A stretch of DNA of 64,000 bases from Liolophura sinensis. Taxonomy: Eukaryota; Mollusca; Polyplacophora; Chitonida; Chitonidae. Below the pieces are notes generated by a model. The model searched no databases. It was given only the letters and a program-made list of their open reading frames with translations, and had not been told where the DNA came from. Shown piece by piece: positions 1-64,000 of this stretch (the first letter of the stretch is position 1; every line of letters begins with the position of its first letter). The stretch covers positions 16,875,704 through 16,939,703 of the forward strand of contig NC_088304.1 of the NCBI RefSeq assembly GCF_032854445.1, read 5' to 3'. The translations under genes were made by a program, and so were the position numbers.

Positions 1-71
1 GGGCAGGATACAGGATGATTCAATGACAAGGGCACTATGGGGCAGGATACAGGATGATTAACTGACAAGCA
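1..71. repeat. Short direct repeat at the window edge (40-bp period)
   Basis: The 20-base string gggcaggatacaggatgatt occurs at 1 and again at 41, followed each time by similar sequence (a short run, then tgacaag). This is the right-hand end of what may be a longer tandem array lying outside the window. No coding signal is seen. Confidence 0.6.
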
Positions 72-1826
72 TTTGCATGCCAATTACAAGACCATATAAA
101 CCCAAGTTAATTGACTGTCATTTGTCATTTTCACTACCAGTATGCCTGCAACAATGCTTCAAATCCCACAATGCATTGCTGATTTAGACACCATAATCAT
201 GACACAGGGTTACAAAATGTACATACAGCTGTATATAGCCACACTATGGGTGAAATACAGCCCTTGTTCAACCCCAATTGTCCATTCATTATATACACCA
301 TATATGTAGAAATTCAAGTTTCAGGAATATATAAGCTACGTGAAGGAACCCATTGACTTGTAAAGCATGATGAAAATTTGCATTTCTCTATTGACAATAC
401 AGCTCATATTGGACTCTGGTCCATTTTGCCAAGAACATGGACATACCAGATACCAACATGTACATTTACACATCTACTTCTTCAAAATCAACTTTTTACA
501 AGTAATTTAAAAGCGTTTTTCATTTAACATACATGTACATGCACAGCCTTACGTTTGCCATGCGCAAATTTACTGGTTTCTGTAAATCTGCATTTCCTTT
601 ATTTCAAAAACATTTTATTGATGGCAGGCACTCAAAGAGTTTCACTTGACTGAATCTTGGACAGTAAATGACACTAATAATGTGAACAGTGTATATGGAC
701 AAAACGCGTTCATATGTTACTTACCCTTGTATCACCGGAATAGCTCAGTTTCTCTTGACTGATTCTTTAAACTGTAGTGTCAGTAATGACATGTACAGTA
801 TAGGGTATGAGAACAGCACATGTTAATTATGTGTTGTATTTCTACATTCAGAGCTCCATGGGATAACAACAATGGTAAATAGAACTACGGTATTTCAGAT
901 AAACATTTAATATTACTTCAAGTGACACATTTTCTTGATTTTCTGATTCAGTCACCTTTAATATACTGCCATTTATGAATTATGTTGTGAAATTTGCTAA
1001 ATTTCTCATCAGGAAAAAAATTAAGTGTCAGCAACAAAAGTGTTATTTTAAGGCCTGTGCGTGCTTTTGGAAGTGCAGTTTTTAACACCAAACTTTAGGT
1101 GAAATAAAGTCGATGTACATAGTGCAAACGCAATGCTATTTATTTATTTCACTGATGTACCAGTCAGTACATGTAGTACTCTACACATATTTTCCATGCT
1201 TTAACTGTTTATGCATGAACATAAATGAAATTTCAGTGTATTAAGAAAATATTTTTCTACTATTTTCAGGACAATAGTGAAGGCTGAAGATGGCTTCTCC
1301 ATTTTTCACCAAAGATTCAATCACCTGGCATATGACATTTGATTACAGTTTCTTCCTTATCCAACTTTAATAAATACAGTCCAGGTATCATAATTAATTA
1401 GTTTCAAATTTATGTGCAGACAGTATCTGATGGCACTACCCCACTGAGCTATTTGATACCTCACCTTAAATTTCACAACATCCCATATACTTAGCTCTGG
1501 AGTCACATGTATGAACACCGAACTAATTTAGAGCCTCATTCTGAATAAACACATGAACACGTTAAATATTCAACGCCCAAAATGAGTTGGCTGTGGAAGA
1601 CCTTATCTAACACAGCACTGCGTAAACATGGGGCAAGCAACAACACAGCTCACTTTGCCGTGACCTCACAGCGGGGAATAACATAGCCAAAAGCAGTGCG
1701 CCCCTAGCCAATATTGAGCTGTCAATGTGGGCAGACTTACTGCTAAATCAAGACAAAGCATGTGTAAATACCCCAATAATCTCCAATAATGTTTTTTTAC
1801 GTTTGTATGTATGTATGTACGTATGC
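72..1826. other. Intergenic or intronic AT-rich DNA, nothing recognised
   Basis: No open frame, splice-bounded segment or known repeat stands out on either strand. The stretch is rich in short poly-A/T runs and in tacatgta-type simple sequence, which is found throughout the window. Confidence 0.4.
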
Positions 1827-2145
1827 TTGGGGTTTTACATTGTACTTAACAATTTTTCAGTCATATGAGGAGTCAGTACGTGTGTGTGTACATGTACATA
1901 TACCGTTTCTTTTTGTGGCAGGACAAGTCCATGCCACCAAAGTGCTGCCGCCACTGAAGTATCATGCTGAAGACACCAGATCTGACACTCCCACCCAGTC
2001 ACATTATACAGATACCAGGCCAACCAGTCCTATTTCCTTACTCCAACCTTTCTGTGCTGAGTGCCAAGCGAGGCAGTAACAAGTACCATTTTGAAGGTCT
2101 TTGGTATGACCTGACCGGCATTTGATCCCATGTCTGCCAACTTGG
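1827..2145 (-). mobile_element. SINE family B copy, diverged, lacking its tRNA-like head
   Basis: This matches the better preserved copies at 6074-6412, 18596-18960 and 60690-61055. It has the shared left block cttggggtttta...acaatttttcagtcatatg and a right block similar to the colony gtgccaagcgaggcagtaac. The right end, which carries the tRNA-like promoter in the other copies, is eroded. The frames open here on both strands are by-products of the repeat. Confidence 0.65.
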
Positions 2146-2409
2146 AGTTTTATGAGCCTCAACAAGTCAAGTTCTTCATATACATGAACATCAAAAACAC
2201 CCACACTGGTTTTCATACCACCAGTTTTTACACCTAAAACTGAAATTCTGCATGTAGTATCCTATTGATCACGTGATCTCTAGATGAAGACTGATATATG
2301 GAAACCCTATACAGACTTCATCTATAGAAGTCATCTTTAGATAGTCTACATACAGGTAAAACATGTAACACCCCCTAATGATATATAACACCCCCTAATG
2401 TGTTAAGTC

Positions 2410-2962
2410 ATCCTTTGATACAGACACTCTACAGACCAGATCGTCTTTGAATACAGACCAGGTCATCTTCAGATACAGACACATTACAGACCAGGTGAAA
2501 CATGTAACACCTTCCAATGAATATATGTACATGTGTTAAGTCATCCTTGGATACAGACACCGTACTGATTAGGTGACACAAAGGCACATTTACAGGCTAA
2601 ATGTACATCTTGGTGATCCTTGAGTACAGACACAGACCAGACCATCCTTGGACTCAGGCATTTTACAGACTCGGTCATCCTTGGATACAGACATCCTAAA
2701 GACCTGACCATCCTTGGATACAGACATTTACCAACCACGTCACCCTTGGATACACACATCCTACAAACCAGACCATCCTTAGATACAGACACCCTACAGA
2801 CCATGTCATCCTCAGATACAGACACCCTACAGACCATGTCATCCTCAGATACAGACACATTACAGGCCAGGCAATCCTTAGATTCAGATGCCCTATACAG
2901 ATTATTAATGTATATGCAAGTGATCCTTGGGTACAGAAGCTTTACAGACCAGATGATCTTTG
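2410..2962. repeat. 33-bp minisatellite, diverged
   Basis: Variants of a unit containing atcctyrgatacagacaccctacagacca recur. The spacing is exactly 33 bp between the agaccatgtc copies at 2798 and 2831. The left part (2410-2620) is irregular and mixed with other sequence. Because 33 is divisible by three, both strands stay open with an 11-residue periodic peptide, which is expected from the period alone. Confidence 0.75.
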
Positions 2963-4056
2963 GGTAAACAAATGGTGAAGTTTTATTTCCAATTTTAATC
3001 TGAGTTTACACAACGAGACATTCCATACCAATATTCAGTTAAAATAACACATAATGTTAACCGAGAGGAAATTTACCCAGCGGATACAGATTTGTGCTGT
3101 GCAGTGAACCCGTCCAGCCTTCCTACAGAGCCGTCACGGCAGCAGCACAGACACTCCATTATGGAACAATTGCTATTAATGGAAATATGGAATTTGCTTC
3201 ACCCAGTATCATCCCTTGAGGGGTCATGCAGGGACTGCGAACGCCCTAGCAGTCCGTAAACAACCGACTATGAAATACAAGACTCCTTCCTGTCAGATAT
3301 TATGGTACACTGCTTTCTCAGTCCACATGGGATATCGTAGGAAACACTAAAACATGGCAGCCAAGTGTAGAGCCTGACAGAAAACAACTACAAGTAAATA
3401 TTATATATATATTATTGATAAAATACCAAAATGTCCATCTATGAAATGTACCAGAAGTGGTACACTGTCATGATATACATATATCAGTATTATGCAGTGT
3501 TATTTGAAACTACATGTTCTAGCATTTCTAGTATTGAAAATTAACCTAGACCACTTTTGGTTCCAAATAAATGAAGCAGTTTTCAAGCAAATGCAAACAA
3601 CCAAGTGATCACAATTGCAACTGCAAACCATAATGACACTCAATTATTATAACATACGAGTTAACCATATTTTGATGTCCCATTTCCATTAGAGTACAAC
3701 TTCTGTACATTGATAGATAAGATACAGAGAAAATGAGCCACTGTTACCAGGGATTTCGGTTATGTTGAGTGTATTAAATGGACGACTGACAATAGATACA
3801 CACATGCCATTATTTAAGGAAGCAGACATTTACTGAGTGACCCCAGCCTTGTGACTTAATTTTTCACTAAAAACTGTACCAATAGTAGTGTACAGTATAC
3901 ATTTGTAAGCTCATGTAAATGGTAATGAAAATAAATACATGGCAAATACAGAGTCTAGGTGACAAATAAACTCATTACTTATCTAGACTTATGGTTTATA
4001 GGCACATACACTGTATTGTTTGTCAAAATGACCATCATGATTACATGTACATTAAT
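2963..4056. other. Non-repetitive stretch with one exon-like segment (3106-3218)
   Basis: Most of this stretch holds nothing recognisable. On the plus strand a good acceptor (tttgtgctgtgcag, ending about 3104) is followed by a 37-codon open frame read from 3106 to a TGA at about 3216. Its composition is coding-like (it includes the residues AVTAAAQTLHYGTIAING). I could not assign the peptide to a family. It may be a terminal exon or a gene relic; no partner exon was found. Confidence 0.3.
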
Positions 4057-4447
4057 GAGAACACTGTAACACTGAGGCATTGGCAGTGAAATCAGAGCTT
4101 AGCCTCTGATTTGTACAAAACTGTGCATGCATCATGCCATCTGACACAGTCTGAACCTCAATGATGAGAACACTGCAACACTGAGGCACTGGCAGTGAAA
4201 TCAGAGCTTAGCCTCTGATTTGTACAAAACTGTGCATGCATCATGCCATCTGACACAGTCTGAACCTCAATGATGAGAACACTGCAACACTGAGGCACTG
4301 GCAGTGAAATCAGAGCTTAGCCTCTGATTTGTACAAAACTGTGCATGCATCATGCCATCTGACACAGTCTGAACCTCAATGATGAGAACACTGCAACACT
4401 GAGGCACTGGCAGTGAAATCAGAGCTTAGCCTTTGATTTGTACAAAG
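4057..4447. repeat. 109-bp tandem repeat, about 3.6 copies
   Basis: The string gagaacactg starts at 4057, 4166, 4275 and 4384, a constant 109-bp spacing. The copies are nearly identical (a few substitutions, such as gtaacac versus gcaacac), which suggests recent duplication. The last copy is cut off about 65 bp into the unit. Confidence 0.9.
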
Positions 4448-4482
4448 ATGCCCATAACCTTCCTGCATGCCTGTACATGTAG

Positions 4483-4615
4483 GTTACAAGGAGCATCGTA
4501 CGCAAATTTGGAAACTGATACTACTCTCTTCTGCTTAAAACAACCCCAGGGAACGACTGGATTAGAAGCCTTCCAATTGCTCTTAACGGACCAAGTTCCA
4601 AGAGATGCCACACAA
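4483..4615 (+). CDS. Orphan exon-like segment, unidentified
   Basis: The segment begins after a tgtag acceptor and ends at a strong donor, ACACAA|gtgagt. It reads G plus 44 open codons with balanced amino-acid use (for example LEAFQLLLTDQVPRDATQ at its end). It lies directly right of the 109-bp array. No homology is recognised and no phase-compatible neighbouring exon was found, so it may be a chance open segment. Confidence 0.25.
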
Positions 4616-5415
4616 GTGAGTTTGATCTGGATATATATTTTACATGCATGCACACATACAAGTATTGTAGCTGGGAAATGATGCGGTGAATCTCAGGCCA
4701 TCTCTACATCTGACATCATGCTGTATACTGTATTTCATCTCAAGACTGTTTTGTAAAAAGACATTGGCTTTCAGAGGCACATAAAGATCTCAAAATGACA
4801 TTTTAGTGCCAGAAGTAAAAAATACATTTCAAATGTACAATATATCTCTCTTCCACAGCAATCCCATCCAAAAAAAACAAAAAAATAAAAACAAGAAATA
4901 AAACATGTTGTTACCAGAAAGATCAATTCATTAGATTGCACATACTAGTATACTGTTGTTTATTTTAAACATTTTTTTTGACATTGAGGAAGAGAAAACC
5001 AAAAAAAGATTCAAAAAAAATGCATCAAAAAAACAGAATATACATGTATGATTGGAAATCATATGCTCCCCTGTCATGAATGATCTGAGACAATTTCTTT
5101 GCTTTCATCTTATTTAAAATAAAGGCAATTTTTCTTAATATCTATTGAGAAATAAGTAGACATTGCTCTGCATTAGCAGCTTTCACATTAATATGTTTAC
5201 AACGTTTGATACTAGACATGGGGTAACATGAGAATCTGCCTGGATGCCCTCATAACACCTTTGATCACAACCACAATGAACCTAATCAACGACCAGAGTG
5301 GGCCAACACGAGCGGCCACAAACAATTCTTAGTACGCTCTGATAATTCAATTTTCCAGATCTTCTGCACTAATTTGTAGTTATCTGTCACATGGATATTA
5401 GATCCTGACACAGAC
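4616..5415. other. AT-rich stretch, nothing recognised
   Basis: Contains A-rich runs (about 4870-4910 and 4990-5035) and no supportable gene, RNA or repeat family on either strand. Confidence 0.4.
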
Positions 5416-5417
5416 AA

Positions 5418-5611
5418 TCAAACAGTTCCAGTATGGGCTTTGAGGCTCTCTACTAATTGACATTTCTCAATACAACTGCTTGTAGGAGTGATTTCCTTAA
5501 TTGGCCCACATTTGTACACTACCACAACAACCTGGGGTTGTGCTCTACAAACTATTGGTGGCCTCAAGTCAGAATTCTGCCATGAAAGTTGTGATAGTGT
5601 TTCTTCATCTG
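5418..5611 (-). CDS. Possible terminal exon on the minus strand, unidentified
   Basis: Read on the minus strand, an acceptor-like gtgcag at about 5611 is followed by more than 60 codons of open frame ending in TGA at 5418. The peptide is of mixed composition, with five cysteines and a valine run, and ends in SLKAHTGTV. It looks coding but matches nothing I recognise. The overlapping plus-strand frame at 5488-5706 is less convincing. Confidence 0.25.
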
Positions 5612-6073
5612 CACATTTCACTTTCTACAGTGAAGTACATGTAGGTACATGCAGGTTTACATACAGGTACAAATCCTGTGCACTTTTCAGCTGTGAGAAC
5701 AGGTAACATTACTATTCGGCAAAATAAAAATAAAAAATGGATTAATGATAACACCTCATCTTATGGACTTTCCAAAATTACAGTTATACAATCTGTTGAT
5801 GTCTTTCTTAGACAATGTCACAATAGAACGGATAATAAAGATGGTGACGTTTGTTTTGCAAGAAAAACCAAAGGTGCCCACAGTAAACTTAACAGACCAA
5901 TCTGACATATGGGCAGAAATCTATGAGCAAAGCAGAAGAGGCATTCTCAGTTACAAAATGGTAGACAAAATGAAGACAAATAGAGTGCCCATGCATAAGC
6001 TAAAGATTCCCATCTCTGTGTGTTTTTCCATTTGCATCATATATTACTGGATAACTAATGCAGGTAATTCATG

Positions 6074-6412
6074 AGTGAGTGAGTGAGTGAGTGAGTGCTT
6101 GGGGTTTAACCTCGTACTTAACAATTTTTCAGTCATATGATGACGCAGGAGTCCTTAGAGTGCATGTAATGTCCCTCCTTGTTGCAGGAAGGATTTCCCT
6201 CGCTCTTTTATCTAGTGATGCTTCACCGAGACGCCTTACAGAAGCCAAGTAAGCCATCCTGCCCAACCCATTATACTGATATGGGTCAACCACTCGTTGC
6301 ACTATCCCCTCCATGCTGAATGCCAAGCCAGAAAGTCACAACTTCCTCTTTTAAGGTCTTAGGTACGACTCGACTCAGAATTAACCCTGGATCTACCACC
6401 TCCGGAATGTAA
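6074..6412 (-). mobile_element. SINE family B copy with (GAGT)n tail
   Basis: The left end is a gagt microsatellite (about 6074-6097) joined to gcttggggtttaacctcgta and the shared body (acaatttttcagtcatatga, tccttgttgcaggaaggatt, ccattatactgatatgggtc). The tRNA-like head expected at the right end is truncated after the block cctggatctaccacctccgg. By comparison with 60690-61055 the element is read on the minus strand. Confidence 0.8.
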
Positions 6413-7340
6413 TTCATGAGCGAGATAAAATATAAAGTTAGGGGATATAGTCCTTGTAATGTGAAATCATGAATTCAAAATGATGGGACTGACTTGTGAA
6501 CACGAGTCTATCCCATAGCTTGCAAAATTTCGCCTCACATGATTGAATGATATGCCAAAGTCAATGATCTAGATGTTGTGTTGCAAGCGATAAATGCATA
6601 AAATACTCTATGTTGTGAACAGAAAACTGCTGTAATACAAGTCACTCTGTCTTCAGCGCAGCTCCATTGCATCAAATCAGCACTGAGATTGCGCATATAT
6701 GTGTTTATACGCCTTGCCTTATAAAAAGGAAAGGTTGGAATCTCTGGCTTGCCTTTAATACAACACCGCAACTCTGCTGAATAGACTTGAAATAAAGCAT
6801 TTTGCATATATGTCCACTTAAAGCATATCTTCCCTATAAAAGGTTTTTCGACATGACTTTTTCTCTTGCAAATCACTGCAATTACTATGATATTTCACAC
6901 TGCTACAACCTGTCCTATCTGGAGATGAAGTATCAGATTCCATTTATGGCGTTTCATGAACTAGTGGCCACACATGTTACAGCCAGGTCATGTATTTAGC
7001 TGTCATTCAAATTCATTGTGATTTACTTTTGCAATTTCACAGACTGGAACTGTAAAAAAAAAATTAAAAAAAAAACAAAAAAAAACAAAACAAAAAAAAG
7101 CAAAAAAAACCCCCAGAAAAGCTGAAGTCTAAAAATACCTATGTTGCTCCAGCAGGATGCACTATATAGAAGCCAAGTGTGGTACAGGTACATGTACGTG
7201 TAAATCCTCTGGGATGATAATCCATGCTGATATAAAGCTGGGGATTGCCTTAAGATGACAATTACGTCTCTCATTGCTGGAGTCAGCACAGTAGCAGAAA
7301 ATCACAAGGAGCTAAAGTCACCATAGTATGATTACTTCTT
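6413..7340. other. Non-coding stretch with imperfect poly-A tract
   Basis: Apart from an A-rich tract at about 7052-7110 nothing is recognised. The open frames on both strands are short and low-complexity. Confidence 0.35.
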
Positions 7341-7433
7341 TCTATCGCACATGTGCCCACGGCCTTCAGACTGAAATTCATCATAGACAGAAAATACAGA
7401 TACATGTACATGTATATTGTTAGCCACTCATTC
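7341..7433 (+). repeat. Flank of the 41-bp satellite, repeated inverted at about 11829-11911
   Basis: This sequence (gcacatgtg...cggccttcag...cagaaaatacagatacatgt...gttagccactca) recurs in inverted orientation at about 11829-11911, in the same position relative to a satellite monomer. It is therefore part of a dispersed element in which the satellite unit is embedded. Confidence 0.7.
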
Positions 7434-9217
7434 GGTTGCCTAGTGCCATGTACATCTCCACATCTCACTCATATGGTCACCTAGTGCCATGTACATCTCC
7501 ACATCTCACTCATATGGTCGCCTAGTGCCATGTACATCTCCACATCTCACTCATATGGTTGCCTAGATCCATATACATCTCCAAATCTCACTCATATGGT
7601 CACCTAGTGCCATGTACATCTCCACATCTCACTCATATGGTCGCCTAGTGCCATGTACATCTCCACATCTCACTCATATGGTCGCCTAGTGCCATGTACA
7701 TCTCCACATCTCACTCATATGGTCACCTAGTGCCATGTACATCTCCACATCTCACTCATATGGTCGCCTAGATCCATGTAGATCTCCACATCTCACTCAT
7801 ATGGTTGCCTAGATCCATATACATCTCCAAATCTCACTCATATGGTCACCTAGTGCCATGTACATCTCCACATCTCACTCATATGGTCGCCTAGTGCCAT
7901 GTACATCTCCACATCTCACTCATATGGTCGCCTAGTGCCATGTACATCTCCACATCTCACTCATATGGTCACCTAGTGCCATGTACATCTCCACATCTCA
8001 CTCATATGGTCGCCTAGTGCCATGTACATCTCCACATCTCACTCATATGGTTGCCTAGATCCATATACATCTCCAAATCTCACTCATATGGTCACCTAGT
8101 GCCATGTACATCTCCACATCTCACTCATATGGTCGCCTAGTGCCATGTACATCTCCACATCTCACTCATATGGTCGCCTAGTGCCATGTACATCTCCACA
8201 TCTCACTCATATGGTCACCTAGTGCCATGTACATCTCCACATCTCACTCATATGGTCGCCTAGTGCCATGTACATCTCCACATCTCACTCGTATGGTTGC
8301 CTAGATCCATATACATCTCCAAATCTCACTCATATGGTCGCCTAGATCCATGTACATCTCCACATCTCACTCATATGGTTGCCTAGATCCATATACATCT
8401 CCACATCTCACTCATATGGTCGCCTAGATCCATGTAGATCTCCACATCTCACTCATATGGTCACCTAGTGCCATGTACATCTCCACATCTCACTCATATG
8501 GTCGCCTAGATCCATGTAGATCTCCACATCTCACTCGTATGGTTGCCTAGATCCATATACATCTCCACATCTCACTCATATGGTCGCCTAGATCCATGTA
8601 GATCTCCACATCTCACTCATATGGTCGCCTAGTGCCATGTACATCTCCACATCTCACTCATATGGTCGCCTAGTGCCATGTACATCTCCACATCTCACTC
8701 ATATGGTTGCCTAGATCCATATACATCTCCACATCTCACTCATATGGTCGCCTAGATCCATGTAGATCTCCACATCTCACTCACATGGTCGCCTAGTGCC
8801 ATGTACATCTCCACATCTCACTCATATGGTCGCCTAGATCCATGTAGATCTCCACATCTCACTCATATGGTCGCCTAGATCCATGTAGATCTCCACATCT
8901 CACTCATATGGTCGCCTAGTGCCATGTACATCTCCACATCTCACTCATATGGTCGCCTAGATCCATGTACATCTCCACATCTCACTCATATGGTCACCTA
9001 GTGCCATGTACATCTCCACATCTCACTCATATGGTCGCCTAGTGCCATGTACATCTCCACATCTCACTCGTATGGTTGCCTAGATCCATGTACATCTCCA
9101 CATCTCACTCATATGGTCACCTAGTGCCATGTACATCTCCACATCTCACTCATATGGTCGCCTAGATCCATGTACATCTCCACATCTCACTCATATGGTC
9201 GCCTAGATCCATGTACA
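7434..9217. repeat. 41-bp satellite array, about 43 units, with 6-unit higher-order repeat
   Basis: The core unit runs from catatggtcgcctagtgcc through atgtacatctccacatctca, with a 41-bp period (tagtgccatg at 7441 and again 41 bp on). Three monomer types alternate: tagtgccatgtacat, tagatccatatacat and tagatccatgtagat, also distinguished by gtcgcc, gtcacc or gttgcc before them. From about 7560 to 8300 the types follow a 6-monomer order repeated three times (246 bp). To the right the order becomes irregular. The array shows no coding potential. Confidence 0.95.
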
Positions 9218-10051
9218 ACTTATTCATATTGAACATGCATTATCACATGTGGATATGTGTACATGGTCACACATGGAACAGAGATGAATCATATATACAT
9301 GTACATGCACTTTATACATGTATGTATTTATTTATTTTTACACCCCCAGGTTTTCATATGCTTTTTTAACTAGTACCGCATACTAAGTAACCATGAAAGT
9401 ACAGTATTTTCATTGCTATGCTTTCAAAACTGAAGGATACAAATTCCATCCAAATTTTCTTGTAAACAAGTGATTTTAAGTGTCTTTCTACTACAGTAGT
9501 AGTATATTATTTTTTAAACAGTTTCACATGGTCCGTCAAAACACAAAGTTCATGATTCATTGCTGTCTGTTCAATTTGCAGTGACAGCAGTCATATTGGC
9601 CTGTCAGCAGTTGGAGGGATGAGAAAATGAAGAATCAATAATGTTGCAGAACATTCACTCTGCTCAGGGATTCATAGTCCAAATTTTACGAACCGAAACT
9701 CAAGAATAGAAGTTTATTTCAACCAAATTGAGCTTAAAAAAATAACCGACCAATTTGGAGTCCGTTTTGAGGTGAATATATATTTTACAAACTGAGCCAA
9801 ATGTTGCATGTGCCATTATGAACACGTTTGAGAAAATCATTTCTCATTTTATACTACAGGTAAATACAAAAAATAACGCAGCTTATTCTGAAAAGATAAT
9901 GCATCTTTATTTTCTCTGCTTCAAGCCAACATGATATAACAGCATACCAATAATGTTGACATTTTCGAGGTTTTCTTTTCATTTATACTGTTTATTTAAT
10001 ACTGCACAGTTTTCTGTTAAATATAATGTACACAACCCTCTGTAAATAAAG

Positions 10052-10086
<35 letters not shown>

Positions 10087-11059
10087 GTACTTTTTCTGCT
10101 TTGTTTTCCATGAGAAAATGGCATTGTTTAGCTTAACCTTCTCACTTCTGTATTTCTTTTTTGCCAAATTTGAGAGGCAGTCAAATTGCAATAGGCTATA
10201 GGCTTCCTTCAAAGTGGGGTTGTTTTTTTGACAGATAAAACAGTAGTAAGACCTTTGCCTCAATATATAGTTTCTTGCCTTACTTTTTCTCTCCAACCGA
10301 ATAAACTCATAAACTCTGATCAGAATGGTACTTTTTTATGACTGTGCTGATTTTACAATTTCAACAATATTATCCTTACCTGACATGTACAGCTAGATTC
10401 TACCACTGATCGACCAAGCATGCATAATATGGGGACAAATACAAACAGGAACCTCTATGTCACCACCATATACTGTACATGTAGGCCTACTTAGATTAAC
10501 TGTGTTTTAACCCTGCTTTGTTCTTAACGGAACAAATACTACGAGGATAATGAATGGAAGCCAAGACACCATCTCCGTTCCATACAGATAATAACCCACT
10601 TCATTGAATAAGAGCCTCAGTAACATGTGGATGTGCAATGGCTAGGTGACTGAAATTGGACCATGTACAATACTGTGGTGGCCAATCACCTAAGAAACGT
10701 TTTCAGTTTGTTTTAGAAAGGCACACACTACAAATTCAGATTTCTCCTGTTTTCTCAACATTCAGTTATCTGTAACTGAATGCAGTATGGTTATTTTTGT
10801 CGGTTCGTAAATCGACGCATATGAATCCCAGACTGCTGATGATCTCATTTTAATCAGTGTAAATGTATATGTCAATTTACCTATACATGCACAAACTGGT
10901 CAGTATCAGTTGTCCTCGCTAAATTTCAAGTCTTTTAAGCACACACCTGCTTCATTAAAACCAACCACAAGACAAGAAAAGCTGACCAGTTCATGAAAAT
11001 TCTTGTTGATATTGAGTTTATGATATCTAAGTAAAAGTTTTTGTTCCTTGCAACAATTT
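9218..11059. other. Non-coding stretch with an (ATT)n microsatellite
   Basis: An ATT microsatellite of about 14 units lies at 10040-10081. No exon, RNA gene or known mobile element was recognised in the rest. Confidence 0.4.
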
Positions 11060-11243
11060 TTTCCACAGACGACAGTCACATTGAAAAGGTTGTGTTTCAA
11101 TTCCTTCTTGGGTCTGACTCATTAGGTGTGCCTGCTGTCTACCCGCTAAACTTTTCAATTCCCATTCCATGATGTAACTATATTGTACCATGCAGTGTAG
11201 CTGCTCCTGTCTCAATGCCCCAAGCCCCTCTTTGTTAGACACT
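11060..11243 (-). CDS. Orphan exon-like segment on the minus strand, unidentified
   Basis: On the minus strand the acceptor-like agcctgcag ends at about 11244 and is followed by a coding-like open frame (it contains LRQEQLHCMVQYSYIMEWEL). A weak donor GCGG|gtagac lies inside it near 11140. The gene is not recognised and no phase-matched partner exon was found, so this remains tentative. Confidence 0.22.
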
Positions 11244-11775
11244 GCAGGCTATTAACATGCTTAGTAGCAAGTATGTATAACTCTGATTCAAAAGGAGCTG
11301 CCACCAGAGTTACAATGCAAAATGCTTGAAGCCTCCTGATGTGTCATCACCGAAGAAGCTTATGTCTCACATGTTATTTTTCAATGCTGTATACTTCACA
11401 GTTACTTGATGCATAACTTAGATCATATATCTTGAATTAGAAACTTGGACTGCATATCTAAGATAACCAAAAATTAAAAACACACAAACCTTCACCTCTC
11501 ATATTCCACTTCACCCCTACTGTTCCAACAATAAAAAACAAGGTATATATATTCGAAAAGCATATATTTTGGGAAATGAGTCCCAAATTCAGACATCTGT
11601 GGTTGTAAATTAGGAAATAGACTATTGGGAATGGGGCATAATATCACCTCCTGAATTATTGGTAGACTAGCCCTGTGTACATTCTATCTGGACACTTACT
11701 GCAAGAGTATTCCCACTGGTAAGCTCACATTTTCACGTTATCTCCTTTATCTGAAAGTTTTAACATAATTTTTAT

Positions 11776-11925
11776 ACCAGTGAGTGAGATGTGGAGATGT
11801 ATATGGAACTAGGCAATCATGTGAGTGGCTAACAGAATACATGTACATATACCTGTATCTGTATTTTCTGCCTTTGATGAATTTCCATCTGAAGGCCGTA
11901 AGCACATGTGTGACTGTTACAGAGA
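11776..11925 (-). repeat. Single inverted copy of the 41-bp satellite monomer plus its flank
   Basis: The reverse complement of this segment aligns with about 7340-7480: the flank (cacatgtg, acggccttcaga, cagaaaatacagatac, gttagccactca) followed by one monomer (tgcctagttccatatacatctccacatctca, here shown in two parts by its ends). It holds only one unit, so it looks like the unexpanded form of the element that gave rise to the 7434-9217 array. Confidence 0.75.
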
Positions 11926-12489
11926 GAATTTTAGTCAAGGTAGTACTAGACTAAAATACAACTCTTATGTTTGGAGATGGAGCAGAACATCTTTTCATCA
12001 CGCTTTACCCTATTTTTGCACATCTATTCTTGCTAATGGTTCCATGTTTAGAAAAGGAATCTCGAGAATTGCTACTTGGGTAGGAAATGCTATGGAGGTA
12101 TAAAGTTCGGATAGGAAAATACCCAGCATTTTGAGAAGGGGCCTTTGTTTGACGTTGTATCCGTAGCATGCAATGTCCACTTCACTGGGCTATAGACGTG
12201 TGTATGTAGACCTACACATCAATTTACCACAGGCACAACGTCAATCGGTTATTTCCTATTTCACATATGGGCCTGCCATTCCTCGGTGATGCTCAAAGCG
12301 ATTTGCTGTGCTGACAGCCTGGATATATTTGACATGGACAGGTAACTGCATCAGGTTTTTAAATGGAGAGCGCTCTGACATTTGTTTGGGGTCATCCTTG
12401 GCTGAACAAAACGTCAAAGCAATTTAAGACCAGCCTATAAACCGTGCGTGTGGAAGCTTGCTGCAAGCTTCTATCTTACATCTGACTGA

Positions 12490-12611
12490 ATGGCACCCAC
12501 AGATGCATTTTGGTGCAAATCACAGTTTTGCAGTGATGCCATAGCTGTTCTAAGCCACTTATCAACCCTTTGTCACGGAGGTGACAACAAACTCGATTTA
12601 ACCCAGGAGAG
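12490..12611 (+). CDS. Possible first coding exon of an unidentified plus-strand gene
   Basis: ATG at 12490 opens 40 codons (starting MAPTDAFWCKSQFC) and ends at a consensus donor, GGAGAG|gtaagt, in phase 2. A second segment at 13805-13854, bounded by tttgcag and CAAG|gtaaac, continues the frame for 16 codons. Further exons were not found and the family is not recognised. The Kozak context is weak. If real, the gene would run right towards the 3' end of TBCCD1 and be convergent with it. Confidence 0.3.
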
Positions 12612-12935
12612 GTAAGTACTATAGATGATTTAAGCATAAAAAAAATAAAGCATATAGCTTTTACGTAAGGAATTCTTTCTGGATAGGTAATGAGAATGTA
12701 TTCAGCCTTCAGATATGATAGTTTCAATGCCATGTAGTACTTCAAACTTTAGGGATCTGCAAATATAAGAATTTGGCCTAGGCCCTATTTACATCTCTAA
12801 GTTCCCATTTTTGCCAGATCTGCGCGACAGTGTCCAATGGATAGCTTTTTGACAACTTTGTTAACTAACAACACAACCCGTTGATTCCAATTAATCTTCA
12901 ATTGTGTATGTGCGAAATAAACAAATATAGTTACC

Positions 12936-13045
12936 TCACAACAGCCTAAATATATCCCAATTTCGGTACCCAGCTGTCAAAATCGAAATCGAACGCAGAA
13001 CTGACTTCCGGCGGGCACCTGTCCCAGCATGCATTGCTATGATAA
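12936..13045. promoter_or_regulatory. Possible promoter with ETS and ZNF143/SBS-like sites
   Basis: A small CpG-containing patch carries acttccggcggg (ETS core TTCCGG) and, 16 bp on, cccagcatgcattgct, which matches the core CCCAGCATGC of ZNF143/Staf sites in CpG-poor housekeeping promoters. On the minus strand a donor-like GTTGTGAG|gtaact at about 12935 could end a non-coding first exon. The direction of transcription is not resolved. Confidence 0.3.
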
Positions 13046-13289
13046 TGATAATATCTTTACCGTAAACGCCAGTATAATTTTATTTTAGAAGTGGGCCAAT
13101 CCTGCTCAACGTAGTACCGGGTATTTTGCGGAAATTTAGTTTCGTGAAGTTATATGTTAGCAGGTTTCAGTAGTTCCGGGCATTGCCAATAAAATATATA
13201 CATTAGTTGTGAACAAATTTAAAAAATTACAGTATTTATGAGAAAAAAAAATCCTAAAAGTAATTGATTATTTTCGAGGAAATTGAGGT

Positions 13290-13478
13290 ACCCAAGTACA
13301 TCCCCCTTTTCCACCCATTCTGTTACCAATGTGAAAAACTATGGGCTATAATTTGCACAGTTTTGTGAAGCTTGCATCTTTAGAACCACAAACAAATCCT
13401 TTTAACATAAAATCCTTTTATAATTCTATGCATAATTAAATTCCACTGAAAAAGTGCTTTAGGTCGAAAAATTTATGA
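13290..13478 (-). mobile_element. MITE-like dispersed repeat, inverted copy
   Basis: Related to 21790-22012 and 56197-56412 but in the opposite orientation. Shared blocks include the reverse complements of tttcgacctctaaa, agtggaatttaa, gatgcaaacttcacaaaact and gtgcaaatta. There is no protein-coding content, and the length (about 190-220 bp) fits a small non-autonomous element. Confidence 0.6.
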
Positions 13479-13854
13479 CCAATAAACCTCGCTTGGCCAC
13501 ACCGCATGCATGTAGGCCTACAGCAAGCAAGGTTTTCACATTCAACAATATTTTGTAAACTATTTTTCGTTATAAGATCGGACAGAAATGTCACTCGAGC
13601 GTTGATGAGGAATTTGTAGGCTACCTTTTCCTGCCAGTGGAGCGGAGGTTTGTACTAGCTTTCATGGTTCCATCTACTTTGCCTTCTCGTGATTTCTGTG
13701 ACTTTGTCATTAGACAGAGCATATATTGTGAAATGCAGAATTTGTTGTCTGTTCGCATCTGTGTCCATAAGCTATTTATAGCTTCGGATGTTTTGCATTT
13801 GCAGTTTTAATATTGTGGTGCCTCGCACAGCTGCCCATTTCCAAGGCTGCCAAG

Positions 13855-16800
13855 GTAAACAGATTCCAATTTTCCACTATCATGATTACGAATACAAAAT
13901 TAAGGAATGAGTAAAGTTATGTGCCCCGTTTACAGTATTTCAGCCACATATAATTGTCGGTGTAAATTTTGGTGGATGTAAATAGAGAGAGTCGCAATTC
14001 TCGACAAGATACCAGTACGGGTATGTTTCACAATGCTAGTGATGAATAAAATGACAAAAAACGCTTTGTACATCATGACTTCGCATGGCAGTGGCTGTTC
14101 TCCACTGCACCTGATGATGGAAGACGAGTCCTCCGAAAGCTTGAGATTGTCATCATGTACAATGGGGTTTTTGTCGCTTTTGTCCATCACTTGCGTTGTA
14201 AATATACATAAGTGATAATGCATTATGCCTTTCTGCTGTTGCGAGGCTTACCAGGTTGACACTATTTACGGTAGTTTGTCTTCTATATAAATAGAATGTA
14301 CCGGCATATATAGGATCCACCTAGACCCTTGTTTACTCGTATGGTGGTCAGACAGGTCATGGTTATAGGTGAAGGAAACCTCTTTTCTTAAACCTGCCTG
14401 CTTTTCATATTGGCCTGCAATTCTGATAGGCCTCTTATTTTAAACTTATTTCAACCAGTATATTAAATTACGTTTATTTAATTAAGATTTCAGCTTATAT
14501 ATGTAGTGATGTATTACTGACTGTTTTCATAACGGGATTGTATATACTATTTCTTACTATGATATTGGTATAAAGGGCTCTGGAAGAGCAAATCGTACAA
14601 TTGGACAAAGTTATCCCCTTTAAATAAAGGTTTTATTCATTCATTCATTGCCGTAATGTTAAAAAAGTAAAACTGAAAATTTATCAGTCCACTTTTTTTG
14701 GGTCGATTTTTCGTTTCATGAATGTTTCTATTTACTGCTACATGTTCCTTTGTGCAGTGTTTCCATGTACTCTATACATGTTATGTTTATGCAGTTCTCA
14801 CTGTATGCATATTTTCATGTAGAGCACGTTTACACAAAGGTGTGTTTCTGTGTACCAGGTTCCGATAGGTTTTTGTTGTGTTTCTTCGTGCACATATTTT
14901 TTAGCATTGTTGCACAGACTGATAGCAAATGGCATAAAAAGCCTACCTGCCTTGCCCGCAGCAAAACAGATTCTGGGCTTGTTCTAAAAGGTTTTGACCA
15001 AAATGACATTCAATTTTGGCAGCCGTGTGGGTCAGGGGTATTGGTCAGGGTTGGGGTTTTGGTGGATGGGGGAGTGAATCTTTTATGTTGCTGACAGACC
15101 TTCACTCGTACAGCCGAACAGGAAGACAACGTGAGCCGACCACTGGTGAGAGGCTCCTGGGTCACTGTGCAGTGCTGGAGAGCTAACCCCCTCGGTAGCA
15201 ATCTAATAATTACACTATCTCTAAACAAAGTCCAACAAATCACAGTTTATTGTTTTGTTCATCCACTTTAATCGGTTTGGAGGCCTTATCTAGACAACAT
15301 ATCTATTTAAATATAGATAAAAGATGACATCAATGTTTGGTTCACGGTGATATCCCCTAGCTCTTGTGTAAAATCAATTCTTTGAAATCATGGAGTTAGA
15401 ATGCTAAAATGAGCATTCCCTAACAACTGTTTTTCTCTGAACCTTCTGAAAACCAAATCTGCTCACAAAATATTTCAGAAAAACAGCTAACCAGTCATGG
15501 GTTAGCTGTTTTTTATGAAATATATGTATGCATGTAGGCCTACTTTATATATGTAGACTGATTTATTTATTTATTTATGAGACAGATATGTTCCATTTGG
15601 TGGAAGACAAGTGGCCTTCAACAAGTGATTGAAAAGAACGCACCTGCAACCACTAGATCACAGCTTGTTGCTAACCAGATTGATTAAAGGAAAATCTTGT
15701 TCAGTTGCAAAAAGAAAGGTCTGGGGCTAACTACAATCAAAAAGCTTAATGAGAAACCTGGGAGCTCACAATAAGCATTTTCGTTTCAGTAGGACTGCAC
15801 CTAATTACCTCCCTTCAGGTAAATCTCCCCTTTGAAAGGTGCATTTTTATTTGTAAGCTGTGGTTTGGTGGGATTTCAGAAAATGGCTAATTTTTGGAGT
15901 TTGAGCGGCATAGGCTAGTTGAAACCTAGCTTTGAGACATGTTTTAATTTTGTTATCTTATCTGTAACACTTAGGATAAATGTAATCTATTTTTATAATA
16001 CATACGGAGGTAATGTCAAAATCCTGGCCCTAATTAAATACAATAGCCAGCTTCAGCGAACTATGTCAACTATTACACATTCTACCTTTAAGCTGAAAAA
16101 CACAGACTTCAATTAGGCTCTCTTGATATTTCTGCAACTCTCAAAGGCTAATATCACGATTTTCTTTTAACATCCTGTTGCATAGAAAATATTTGTTACC
16201 ACTGTGATATAACCTACATACCAGGTACTGCATGTTTAAACAGACAAGGGCCCAATTTTCAAAGTTTCACACTTCGAAAACTAACCCCATGTTAAGTCAT
16301 AGTTGTGTAACAAGGGAGGTAATTCGGAGCAGGCATACTGAAGCACACCTCGGCTGGACCGCTGACCCTTGCAAAGAAGTTTACCCTACACTCACAATAC
16401 CTTTCCTTTCTTTGTCATGGTGAGCTAAAAAAAAGTGTAATGAGATATGTACAAATAAACTAATTCTTCATGACAAAAATGTATACATTAAAAAAATTAG
16501 GACATCAAAGGATAAAATATACTTGAATAAACAGCTGAGACAGATCTGCCTTAGGTGGTTATATCACAAAGAATTAAAAGGAGAAATGAGCTAGCAACAT
16601 ATGGAAAAAATACAGATAACTTGACAACTAAGTTATTTAACAATAAGAAAAATCGTCACTTGAATCAAGACAAATACACCCAGTGTAGCCTATTTAGTTG
16701 AAATTACACAAACTGGGCATAGACATTAAAGAGCTAACCAACTTCCAAGAGAAACTAGAATGAAATTTCAGAAATGTTTGAAATGGGCAAGATGTTTTCT

Positions 16801-17139
16801 GATGTGGAACAACATCGGCACAAAATGGAAGGAACAGAAAACCTATTTCTACACAATCTCCAAAACTAATTTTGGCACACCATGCACAATATTAAAATCT
16901 TTAGTCAATGACATATTTCAAATTTAATTTGTTTGCTGAACACACAAAAATTAGTTAAGGTTTGACATTTTTTTTTTGTTAAGACACTGACACAATCAAT
17001 TGTGACATTTCAGCCAATTCTTACAAAACAGCACTGAGTATTTTGTCTTCTGCGAACACTATATACACGAGACCTCACTGCCACACAATGAAACTTCAAG
17101 AGTATTCAAGTTTTAAAAGTAATCAGTACCTGAATGAAT
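13855..17139. other. Intergenic stretch left of TBCCD1
   Basis: No gene is supported. It contains a degraded SINE family A fragment at about 15088-15203 (minus orientation, with the ggctcctgggtcactgtgca block) and a run of taa/ttat simple sequence near 15560. A frame at 14750-15094 runs into the SINE remnant and is not considered coding. Confidence 0.4.
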
Positions 17140-17154
17140 TTACACTACACAGAC

Positions 17155-17160
17155 TTTATT
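17155..17160 (-). terminator. Candidate TBCCD1 poly(A) signal
   Basis: AATAAA on the minus strand, about 540 bases downstream of the TBCCD1 stop codon at 17697. It is the first canonical signal noticed in the 3' flank. Cleavage position cannot be seen from the sequence. Confidence 0.4.
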
Positions 17161-17696
17161 ACAATTTCAACAATATCTGCTCAAGAAATAATGAAGACAA
17201 TAATAAAATGGACGGTAGTTGAAGAGCACAGATATCATGGCTACCAGATACAAGCAGATGTGCTGTACAGTCGGGACTGAAATCGCTGGTATAGAAATCA
17301 GATACAGGTGCTGTACAGTAACAATGTTTCTTATGTATTATATAATGTACCTAAACAACCTAAAATTTTCCCCAAGAAAGTTCTTTCATAAAGGCAAATA
17401 ACTGTTAGAAAACATTACTCTTCACAACTAAATTCGTCAAGAAGGATACTATTCTACCTTCCAAACACATTTTTAAGGCACAGAGAACTCTCAGAATCAG
17501 ATAAAATTTGCAACTTAGTAATGAGCAAAATTTTAGGTCATTTACTGAAATAAATGAGATTGTAAATCATTTAATTTGATGGCACTATATTCCATCTAAA
17601 ACAGCACTTAATATTTGGTATACCCGGAGAGAAAAAAAAAAATGGAATGAAATTGGACTGTAGTGAGCGGAGTATTAACTGATGACTAGACAAGCT

Positions 17697-20600
17697 TTAG
17701 GGTTTCTTAGACTGTGACTGAAGTGGCACAACCAAACTATCCAATTCCCTCTTATGACCAGTATCTGCCAGCCAGGCCTGAAACACAACAACACCACTGG
17801 AATACACGTACTGTTAGACCACACATATAAAGCAGACATTAGCTGAATTATACACTTGGAAGGTAAAGAGATGCCATCATCAATCAGTCAAATTTATTTA
17901 TTTTTTTATTTGATTGGTGTTTTACGCCGTACTAAAAAATATTTCACTTGTACGACAGCGACCAACATTATGGTGGGAGGAGACCGGGCAGAGCCCAGGG
18001 GAAACCCACGACCGTCCACAGGTTGCTGCAGACCTTCCCACATACGGCCAGAAAGGAAGCCAGCATGAGCTGGATTTGAACTTACAGCGACCGCATTGGT
18101 GAGAGATTCCTGGGTCACAGTCAAAGTCATATGGTTATATCAACACATTTTATAAACATTAAACTCTCAGTTTATCATATTTATGAATGGAAATTTTTCA
18201 GTGAAAATTTTGTTGAGTTGTGTTTTGTTAGTTTAAGTCCCCCACAAATAGAGGCCTATTGATTGGTTATCAGTGATACAGATGTTTGTGTGATGTACAT
18301 GTAAGTATGATTTGAGTTAAAGTGTGTATACAGTCGGTTTTAGATTTCACAATAGTTCCAGCATTTAAGGCTCATATCATAATATAGTTCTTTGACTGGC
18401 GCTTTACCATCTGCAGGTTGCTCGCACATCAGTCAAATCATGATGTGGTTTCATCATGCAGATCAGTCCAAGGCATGTCATATTTGCACCCACATGAATG
18501 TCTCACCATTAACTGATAAGGAAACAATTTTTGTGTATTTTTATACGACGTGGACATCAAAAGGCCAACATTTTCCCATCTTCCAGGTCTCAAGTGAGCG
18601 AGTGAGTGCTTGGGGTTTAACCTCATACTTAACCATTTTTCAGTCATATGACGACGAAGGAATCCTTAGGGTGTATGTAATGTACCTCCTTGTTGCAGGA
18701 CAGATTTCCACCGCTCTTTTATCTAGTGCTGCTTCACTGAGACGCCTTACCGAAGGCAAGTAAGTCACTACGCCCAAGCCATTATACTGATACGGGTCAA
18801 CGAGTCGTTCCCTTCGCACTATCCCTTCATGCTGAACGCCACACAAGGATGTTACAACTTCCTCTTTTAAAGTCTTAGGTGTGACTCAACCCAGGATTGA
18901 CCCTGGATCTACTGCTGCCGAAGTGGACGCTCTACCCACTCTGCTATTGGGGGCCGGTCCAGGTTTCGAGTAACCAGACTGAACTGACTTTCAGCACCAA
19001 TCAACGAGCCACTATTACTATCTGAATATGTCTGTACAGGTTTCCCAGAAGAGAGAGAAAGCTTTAAAATGCAGTTGAAATACAACAATGTAGAAATTGG
19101 GAAAGTTTTTATTTTTTTCTCATTTGTGCATGACTCTATTTGTTTTATTAGCTAAGATCATGTAAGTTTTATTTGAATCCAACTAGGAAGATCATGTATC
19201 TCTGTGACAGTCTAATATTTTAGCAGTCGTATATCATCCCAAAACATCAATCACTATCATGATTTCACCAAGTTTCTGATTTTTTCATTTTTCTGTGAGG
19301 TGTTGAGGAACTCTATTGTAAATGAACTTCATTATCTTTGATAAATAAAGATACTATAAGTATTGACCAGACTTAAATGTAGGTGTATTCTAGTCCAAGA
19401 CTGAACCATGGCCTACTTCACATCTGTGGCAGTTTTAACCACATGGCCAATGTAACCTTCTGACAAGAATATAAGGCAAAAGCAAAAAAAAAGAAGAACA
19501 ACAAGGACAGTAAACAAACAGTCACTAACGTATAGCGATTAGGCCATAAAAAATTAATTAAATGTATCACAGGCACTCATTTCGCCCCTAACCCGACCCT
19601 TTTTATCGACATTTTGAAAAAATAACGAAATGCATATACCGCTCACTTTGCGACTTCCCATTCATGAGTTATCTGAATGTACTTAAAAATAACAGAAATC
19701 ACGCAGTCCTGATTGAGTATTCTTTCATCATTTGCATTTGTCAAAGTGAATTCGCCAAACGTTAATTTTCTATGGCCTTAGCTTCCTGAACAGAAACATG
19801 TTAATATCGTGGTTGAAAATATTGATGGAAAAAGGAAGAAACAAAGGAAGGAAAACAAATCAAAAAAGGAAAGGAATTTATTAGAAAAAAAGAAAGGAAA
19901 GGAAAGAAAGAGAACAAGCAGCCACTAACATGAAACCTCGTTTCCACAAGTTTCTGAAATTCCTTTCTCTGCTTCCTGCTCAGGCCAGACTCTTTCACCA
20001 GTTTTTGCCAGTTGTCGATCTGTTTCTGTCTTTGGCTAAGGCTACGCTGGTATTTACTCGGCAGTCCCCCAGGTATAGCCTACAACATTGACTCGTGCAT
20101 CATGTAAGAGACAACTGACATAGGGAAAGGTCCTGAAAGAGGGTATATCACATGTGCTTTCAGATATATTCTTATATTCTAAGCTGAAAATATGTAGCCT
20201 TGTCAGAGCTCATGAGTGACTACTGACACCAGTGGTGGACAGTTGGCAGAAACTTTTTTCAGGGAATTCATAGACGATGGGAATGCATCGAGCCATCTGC
20301 ATTTTCAAATTACAAACAGAACACCACTTGAGAATTTTCAAATAATTTACTATGGATTTTAGGCTTCCCCGAGTCTTCTTTACATAGACTCCAGCAACTT
20401 CCCAAATTGCTGTGAGTGCCTTCATCATACCCTGCACCAGGTAATACATCACACATCAAATTGATCAAACAGTACCTGAAGTGACCAAATTCATACTATC
20501 CAGGAATGTCCATACCTGGGTCGTGCCCTCCATTTCAAATGGAATGTTGAACGTAAAGAACTCAGCCACAGGTAGAAGTTCCCACACTGGCACTTCATCT

Positions 20601-23600
20601 TTGTGGTCAGGACCTGGAAAAAGCAAAAATACACACGAACCATTAACACTGTCAAACAGAATATACTGGATACAATTTTGGGTCAATATTCGTTTATATA
20701 GTGGATGTGTACACAACTTTAAGTATAATTGTTAGGTGATGTAACCCTATAATGTATAAGTAATTTCTTTCCTAGGAATCTACAGTTACTGTGCATATTG
20801 AAACAGACATACAAATTTTGATACACAATATCATATTCATTCACAAATAAGGCATGTATGTGCAAGAGTGCTGATGGTCAATAACTACCATGGCTATCAT
20901 TTAAGACAGAGAAAGCACTTGAAACAATACATTCATAAAACAAGCATTCTTTCCTTTAGGAATGTAATGCTATTCCACGCACCTATACAGAGTGGCTGGT
21001 CCCACAGGTTACGGGCCTCCCCAAGTCCCGCCTGGGCCATGTGACTTTCCAGCTGAGGATAAAAAGTGTGGTATGGAGCCAGCAATATAGTGTCATTCCC
21101 TCCCAGAATCAGGGGCCGCTGTGGGGTGAGCAGGTATAACACACATAGCGTAGAACCACTAAAATGAGAGAATGTAAATCTGTTATAACTCAGTTTCATG
21201 TTTTATTTACAAACACATCAATTTGGAGGGAAAAGCTGTATTCAACACCCTCATAAACTGGGACATACTCTAAGTTTGAGCTTTTCTTTACAACATGCCT
21301 TTTATCCAAGGCCGGCGTGTATTCCTGGTGTTCTACACAGAAAAGTGCCTAGAGTATTTGTCTTACTACATTCATTTACCAACACATCGATCATGAGTTC
21401 CAAAAACATTTATGAAAAATTGGGTATCATTTCATGAGGATAAAAATTTGAACTTGTAATGTGATTGGCACTGTTAAGGCACACAGCAATGCTGATGCAG
21501 CATACCTAATCATAATGTTACGGCAGGGGGAGATAACTGTGACCTGTTCACAGTGACTGATGTGAATAGTTGTCTCCACTGGACCCAGAACTATGACAGA
21601 ATGTCGGCACTTCTCAATTGTCACAGACCTGAATAGAATAACAAAATAACTTTATAATTTCGACCTTTATACATAATGTAATTCACATTGTTTGTCCTTT
21701 GTCTGCAGTATTTTAGTCAAGATGTTTTCTCACAACCCCAAATACAAACAATGATTTCCATTAAAACACCACATTACTGATAATCATCAACCCTTTTCGA
21801 CCTCTAAATTAAGCTTTTTTTTCCAGTGGAATTTAAGCATACAATTATGAAAATTATGCTACAATGATTTGTTTACGTCTCTAAAGATGCAAACTTCACA
21901 AAACTGTGCAAATTATTTCTATGTACCACATATTTCTCTTGGAATGTTTCAAACTATTGGTTGCAGAGGCGGATGAAAAGGTTGAAGAATTAAGGTATCT
22001 CAGTTTCACAGTATGTTTCGTGCCATCTTGATGGTCTGGACTATAGCATTGTTCTTGTGGTCAATGATTCAAAATTTTCTGCTCCTACAGTGGTTAACAC
22101 ATTTATTCACTTTCCACCACTCAAACTGTGCAGAAAACTCTTGATTCTGGTGATATTCCTACTTTTTCTGAACGATGACTCTTTATGCTGAATGTCAAGC
22201 AAGAGACGAGTCACAGACTTCAAACACAACAGCATGCCGCTAGTGTGCTGTTTTCTTCCTTTCTTTCACAATGGAAACACCAAAACTTTCAACAGATAAA
22301 CAAACTATGAACGCAGAATTCAATTCAACATTTGTTTCTTTATTTTGAGGGAAACAAGTTATCTTCATAGAGGATGTCTTGTCACCTGAGCTTTGATCCA
22401 CTAGTTCACTACTCTGACCTTTGGTACCTTACTCTCTTGTACTGCTTTGTTGGCTGAGACATTCTCCTGCCAGAGGCAAAAACCGCAAATCTATTATCTG
22501 CTAGGAGTGTGAATACTCCTAAAATAATATAACAAGTATGCTAAGTGAGTGTGGCTTAGACTTGCAGGGAAGGGAATCCAAGGTTAGAAATTCAGTGTTC
22601 TTGTTTTCTTAATGCAAGGTATTCATATTTTTCATTTTCAAAAAAAAAAAACTGTGAGGCTCATTTTTCAAAAAATGAAAAATGAGCCTCACAGTTATGA
22701 TACTGATAGATATACCACAGTCAAGCTAGTGTAGTGTAGCCTACATCTATAAATAGTGGGCCTATTTTTGAAAGACAGATTTATTCACAGCTAATGAAAA
22801 AACAATTTTAGCTGTAGTGGTGCTGATGGAGACGTATATGATAAACAGTAGGCCACAAGTCAGTATCTGTATGAGCCGAAGAGTTGTAGGGCCAATGGGA
22901 CTGGATTGATTTCAGACACCACCAAAATCTCCACCTCTAATGTTTTGTTGCTAGATGCACATTGGCCATTTTCTTCTTGCCTATGACTGTACAAGGTCAA
23001 CTGTCAGTACTGACAGTTACAGCTAGTGTGATACTACAAGCTCAGTTTTCCTTCCTCTATCAGTGTATCAAGCTTTTGCGAATTGGACTGACGTCGCGAT
23101 TTGATGTCGATCGACTTTGATATAAACCACATGGCAATGAAGGTGTGGCAGTATAGTGAGGAGTTATTTCCCTTAGGTTACTTTCAGAAACGCTATTCAA
23201 ACCTATGCCATTACCTACAAAAGTTGTTCGTTGGCATTTCCGAAACCACTTCATTAAAAAATACAGAGCAAATTTCAAGTACCGGTGCGTCTGAATTTGA
23301 TAACGGCAAGAACATCAAGGACTTTGACATCAAATTCCCAGATATTCCAGTGTCTGGAACCAGCAGTTCTGTTTTCCCTGATATTCCAGTGTCTGGAACC
23401 TGCTGTTCCGTTTTCCCTGATATCCCAGATTTTTCCTGATCTAAGCAAACCCTGTTGTCAACTTCTGGATGTATTAGATCATTTTTGAAGTGTAAATTAC
23501 CCTCATATGACCACTGTTTGGAGCAATGCATGGAACCAATGACTACACACTTGAAAAAAACACACAGCCTCATGGAAATAAATCTTTCATAGACTCAGTT

Positions 23601-26600
23601 CAATTACTGTCAAAGACTCACAACATAGCGGCATTGCTATTCGACCTTACCGAAGGGGAGACAACAAATACAGGTAGGAGTAATGGCATCGGTGGATCTT
23701 AACACTGCTGTTTTCCAGTGTCCGGGAACTCTGAAAGCAGAATGAAGAGTTACAGAACAAAGTGAACTAATGTGAATATGCAAATAAGAATTGTATCCAT
23801 GAGTCATATTAAGTCTGATGACAATCACAGGACGCCATCCATGACACAACTCCAACTTCTCAAAGCTCTCTTAAGGTGACCAAAATGGGGAAAACAGCCA
23901 GCAGTGAGAAACATCCTCACTTCATAACAGGTCCTGATATTTTCGTAGTGACCAAACAGGGATCGAAAGGCAGACTTCATCTTATTGCTGAATGCAAGTT
24001 ACACATTTTCACATGAAAATCCAAGCTCAGCAGAACAAAGCACTATCGTCTAGTATAAATAACTACTCACCCTTCCAATAGTTTGCTTGCTGACTTGACT
24101 CATAATAATGATCTTGTTTCTGAAAATTTGAAGAAATGTTTTGGAAAAAGAAACTATTTGTGAAGAGGACAGGGAGAGCTACAAATATGTAGCTTTGTTG
24201 ACAGCTGACACTAATGTTTCGCGAAAAACATAAATAATCCATTAAGTAATTTCCATTCATCTGTAGGCAATATGTACAACTATTCTGCAATAAAGGGTTC
24301 TGTTGAAATTTTATGAAAACAAATATTACATGGAGTACAATGACACATGTAACTGATCTATAACCATCTTTACCAATATCAGGTACATGTGGCTTACAAA
24401 GTTCTTAAAATCTGTCACAGTGTCCCCCCTCCCCACCCCACCCCCCAAAAGGGGGGGGGGGGGCAATAGAGTTTGACAGTTATTCTCAGACTGCTACTCA
24501 TACTTATAATTTTAGGTGATGTCCTCTAGCCTAACACTTACCCTAAAACATGATCATCAGGCACGGTTGGAGAGTTTGTGGCTATCCTACCTCTCTTACT
24601 GCGGTGAGCATCCCCACTCTCCTTGTCTGCAGGCCTGCTCTCCTCAGCTATACAACATAACATCAGCTTCATCACATCACTCTCAAATATGGGTAAATTG
24701 GTTACACACGAAGAGCTGACTGAAAGATCATGAGGAAATCTTCAATACATCCACACCATACACAACCGTTGTTAATCCTTCGACTTCGAAACTGATGATT
24801 ATCTTCATAACTTATCTCATACAGTCCTTACAAACACTACAATGTCACATGAGCAATAGCGATGATGAGCTATTGTTCACATCACCATACGAATTGCAAT
24901 TTAACTAGGCTCCCTTGAGACATGACAGAGATGTGAGCTAGGCCAACTTTATAAATACATTTATTTGGGGTAAACCACTTTACCCTTAAAATGTGGGCCT
25001 TACTCCAAAAGTTATTAAGATTTTGATGGAAACATCCGTTTTTACTTTTCAACGTTAATGTATTTAAAATCCGTATGTTTTTCATTAAAAAAAAACATCA
25101 AATTTTAAGATTACCCCACAAACCTACCTTAGTTTGGATTACCTCATCAAGAAATCTTCTAAGTTAGCCCAATCAGACCAACAGAGCAATATTTTATCAT
25201 TTCACTGTATATCCATCTGGTTATAAATAAACTAATGCCAAGTCACACAGGTAACTGCTCTCACCTGACACCGGCCACGAAAGACGTTTTCCTGAGGTGA
25301 TACAGGCTGAGATTCCAAATGGATTCTGGGACACTGTGCCTCTTATCCAGCTTTGCAGTGTACGGATAGAGAATAGCCGAGTCAGCTGAGGAGAAACAGC
25401 ATGCAAGGGTATCAGTACTACAGCAGGATATTACATCACAGTAGACAGTCATAGAAATATATAGGGATCAAACATGGTAACAATCCATCACGAAGAATAG
25501 TCATGGAACAGCACAATTACCACAGATGGAAAGATTCCATCACGAAGAATAGTCATGGAACAGTGCAATAACCACAGATGGAAAGATTCCATCACCAAGA
25601 ATAGTCATGGAACAGCACAATTACCACAGATGGAAAGATTCCATCACCAAGAATAGTCATGGAACAGCACAATTACCACAGATGGAAAGATTCCATCACC
25701 AAGAATAGTCATGGAACAGTGCAATCACTAAAGATGGAAAGAATCCATCACGAAGAATTGTCATGGAACAGTGCAATAACCAAAGATAGAAAAAATCCAT
25801 CACGAAGAATAGTCATGGAACAGTGCAATAACCACAATGGAAAGAATCCACCACAAAGAATTGTCATGGAAGAGTGCAATAACCAAAGATAGAAAAAATC
25901 CATCATGAAGAATAGTCATGGAAGAGTGCAATAACCACAATGGAAAGAATCCACCACAAAGATTTGTCATGGAACAGTGCAATAACCACAGATAGAAAAA
26001 ATCCATCACGAAGAATAGTTATGGAAGAGTGCAATAACTAGAAAGGGGAAAAATCCTTCACGAAGAATAGTCATGGAACAGTGCAATAACCAAAGATGGA
26101 AAGAACCCACCACGAAGAATTGTCATGGAAAAGTGCAATAACCACAGATAGAAATAATCCATCACGAAGAATAGTTATGGAACAGTGCAATAACTAGAAA
26201 GGGAAAAAATCCTTCACGAAGAATTGTCATGGAACAGTGCAATAAACAAAGATGGAAAGAATCCATCACGAAGAATTGTCATGGAAGAGCGCAATAACCA
26301 CAGATGGAAAGAATCCATCACCAAGAATAGTCATGGAACAGTGCAATAACCACAGATGGAAAGAATCCACCACGAAGAATGGTCATGGAACAGTGCAGTA
26401 ACCAAAGATGGAAAAAATCCTTCACAAAGAATAGTCATGGAACAATGTAATAACCACAGACGGAAAGAATCCATCATGAAGAATTGTCATGGAACAGTGC
26501 AATAACCAGAAAGGGAAAAATCCTTCACGAAAAATAGTCATGGAACAGTGCAATAACCACAGATGGAAAGAATCCATCATGAAGAATGGTCATGGAACAG

Positions 26601-29600
26601 TGCAATAACCACTGATGGAAAATATCCACCACGAAGAATTGTCATGGAACAGTGCAATAACCAAAGATGGAAAGAATCCATCACGAAGAATTGTCATGGA
26701 AGACGCAATAACCACAGACAGAAAAAATCCATCACGAAGAATTGTCATGGAACAGTGCAACAACCAAAAAGGGAAAAAATCCTTCACGAAGAATTGTCAT
26801 GGAACAGTACCATAACCACAGATGGAAAGAATCCACCACGAAGAATTGTCATGGAACAGTGCAATAACCAAGGATAGAAAGAATCCATCACCAAGAATTG
26901 TCATGGAAGAGCGCAATAACCACAGACGGAAAGAATCCATCACGAAGAATAGTCATGCAACAGTGCAATAACCAGAAAGGGAAAAAATCCTTCACGAAGA
27001 ATTGTCATGGAACAGTACAATAACCAAAAATGGAAAGACTCCACCATGAAGAATTGTCACGGAACAGTGCAATAACCAAAGACAGAAACAATCCATCACG
27101 AAGATTAGTCATGGAAGAGCGCAATAACCACGGATGGAGAGAATCCACCACAAAAAATAGTCATGGAACAGTACAATGACCAAAGATGGCAACAATTAAT
27201 CTGGAAAGACAGTCATGAAACCGTACAATGTGAGGAGAATTAAATTGTTTTCAGCAAGGAATTTCAGAGCTTGAGGACTGCATGCCACAAAGAAGCCAAC
27301 AATGTGGATTGACCACAAAACAATCTTAAAAACAAGGAAAAAACAAACAATCACTCTTCCGTCACAATGAAAAAACATCGATATAGACTTGGGAATGAAA
27401 TGTTGGAATCCATCATCAATGAAAACTAACTGTTACCAGTGAAATAATACAGTACAGCTCAGGCTAAATGTCAAAACTAGGCAGGAGATTAGAGTGCTGA
27501 CATAACGCCAAGCTTCGTTTTAATCTAATCCACACGGAAAAATAACCTCAAATCCTACCTCACTTTTGGTATCCACTGATTCCCTAAAAGGCCCAAAATA
27601 TAAATATGTCAATACCAGCACTGGTAAACCATCTTTCAATGGTAACTGCCCGTTTAAACAGTTGAATTCAGCAACTCTAACCAAGATCCGTAATGTTTGG
27701 AATTCTAACTTCAGGCAGGCCTCAAAAGTTTTATCCCAGCCAATATTCTCTTTACACGACATAAATCGTCAAACTTTATCAACTGACACCATACTATATG
27801 GTTTTGAAAATCTTAAACAATAGGAATTAATTAATCTCTCAAAACTGTTGTGGCTGGATTCACTGTGTAAATCCCTCCTCTGTACAACATTATGCAGACT
27901 AATCTTGAAAACTTTGTGAACAATCCAGTAAAATTTAAAAAAAAACAATACACCAGGTGATCCCTGATTCTGTTCTGAACATAAATGTTTTGGGTTTGTT
28001 GCTTCGTGCTTTGTAAACTTTATGCTAAGATGTGGCAAATTTACTATTAAATATCTGTCGTAAGGTTCTATATGGCATAACAAAAATGCATATCAAAATT
28101 AGTACACTGACTGTGGACGTTAATCAAAGACTTCAACTGCATATTTACTCCCTTAATCAAGTTGATGAATTGAATTTGTGGTGCAGAGGTAGGTTATGCA
28201 TTGCAAGTTAAACTTTCCTCTTTTCAGGTCTAGTATATATTTACTAGTACAGGTTCACATAGCTGAATACACAAGTCTGCACCCTCGCTTGCAAACTGGG
28301 ATATGTAAGTAAACGGAACTATATTCACACCTTACAATGATAATCCCATGCCTCAGCAGATCTTCTATACTGATTTCAGTAAGAGAGTTTTCAGGCGCCA
28401 GTAGAGCAGTACTCAGTATCACGGAGTGCGCTACAAGCAGTAAACTACTGACTTCTAGCCTGAGCTGTACTGTATAAAGGAATGGTTTACAGTTATGTGA
28501 AGGGGTTACCTTGGAGTAGCCAAACTTGCTCTGTAGAGGTGGAATCATGGCTACCTGATGTAAAGCCTGCAGGCTCCTGTGGACAACGAACAATGGAGCA
28601 ATAAAGAAGGCTTCTGTAACTCCAGCACATAAAAAATCAATACTTCAGGCCTCTTACAGTTGTTTATTTACTTGAGCACACTCTCTAATCTTCAGTATAC
28701 CTTTTACAATGCACAAACTGGGATTAGTTAAAGGAGAAGAAAACATAAAAACATGACACTATAGGCTGAAAAGAGCACATTTTTTTCTATCTGGTGGTGC
28801 CTACTGCATAATTTTGCGATTTTTCTTAGCCATACATGTAAAGCCTGAAAACGGCAAAGCTGGCATAAATCGCTGAGTCCATCGTGTACTCCATCTTTAA
28901 CACCCCGTAATTTATGCTGGGGGTGTGTTGCCTCTCATCCAATGACAGTCGTTAAAATTGCCAGCTTGTTCGTGTAAAGTCGGAACCTACATCCAACATT
29001 CTGCCTTCCTGATCATGAAAATGAACTATACTGTTCGCTACCTTCTGGGAAGAAGGGTTCTACCAGAAATGTAGGAGCTGCACTTCGTCCGTTTTTGACA
29101 GCAATTCCCCTCCTAACACAGAAGACTTCAGGACTATTTCTTAGGCAAAATAGAGTCGCCCACAGCAGATTTTGGCGCCGATAATTTATCAACTTGAGGT
29201 ACATATTAGAATTTTTTATGGCATGCACCTGCAGGGAAATACATACTCTTTTCAATGGTATTTGACTGATATTTAAATTTTCTTCTCCTTTAAGCGAGCA
29301 ATACCAATCTTTCTGAAGAACATTATTTTGAACTGTTCACGTGAGTTACCACAGATTTTTTGAAAATCACATTTTGTTTGCTACTTCTCACAACATTAGA
29401 AGTTAAGAAATCATTAATGCTTATTTCTAAGCCTGGTTTCCTTTTCTGTGAAGATTTACATTGCATTCTTATTCTTTCCACAAATGAAACCTTGGGCTCA
29501 GTTAGAGTGCTAGCCTCTCACCAATGCGGTCGCCGTGAGTTCAAGTCCAGCTCATGCTGGCTCCCTCTCTGTCAGTACGTGGGAAGATCCGACAACAGCC

Positions 29601-32600
29601 TGCGGATGGTCATGGGTATCCCCCAGGCACTGCCCGCTTTCCACCCACCATAATGCTGGCTGCTGTCGTATAAGCGAAATATTCTTGAGTACAGCATAAA
29701 ACACCAATCAAAAAAAAAAAACCAAAAACCAAAAAAACAATCAAATGAAGCCTCACCCGCCCCGGTCAGTTGACGCTCCAATCAAAAAGTCCAGAGCTTC
29801 TACCGCTTCCACAGTGATTCCAAAGTCACCTAGGATTGCTGAATTGTACACATCTGAAAATGAAAAAGAGTTTTTTTATGGCCTTTAGACATTACACATT
29901 TCAAATGTCCTGCAAACTCAAGATATGACAGTCATGATAGGAAGTAGAAGTATTGTTTTTGTAGTGGAAGTCTCGTACAAACGTACCAGAATAATAGCCA
30001 ATGTCAAACTTCACCAGAGTACAATGATGTCCATATATTTTTCAAAAATGAATGAAACTGATCAAAAGTAGAATTTGATTATTAACTTGTTACAGTGAAG
30101 CTATGTACCAAGTTTCAGTAAAAAATAAAAAAAACATTTTTTTGGAGAGAAATAGTGCTACAGAAAAAGAACAGGACAAAACATTCATAATTCATTCAAA
30201 CATCAATGAATGGCGTAGAACTCAAATTTGATCTGTAACTCATCATGTCCAAAGTTTTAAAGACATGCAATGGACTATTCTGAAAAAATTTATTTATTTT
30301 TTGGGGGCATAACATGAAATAACACAAAGTACAAAATAATTCTTGCAGATTTGTAACTGTGACTCCAAGGGACACCAGATAATGAGTTTGTTTAATGATT
30401 TTAAGCAGTTTTAAAAATTGACCTACTTTTGAGCCCAGGTCATTGGTCAGTTTTGGCCTTATTTGCATACCAAACTAAAAGTGTTTTACAATATGGGCAG
30501 GGCAATCCACCTAAAAACTGTGAACATAAAGTTTATCTCGATATGTTTAGTGTTTAGGAGGAGAAGACTTTTTTGGGTAAAAATTTAAAATGGCCGCTAA
30601 ATCACATAACTGGTAGTACAGCACCAAAAGTCAAAAATTGCTCCATATGTTCCTCACTAAGATTCAAAGTTTTTCTAACTTTATCAGTTCTTCAGATATT
30701 GCAATTTTAGGAGTTCACTAAGAAAAAACACTTAATTCCTGTTTAAAGGATTAGTGTCCAGATTTAGCTACTTGTCCAAAGTATTAAGATTATAACCTGT
30801 TAACAGTATGTTTTCAGGAGAGCCTCTGGGAAAAGTAATTATGAATTTAAATCCTCCAAAAACAATAAATTTACTACTCTAGCCGATCTCCATTCGGCCG
30901 CATGGTAAAGCTCAGCAGGCGAAATCACAGATGGCCAACCCAAGTCTAGCTGGCCTATATAACCTGGGACTTCGTATCAAAACGATATCATTTTTGAGAT
31001 GGAGTCTACGTACACAAAAGCAAATATACCGCTGCATCAATTTGAAACCATAGTCTACAATGCTGAAGTTCCGATATACAACACAGACATCTCTGGTCAG
31101 ACTTCAGATTTTGAGTTTTTAGACGTTATATTTGATCTTTGTCCAGGCGTTTTCAACCGCGCTGGCAATACAGACGGGAAAGCTATAGCTTTATCCTGTG
31201 TTACACTGTTTCGAGTTTATATCAGATTTAATATTTACTATTCTTTCCTTCTGTCCGCTTCACAAAAAATGCCATCCTATTCCACAAGTGAATTTACTTC
31301 GCGGAAATTAATTTTTGTACATTTAATCAAGGCAATACTGAAAAAGAACTCTTCCAACTATTTAATTTTCCTTGTTATATTATGGCCAGAATTACTCAAG
31401 TATATCCAACAGGTATTATGAAGGGTGGCTTTAATCCTCTTTTGTTTCCTGTGGTGTCGCTACCCCCCGCCTAATCTTGATTGTAATCTTGAGTTTAAAA
31501 CAAAGGGGAAAAAAAAAACTCCAGAGTTCTTCGAGGACCTGTTTTTACAACCGTATGCAGAATAGCAAACCATTTCGTACTTCTTGCCAAATTTTTTTTC
31601 GCACTCAAATTTAACAATATATCCAGCGGTAGGTAATTATGAATAAATAACCAATCTGGACACTAATTCTTTAAGGTACTTTGAATGGACATAATCATTA
31701 GCCAGGTGCTGTCTTTCACTTTAATGCTAAATATCATACTCACAATTATTTCACTTATAACATGGTGGTTAACTTCATCAGTGGAGTGCAAATCATAAAT
31801 CGCTGGCCTTGGCAAGTTTCTGACGCACTTTCTCAAGTGTGACACACAAATTTGCACACTACATTGTTGACAGACGAGTGGTCTTCAAGAAAAGTAAAAT
31901 GGCCAGACGAGTACCTACAAATACCCTCTCTAAAGTATGGTTTGAACCTGCAGTTCAAGTGTCCTAGCCAATGACAGGCAGGCACTTTTAACCCCTAGAC
32001 CATGGCCCGATCCCCTTGAGTAGAAAGAATGATGCCTCACAATTTTGAAGTATGCAAGATGTTAATGTGAGGTATGCAAGATGTTAATGTGAGTTATGCA
32101 AGATGTTAAAGATAGGTATGGCAAAGTGTCTGTCCTGCCCCCCACTGATACTAACCAGGTTCTACAAGATGTTAACGTTAGGTATGGCAAAGTATCTGTC
32201 CTGCCCCCACTGATACTAACCAGGTTCTACAAGATGTTAATGTTAGGTATGGCAAAGTGTCTGTCCTGCCCCCCCCCCCCCCCTGATATTAACCAGGTTC
32301 AACAAGATGTTAATGTTAGGTAAGGCAAAGTATCTGTCCTGCCCCCCCCCCCCCCAACTGATACTAACCAGGTTCTACAAGATGTTAACATTAGGTATGG
32401 CAAAGTATAAGTCCTGCCCCCCCCCCCCCCCCCCCCCAACAGATACTAACCAGGTTCTACAAGATGTTAATGTTAGGTATGGCAAAGTGTCTGTCTTGCC
32501 CCCCCCCCCCCCCCCCCCCCCACCCCACTGATACTAACCAGGCTCTAAAAGATGTTAATGTTAGGTAGGGCAAACTGTCTGTCCTGTTTCCCATTGATAC

Positions 32601-35600
32601 TGACCAGGTTCTACAAGATGTTAATGTTAGGTATGGCGAAGTGTCTGTCCTGATATCCCCCCCCCCCCCACACACACACACACACTGATACTAACCAGGT
32701 TCTACAAGAAGCTCCAGAATCTCCTGTATGTGGGTCTGTACAAACTGTAAGTGGCAGTGTTCATCCAGGGTCTGAGGATAGAAGTCAAAACTCAAAAAAT
32801 ATGCATTTTATTTTTATCTCAACGATATCTTACATTAGAGTACCATTTACAACAGACATTTGACCTACACAAAAATCAAGGGGGACAACTGCATCTTTCC
32901 AGCTACAGGTATGAGTAAGCATTCAAATTTCTTTAAGTTGGATGTAAATTTCCACAAATATGTTCACACTGCTTCAACCCGACATTTGAATAATGCCTAC
33001 TTTGAGGAAGGCATGTTACATGCTCTTGTATTTCTACACTATTGGCAAGATGACTTCAGTCGTGTCACTGTTTGACAAATGTGTTGGATTAATGACACAA
33101 GATAATTCATTGTTCCAAGCTACATCCATGTAGCAGGCTGATCTGAATGTCAACATATTTACATTGCTCAAGACAACAACCATGTCATAGTATACAGATG
33201 TGCAATTGCTTTTTTTTCTTTTTTTCGGAATAAACATACATTAATGCTGTAATCCACATCTCTCTTTCTGTATTGCCATCTGGACGATAGCATCCTTCAT
33301 AAATATCTATTTTATACATGTTACTATGCACTATGTGTAACTTTGATGTCCTAATTCCTCTGTCAGTTTTGTTTTTCACAAGAAATCCTAATCCAAACTA
33401 AAAGGTTTTGTGTCATGTAGTTCATTACAGCTAGACATCATGTAAAAAGATCAGTTACACAAAAGGCTCCCCCAGACCTACAGATTCCTGCTCAAATTTC
33501 TAGATGAAAGTTTGTCTGTAGAGCTACCGTCTCACATGTAAATTAGAGCTCGATGAGCCAATAGAGTATGTCTGTAGAGCTACTGTCTTACATGTGCCTT
33601 AGAACTTAATGGACCAGTGTGGTTTGTCTGTAGAGCTACTGTCTTTACATGTACCTTAGAACTTAATGGACCAGTGTGGTTTGTCTGTGTGTGGTTTGTC
33701 TGTAGAGCTACTGTCTTACATGTACCTTAGAACTTAATGGACCAGTGTGGTTTGTCTGTAGAGCCACAGTCTTACATGTAAATTAGAACTTAATGGACCA
33801 GTGTGGTTTGTCTGTGTGTGGTTTGTCTGTAGAGCCACTGTTTTACATGTACCTTAGAACTTAATGGACCAGTGTGGTTTGTCTGTAGAGCTACTGTCTT
33901 ACATGTACCTTAGAACTTAATGGACCAGTGTGGTTTGTCTGTAGAGCTACTGTTTTACATGTACCTTAGAACTTAATGGACCAGTGTGGTTTGTCTGTAG
34001 AGCTACTGTCTTACATGTACCTTAGAACTTAATGGACCAGTGTGGTTTGTCTGTGTGTGGTTTGTCTGTAGAGCTACTGTCTTACATGTACCTTAGAACT
34101 TAATGGACCAGTGTGGTTTGTCTGTAGAGCTACTGTCTTACATGTACCTTAGAACTTAATGAACCAGTGTGGTTTGTCTGTAGAGCTACTGTTTTACATG
34201 TACCTTAGAACTTAATGGACCAGTGTGGTTTGTCTGTGTGTGGTTTGTCTGTAGAGCCACAGTCTTACATGTACCTTAGAACTTAATGAACCAGTGTGGT
34301 TTGTCTGTGTGTGGTTTGTCGGTAGAGCTACTGTTTTACATGTACCTTAGAACTTAATGAACCAGTGTGGTTTGTCTGTAGAGCTACTGTCTTACATGTA
34401 CCTTAGAACTTAATGAACCAGTGTGGTTTGTCTGTAGAGCTACTGTCTTACATGTACCTTAGAACTTAATGAACCAGTGTGGTTTGTCTGTAGAGCTACT
34501 GTCTTACATGTACCTTAGAACTTAATGAAGCAGTGTGGTTTGTCTGTAGAGCTACTGTTTTACATGTACCTTAGAACTTAATGAACCAGTGCGGTTTGTC
34601 TGTAGAGCTACTGTCTTACATGTACCTTAGAACTTAATGAAGCAGTGTGGTTTGTCTGTAGAGCTACTGTTTTACATGTACCTTAGAACTTAATGAACCA
34701 GTGCGGTTTGTCTGTAGAGCTACTGTCTTACATGTACCTTAGAACTTAATGAACCAGTGTGGTTTGTCTGTAGAGCTACTGTCTTACATGTACCTTAGAA
34801 CTTAATGAAGCAGTGTGGTTTGTCTGTAGAGCTACTGTTTTACATGTACCTTAGAACTTAATGAACCAGTGTGGTTTGTCTGTAGAGCTACTGTCTTACA
34901 TGTACCTTAGAACTTAATGAAGCAGTGTGGTTTGTCTGTAGAGCTACTGTTTTACATGTACCTTAGAACTTAATGAACCAGTGCGGTTTGTCTGTAGAGC
35001 TACTGTTTTACATGTACCTTAGAACTTAATGAACCATTGCAGGTTGTTTATAGAGCTACTGTTTTACATGTACCTTAGAACTTGATGAACCAGTGCGGTT
35101 TTCAAGGTCAGGGGAGCGAGCACGTAGTGGCCATCTTCACACTGTCAAGGAAAACATACAACACATGCCTTTCCATCCTGTACATGCATTTACAGGAAAA
35201 ACTTTAGATTTTGTCTTCTCAACTTCAAAATGTTTCGTAACAAACTTCTACACTGTTTCTACGAACTTCTAACCATAAACAGGGTCCAAAGATGTACACT
35301 AAAGGTTTCACATTTCCAGGCTAACTGCAATGAGTAATCTACAGTCTATACAAGATTAAGGCAACATAACATAGCATTTATTATCTAAAATTTTTGTTTT
35401 TCATCCCAAGAGAATGTAAGTATGCACTATTACACAAGCTAAAGTTGTTTCCGCAGTCTTAATTTAAAAGGCTTTTCCAGAAAGAATAAAAATTATCCCC
35501 CATATTTTTCAATGACTCGAGAAGTTACTTTCCAATTTCAGGCTTCAAATTATCTTTCCGGTATTTGTGACCCAGACCCACCCAACACCATAATTTATAA

Positions 35601-38600
35601 GAATAATCCAATAAACTAGAACTGCAAAGCAGTTTCGGCCAGGGTTCACGTAGTCTGTTGTTGTAGTTATCATTCTATGGCATCGAATAGAAGAAACATT
35701 TGTAGGTCTAATGGTTCTCGAGTTACAGGTCATTGAAATTACGTCACTAAATTTTAATTTTTTGACTATATCTCAAAAAGTTACAAAGATAGGTTCAAAA
35801 TACACCAGAATAAATTAAAATAAAATTGAAGTTTCAAAACTAGTTGTTTCAAAACAACCTCGACCAATGGCAAGCTTCTAAAGATTTTACCGGATGTCAA
35901 CAATTTTCTCAAACTTGTTGTAGCTACTAACACTCTACCTGCATATCAAATTTCAAAACAATCGGTTTAGTCATTCTCGAGAAAATGATGTTTAAACGAT
36001 GTCCTATAAAATGCAATACAGCCCCAAAAACCACACGACAAAAAAAATCGGGCTCAGAGGTGCACTTAAGCCATTGGGGAATATTAGGGCAAAATTTCAA
36101 GTCAATCAGTATCGGGTGTAGGTGGTATACAAAATCGAATAAATAACTAGAACTGCATGCAGTTATACGGCTTCAAAGCAGTCTGTACACACAAAACTTT
36201 CCACTTTCTCCACCACAGACCGTTCAAATCTATTAGTTCTGTGCTCTTAAGAAAAGACCCTAGGTTGGTCTAATAGAGCAAAAAAAAACCAGACGTAAGC
36301 CACATTAGACAATAAACTTTCCAAAAGAGAGAATTGTATGTAACCTACTTATGTCGCAAATTCCCATCAAGAATCCAAAATTTGCAATTTTTCCCTATAT
36401 TTGTAGGTCACGTGACAGAAAATTAATACAGCTGTAAAGTTCAAAATTGCTGAGTGGAAGGGACTATATATGTACTGTATGTATGCTGGAAATTTGTGAA
36501 CTGTCTTGACAAATACAGGATAAACAGGGCTTCAAAACTTGACAAAAGGCCGATTTACTATATTTTAGCACATTTATAGGAGTATGTCATATAATGCATA
36601 CACACTCCATTTGTGTCTAGGATGAATGTAGAAATATTAAAACTAAGTATGCCACCCGACATAGTTTGACCCACTCTTATTTTTTTCCTGTGATGCATAT
36701 TTTTGTTGCAAATTGCGATCAAAACGCGAAAGAGCACAATTTCCCCCATTTTCGCAGGTCACAACATCAAACTGTTACAGCTGTAAAGCTGAAAATTGCT
36801 GTGTATTAAGGATATATATGTACTGTGTGTATGGTGAAAATCGTTGACCTGGGTCAAAAAACAAAGGGCACAAACACTTTTGAACTTTTGAATGTCTAAA
36901 TCTGGCACATTTACATATACACGCTATATATTGTAATACAATGTATGGATGGTTATGAAGAATATGTATCATTGTATATGTTCTTTTAATTATCTGGTTT
37001 GCACTGCAGTTGCGATTGGGTCACCCAGCGCCATTGCACCCCAATGTTGTGCAATATTTCTGAAAGTAAGCTTTGTTTTGCACAAACCTTGTCTTCTTCA
37101 CTACACGCTAGCCAGGCCACAGTGTTTGTGTTTTTTGTGTTTTGATTGCAATTTACAAATAACACATCGCAGGAAAAAAAAACAAGACCAGATTCGTGAT
37201 CAGGACATCAAACTACGTCAGTTGGCATATTTAGAACATCAAAATTCCCAAAAATAGTAAAAAATCAAGTACTTCTGCTGTATCAGCTGCAACCAAATTT
37301 GCATTCTTTCTTCCAAATAGTTTCCAGGGAACGCTTATTATGTGTGCTAAATTTCAAGTCAATCAGACGTTTGGTTTTGAAGAAAAAAACTGTTAAATGT
37401 TTTCACTTCAACCCAAAATGGCCGCTAGGTCACGTGAATATGGACGCCCAAATCTTAACTCGTAGTAGCACATCTCCCAGTCTATCACATCTCTAAGTTT
37501 CACACATTTCTATTCAGCTTTTCTAGCTATAAGAAGTTTTTCAATTTTAAAAAATGTAAAAATGGCGATTTTTTTTTTTGTGGCATGTACCACTTCCGGT
37601 TTGCTGACCTCACTTCCGACTATATAAAGGTTGTCTGCTTGCCTTGGGATGATGTCAGGCCTTAAGATTGCAGCTTCATTGCTTAAGGAGATATACCCAC
37701 TTCTAGTTTTGCAAAAAAATGCATATTCAGAATCAGCGTCCAAAACTGCATCAGATAGGACTATTTGCCGCACATCATCTTTGGAAATGAAGAAAGTATT
37801 AGCAAAAAACAGATTTTTTTTGTCACATGACATTTTCACCCAATAGCGAGATTGTACAATTTCCAACGGAGAAAATACACAATCACACCCTGACTGTACC
37901 TAGGATTTGTGCAACTGCAGTTAAAATTTCACCCCATTTGCATAAGCCATTCGGGCGGAGGAGATTTTTTAAAATTTTTCATCCAAATCCAAGATGGCTG
38001 CCAAGTCACATGACCATATCTGCCCAAAAAGTTACGATGCACAACTTCAAGTGACACATAAAAACATATTAACATTTCATACATATCTGACACGCTGTTT
38101 TTCCTAGAAACTCATCACAATTTCACCCAGATTAATAATAATAATAACAATAATTATAATAAAAACAAATATTCCTAACGGATATAATAGGGATTCAAGA
38201 ATGGCTTGAACCTCTTATAATCCGAACGTTTTCTATATTCTATATACCGCCCTTGTCAAAACTGGCAGACTGGCTCTATAACGCCAAAGGGATGTCACTC
38301 TGTGAGGAAAGTTGCTTATTTGGCTATCTAGTGGAGTAGTGGCAATGTGCTAGAGGTTTGTTTTCTGCTGAAGATTTGTTCTGAGTCTCAGTTCCAAAGG
38401 ATATTCATCTCCAGCCAAGAGTGACGCCTTCAGGGAGACTTTGTGGAGCTGCTGGATGTAGAGATACAACACAAACACGAATGTGCTCACGCTCAGGCTG
38501 TTCTTCAGGGCATCTGTCAGAAAATGGATCATACGTGAGAAATCATAAGCCAGGATTAACGCACTGCTCATTCGTCATAATTTGCGCATTTTTAACACCT

Positions 38601-41600
38601 GGACATGGCTCTACATTAGGTCTTCTGCAGAACACCCAGTCATGGTGAAGCTTATCTAATGAACTTTTGCGGAGAAAATCCGTGGGAAAACAAACATGCA
38701 GATTCCTTCCTTTACAGTAGATTATTATATCTTTTTAACTCTGATGTCTCTGCTTATAATCACAAGTCCAATCCACTCACTTTCAGATTTAAACACTGAT
38801 GCTACAATCCTACACAACTGATGTACACAAGTATATCTTTAGCCCACAATTATAAATGCTCATACAACACAATGAAGACTAAGGGAAATATATTACATGT
38901 AACTATCCCATGCACTAACTTGCAAACACATACAGTACTATGTCAGCCGCTGGGCTTAAATCCACCAAACTGCTGCAGCCTACTTGTCTAACCTCTCTCC
39001 ACCTGTACTGTACACCTGGCCAACCTCAGGTCAAAGTCTGCACGGTCCCTAGCACTGGTGGCCTCACTCAGCAGGTGACACACAGTAAAATACCTGGAAC
39101 ACAAAGCAAGGAGAACAACACTAATCCACCATCTACTCTATCTGTCCTTTACCGATGAATATAGCTCCTCTGTAGAAAACAATTTAACGTCACATTAATT
39201 ATATACCTCAGAAGATTTGTAGCGTGACTTGTGGGGTGGGGATGGTGGGCAGAGGGTAAATTTTAAGCTGTCCTGTGTAGTGGTTTCAGCAACACATTTC
39301 ATTTAAGTGTCAGACAAAAATATTCAGGGGCATGAATTGTGGCTAGACTTTCTCCTACATATCAAATGACAAAGAAATACGAAACTTAAATATGAAATGT
39401 TATTTCTCAGTTTTGCTACTAAATTATTTATGTCACAGATTATAAATTTTCATGATGGTAAAAGTGAATCAACATTCAGACATACACGTATTAAATTTCA
39501 ACTCTGCACGTGTAGAATTCTACTGGCAATATTTTAGGCATAGCCTGCAGACTGCTTACTAATTAACGGACTACAATAAACCACTTCAATGATGATGAAA
39601 ATAAAGTTATTCGCACATTTACCGGTACTGATCGATCAGATTTTTTTTTTAATTTCCCGTTAATATACATGGAGAGACAATAACTAAAATTCAGATGTAA
39701 TGCAAGATTATATATTTCACCTAAAGTTTGTTTTTCAAGTGACACATTTTGTTTGATTCTTATTGATTCATTCACCTTATGGTCCCATGAGTTTTTGTGG
39801 AGTTTATCCACAGTTTTTGTGGATTTATTCCCGTCAGAAGGCCGTCATTGTTGACACAAATGGGATTTTCAGTTGTAATGTTTTTAAGTCATAAAAAGTA
39901 AACAAATACAAAGTTTAATTTGTCTACTTACATCCAAGCTAGATCTTCTGTCAACTGCAGCTTGTTACAAGCAATATGTTTCCACACAGAATAACTTGGA
40001 AAAAAAAAGAGCATCCCAAAAAAATTAATATTAATAATATAAAAAAAATATTATTAAATAGGAAACCATGCCCTAATTGAAAGTGAATAGTGGAAAACAA
40101 CTCATAATGTTCCTGAAATTGGCAAAATATGCAGGTACATTAAAAAAAAGCCTTGTGCCAGTGTTTTATAAGGTAATTTGTGGGGCTGAGTTTCTTCCCT
40201 ACTCTGCTGATAAACACTTGAACTTTAAGGTTTACAAACGACGTTAAACCCCAAGCACACATTTAAGGTTTACAAAAATGAGAAAGCCATAAAGACAGCA
40301 GACCATGAAAAAATACAAAATCCCATCCATCAAAGTATTCAAGAATAATACACTTACTTCATTCTAGGAAAACCATTTTTCCCTTTTGTTTTACAGTAAG
40401 GAACAATTTTCTTCAGATTCTGAAACAGAAAAGATTTTAACCATGGATTTAAGCTCCATCCAGACTGTAAGTTTCTGAGCTAATATATTACAAGTAACAA
40501 CTTTTTCTTCTTTCTTGTTTGTCAGTAACTTATATCAATAATCAATAAATTTATGAATCACTGGATCTTTCTATATGCCTAAACTGACTTTAAAAGAAAT
40601 GAGCCAATATATACATGAAAAATCCATCTTCAAAATGGACTTTGTTTGACTGTACTATTGAAATTACATACACTGTAAACAACCTAAAGTTTCGTACATG
40701 AGTTAGCGTCATTTATGACCTCAGTTAACGGCAAGATGACAGCAGAGACCGATCTGTCATCAGCATCTTGTGTCGATGTAATTCCAATACAGTATGTCAG
40801 TCTACACGAACATTTTGTTTCTTTACAGTCGGAACTGTTCTCCTACTGCAGTGGAGTTCCTTTTCCCACGTCAATTCCGAAAGCTGAAAAATTTACGCAC
40901 AATTTGCCACAATCTCCCTTTGCCTTCACATACCATTCTCCTGTAAATTTTCGCCAAAGACCAAAATTTGCTCATATTTAGCAGATCACCACGCACTGCC
41001 ATGTTTCTAAAATCTGGGTCAGCGAGGCAAGTATGTGCAGCAGCGGTTGACCTATTCATGAAATTGAATGGAACGGATGCCAAAGATAACCCCCCCCCCC
41101 TTTTTCACTGCAAAGGTAATTTGACAGTTCGCACAAACTGTGGAGTTCGTCATTCTGCTCCATATCCTTCAGTCAATTGCAAATTTGTGTCTCTCCAGTC
41201 ACATGGCTTCCTGTCTGTCAAAACTGAAAGCCAGCTGATCAAAACATAGGGCATTTACAATTATGAGGAAACACCGGCGTTGCCAGTTTATGAGGATGAA
41301 TCACATTACAATAATGGCAAATTACTTCACACGATTAGCAAGGCTAGGATGGTACGGGTGTTTCCGTACCATCGTAAGCACCCCTAGTGACGTCATGAAA
41401 GGTCAACCACGAATATGTGGGAAGCAAAAACCTGGTTTATTGGGTCACGATGTCAACACAGCATGTCAGCGTACGTCACAACAGAGAATTGGATTTACTC
41501 GTCATAAAGGCTACACAATGTGGAAAAAATTGGCAGAGGAACAAAGAATGTCTTTGTGTACATACTTTAATCCAGTTAATGCATGTACTGGTTCATTTGG

Positions 41601-42313
41601 AACTGAATTGGAAATGTCTGACTGATAAAGACTTATTTCCCGAAACTGACAAAGAGACTCGTGGCACAGGACATGTTGGACGAACTACGCTCAGCTATAA
41701 GACGGAGGAAGTTTTACCTTAGCGAGTAACAAACAATTCACGAGTATGAAACAAATTCCCCAGGTGATAAATTTAATTATTTATTTGATCGGTGTTTTAC
41801 GCCTTACTCAAGAATATTTCACTTATACGACGGCAGCCAGCATTATGGTGAGAGGAAATCGGGCAGAGCCCGGGGGAAACCCACGATCATGGGCAGATTG
41901 CTGGCAGACCTTCCCACGTACAGCCACAGAGGACGGGACTGTTGTTGTTGTTGTTGCAATAAACTGTCATCTTGTCAAAACTGACATTTTCTCACGGTAT
42001 TTATTTATTTGATTGGGGTTTTACACCGTATTCAAGAATATTTCACTTATATGACGACGGCCAGCATTATGGTGGGAGGAAACCGAGCAGAGCCCTGGGG
42101 AAACCCACGACCATTTCCTTCCAGTACCGGACATGGTTGGTCAACACAAGTTTTACCGCATAATGTGTCCTTACATCTGCAGAGACTTACAAAGGCAGCT
42201 CGAGTTATACTTACGTTTGTAGACAATCGTGGATGGGGAGGCACAGGCAGAGCTCCATAGCTGAAGGGTTCTGCCTTCACCCACAGGCTCACCATGGGGG
42301 TTCCAGCTGCCAT
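17697..42313 (-). CDS. TBCCD1: TBCC domain-containing protein 1 (17 confident coding exons)
   Basis: Coding exons in transcript order: 42313-42215, 40419-40358, 39994-39932, 39093-38993, 38513-38405, 32769-32696, 29853-29757, 28576-28510, 25385-25265, 24642-24600, 24119-24071, 23730-23651, 21628-21506, 21158-20983, 20613-20516, 20079-19930, 17777-17697. All phases match and give 530 residues (human TBCCD1 is 557). The family keeps centrosome and Golgi positioned and is related to tubulin cofactor C and RP2. Recognisable blocks are LWVKAEPF near the N-terminus, LYLYIQQLHKVSL, NPFGISAC, KIHRC, SVTIEKC with VIVLGPVETT, LLTPQRPLILGGND, FNIPFEMEG and the C-terminal RKQRKEFQKLVETRF. The cofactor C-like beta-helix is about residues 305-450. 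The intron 38404-32770 uses AT-AC ends. The 43-bp exon at 24642-24600 is the least certain, with two possible acceptors. Confidence 0.93.
17891..18122 (-). mobile_element. SINE family A copy in TBCCD1 last intron
   Basis: The A/T-rich tail lies on the left (attt repeats, ttgattggtgttttacgccg), followed by the family body (agcaccaacattatggtggg, gggcagagccc, aacccacgacc) and the remains of the tRNA-like head on the right (ttgaacttacagcgaccgca). The head is cut before the A box. It sits between the last two TBCCD1 exons, in the same orientation as the gene. Confidence 0.85.
18596..18960 (-). mobile_element. SINE family B copy, near full length, in TBCCD1 last intron
   Basis: It contains the full body and, at the right end, the tRNA-like head seen on the minus strand (tagcagagtgggtagagcgt, then gtagatccagggtcaatcct as a degenerate B box). 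The left end is a short gagcgagtgagt tail. This copy and 60690-61055 define the family. Confidence 0.85.
21790..22012 (+). mobile_element. MITE-like dispersed repeat in a TBCCD1 intron
   Basis: About 220 bp, aligning with 56197-56412 in the same orientation (cttttcgacctctaaa, gtagaatttaag or gtggaatttaag, caaaactgtgcaaatta, cgcagaggcggatgaaaagg). The ends look like an imperfect inverted pair (caaccctttt... and ...aaaaggttg). No open frame is present. Confidence 0.6.
22650..22696. repeat. Perfect 21-bp inverted repeat (hairpin) with 5-base loop
   Basis: The left arm 22650-22670 (aactgtgaggctcattttt plus ca) is the exact reverse complement of 22676-22696, separated by aaaaa. It lies in the TBCCD1 intron between the exons ending at 23651 and starting at 21628. 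A snap-back duplication or a small foldback element could make this; no hairpin-RNA gene is claimed. Confidence 0.9.
23328..23437. repeat. 39-bp tandem repeat, about 2.7 copies
   Basis: The block gatattccagtgtctggaac starts at 23341 and 23380, with a partial third copy at 23419. The unit includes the palindrome ttccagtgtctggaa. It keeps a 13-residue periodic frame open on both strands, which explains the 112-codon plus-strand frame here. It is inside a TBCCD1 intron. Confidence 0.8.
25470..27190. repeat. 52-bp minisatellite, about 33 units, in a TBCCD1 intron
   Basis: The unit begins tcatggaacagtgcaataac and ends atccatcacgaagaatagt. The copies at 25501 and 25553 are 52 bp apart. Left-hand copies are more uniform (cacaattaccacagatgg) and right-hand ones more varied, with aaagggaaaaaatccttcac as an alternating variant. 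It fills much of the intron between the exons 28576-28510 and 25385-25265. Open frames across it are repeat artefacts. Confidence 0.92.
29485..29715 (+). mobile_element. SINE family A copy in a TBCCD1 intron
   Basis: The head is partly preserved (gggctcagttagagtgctag, caatgcggtcgccgtgagtt), then the body (cctgcggatggtcatgggta, ccaccataatgctggctgct) and tail (aagcgaaatattcttgagta), ending in poly-A. Its end is only about 40 bases from the donor side of the exon 29757-29853. It is antisense to TBCCD1. Confidence 0.88.
30743..31674 (+). mobile_element. TTAA-flanked transposon copy 1 with ORF remnant
   Basis: The ends are TTAA-AGGATTAGTGTCCAGATT on the left and the inverted aatctggacactaattct-TTAA on the right, so an imperfect terminal inverted repeat of about 20 bp is bounded by TTAA on both sides. 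TTAA target duplication is typical of piggyBac-type transposition. An open frame starts at 30999 (MESTYTKANIPLHQFE...) and its first 60 or so residues are recognisable in the copy at 59098-59974. No transposase domain is visible. It lies in a TBCCD1 intron. Confidence 0.75.
32060..32692. repeat. Donor-site minisatellite with poly-C tracts in TBCCD1 intron after exon 6
   Basis: Units of about 65-90 bp each contain actaaccaggttctacaaga followed by tgttaatgttaggtatggca and a C-run of 5 to about 24. The block actaaccaggttctacaaga is the reverse complement of the end of TBCCD1 exon 6 and its donor (TCTTGTAGAACCTG|GTTAGT). About seven decoys are seen, near 32155, 32220, 32290, 32369, 32450, 32538 and 32606; the real site is at 32696. 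On the sense strand the C-runs become long G-runs. A (CA)n tract adjoins the real donor. Confidence 0.9.
33508..35104. repeat. 56-bp minisatellite, about 27 units, with 15-bp insertions
   Basis: The unit is tttgtctgtagagctactgt, cttacatgtaccttagaact, taatggaccagtgtgg (56 bp). Several units carry an extra gtgtgtggtttgtct-type 15-bp duplication at their junction. Variants ggacc, gaacc and gaagc alternate in the right half. It lies in the U12-type intron of TBCCD1. Confidence 0.93.
35700..38090. repeat. Degenerate repeated modules within the U12-type intron
   Basis: Blocks recur in diverged form: acagctgtaaagttcaaaat with atatatgtactgtatgtatg at about 36430 and 36775, ttcaagtcaatcag at about 36095 and 37345, and a atggccgctaggtcacgtga or atggctgccaagtcacatga motif at about 37420 and 37993. 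A related block is at 30588. This looks like an old, partly tandem family. Coding potential is not supported. Confidence 0.5.
40229..40262 (+). mobile_element. Fragment of SINE family B in a TBCCD1 intron
   Basis: The sequence acgacgttaaaccccaagca is the reverse complement of the family B tail block (tgcttggggtttaacgtcgt). Only this 3' end is present, as expected of a 5'-truncated insertion. Confidence 0.6.
41771..41932 (-). mobile_element. Truncated SINE family A copy
   Basis: Tail and body are present (tttgatcggtgttttacgcc, cagcattatggtgagaggaa, gggcagagcccgggggaaac), ending before the tRNA-like head. A gtt microsatellite (41940-41957) follows. It lies upstream of TBCCD1 exon 2, within the first intron. 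Confidence 0.8.
41999..42114 (-). mobile_element. Truncated SINE family A copy, second in a row
   Basis: The same family as 41771-41932 and in the same orientation about 65 bp away. It contains tttgattggggttttacacc and cagcattatggtgggaggaa and stops after aacccacgacc. Two separate insertions or a local duplication would both explain the pair. Confidence 0.8.
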
Positions 42314-42955
42314 CTTCTGTGAGAAATGTCTACCTCAAGTTGCAAGTCTTCTTTGTTTTACGATCTCTGTAAACAACCAAGAATATCCACCTGCCATTCA
42401 CTTACAGATCATAATTGTAAATGGTTCGACTTCTGACTAGAACTACTTCATACCATTAGCTTGATGGCTAATACACTTCTCTCTTTAAACATTTTAAAAT
42501 GGACTGGCACAGTATCACAATAATAGAGGTATAGCTACAGCAGTAATGGAAATATGGCTCTGTGTCAAGTCAGGACTACATATTAATTACACAGTCATAT
42601 TGTACACATCTTCCTGTCAACAAGGTTGACATTTGCTAAAGGCTTCGTAATCACCCTTGTAAATATCTTCAGAAACCTATTCTTTCGACAGCCAATGGCA
42701 CTGCGCCCCACATACTTCCACCAGGTCATTTTCAGCCAATTGGATATTTTCTCGTTTCGAGGCAAATGCATGTACATTTGGATCCAATTTATTCCTTGAC
42801 ACATTATACATGTACAACAGCAATAAGCTATGATCAATCAATGTGCTTTTACTTGAAACAAACAGCGGAAAGTCCCTGTGTTGTTAGGCAATACCAAACA
42901 GCTGATCAATGTGGCCTATGTTGTTGTTGGGGGGGCCTATGTTGTTATTGGGGGG

Positions 42956-43222
42956 GCCTCCGTGGCTCAGTTGGTTAGTGCGCTAGCACAGCGTAATGAC
43001 CCAGGAGTCTCTGACCAATGCGGTCGCTGTGAGTTCAAGTCCAGCTCATGCTGGCTTCCTCTCCAGGCGTACGTGGGAAGGTCTGCAGCAACCTGCGGAT
43101 GGTCATGGGTTTCCCCCGGGCTCTGCCCGGTTTCCACCAGTGCTGACCGCCTTTGTATAAGTGGAAATATTCTTGAGAACGGCGTAAAACACCAATCAAG
43201 TAAATAAATCAATAAATAAATA
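42956..43222 (+). mobile_element. SINE family A copy, near full length
   Basis: The most complete copy. The tRNA-like head has an A box (tggctcagttggttagtgcg) and B-box-like sequence (tgagttcaagtccagctcat). It is followed by cgtacgtgggaaggtctgca, gggtttcccccgggctctgc, the tail gaaatattcttgagaacggc and (aaat)n. It lies upstream of TBCCD1 exon 1, antisense to the gene, and is a mobile element rather than a tRNA gene because the cloverleaf cannot be completed. Confidence 0.9.
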
Positions 43223-45498
43223 TTGTTGTTGCTTTGCCACTAATTTCTCTCAAGCCAACTTTGCCTTAAAATGAGCATCGGGGGAATCACTTAACAATTT
43301 GATGTGGAGGGAGTTATTTTTTGCACTAGCACTTTTACGTCTTATGAAATAAATTTAATCCATACACGGCATACATGTACTTCTCATTGCAACGACATCC
43401 CATGATGTTTTGAACTCCTGTCAGTGTCAATAACTAAAGTGGAATCTGATTGGACCAAGAATCATGCGAAATTTATGAAGGAAAGTTAAAGATTTTGAAG
43501 AGTTAATATGGCTCAGTAAATCAAGGTAGATGATATCGGACATCGCTAGCTTGATAATTAAATGAGGATGATTGTACAAGACTAGGTAAGCCCATACCTT
43601 TTCTCTGTAAACTTTAGCCAAGGATCCACATTTAAACAGCTAAATTACTCATCCAATTTCATTAGTTTTCACTCTCCTCCCATCAGCTTATTATTAGGTA
43701 CAGATGTACTTTACCTAGCCAGCTCCAATTTCATAAGGCATTCACTGTCATTTCGCATTAACCACACTAAGTTAAAGGTTTTGATAGAGTTCTTGTTCCT
43801 GTAAAGCATGCATACACATTAAACCTAAAAAGTGCACCATACCCAAGTCTGTTGTGAAAGTTTGCTGTGTCGTGAATTTAGCATCACTGGGTGGAATTCA
43901 TGTGAGGTGCTGTTTATGCAGTTGAGATAAAAGCTGAAGTAAAATCACTGAGCAGGGTTGACATTAAGCTCTGATGATGGTAACCTGTTTGCAGGTTGCA
44001 CTTTTTTATGTGGAGTAACCCACCACCCGTTCATTCAATATATGTTATTGATTAGTTAGAATCTAACAGAATATTCTTCTGCAAAAGTCCATACAGTTAT
44101 TTCATTGTGCCTTTCCAGTAAAATATGTTTTACACAATGAATATACCTCATTGTAAAATAAATAATTCCTTTCGTTGAATAAAGCACACTGTGACACATT
44201 TTAAGAATAATTTTTGAATGGCAGACCCCTGTTGTGATGTTGAACTGCCATGAGGCCTACTTTCAATGGCGTCACTTGTGGTGCAAACAGTGGGTGTTGT
44301 TGTTGTTGACAATGTTTCTTGCGCAACTGAACAGAATTTTTACTTTGCCCAGTCATGCAAAGACCCGGACTTGACATGTCTTGTCACATTGGATTTGTGA
44401 ACATAAGTTTTGCCTTCCCCATGGTTTATGAGGGACTGCAATGACTATCCACTGATGCCTTGAATCTTTGCCTTGCCGCGAATCTTGGAAATATGTTCCG
44501 AACAAACTTTGCATTGGAGTCTAGTCAATGGTTTGCCCTCACTCGTCTCATATGTAAAGTCGTCGTGAAGGTCCAACAAAAGTCAAAAAATGTTTTTTCC
44601 GTGACAGACTCAAAAGTTGCCCCTTACTTTTCAACATTTTTACGGGAACATCAACGGGCCATTTTAGCTGACTCTCAGCGTGCGCGGTTACATGGAAGTC
44701 TTTAATGTGGAGGCACGGTTAATACCCGAAATGCTACATAAACTGCTATCAGCGGGGGCCGCTCGTCGTACAAAATGCTGACAGTATTTAAGTGCCGGAG
44801 TAAATTGACTTAAACACGTCTTGCAATTCAGATTTTAACGGCCTTTTCCCTGTGAACTTAAAATATTTGAATCTCGGCCTTAGCTCATGGTGAACGAGTG
44901 ACCGTTCCCCATCACTAGACAGACCGCGACCCATTCGTAACCCAAATGTATCCCAACCCTGACTGAGGTTCTAATAGTTAGCATTACATCAAAATATTTT
45001 AATCCTCCTCTCTGACAGCACATTTCACCAAAAATACAATAATCTTCATTACATTCATAGCTGTAAAATTAAGACAAACAGCGGTAAGAATATACGGCTC
45101 CTACAATAGTTTGCCATCTTTGATTCTGTCATAATCTCATCCATAAATGTATTTCTAAACCGTGGGGCAGAGAGGACAAGATAGGGTAAGACAGCTCTTC
45201 TAAATCTCCAATTTCATTCTATTTTCACACATACTTATTACTGTAAAGACACTACCCCGGCGTAGTGTACTAGTAGTTGTAAAGACAAGGTCTAACTTAG
45301 CATAAAATTTAAGCCTAACCATAGAATCACTACCGGGACATGCTCCAACCGGTGCTTCTAAAACGTTGCAACAACAGCAATGGTTAAAAGTGTTCTCAAA
45401 ACAGTTCAAGTGTGGCAACGTGTGTGTGACAAAATACATGGCAACGGATAATTCTAAATAACAAGTGTAGATACAGCCGACGAGATATTTCTTCGTAC

Positions 45499-45573
45499 CG
45501 GATCGTCTACAAAAGAATCACAGGCACCGATTCTCGTCATTCTGTCAGAAATGAAGTCTTCGATCCCCGCCAT
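45499..45573 (-). CDS. Candidate first exon of TBCCD1 (N-terminal extension or 5' leader)
   Basis: On the minus strand ATG at 45573 opens 25 codons (MAGIEDFISDRMTRIGACDS then FVDDP) ending at CCG|gtacga in phase 0. The acceptor tttctcacag at 42317 starts with AAG ATG in the same phase, so splicing would add 26 residues in frame to TBCCD1. Vertebrate TBCCD1 starts at about the position of the internal ATG at 42313, which also has the better Kozak context. This could equally be an alternative start or part of an unrelated transcript. Confidence 0.45.
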
Positions 45574-45792
45574 TTGTAATCAACCAAGAAGGCAGCGGTA
45601 AATTACCAAGGCTTTAGCCACTCACATTTAGCGACTCTGAAAGATTCGGACCAATCGACGCGGTGAGATTTGTGTGGCGGTATTTGATTGGTCCACATCA
45701 GCAGGCTTTGCCAGCCAACTAACACATCCCAGCATATCACGGCTTCAGTTCACACTCAGAGCAAGCGAGAGGGAAGTTGGCAGCGAGAGAAA
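45574..45792. promoter_or_regulatory. Shared promoter between ERp29 and the minus-strand first exon
   Basis: Only 219 bases separate the ERp29 ATG (45793) from the minus-strand ATG at 45573. The stretch holds CCAAT at 45651 and an inverted CCAAT (attgg) at 45687. No TATA box is seen. The attgg at 45687 also forms ER-stress-element-like pairs, listed separately. The arrangement fits a bidirectional housekeeping promoter. Confidence 0.6.
45673..45697. promoter_or_regulatory. ER-stress-element-like sites sharing one CCAAT box
   Basis: Read on the minus strand 45691-45673 is CCAAT-N9-CCACA, one base from the ERSE consensus CCAAT-N9-CCACG. Read on the plus strand 45687-45697 is ATTGG-T-CCACA, one base from ERSE-II (ATTGG-N-CCACG). 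Both lie about 100 bases upstream of the ERp29 start, where ATF6 or XBP1 with NF-Y could act. The final G to A difference in both half-sites weakens the call. Confidence 0.4.
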
Positions 45793-46334
45793 ATGGTCGA
45801 GAATAACAAAATTATCGTCGGATTTGCGTGCATCATCTCTGCATTTCAAGTCATCCACGGTGACATTGTAAAGGGATCAGTGTCTCTGAATTCTGGCGTA
45901 TTTGATAAGGTACTGGGGCTGTCTTTGCAAGCTATGTCATTACAAAGAATGCTCTGACTCCATCTGCATGATATGATTTATTTATCGATATGATTTGTGT
46001 TTTACGCTGTACTCGAGAATTTTCACTCATATGACGGCGTCCAGCATTATGGTGGAAGGAAGCCGGGCAGAGCCCCGGGGAAATTCAGGACTATCAGCAG
46101 GTGTCAAGAGACCCTGCTAGGAAACCAGCATGAGCTGGACTTGAACTCACGGCGGCCACGTTGCGGAGAGGCCCCTGGATCATTGCGCCCTGCTGGCGTG
46201 CAGAACCACGGAGGCCACTTGTGCAATAGCTGACAGTAGTTTGGTCAACTGTCTGTATGGAATTCGTAAGTGGCCTTGTAGATACTAAAATAGTGTTGTC
46301 TAATTATCCTCCCTACACCCCCCCCACCCCGCCC

Positions 46335-46369
<35 letters not shown>

Positions 46370-46409
46370 GTCTCAAATTGTATGTACACTGTACATATAA
46401 TTTGGGAGT

Positions 46410-46459
<50 letters not shown>

Positions 46460-49400
46460 CCAGCGTAATGACCCAGGAGTCTCTCACCAATGCGGTCGCT
46501 GGGAGTTCAAGTCCAGCTCATGCTGGCTTCCTCTCCGTACATGGGAAGGTCTGCCAGCAACCGGCGGATGGGCGTGGGTTTCCCCCAGGCTCTGCCCGGT
46601 TTCCTACCACCATAATGCTGGCCGCCGTCGTATAAGCGAAATATTCTTGAATATGGCGTGAAACACGTATCAAATAAATGAATAAATAAATAATAAATAT
46701 TAGTCTTAGATATAATGTTTATCCAGCGTACATGTACTTCATACACAAATAGACGTAGCCCTGGATGATTTTTCACTTTTTTAATATATGGACAGCACTC
46801 ACATCCTCATGCATGGCTTGCTGCCATTCATCCCTTGTAAAATTTTGGATAACAGGTGATTACTGACCTCCCCAGAGGGTAAAGCTATTCCTTTACAATG
46901 CTTAGAGGTGGTAAATTTATGCAGAGGCCGTTTGTTACAGGGGAGCAGGATCTTTCTGCCAATTTTATTGAAATGTTTCATTATATTGTATATGTATGTT
47001 TGTATGTATTTTGCAGATTATTAACAGGCACAAGGTGGTTCTGGTGAAGTTTGATGAAACCTACCCATATGGAGACAAGCAGGATGCATTTAAAAAAGTG
47101 GCTTCATCCACTATATCGCAACCTGATCTGATCATTGGGGAAGTTCAAATTGCAGGTCAGCGACAATGTATTCAGGCAGTATTAATCAAAGTGCTATGTC
47201 AACACTTCCTCAAACTGACGTTTTCAGTAGTATGCAGAAGTGACCATGATACAGAAACTGTTCTGCCTGGACATTTATCAAGGAAACAGATTTAAAAAGA
47301 GCACATTTCAAGATATCCAGAAAATATGTTTTGCACATGATTGCTTTATTTTCAGTCTCTTTCTTGAACTGAACTGAAGAAAAACACAGACGTGATTGCT
47401 CCACTCAGAAGTTGAGTCTTGGGACCAAAACTTGTAGGGCAAAAAGAGGAGATAAACCATTAAAAATGACTTCCGAGGCCAGCATTTGTGGCTGTATTTT
47501 CCATTCGTGTGTTCCAAGAAATAGGCCTTAAAATGATACTAAATCGAGACATACTATGTATTTCTGGATAACTTGAAATGTGCTTTATTTTAATCTTCTT
47601 GATGTCTCCACTAGTTTTTGTGTTACAGTCACTTATATGTACCTGACCCCTCTCAAATCCAGTCTTTTAGCTTGTCGTGTCTGTTGTTTCAGTCTTGAGG
47701 CCAGTATGTACCATACGTTCTCAATAATTTGGGGGTGCACATGGTCTGGGTTCAATACTGACCTTGAACAGGGAATTTGTAGGTTCTTACTGTGTGTGGG
47801 TCCTTAGAATCAATAATAGGTTGATGAGAATTGAGTGGCTGTTTCTCACAATCTCCGGCTCGTTAAACCATCATCTTGATTTCCACCAGTCTGGTTTTGG
47901 TATCTGTGCATCACATGTGGAAAACCACAGATTGGGGAGTTACATCCAGGCACTTCAGTTTCATCCTGCTATAAACTAACCGCCATTGTGTTAGTGTCAA
48001 AACAAGATGTTAATTCAGTGAAAAGATGTGAAATGGTGTCACTGTCCAATTTACAGTAAAACAGCCCTCTTGTTAATGGAAGGGGAGCTACAGAATGAAA
48101 ACTAGCCAAATTAGGTGCACCTGCTGCTCTATGGAAATGGCGTACTCTCGATAAAACACAATAATATTGTCATTCAAGGTGAAGTTATCCACCACCGATT
48201 GCATATTATGAAGCAATATTTTTGCTTCACACAAGTTACCCACTCTCTGTCATATTGCCTCATTTTGGATTTGACAACTGAACTGTACCTGCCAAATGTT
48301 GCCAGCTTTTACTCTGTAGCTGTCGATCTCCAATCATTAGGAGAGCTACAGTGCTGTTTCTATCACTGCCCAAATTACAATACATTATACCATATCTAGA
48401 GTCATTTCAGTTCTGGAAAATGTTTGAGATCCCAAACTGTTGGCTGCACAGGCTAAATTAGATGTATTTTAACTAACAGGCAGAATTTCAAGTTTTCATA
48501 CAAAAACTCATTCACCGACTTAAAAGCTCCTAGAAAACCTCATTTTGAGTTGCATTTTTGAAATTTCTTTATGCAGTCAAAACGTTACCATTAAACCAGA
48601 ATTATTAATGTTTTTTATAGACATGGCCCTGATATTACAGCATGACCATTGGGCAGGTGACAAGATAAAAGGGGCCTAAGGGAGGTTAGGTTGTCATCTT
48701 GCCAAATGGTTTGTCCTTAGAGGCTTAAAATATGAATTATGCTGGATGTTTGTTTATAGACTACGGTGACAAGGACAACTCAGACCTTGGGGAGAGATTT
48801 TCTGTGAAAAAGGAAGAATTACCCGTGTACAAGTTATTCATGGATGGCAAGGAAAAAGCAACTTATAGTGGAGATGTCAAAAATGCTGATGATATCAAAA
48901 GCTTCCTCATACAACAGTCTGGTAAGTGTTCTCGTCAAGTGGCCCTAGCATTTTTCTGAAGTGAACAGTTAAAGTGGGAAGAGTGTGTATACCCTCTGAT
49001 GTAGCTGTGTAGCATGTTTGTCAGATCAGCATGACTGTAGCATTTATTTCTTTTGTGGTGCAAACCCATAATTGTTTTTGCTTATTTAACTGGTTCACCA
49101 GGTATAAGTGGGTTTTCAGTGGTCTCTCTGGTTTTCTAAAGCCAAAAGAGTACTGGCGCTATAAATGAAATGCATATATTCTGGAGAACAGCGTAATACC
49201 CCATTCAGTTATATAAATATATTGATGGAACTAGATAATGTGAAAAGAGCAGATGGAAAATGGATCCAATAAGTCTTTTCAGTATGTTTGATAAGAAACA
49301 TAAGGTCCTGATCTTTACCTACCTTGACATTGTCACTCCAAATTAACTATTTGGTGTCTGAAATACGGAAGTGTTATTAAAAATCAGCAGACGGACACAA

Positions 49401-50342
49401 AAGGAAATCCTGCAATTGTAGAGTTGGTAGGTGAAAGCCTTAATGGAGACCTGAGAAATGTTAAAAAATGTGTGATCAATTGCTCAGTATGTTAAGAAAA
49501 TCACTACGGCAACACTGTTCACTTCTTTATTGTAAACTAAAAAATCAGCAACAACTGTAGGGTCATACAAAATTCACAAATGTATTACTTATCACTTTCA
49601 CACATTTACCATACATGTATCAACGTGATTTGTCTACGATGTCTGTTGCCATGGAGGTTGCGTGCTGGCAATACTATGTGTGGATAGTTAAGTGCGCAGG
49701 CTGTTGGTTTATCATAGTAATTCGTTAATCAGAGGCCTCCGTAGCTCAGTTGGTTAGGGCGCTAGCACAGCGTAATGACTCCGGAGCCTCTCACCATTGC
49801 GGTCATTGTGAGTAGCTCATGGTGGCTTTCTCTCCAGTCGTGGGAAGGTCTGCAACCTGCCAATGGTCGTGGGTTCCCCCCGAGCTGTGCCCGGCTTCTT
49901 CCCACCATAATGCTGGCTGCCGTCATATAAGTGAAATATTCTTGAGTACGGCGTAAAACACCAATCAAATAAATAATTTGTTAATGACTGGGTGGTTTAT
50001 GTTTCAGGTCTGTGGATAGGGCTGCCAGCATGTCTGGAAAATTTTGACAATTTGGTGAAAGACTTTTTCAAAGCGGGTAAAAAAACTGCACAAGAGAAGG
50101 TGATCGCAAAAGCAGAGGAGGCTATCAAAGAATTGACCAGTGACTCAGAAAGAACTTCTGCTGAAATTTACATAAAAACGATGAAAAAAATCCTTGAAAA
50201 AGGAAAAGACTTTGTGGAAACGGAGATAGCTCGAGTAGAAAAACTAAAAGCTGGCAAAGTCAGTGACAAGAAGAAAGAGCAGCTTGGTGATCGTTTAAGC
50301 ATTCTAACTTCTTTCAAGATAAGACAGAAAGATGAACTCTAA
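45793..50342 (+). CDS. ERP29: Endoplasmic reticulum resident protein 29 (four exons)
   Basis: Exons 45793-45909, 47017-47155, 48760-48921 and 50008-50342 join in phase to 250 residues (human ERp29 has 261). ERp29 (Windbeutel in flies) is a lumenal PDI-like escort factor for secretory proteins without redox activity. Visible features are a signal peptide (about residues 1-23, hydrophobic IIVGFACIISAFQVI), a thioredoxin-like domain with VVLVKFDETYPYGDKQDAFK and no CXXC motif, the conserved single cysteine of the linker (GLPACLE, Cys148), a charged all-helical C-terminal domain and a KDEL retrieval signal where many relatives have KEEL. Introns 1 and 3 carry SINEs. It is divergent from TBCCD1. 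Confidence 0.96.
45975..46226 (-). mobile_element. SINE family A copy in ERp29 intron 1, antisense to the gene
   Basis: The tail is on the left (gatttatttatcgatatgat, tgtgttttacgctgtactcg), the body in the middle (cagcattatggtggaaggaa, gggcagagccccggggaaat) and the head on the right (ttgaactcacggcggccacg, ggaggccacttgtg). It forms an inverted pair with the copy at 46460-46700. Confidence 0.85.
46315..46455. repeat. Poly-C, poly-T and (TA)n simple sequence between two inverted SINEs
   Basis: C-rich sequence (about 46317-46335) is followed by a T-run of about 28 and, at 46410-46455, interrupted (TA)n. It separates the two family A SINEs in ERp29 intron 1 and is prone to slippage in sequencing and replication. 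Confidence 0.9.
46460..46700 (+). mobile_element. SINE family A copy in ERp29 intron 1, sense orientation
   Basis: It starts within the head (agcgtaatgacccaggagtc), continues with caatgcggtcgctgggagtt and the usual body, and ends in an aaat-rich tail. The A box is missing. It is the sense partner of the inverted pair with 45975-46226. Confidence 0.87.
49085..49225 (+). mobile_element. Degraded SINE family A remnant in ERp29 intron 3
   Basis: Only the 3' part is recognisable, by gtataagtgggttttcagtg, ataaatgaaatgcatatatt and ggagaacagcgtaatacccc compared with the tail of the intact copies. It is clearly older than the copy at 49734. Confidence 0.5.
49734..49974 (+). mobile_element. SINE family A copy with near-perfect target duplication, ERp29 intron 3
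   Basis: The head is intact (ggcctccgtagctcagttgg, ttagggcgctagcac). An 11-bp flank aattcgttaat at 49719 recurs as aatttgttaat at 49975, a target site duplication with one mismatch. The right end is only about 33 bases from the acceptor of ERp29 exon 4 (50008), so the insertion sits close to the branch region. Confidence 0.88.
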
Positions 50343-51194
50343 AACTTTGCCTGCAGTTTTTTGGCGTTTTATAATCTAAAAGGTCCATTTCAACTGATTG
50401 TTTTACAAATTTTGTGCTACTTGATGATCATCTTGTGAATTTGATTGATTCTTTTGTGCATCCCATTTTTAAGCAAAGAGATTAATAACCATAACAATAC
50501 ATTTTATCATAAGTGGATTTGCTCAACTGGTTGGGTAGTACCCAAACATGGATACTCCAATGAGGCATCATGTTGATTGTTGAAAGGAAACCATAGTCAA
50601 TGTGTCAAAGTCCATGTGTTTTACAGAAAAGCTTGATTTTCTTATAAGCAAGTTTTGGCCTAATGATATGAGTGATGTCAAGGTCAAGGTTGTATGTTTT
50701 TTTATTTTAATCTTTGTTTGAGATTTGTAAATACATATGCATGCAAACTTCTTAATCTGTTTCATGTCTGTTCGTGATGATTTACAGATTATATGACTGC
50801 GGCGGCCGCTACTGAGAATGAAGAAATTTCAGTCTTAGGTACACTATTGATAATTGATAAACCAAAGCCTCATAAAATATTAGGGTCAGGTGGCTAGCAA
50901 AAATTACATAAATAACAAGTAAGTAGATTTATCTCTTTGTTTATTTAACAAAATTTCTGAATACATGCTTCACCTAAAATGGCATGGTCAGCAGATTTGA
51001 ATGTTTAATCGAATTCAAAGAAACTTTTTGTGTGGTTGTGTGAAGAGATGTGTTGGAAAAATTGATGTAAATAAATACAAGTGAAAGAATCAATCTGTAA
51101 ACTTTGTGTTGTTTTTTTTGGTGGAGGTGTGTTCCTTGGCTTTTCAGGTAAGGTTTCATCCACATGTTTGAGGGTTGCCTTGGTTTTCCTGTTT
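50343..51194. other. ERp29 3' flank
   Basis: No coding signal. A canonical AATAAA at 51070-51075 is a possible poly(A) signal, about 730 bases after the stop. The segment is otherwise AT-rich and unremarkable. Confidence 0.4.
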
Positions 51195-51395
51195 CTGACT
51201 TCTTTTGGCCTTCATGGTTGACTGACACACGAGCCTTCCATGTTGGTTTCCTGTCCTGTTGTATATGGGAACAGCTGCCAGCAACCTGTGGACGTTCGTA
51301 TGCTCTGCTCGGTTACCTCCCACTATAATTTTGGCTGCCGTGGTATAAGTGAAATACTGTTGAGTACTATTTAAAACACGAATAGATAAATCCAT
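51195..51395 (+). mobile_element. Degraded SINE family A copy between ERp29 and SIRT4
   Basis: Recognised by ctgccagcaacctgtggacg, tctgctcggttacctcccac and ggtataagtgaaatactgtt followed by a tail with aataaatcc-like sequence. The head is missing or eroded. Confidence 0.65.
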
Positions 51396-51664
51396 GGTTG
51401 ACTGTGTTTCCTGTGGTCTCCATGGTGATCCAGTTCTGGTAACTCTGAGCTGTCTTGTGGTCTTCACATGTCTTTTTACCTAGCTATGAGGGTTCCACGT
51501 AGCTCTGTCTGGATCACACTGTTTATTAATATAATGCTGTGGTAGGCATAATTTCCTCTGATCACTGCAAGCCATGATCAGTCATTCGTTTATCTCATGC
51601 TATTTTTTTCTTCATCCTGGTTTGTGTCTATAACAAGTTTGTGTGAATACTACTTTCCATGCTG

Positions 51665-51938
51665 GGTGCCTCCATGGCCGAGGTGGTTAGCACGCCAGTG
51701 CAGTGCGATGACACAGGAGCCTCTATTCAATGAGATCGTTGTGAGTTCAAGTCCAGCTCATGCTAGCTTCTTCTCTGGCTGTACGTTGGAAGGTCTGCCA
51801 GCAACCTGCCAATGGTCGTGGGTTGCCCAGGGTTCAGCCCGGTGTCCTCCCACTACAATGCTGGTTGCTGTCATGTAAGTGAAATATTCTTGAGCACGGC
51901 ATAAAACGCCAATAAATAAATCCGATAAATAAATAAAT
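51665..51938 (+). mobile_element. SINE family A copy, full-length head
   Basis: The head reads tgcctccatggccgaggtgg then ttagcacgccagtgcagtgc, a variant subfamily of the A box (ggccgaggtgg instead of gctcagttgg). The B-box-like gtgagttcaagtccagctca, the body and an aaat tail follow. Confidence 0.88.
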
Positions 51939-52406
51939 CCATACTGCTCGGCCATTTATTTCACAGCACTTTTTATCTACAGCTGTTGTTTCTTGTTTAA
52001 AGCTCAAGAAAATGTAAAAGAGAGAAAAAAAACCCATAGAAAATGTGCGGACAGAAAAGTTGTACCGTACCTTCTTCTATTATCATGAATTTTGACTTCC
52101 AAAAGAATCGGAGCTTGCAACTGAACAGGAGGGTCATTGTCCACGAACACCAAAATATTGGAACGAAGGTGGCACCACGTAGGACTATACCTTTGAGTAT
52201 CATTAGGAAATCAATTGAACCAAACCTGTAGCCACTTGCTTTTCTTGCAAATTTATACAGTGGTAGTCACGTACTTTGCATTACTGAAATTTTAGAGCAC
52301 ACATCCTGCAAAAGAGAGTCTAACACTTGCTGCAAAGCAAGCAAAATTAGTTCCGATACCGATAATCATTGATTCATAAGGAAATAAGCCTAGGGAGCTT
52401 CTTTCA

Positions 52407-52481
52407 TTTATCTATTTATTTGGTTGGTGTTTCACGCAGTACTCAAGAATATTTCACTTATACGACGGCGGCCAGCATTAT
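52407..52481 (-). mobile_element. 5'-truncated SINE family A insertion with 14-bp target duplication
   Basis: A 75-bp tail piece of family A (tttatttggttggtgtttca, acgacggcggccagcattat) is flanked by gggagcttctttca at 52393-52406 and at 52482-52495. The perfect 14-bp duplication marks it as a clean target-primed retrotransposition event, truncated at its 5' end. Confidence 0.9.
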
Positions 52482-52507
52482 GGGAGCTTCTTTCAATGGG
52501 AGCCTGC

Positions 52508-52626
52508 TGTAGTTTTATTAGTCCATTTAGACTCAGTGTACTATTTTAAAATTCTGACATTCATCATCTCATTGTAACGATGAATGTCGGAATTTTAGAT
52601 TGAGTTCATTCAGATGAACTACAGTT
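52508..52626. mobile_element. Foldback (MITE-like) palindrome
   Basis: The inner arms 52548-52565 and 52579-52596 pair over 18 bases with one wobble (aaaattctgacattcatc against gatgaatgtcggaatttt) around a 13-base loop. Weaker pairing extends outward to ctgtagtt at about 52508 and aactacag at about 52619. The whole is about 120 bp, as in short foldback elements. Confidence 0.65.
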
Positions 52627-53429
52627 TTATAAGATGACACCATCTACACAGGACAATCGATATATCGATGTAGCCACAACACGGTTCTTTATCAAGCGAT
52701 TTCAGTGCTAAAATTAAACGCCAAACTCAGATCAGGAAAGAGCTCAAATCGTGGTTGGTATATTGTTCTGCAATAATGAATGAGTGTACAACTTCCTGGA
52801 GCAAAACATTTTTTTTAAAAACACGATTTCTGGTATCTGTATCAAACAAAGAGAAATGGAACACCCAACACATCATGCTACCCGTATTGGTCTTTTTATT
52901 TTTATATATACATAGAGAGAGAGTTAATGCCCTTGATCCGCATTTACTCGCGGTAGATAACACATCCATGTTGAAATGTCAAAACGAGAAAGGTCCAATT
53001 TTCTCGCTGGATTGAAGTCATTTTCTCACTGGATTGAAGTCATTTTCTCTAACATTCACATTTGTTTATGCTCTCAATCAGATATCCCTGGACGATAAGA
53101 ATCAGGCATATTTGTGTACTTTGGCGCGTAAAAATAGAAATTGAGTTACAAAGGTTTTAAAAAGTTGGCAGTTGTAAAGTCTGTCAGGTTGTAGTTCAAG
53201 TCGAACGATACACCGTTATTTATCGGCCATAAGCCGTCATTGTAACAGGTTAGTAACAGCGTTTTGTTGGTTGCTGACCCCCTTCAGATGTTCACTGTGA
53301 AGTGATTGAAGAGCAGATTGACGCCTCTACCAACTACAAGTACATTGTTTTTTGGTTTTGTTTTTTTTTCTGATGAGATGATAAATCCTGAGTAAAAGTA
53401 AACACAACACTAACTTGAACAGGGAGAAA
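52627..53429. other. SIRT4 upstream region
   Basis: No exon, TATA box or strong promoter motif was recognised. An acceptor-like aacttgaacag ends 10 bases before the SIRT4 ATG, so an upstream non-coding exon is possible. Short duplicated phrases (ttttctc..ctggattgaagtca) occur at about 53000 and 53030. Confidence 0.35.
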
Positions 53430-56400
53430 ATGCTGCCTCGTACGGTGAGTAAAACTTTGGTTTTACCATTTGAAGACAAAAATGTGAAGGTAATTAATAA
53501 CCTGGTGCCAGTTGTGCAAATCTTCTTCAGACAATTCAGCAAGTGTAGACTGTACTCCTCATCAGACATCCACTTGCAACCACAAAGAAGCAATCTGTAC
53601 GTGGACAATCTCCCTTCTGCCTTCATACCAGCCTTTGCAGGACACAGTGCAGAAGATGTAGCTAAACTGCAGGAGTTTGTGCAGGCTAGTCATCGATTGT
53701 TTATCATAACAGGTGCAGGCTTGTCTACAGAGAGCGGAATTCCAGACTATCGCTCTGAGGGGGTAGGTTTATATGCCCGTAGCAACCACCGACCAATCAA
53801 CTACCAAGATTTCCTGAAGAGTGCCAAAACTCGGCAAAGATACTGGGCCAGAAATTTCACTGGGTGGTCGAGGTATTCGTCCTTCCAGCCTAACCTGGCA
53901 CATGTCACACTAAGCCGCTGGGAAGCTGCAGGAAAGTCTCACTGGCTTGTGACACAAAATGTGGATGGTCTGCACATAAAAGCGGGCAGTGTAAACTTGA
54001 CTGAACTTCATGGTAGCTTGTACAGAGTTGTTTGTCTCTCTTGTAAGAGTAAAATGAGACGACATAAACTGCAGACAATCTTGGAGTCACTCAATCCGCA
54101 TTGGAAGAAAGAATGTGTAGAGATAGCCCCAGATGGAGATGTCCAGCTGACCCAAGAGCAGGTGGAAGGATTTGTGGTAAATATTTTATATATATAGATG
54201 TATGTATATATATATATTTGTGTGTACAGTATGCAAATTTACGGATATTATTGATGTTTTACGCCATATGCAAGAAGCCATGTATTCAAAAAACTTAACA
54301 TTGCAAGGTGGTGGATGCAATTGCCCTGGATACTATTTTACATTAATCGCACAGACAACACCATGTGGTGTGGTTTTTCCTAGTGAGGGGAAGAGCTTAC
54401 ATGACAATAATGTGAAATGAACCATCCACATATACACTCAGACAACCCAGAAGTGCAGATTTGCGTCTGCACAAATTTCTTTGATACAAAAACTGCATCT
54501 ACAGCAATCTGTACTGTCGTAATATTGAAAAGGTGGATAATATGAGGTAATGTGATTGCTTTAATAAGAAGACTTGTCTTGTGACCTGTGTAACAAAGTT
54601 TTCAGAAGCATTTAGAATTTGGTGTCAAAGGCTGGATGGATATGCTGGTAGTTTCATGGTATGTTGTCACACATGTATGTACACATATATATGGCGCATT
54701 AAAGCAGAATGCCATGCCATCACATGCTATATCTGACTGTAGAACTTTCAAAATAGCTGTCAACTTGACAGGTCTGCATTGTGGATGGCTGAGTTGTTAA
54801 AGTGTCTGCCTTGTATGTGAGTGACTGGTTTCATCATGAGTCGAACATACATAACTACCTGCAACGTGGATACTTAATTTCTGTGTTACTTTCAGTGTAT
54901 AGGTCTTAAGCAGGGCATAGGTCGACTTGCAATCGTAAGAAAGTATGTACAACTTGATGCAGTAGACCTACGCGTAGGACTTACGTCAAAAACTTTGATA
55001 AAACCTTACGATCATGAGGAACTGGTGTTGTCTCATCAGATTCAGCTTTGGTGCACGTAAGGTCAGCTACGACCGGTGGCAACTGTGAGCAGAGGCTAAG
55101 GTTATTTTCTGCCTCATTGGTTGACTCAGGGGTTGCGGTATTCATAGTTTAACGCTTGCATGTGATCCACTACCTAATGCATCGCTGGGAGCAACTGTGA
55201 CCAACTGGATGCAAGCATGCGTAGATGGACGGAACTGCTGAGTCGGCAAGTGTGTGCAGATGCTAAAACCAGTATCCGATTGTATGCTTCCAGTCGCAAG
55301 TTCGATCTACGCCCGGTTTCAACTATAGCCTTGTATCAATGGGCTGTGAATGGGTGAGAGGCAGCATTCCTGTAGTGATTACCTGAGAGGTATCTCACCA
55401 AAGGAGTGTTGGTCATCTCTGTTGTGTGCCATGTGGCTGGTGGTGGTTACCTGGACTATGTTTGCAAATTCACAATTCAGATATGTTAAAGTCAGTGAAA
55501 TGACCTGACTGGTGATGGATATTCATTCAAATGGTTAAATTACAGGATTGTGTGGCCATTAAGATTTGAGGCCTTTAGAAAAATAGTGTATTGTAAAGTT
55601 AGATACGTTTTGAATTCACAATGTTGTTAGACTGGTCGGACTTGATACATGTGTTTTTCATCTTTCTGGATTCAAACTTAGGTTCCACCCTGTGCAGAAT
55701 GTGGTGGGATATTAAAACCTGACATAGTGTTTTTTGGAGACAATGTTGCCAAAGCCACAGTGCAGCTGCTGTTCAACAAACTGCAAGAGAGTGACTCCGT
55801 CCTGGTCCTGGGATCATCTCTACAGGTTTGTTATATATCCCTACATACTTCTTGTAAACTTTGGCTCCTCATCTAGTTCAAATAAACTGCTGTGTCAAGC
55901 TCATTGGCAGCAATAGAGAGTTCCAGCCCCTAAGTGAGAACACAGTCACATTTTGCTCCTTTAATCTCACTTGCCATGTGCATTTAAAGAACATTAATGT
56001 TATTAATTTATCTGTGGAGATATCTTATTTTTTATCAACTTTTTTGTTCTTTCCTTTTTCTATTCTGATTTTCAATACCTGCAATTCTTGATCACATTTC
56101 CGTACTCCTCACAGTAACAGCAGTGACGGTGTACCAGTCCTTCATTATTTCCACTTGAGCCATACATAGGGGAATTCCCATGGCGGTTACTGTAAATCTT
56201 CAAGCTTTTCGACCTCTAAAGCACTTTCTTTTCAGTAGAATTTAAGTATGCAATTATTATCAAAATGAAGGTCGAAATGATTTGCATGTGTCACTGAAGA
56301 TGCAAGCTTACTAAAACTGTGCAAATTAGCTCTCTACACTTCATGGTTCTCTCAGACTGTTTTAAAATATTAGTCGCAGAGGTGGTTGAAAGGTTGAAGA

Positions 56401-57724
56401 ATTAGGGTATATACACTGGCAGTAATATTCCCCGAAAAGAGCCAGTGACAGGGGACTCCCCATGGCTATTATATACAGTGTCAGTAAGATACATGTTTAT
56501 ACAGGTTACTGACATGTATGGCTGTTTTATACACTGTCAGTAAGACAATGTTTATGTTTACAGGCGTACTCTGTCAACAGGTTACTGACATGAGCCAGGG
56601 GAATCTGCATGGCTGTTTCATACACTGTCAGTAAGACAATGTTTATGTTTACAGGCGTACTCTGTCAACAGGTTACTGACAAGAGCCAGGGGAATCTGTA
56701 TGGCTGTTTTATACACTGTCAGTAAGACAATGTTTATGTTTACAGGTGTACTCTGTCAACAGGTTACTGACATGAGCCAGGGGAATCTGCATGGCTGTTT
56801 CATACACTGTCAGTAAGACACTGTTTATGTTAACAGGTGTACTCTGTCAACAGGTTACTGACATGAGCCAGGGGAATCTGTATGGCTGTTTTATACACTG
56901 TCAGTAAGACACTGTTTATGTTAACAGGCGTACTCTGTCAACAGGTTACTGACAAGAGCCAGGGGAATCTGTATGGCTGTTTTATACACTGTCAGTAAGA
57001 CAATGTTTATGTTTACAGGTGTACTCTGTCAACAGGCTACTGACATGAGCCAGGGGAATCTGTATGGCTGTTTTATACACTGTCAGTAAGACAATGTTTA
57101 TGTTTACAGGTGTACTCTGTCAACAGGCTACTGACATGAGCCAGGGGAATAGGTATGGCTGTTTTATACACTGTCAGTAAGACAATGTTTATGTTTACAG
57201 GCGTACTCTGTCAACAGGTTACTGACATGAGCCAGCGGAACAGGTATGGCTGTTTTATACACTGTCAGTAAGACAATGTTTATGTTTACAGGCGTACTCT
57301 GTCAACAGGTTACTGACAAGAGCCAGGGGAATCTGTATGGGTGTTTTATACACTGTCAGTAAGACACTGTTTATGTTTACAGGTGTACTCTGTCAACAGG
57401 CTACTGACATGAGCCAGGGGAATCTGCATGGGTGTTTTATACACTGTCAGTAAGACAATGTTCATGTTTACAGGCGTACTCTGTCAACAGGTTACTGACA
57501 AGAGCCAGGGGAATCTGCATGGGTGTTTTATACACTGTCAGTAAGATACATGATTATATCTATATTTACAGGTGTACTCTGCCTACAGATTCCTGGCACG
57601 GGCCAGAGACAGGGGAATCCCCATGGCTGTGGTGAACATTGGGCCAACCAGAGCAGATGCCATCGCTGACCTCAAAATTGATGCAAAATGCAGTGAGATT
57701 TTACGAGACATTCAAGTTCACTGA
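53430..57724 (+). CDS. SIRT4: Mitochondrial NAD-dependent sirtuin 4 (three coding exons)
   Basis: Coding exons 53430-54176, 55682-55825 and 57572-57724 join at phase 0 to 347 residues (human SIRT4 has 314). Class II sirtuins of the mitochondrial matrix act as lipoamidase, deacylase and ADP-ribosyltransferase on pyruvate and glutamate metabolism enzymes. Visible motifs are a basic, acid-poor leader ending FFRQFSKCRLYSSS (likely presequence), the NAD-binding GAGLSTESGIPDYRS (GAG at 95-97), TQNVDGLH (175-182), catalytic His194 in TELHG, zinc cysteines C202/C205 and C253/C256, FFGD, GSSLQ at the end of exon 2 and NIGPTRAD near the C-terminus. ATG 53430 is chosen because it is the first in frame after an upstream acceptor-like site. 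The last intron holds an array made from its own acceptor. Confidence 0.96.
54177..55681. other. SIRT4 first coding intron
   Basis: Begins GTAAATATTT with a ta/tg-rich stretch and ends in ttcaaacttag. A tRNA-like or SINE-head-like fragment may be present near 54785-54850 (ggctgagttgttaaagtgtc), but it is too degraded to class. Nothing else is recognised. Confidence 0.4.
56197..56412 (+). mobile_element. MITE-like dispersed repeat in SIRT4 last intron
   Basis: Aligns with 21790-22012 (cttttcgacctctaaagcac, cagtagaatttaagtatgca, ctaaaactgtgcaaattagc, cgcagaggtggttgaaaggt). It ends exactly where the 91-bp array begins. Confidence 0.6.
56413..57571 (+). repeat. 91-bp array made of SIRT4 exon 4 acceptor copies
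   Basis: Donor-like gtaag sites recur at 56540, 56631, 56722, 56813, 56904, 56995, 57086, 57177, 57268, 57359 and 57450, each 91 bp apart, and again at 57541. Between them the acceptor tttatgtttacag recurs with AG at 56563 and every 91 bp to 57473. Each acceptor is followed by gtactctgtcaacaggttac and gagccaggggaatctg, degenerate copies of the first 60 or so bases of the real last exon (57572: gtgtactctgcctacagatt, gggccag...aggggaatcc). Two partial units precede it. Most units carry an in-frame TGA shortly after the decoy acceptor. Confidence 0.93.
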
Positions 57725-57814
57725 CAGAGTCTGTGATAATAAGAGAATTTGTATTCAAAAAAAGGTGTTTGATATTTTTTGGTCAAACTTTAAATATGTA
57801 GCCATGTGCATAGT

Positions 57815-58668
57815 AACTGGCTCCATCTAACATGATGTCACAGGATGAAAATGGTTAAATGCCTTGAGGATTATTAGAACTGGCTCCATCTAACATGATG
57901 TCACAGGATGAAAATGGTGAAATGCCTTGAGGATTATTAGAACTGGCTCCATCTAACATGATGTCACAGGATGAAAATGGTTAAATGCCTTGAAGATTAT
58001 TAGAACTGGCTCCATCTAACATGATGTCACAGGTTGAAAATGGTGAAATGCCTTGAGGATTATTAGAACTGGCTCCATCTAACATGATATCACAGGATGA
58101 AAATGGTGAAATGCCTTGATTATTATTAGAACTGGCTCCATCTAACATGACATCACAGGATGAAAATGGTGAAATGCCTTGAGGATTATTAGAACTGGCT
58201 CCATCTAACATGATATCACAGGATGAAAATGGTGAAAATGCCTTGAGGATTATTAAAACTGTTTCCATCTAACACGATATCACAGGATGAAAATGGTGAA
58301 ATGCCTTGAGGATTATTAGAACTGGCTCCATCTAACATGATATCACAGGATGAAAATGGTGAAATGCCTGGAGGATTATTAGAACTGGCTCCTTCTAACA
58401 TGATATCACAGGATGAAAATGGTGAAATGCCTTGAGGATTATTAGAACTGGCTCCATCTAACATGATATCACAGGATGAAAATGGTTAAATGCCTTGATT
58501 ATTATTAGAACTGGCTCCTTCTAGCATGATATCACAGGATGAAAATGGTGAAATGCCTTGAGGATTATTAGAACTGGCTCCATCTAACACGATATCACAG
58601 GATGAAAATGGTGAAATGCCTAGAGGATTATTAAAACTGGCTCCATCTAATATGATATCACAGCTATT
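57815..58668. repeat. 63-bp minisatellite downstream of SIRT4, about 13.5 units
   Basis: The block caggatgaaaatggtgaaat recurs at 57841, 57904, 57967 and onward with a 63-bp period (gaactggctccatctaacat, gatgtcac, then gccttgaggattatta). It begins about 90 bases after the SIRT4 stop and may lie in the 3' untranslated region. Because 63 is 21 codons, the minus strand keeps long open frames with a 21-residue period (GISPFSSCDIMLDGASSNNP). Confidence 0.93.
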
Positions 58669-59097
58669 ATGGATTATTAACATTGACACCATGGTTTGAG
58701 GATTGTGAAATCAACCAAAGCTATCTTAAAGGAATACAGAATCTCTTCTGATTCACTGGTGGAAGATATAGACAAGTCCAGACTGTGCTTTGTTTAAGCT
58801 GAATTTTTAGTATGGCAGATTTATTTAAGCATGAACAAAGCTGCAGAGTTTAACCCAGGAATCCTATCTCCACTGTCAAAGAATCAGTTACGATTCTGTA
58901 TCCCTTTAATACTTGATATAACACATATGGTTTTAATAGATGAAGGCCTTGTAGGAGCAATAAGAAGTATATCAACAATTCTGATGTTTACATTACACCA
59001 TAGGTCATTGGTTTGGGTACTTTTTTCTCCACTCATGACGCCAACTGACCATACATAAGTGAAACGGTGTAACATTTTACAAAAATCAGTCAACCAC

Positions 59098-59974
59098 TTA
59101 AAGGATTAGTGTCCAGATTTAGCTAGTGAGCCTAATAATGGATTCTAACTACACAGAAGCAGATATACTGCTGTTTCAATTTGAGCTCCTAATGGACAAT
59201 GAGGAAGTTCAGATTTATGACACTGGCATCTGTGACCAGACTTCAGATTCTGAGTTTAAGGTGCTGAATTTGGCCTTTGTCAAGGCATTTCCAGCTGCAC
59301 AAACTGGTAAGCTATAGCTTACACTCTACATTTCGAGTGTTTGTCTTTACTGCATGTTATTGTCAGCAATCGGAATAACCTACACGTATGCCTATATAGT
59401 TGTGTGAAATATAATTGTGGACATCATTGTCAGTGTTCAGTTAAACTTGAGCTTTTAGTCAACTCCCATAGTAGGCCACGCTTTCAAATTCAGCTGGCTG
59501 TATTCCTCTGGTAACTTGCGAATAAAATAATGGTAAGAGTGGATGGAGCTATCTTTTGCAGGCACAAAGTTTTTTAAATCTGTATATTTACTGTAAATCT
59601 GTAAATCCACATCTTCCTGAGGGTAAAACTGTCTGTAAACATGAAAAAAATGACTCCAGGGTTCTGCGATGACCTATTTTTACAACTGTATGCAGAGAAG
59701 CAAACCGTTTAGGAAGAAATTTGATATGTTGTCACTCTTGTAGCTTTTTTAAAACTGAACTAAATGGTAAAGCTCTGGTTGGACTTGTATTACGTAATTC
59801 AGCTTCTGTGATGACGGAAAAATGTATAAACCCAGCCTCATTAGCCAGTGATTTCAAGTAGCATGTTACTCATGTTAATGTACCTTTGTTAAATATTTTT
59901 TAAACATAATTTAGCAGTATATACAGGGGTAGCTAATTATGAGTAAATGATAAACCTGGACAGTAATCCTTTAA
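59098..59974 (+). mobile_element. TTAA-flanked transposon copy 2 with ORF remnant
   Basis: The ends are TTAA-AGGATTAGTGTCCAGATT and the inverted aacctggacagtaatcct-TTAA, matching the element at 30743-31674. It is internally shorter on the left. Its open frame starts at 59138 (MDSNYTEADILLFQFE...) and is about half identical to that of copy 1 over the first 60 residues, then breaks off at a stop at 59315. Confidence 0.75.
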
Positions 59975-60689
59975 TGTAAGGCGGACATTATCGATGTTGT
60001 CTGGGGGTACCTGATGGTACTCAGGGGATAGGTTTAGGGAGGGTGGGGGTTCTAACTTCTCAAACTCGCTTGAAGGGTTTGCAAACCATTTTGAATCACA
60101 TGACAGAGTCAGCATAGGCTGAGACTGACTCCACGATTGGCTGGAAATGTTTGTCATAGAATAAGTCAGATAATATTCTGATGAATATAATTAAGTACTT
60201 TACAGGATTATTAACAAAGTTTGTGTTCCAAAAAAGGGTGACTCATATATACAATCACCTATGCACCACTATTCAGCCTAAAGCTATGCATACATTAACG
60301 GTTATGAAGCAACTGCCAGTTTCAACGGCCATTCGATTTAACAACTGGAATACAACCCCAGTTGGGTCGCAAATTATTTGGCGCATTTGAGCTCGTGGGA
60401 TGGGTCAGGTTCAGTTGTGTTTGCTCCCTTGTATGCTGAGGTTAAAGCCCCATCCAGATTACCCAATATCATTCAACAATTTGAGTTCTTTTGAGCAGTC
60501 TGGATGGGTTCTTCAACTCCGTTCAGCAACACTCAACAACATCCAACTTTGTTGATTCGGAAATGTGCATGTGTGTGTGGTTTTTTTTTGTCCACAGGTT
60601 GAGTCAAGCTGAGTGAATGTAGCCATTCAGCAGGCATGTAGAAATAACGTGACCGTCTTTATGATGGCGGCACCAAGGGCTAAAGAGAG
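59975..60689. other. Non-coding stretch
   Basis: No supportable gene. Short repeated phrases of ttcaac(a)actcaacaac type occur near 60520 and again near 61110, on both sides of the family B SINE, suggesting that the SINE inserted into this sequence. Confidence 0.4.
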
Positions 60690-61055
60690 TGAGAGAGCGA
60701 GCGCTTGGGGTTTAACGTCGTACGCAACAATTTTTCAGTCATATGATGACAAAGGAATCCTTAGGGTGCATGTACGTGTAATGTGCCTCCTTGTTGCAGG
60801 ACGGATTTCCACTGCTCTTTTATTTAGTGCTGCTTCACTGAGACGACTTACTGAAGGCAAGTAAGCCGCCCCGCTTGAGCCATTATACTGATATGGGTCA
60901 ACCAGTCGTTGCACTATCCCCTTCATGCTGAACGCCAAGCGAGGAAGTTACAACTTCCTCTTTTAAAGTCTTAGGTGTGACTCGATCAAGGATTGATCCT
61001 GGATCTACCGGTCCCGAAGCGGACGCTCTACCAACTGTGCTATCCGGGCCGGTGG
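60690..61055 (-). mobile_element. SINE family B, best preserved copy
   Basis: Read on the minus strand the right end gives a tRNA-like head: ggcccggatagcacagttgg (A box), tagagcgtccgcttcgggac, then gatccaggatcaatcc as a degenerate B box. The body and the tail cttggggtttaacgtcgtac follow. The flanking phrase gggctaaagagag at 61051-61064 resembles agggctaaagagag at 60676-60689, a likely target duplication of about 13 bp. Confidence 0.9.
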
Positions 61056-62390
61056 GCTAAAGAGAGAAACTGGTCTCACAATGAGGCAGCTTTGTTGATA
61101 CCTCAACAGCATTCAACTTGCTATTGAGTCCATAGAAGTTGAACGATGTTGGATAGTCCGGACAGGGCTTTACACACAAGACATGCTATTATTGACCTAA
61201 AATTTGGTCTGTAATTAAGTTACTTAATTGGTCTGATTCTTAAGAGTTCTCTTCATCGCAGAAATTTTTTTCTTTGAAAGGCAGGATTATATCCTACTGG
61301 ACAAATTTTAAGTTAAAGTACCAATGGTAATAATTTATGATCTTTATATGCCTCTAAATAAGTTTAACCCTGCACAGCTTGATCAGCCATTCTAAAAACA
61401 AAGAACACAAGCATATTTATGTCTCCACCACTTGAAAAGTAGGGGTGCCCTGGGCATCCCCTGACCTGACACCACTGCTGGTAATATAATTAGTTTTCAA
61501 ACATGTAGTATAGTAACAAAAATTTGAGCCATGCATGTGTGGGTATAAGTACCTGTATGATTCTGTGCTTATTCAAGTACTTGAGAGATTATCTATTCCT
61601 ATATGATAGCAAACCCTATTATGAACCCTTTGGCTAAGTTGCTTCAGACACAGAAACAAGGCTGTGATCAGAAAAGAGCCACCTTCCTAAAATATGGAAC
61701 ATGGCAAGAATTTCATTGAATGAAGGCCTGAGACTAGACTCGGGTCTAGATAATATCAAGTCAGCACAAGAATCAACGTTCCTGAAAATCAACATACTGT
61801 CAGACCGAGACTGAAGTGAGAAACCTCCAGATTCTGGCCAGGTCAGATTTCAACATTGCAAAATACAAAACACCAATAAAGACAAAAAAAAAAACAAGAT
61901 TATTCAATGTGTCAAAAATACATTTTATTGTCTCAAGAATGCTGGATTCCGTAAGAATTAAAAACAACTTTCTCTTTACTTGGGCTTGTGTGTATTCATG
62001 AAGAATTATGTTTAATGAACACATATGAAAATTTGAGCCCCTGAAAATTGCCTTATTACACAAGGGAACCCTAACATATTTATAGATTAAAAAACAAAAC
62101 AAAGTGTACGCAAATATCATAAGGGTCTGTGGCGATTTGAACTGACTTAAAGTCTCTACACAATTCTTTAAAAAGTATGCTGCTTGTAGACTGGATAGCT
62201 GAATAATCCGATATGATGCCCTGGTCTGGGATGTCTTTGATCTTAAATAGTTCACTAAAACGTGCAGGTTTTTGCTGAACCAGGGAACCATATCATGACA
62301 AGGCCAATGTGTGTTTTGATGTCAGGGAAACCTTTATCTAAACAACCTAAACACAATGAGCTAAGGCAGCAATATTCCAACTGACAATAC
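61056..62390. other. Non-coding stretch with one long but unconvincing frame
   Basis: A 163-codon minus-strand frame at 61800-62291 has AT-driven composition and no recognisable domain. Nothing else is supported. Confidence 0.35.
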
Positions 62391-62576
62391 CTGTGTAACT
62401 TTGTAGCCATCCTTGGGATCGTAGCGTTGAAAGACTGATGCAAATATTGTAGCATGGAGCTCGCGTTCAGTACCTATGGCTACACTTTCATACAGTGAAT
62501 CTTGCTGCCGCACCCCTTGACTGTTTTCTAAGGTGATCTTATTCAAACTGCCCTCAACCATAATGATGACGTACAT
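62391..62576 (-). CDS. Possible exon of an unidentified minus-strand gene
   Basis: On the minus strand an open frame with coding-like composition (it contains SLYESVAIGTERELHATIFA and FQRYDPKDGYKVTQ) runs to the donor ACACAG|gtattg at 62391. Its 5' boundary is unclear: either ATG 62576 or 62561, or an acceptor at ggttgag. The family is not recognised and no neighbouring exon could be joined to it. Confidence 0.4.
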
Positions 62577-63655
62577 TCAGTTTTATGAAGCTAGATCTGA
62601 TGTTCATAAACAATGGCCTTTATATGAAGTATTAAAGCTGAAGGATTGGCCCCTGATCATAAGCTCATGTCGCATTCTTACTTCAAAAAGGCTACAAAAT
62701 AAAAACATTTGCATATCATCATGAAAATTTTGATGGTTGCACTAATTATTCTGCTCTGACATGGTCACAAATTCACTGGTGTTTTTCTTTGACAATCCTA
62801 TCCAGGGAGAAGGTTTCATTAAAACCTCTTCTGTCATAGTAAAAGTCTGATTGTATATGTTTGTAAATATTAATTACATGCAAGTGCCCATGCAGTTATG
62901 AGTCATAGCTGAAATACATCTAAGGCTGTCATCAATGAACTTTACATACACAACTTTCTATCGATATCTGAATTTTGTAAAATAAATGTTTAGAATGGGT
63001 ACAGATATAAATGTACATATAAATACATGGGATAGGAGGGGACCATCTATGACCCACAGCTGCTTTAATACACTTAACAAAAAAAAAAATTTGACCTATG
63101 AAGTTTTGTTAACCTGGATCTGAGTACTCTTTAATACTGTACACCCTGTTAATGTTACACTTCAGCAATGACCCCCATCCCCCACAGGTAATTAGAGGAC
63201 TCAGATATTTAAATATTTACTGGCACTCAATAAAGTTTGAGAAAAATCTGAACCATCAAGTTCTTGTCTGCAAATGTTGACACTTGTTTTGATGTCAGAT
63301 GTCCTGGTCCCTTGTACAGATCTGCATGTAGATGCTGCGAGGCTGGTGAGGCATAACCCTTGACCTGTATTGATTTGCCCTCCAATTTTTCTTGTGACAG
63401 CCAGGCACATGAAGGTCAATGAGGGAATGGCTACAATCGATGTCAAACTTCCATGTGGTTTGAACTCTTAGTTGGACTGAAATGTTTGCTGTATGGCACA
63501 TCTGACTAATAGGCCACACAAGGAAAACTTCCAACGCAGTTTTGTGTTTTGTCCGATATTCCATTGTGAAGTTTGGCTCCTGCATACCACAGCGGCAGTC
63601 TTGTGGATATACAGATTGTTTCCCAGCCTAGAATGAGCATTTTCCTTTCAACCAG

Positions 63656-64000
63656 CCAGGAGCGAATTCCTCCAACATGCCACCTGCACTCTTAACTCTC
63701 CCAAACTGCGCAGCTGATTCGTTCATACAAACGGCAAAAACCTGGGGTAAGAAGCTGTTACTTTTTTTAAATATACTGGCTGTGTTGATTACACATATTC
63801 CAACGAGACAGTCAGTCCAGAGCACAGGCATTCACACATCTTCAACAAAAATCATGTTCAACTAACCAACCCCTTGGTTCGGTTGTCAGTTTGGGCAGGC
63901 ACAATGTCAGATGAGTGGTTTGCCTTGTCTGCTGGAAACATGGGACTTGGCTTAGCAGCTGTTGGTCTCTTATTGTCCATTAATTGGGAATTTCTTATTA
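63656..64000 (+). CDS. Start or middle of an unidentified plus-strand gene running off the window
   Basis: A segment 63656-63746 lies between a good acceptor (ttttcctttcaaccag) and a strong donor (CTGGG|gtaaga) and reads about 30 codons (MPPALLTLPNCAADSFIQTA within). A second segment after ggttgtcag at about 63889 continues in the right phase (TW-VWAGTMSDEWFAL) into a hydrophobic stretch (GLGLAAVGLLLSI) and stays open to base 64000, so a membrane segment is likely. The family is not recognised. The overlapping minus-strand frame at 63628-63831 is an alternative, but it lacks a partner. Confidence 0.4.

Follow-up and report, generated by a model that had tools for sequence, protein, structure and literature searches.

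Mirage minisatellites were named in amphioxus, where the accessible text of PMC3087553 describes them for Adh3 and for the globin genes BflGb6 and BflGb9, and the accessible text of PMC3902484 adds troponin C and PGBD5-like repeats. According to the same portion of PMC3087553, the Adh3 data and RT-PCR on globins suggest that regular splicing is undisturbed by mirages. As far as these accessible descriptions go, the arrays of the chiton Liolophura sinensis reported here share with them the tandem copies of an exon-intron boundary, on the acceptor or the donor side, which lie on the intron side of the true exon. The array in the last intron of the chiton SIRT4 gene furthermore has in common with them the many units carrying AG/GT and the border units outside a homogenised core. 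The differences concern the host, which is a mollusc, and the dimensions: the SIRT4 unit comprises 91 bp and is present in 11 copies, compared to 10-72 bp for the units of Adh3 and 150-160 bp for BflGb6, with 6 and 3 units in two haplotypes, in the available amphioxus data. Instability and RNA were examined in amphioxus; the chiton arrays are described here from one genome assembly.

Other systems resemble the SIRT4 array in part. The gain of introns through tandemly duplicated segments containing AG/GT, reportedly described by Rogers 1989, Zhuo 2007 and Gao and Lynch 2009, shares the tandem duplication across splice signals. Such a duplicate, however, creates a new intron, whereas the SIRT4 intron is an existing one that has its edge repeated within itself. 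Ordinary intronic minisatellites show period, copy number and a homogenised core as in the SIRT4 array, but their unit contains neither exon sequence nor a splice junction. This holds true for L080 and L082, two arrays near an exon that were considered as mirages and not counted, since they lack exon sequence. In the literature searched, with most subscription papers outside reach, boundary-copy arrays were reported for amphioxus only and not for a mollusc, and the main text of the comparative chiton genome paper contains neither "minisatellite" nor "tandem repeat". The kind is already known from the amphioxus mirages; its presence and abundance in a mollusc are what the literature searched did not show.

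The window, i.e. the whole stretch of 64,000 nucleotides that was analysed, contains the coding exons of SIRT4 on the + strand. The first of them (53430-54176, MLPRTV...EGFV) is an open frame with a SIR2 Pfam match (E 6.6e-35) and a PDB match; its start codon at 53430 is an assumption, and its donor is GTAAAT at 54177. The middle exon (55682-55825, VPPCAEC...GSSLQ), likewise based on an open frame and the PDB match, is followed after an intron of 1.75 kb by the real last exon (57572-57724, VYSAYRF...DIQVH*), referred to as exon 4, which was placed by PDB match and alignment and is in phase 0 with the middle exon. The naming of the gene as SIRT4 in the original prediction was confirmed by the joined three-exon protein, for which the top PDB match was 5oj7 (E 2e-105), covering residues 66-344 of 347 without a break at the joins. 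The table title of 5oj7 is NAD-dependent protein deacylase, and we take it to be Xenopus SIRT4. A Pfam search of ten open frames of the window found ERp29 and SIR2 and nothing else; the exon with the ERp29 C-terminal domain (49977-50339), which has a KDEL end, lies upstream of SIRT4 on the same strand.

The 3' part of the last intron is occupied by a minisatellite on the + strand, for which TRF determined a span of 56515-57546, a period of 91, 11.3 copies and 95% matches. In the unit alignment, eleven decoy acceptors with copies of the exon start stand exactly at 56564+91n (n=0-10), and the real exon at 57572 follows as the twelfth in this series. This agrees with the original prediction of eleven units exactly 91 bp apart and of a real exon that closes the array (twelfth acceptor, 57571/57572). 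Each unit combines about 36 nt of intron end with about 55 nt that go back to the exon start, so that the boundary is spanned, and the authentic SIRT4 boundary is the terminal copy of the array. The distance between the start in unit 11 (57474) and the true exon start (57572) amounts to 98 bp, i.e. 91 plus 7 extra bases of the true intron end. From the sequence, this intron end was read as the 31 nt at 57541-57571 on the + strand (GTAAGATACATG...TTTACAG), with GTAAG as in the units.

Pairwise identity among the 11 units ranged from 82 to 90 of 91 positions, and 13 of the 91 columns were variable. The consensus unit aligned to exon 4 with a score of 37, which was reached by none of 5000 dinucleotide shuffles (maximum 28), while the best unit matched exon 4 over 59 columns with 74.6% identity (E 4e-6 within the 64-kb window). 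Together with the register, these values bear out the earlier claim that the units are amplified from the last SIRT4 acceptor and exon start. A search of the 609-Mb assembly (632 contigs) with the unit gave at least 12 matches, all inside the SIRT4 array and its edges. Since this search, whose counts are lower bounds, gave one locus, the unit is, as far as the search tells, a single-locus sequence and not a dispersed repeat.

Adjacent to the 5' edge of the array, relics of the boundary were found by alignment on the + strand (56441-56501). An exon piece at 56441-56467 is identical in 25 of 27 positions (E 3e-6), and an intron piece at 56479-56501 shows 95.7% identity (E 3.6e-5). The exon piece represents a border copy outside the homogenised core and contains six exon bases missing from each of the 11 units. 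Since these six bases are present in the real exon as well as in the 5' relic, the units share a later deletion, and the older state is preserved at both edges of the array. A border copy with older letters corresponds to the pattern of excluded borders reported for BflGb6 in the accessible text of PMC3087553. Further upstream, a putative relic at 56159-56187 (+ strand; 24 of 29 positions identical, 83%, E 0.005) was the best match outside the array and its edge relics, the next, unrelated match in the window having an E of 0.066; it is probably the oldest relic of the exon-4 start. The edge relics and this upstream relic indicate that the boundary was duplicated repeatedly. In a scan of the 64-kb window, the edges of the middle exon showed no duplicate at E below 0.05.

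Altogether, the SIRT4 array is very probably a mirage-type minisatellite, in which the boundary was duplicated, the inner copies were homogenised and the exon-proximal copy is spliced; judged by every feature examined in the sequence, it appears to belong with the mirages. The junction segment of the last intron and exon (about 36 intronic and 55 exonic bases) would have undergone repeated tandem duplication, with unequal exchange or replication slippage increasing the number of inner copies and homogenising them. Since the 3'-most copy alone continues into the full open exon, selection would keep that copy and the rest would be intron. Splicing probably takes the exon-proximal copy by exon definition, because the complete terminal exon follows that copy only and because each GTAAG lies only 24 nt before the next acceptor end, which is too short for an intron. 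The arrays would then most likely be neutral tandem duplications, which are tolerated because splicing presumably uses the exon-proximal copy.

The original prediction regarded each unit as a pseudo-exon bounded by splice signals. The spacing given for it was found as claimed, with a span of 24 nt from GTAAG to ACAG and an intervening stretch of 67 nt, but the framing was weakened, as the true intron end contains the same GTAAG (57541), 30 bp upstream of its acceptor; it is also present at 56484 in the 5' relic. Since the same GTAAG stands in the true intron end, that of the units is best read, as the simplest explanation, as intron-end sequence that was copied along. The 67-base pseudo-exon is accordingly largely a by-product, for which the 67/24 spacing is real and a special cause is unneeded.

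Read through, the SIRT4 decoys lead to a stop after 9 codons in 7 of 11 cases and after 53 codons in the remaining 4, so that decoy use would truncate the protein. If the 67-nt stretch were used as a cassette, 7 of 11 would stop after nine codons and 4 of 11 would enter exon 4 out of frame, since a length of 67 nt is not divisible by 3 and does not preserve the reading frame. The decoy acceptor AG is intact in all 11 units. By pyrimidine count in the 17 nt before the AG, the decoys (9-10 of 17) are not visibly weaker than the true site (10 of 17). The AG-free stretch amounts to 26 nt at the true site compared to 19 nt at the decoys, and the true acceptor alone precedes the whole last exon. Every unit also contains the branch-point-like TACTGAC.

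An implied uniqueness of the SIRT4 array is weakened by exon-edge arrays at seven other genes, and also by the class already named in amphioxus. Of the nine places with SIR2 matches in the assembly, eight were extracted as loci and analysed by TRF and sequence reading, and four of the eight showed boundary arrays, namely SIRT4, SIRT2, SIRT5 and SIRT6. With the true site included in each count, SIRT2 has 7 copies of an 89-bp unit and SIRT5 has 4 copies of a 104-bp unit, both of the donor type. In SIRT6, identified by PDB match, the repeated unit measures 38 bp and is composed of the exon end GACAAGTGTCACACACAG plus the initial 20 bases of the intron; the array is again of the donor type, with 30.1 copies according to TRF and 26 ungapped copies with an intact GT, the true one included. 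Boundary arrays were furthermore found at four of 39 kinase exons, where the copies again include the true site: the acceptor-type arrays of PKN (37 bp, 8 copies) and a PASK-like kinase (80 bp, 7 copies), and the donor-type arrays of a receptor tyrosine kinase (RTK; 67 bp, 7 copies) and a GRK-like kinase (65 bp, 6 copies). While SIRT6, SIRT5, SIRT2 and PKN were named by PDB or sequence match, the names of the other three kinases were assigned by reading the sequence and are presumptive. In all eight arrays, SIRT4 included, the true site is the copy adjoining the exon. At the SIRT6 locus, about 30 copies of the intron's donor site in tandem make up the intron start (L021:1606-2730), upstream of which another array with a different unit (47/95 bp) is located (L021:1-624).

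Across the eight arrays, an ungapped scan including the true sites found the splice dinucleotide kept in 74 of 76 copies. At the 68 decoys, 2 of 136 dinucleotide positions were changed compared to 77 of 1496 other nearby positions (Fisher P 0.059), in copies picked by ungapped similarity and thus with units carrying insertions or deletions left out, at least one of which, in SIRT6, has lost its GT. The decoy dinucleotides show no decay, which is compatible with selection to keep them, and on the whole the decoys are not being erased. Donors were also scored against the 9-base donor consensus. For SIRT6, the true donor scored 7, and the decoys scored 7 in 22 of 25 cases, 8 in one and lower in two. 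For the RTK, a true score of 7 compares to decoy scores of 7 and 6 in three of six cases each, and for SIRT5 a true score of 8 compares to 8 in one of three decoys and 7 in the other two. The true donor of the GRK-like kinase scored 7, while 4 of 5 decoys scored 8. At this locus (L072, sites 1276-1536 on the reverse strand), four of the five decoys, AAAG/GTAAGC, look stronger than the true AAAG/GTATGC, which makes it a sharp case for splice-site choice. Each array can be regarded as a natural competition experiment between one true splice site and near-identical decoys in one transcript, and by which rule one site wins has long been asked in splicing, the candidates being a position by the complete exon, signals in the exon and the decay of wrong products.

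Alternatively, the SIRT4 array would be a splicing regulator, whose decoys titrate splicing factors or give early-stop transcripts and whose copy number tunes SIRT4 output. The AG intact in 11 of 11 decoys, the TACTGAC and GTAAG of every unit, the truncation of all decoy products and the slightly lower change of decoy dinucleotides compared to neighbouring positions fit this explanation. Nonetheless, it is rather unlikely, since the architecture recurs at other genes whose units differ in sequence and length, in keeping with a mutational process, and since amphioxus mirages are reported with regular splicing in the accessible text of PMC3087553.

The frequency of exon-edge arrays was surveyed in 39 kinase and 9 sirtuin exons (48 in total, without SIRT4) comprising 116.7 kb, part of which is counted twice due to overlapping sirtuin loci (L012/L013/L015; L011/L018). 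The kinase rule, set before sequence retrieval and recorded after it, admitted matches with open frames up to 150 aa and resulted in 38 loci, which together with L051 make 39. The survey did not include kinase matches whose open frame exceeded 150 aa, three of 15 sirtuin matches, the two loci of SIRT4 (L010, L016) and L014, which has an open frame of 377 aa. For arrays, a TRF period of 20 or more and a score of 100 or more were demanded. The first 30 kinase loci, most of which have long open frames and of which L051 alone fell under the survey rule, showed no survey-type array over the match; a 29-base repeat inside the kinase match of L041 (15-bp period, score 51) was below the criterion. The chaperonin-family gene L090, sampled as a whole gene for more exon edges per letter, showed no TRF array, with 8 exon matches in 8.1 kb.

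The survey resulted in 17 minisatellite arrays, which account for 7.1% of the 116.7 kb. Five of the 17 overlap the exon match by at least 8 bases, which is about four times the 1.26 expected (P 0.005) for arrays placed at random and allowed at most one unit of exon. L072 was counted as a mirage based on reading and the window method and is not among these five, as its TRF overlap of 5 bases is below the 8-base rule; the SIRT5 array (L019) lies at an exon other than the Pfam match and is in neither count. In the window method, applied to the 48 exons and the 8 chaperonin exons, 6 of 112 exon-edge windows were centrally spanned by a duplicated copy compared to 22 of 318 intronic control windows. 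The number of 112 is an upper figure, some match edges being ends of the profile that are unproven as exon ends; among the control windows, several can be occupied by a single array. Windows with any duplicate amounted to 8 of 112 and 28 of 318, respectively. The 6 of 112 sampled exon edges are the figure to be set against the amphioxus mirages.

These data establish the presence of boundary arrays at exon edges in the chiton. The random-placement result suggests an enrichment, which is held back from a firm claim because the sample is small, the sirtuins were sampled because of the SIRT4 finding, loci overlap and one array can occupy several windows. The window result says only that exon edges are not avoided by arrays. 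It is conceivable, though on balance doubtful, that exon edges are preferred birthplaces of minisatellites, and that, spread over thousands of genes, a few per cent of all splice sites would have rows of near-identical intact decoys beside them, with the spliceosome reliably taking the exon-proximal copy. The about equal coverage of exon edges and intronic points counts for this reading, since coding sequence should hold arrays off. With an array-rich genome outside the amphioxus lineage, the question of splice choice could be put to existing RNA reads, such as the five transcriptome samples listed in PMC11068029, and such a genome would provide material on whether new introns arise from duplicated boundaries, as has been proposed.

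A false expansion of a single boundary during assembly is highly unlikely. There is an apparent false concatemer elsewhere, with seven COX1 copies about 15.5 kb apart (G000:C99:8348-102844), a mitochondrial concatemer that is probably an artefact; a single copy is present on C632. The SIRT4 units, however, differ from one another at 13 columns, similar arrays with their own unit each occur at eight genes, and the published assembly is, according to the accessible text of PMC11068029, based on HiFi reads with a mean of 8.3 kb at 14x, longer than the 1-kb array. This assembly was published for Liolophura japonica (PMC11068029), the species being later corrected to L. sinensis. The gene order of the mitochondrial contig (15,209 bp; genes assigned by eye, tRNAs by ARAGORN) is likewise molluscan, and its long frames stay open with the genetic code tables 5, 9, 13 and 4 but not with the vertebrate table 2. 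Amphioxus, to which the literature had first pointed as host, was rejected in view of this gene order and of the agreement with the chiton assembly; a search for the GFP family gave no match here and none in the control genomes. Just as improbable is a birth of the intron itself by tandem duplication of exon sequence, with the array as its remnant. Such an intron-gain model, together with degenerate intron repeats, is given for the amphioxus globin BflGb13 in the accessible text of PMC3087553; against it, the SIRT4 intron measures 1.75 kb, its first 330 bases contain no exon-4 match, and the middle-exon end has no duplicate in it. An inserted dispersed repeat or satellite with chance similarity to the exon can practically be dismissed: minisatellites are common here, as seen from the surveyed 116.7 kb, but the unit was found at one locus (with counts as lower bounds), its similarity exceeds all 5000 shuffles, and the units are in register with the splice junction.

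A second minisatellite at 57815-58663 (63 bp, 13.5 copies) starts 90 bp after the SIRT4 stop codon. Since the first AATAAA on the + strand after this stop is found at 59521, the array may lie within the 3' untranslated region of SIRT4. Five more large minisatellites were observed in the window, at 4055-4446 (109 bp), 7425-9217 (41 bp), 25474-27196 (52 bp), 32046-32652 (65-88 bp) and 33510-35101 (56 bp).
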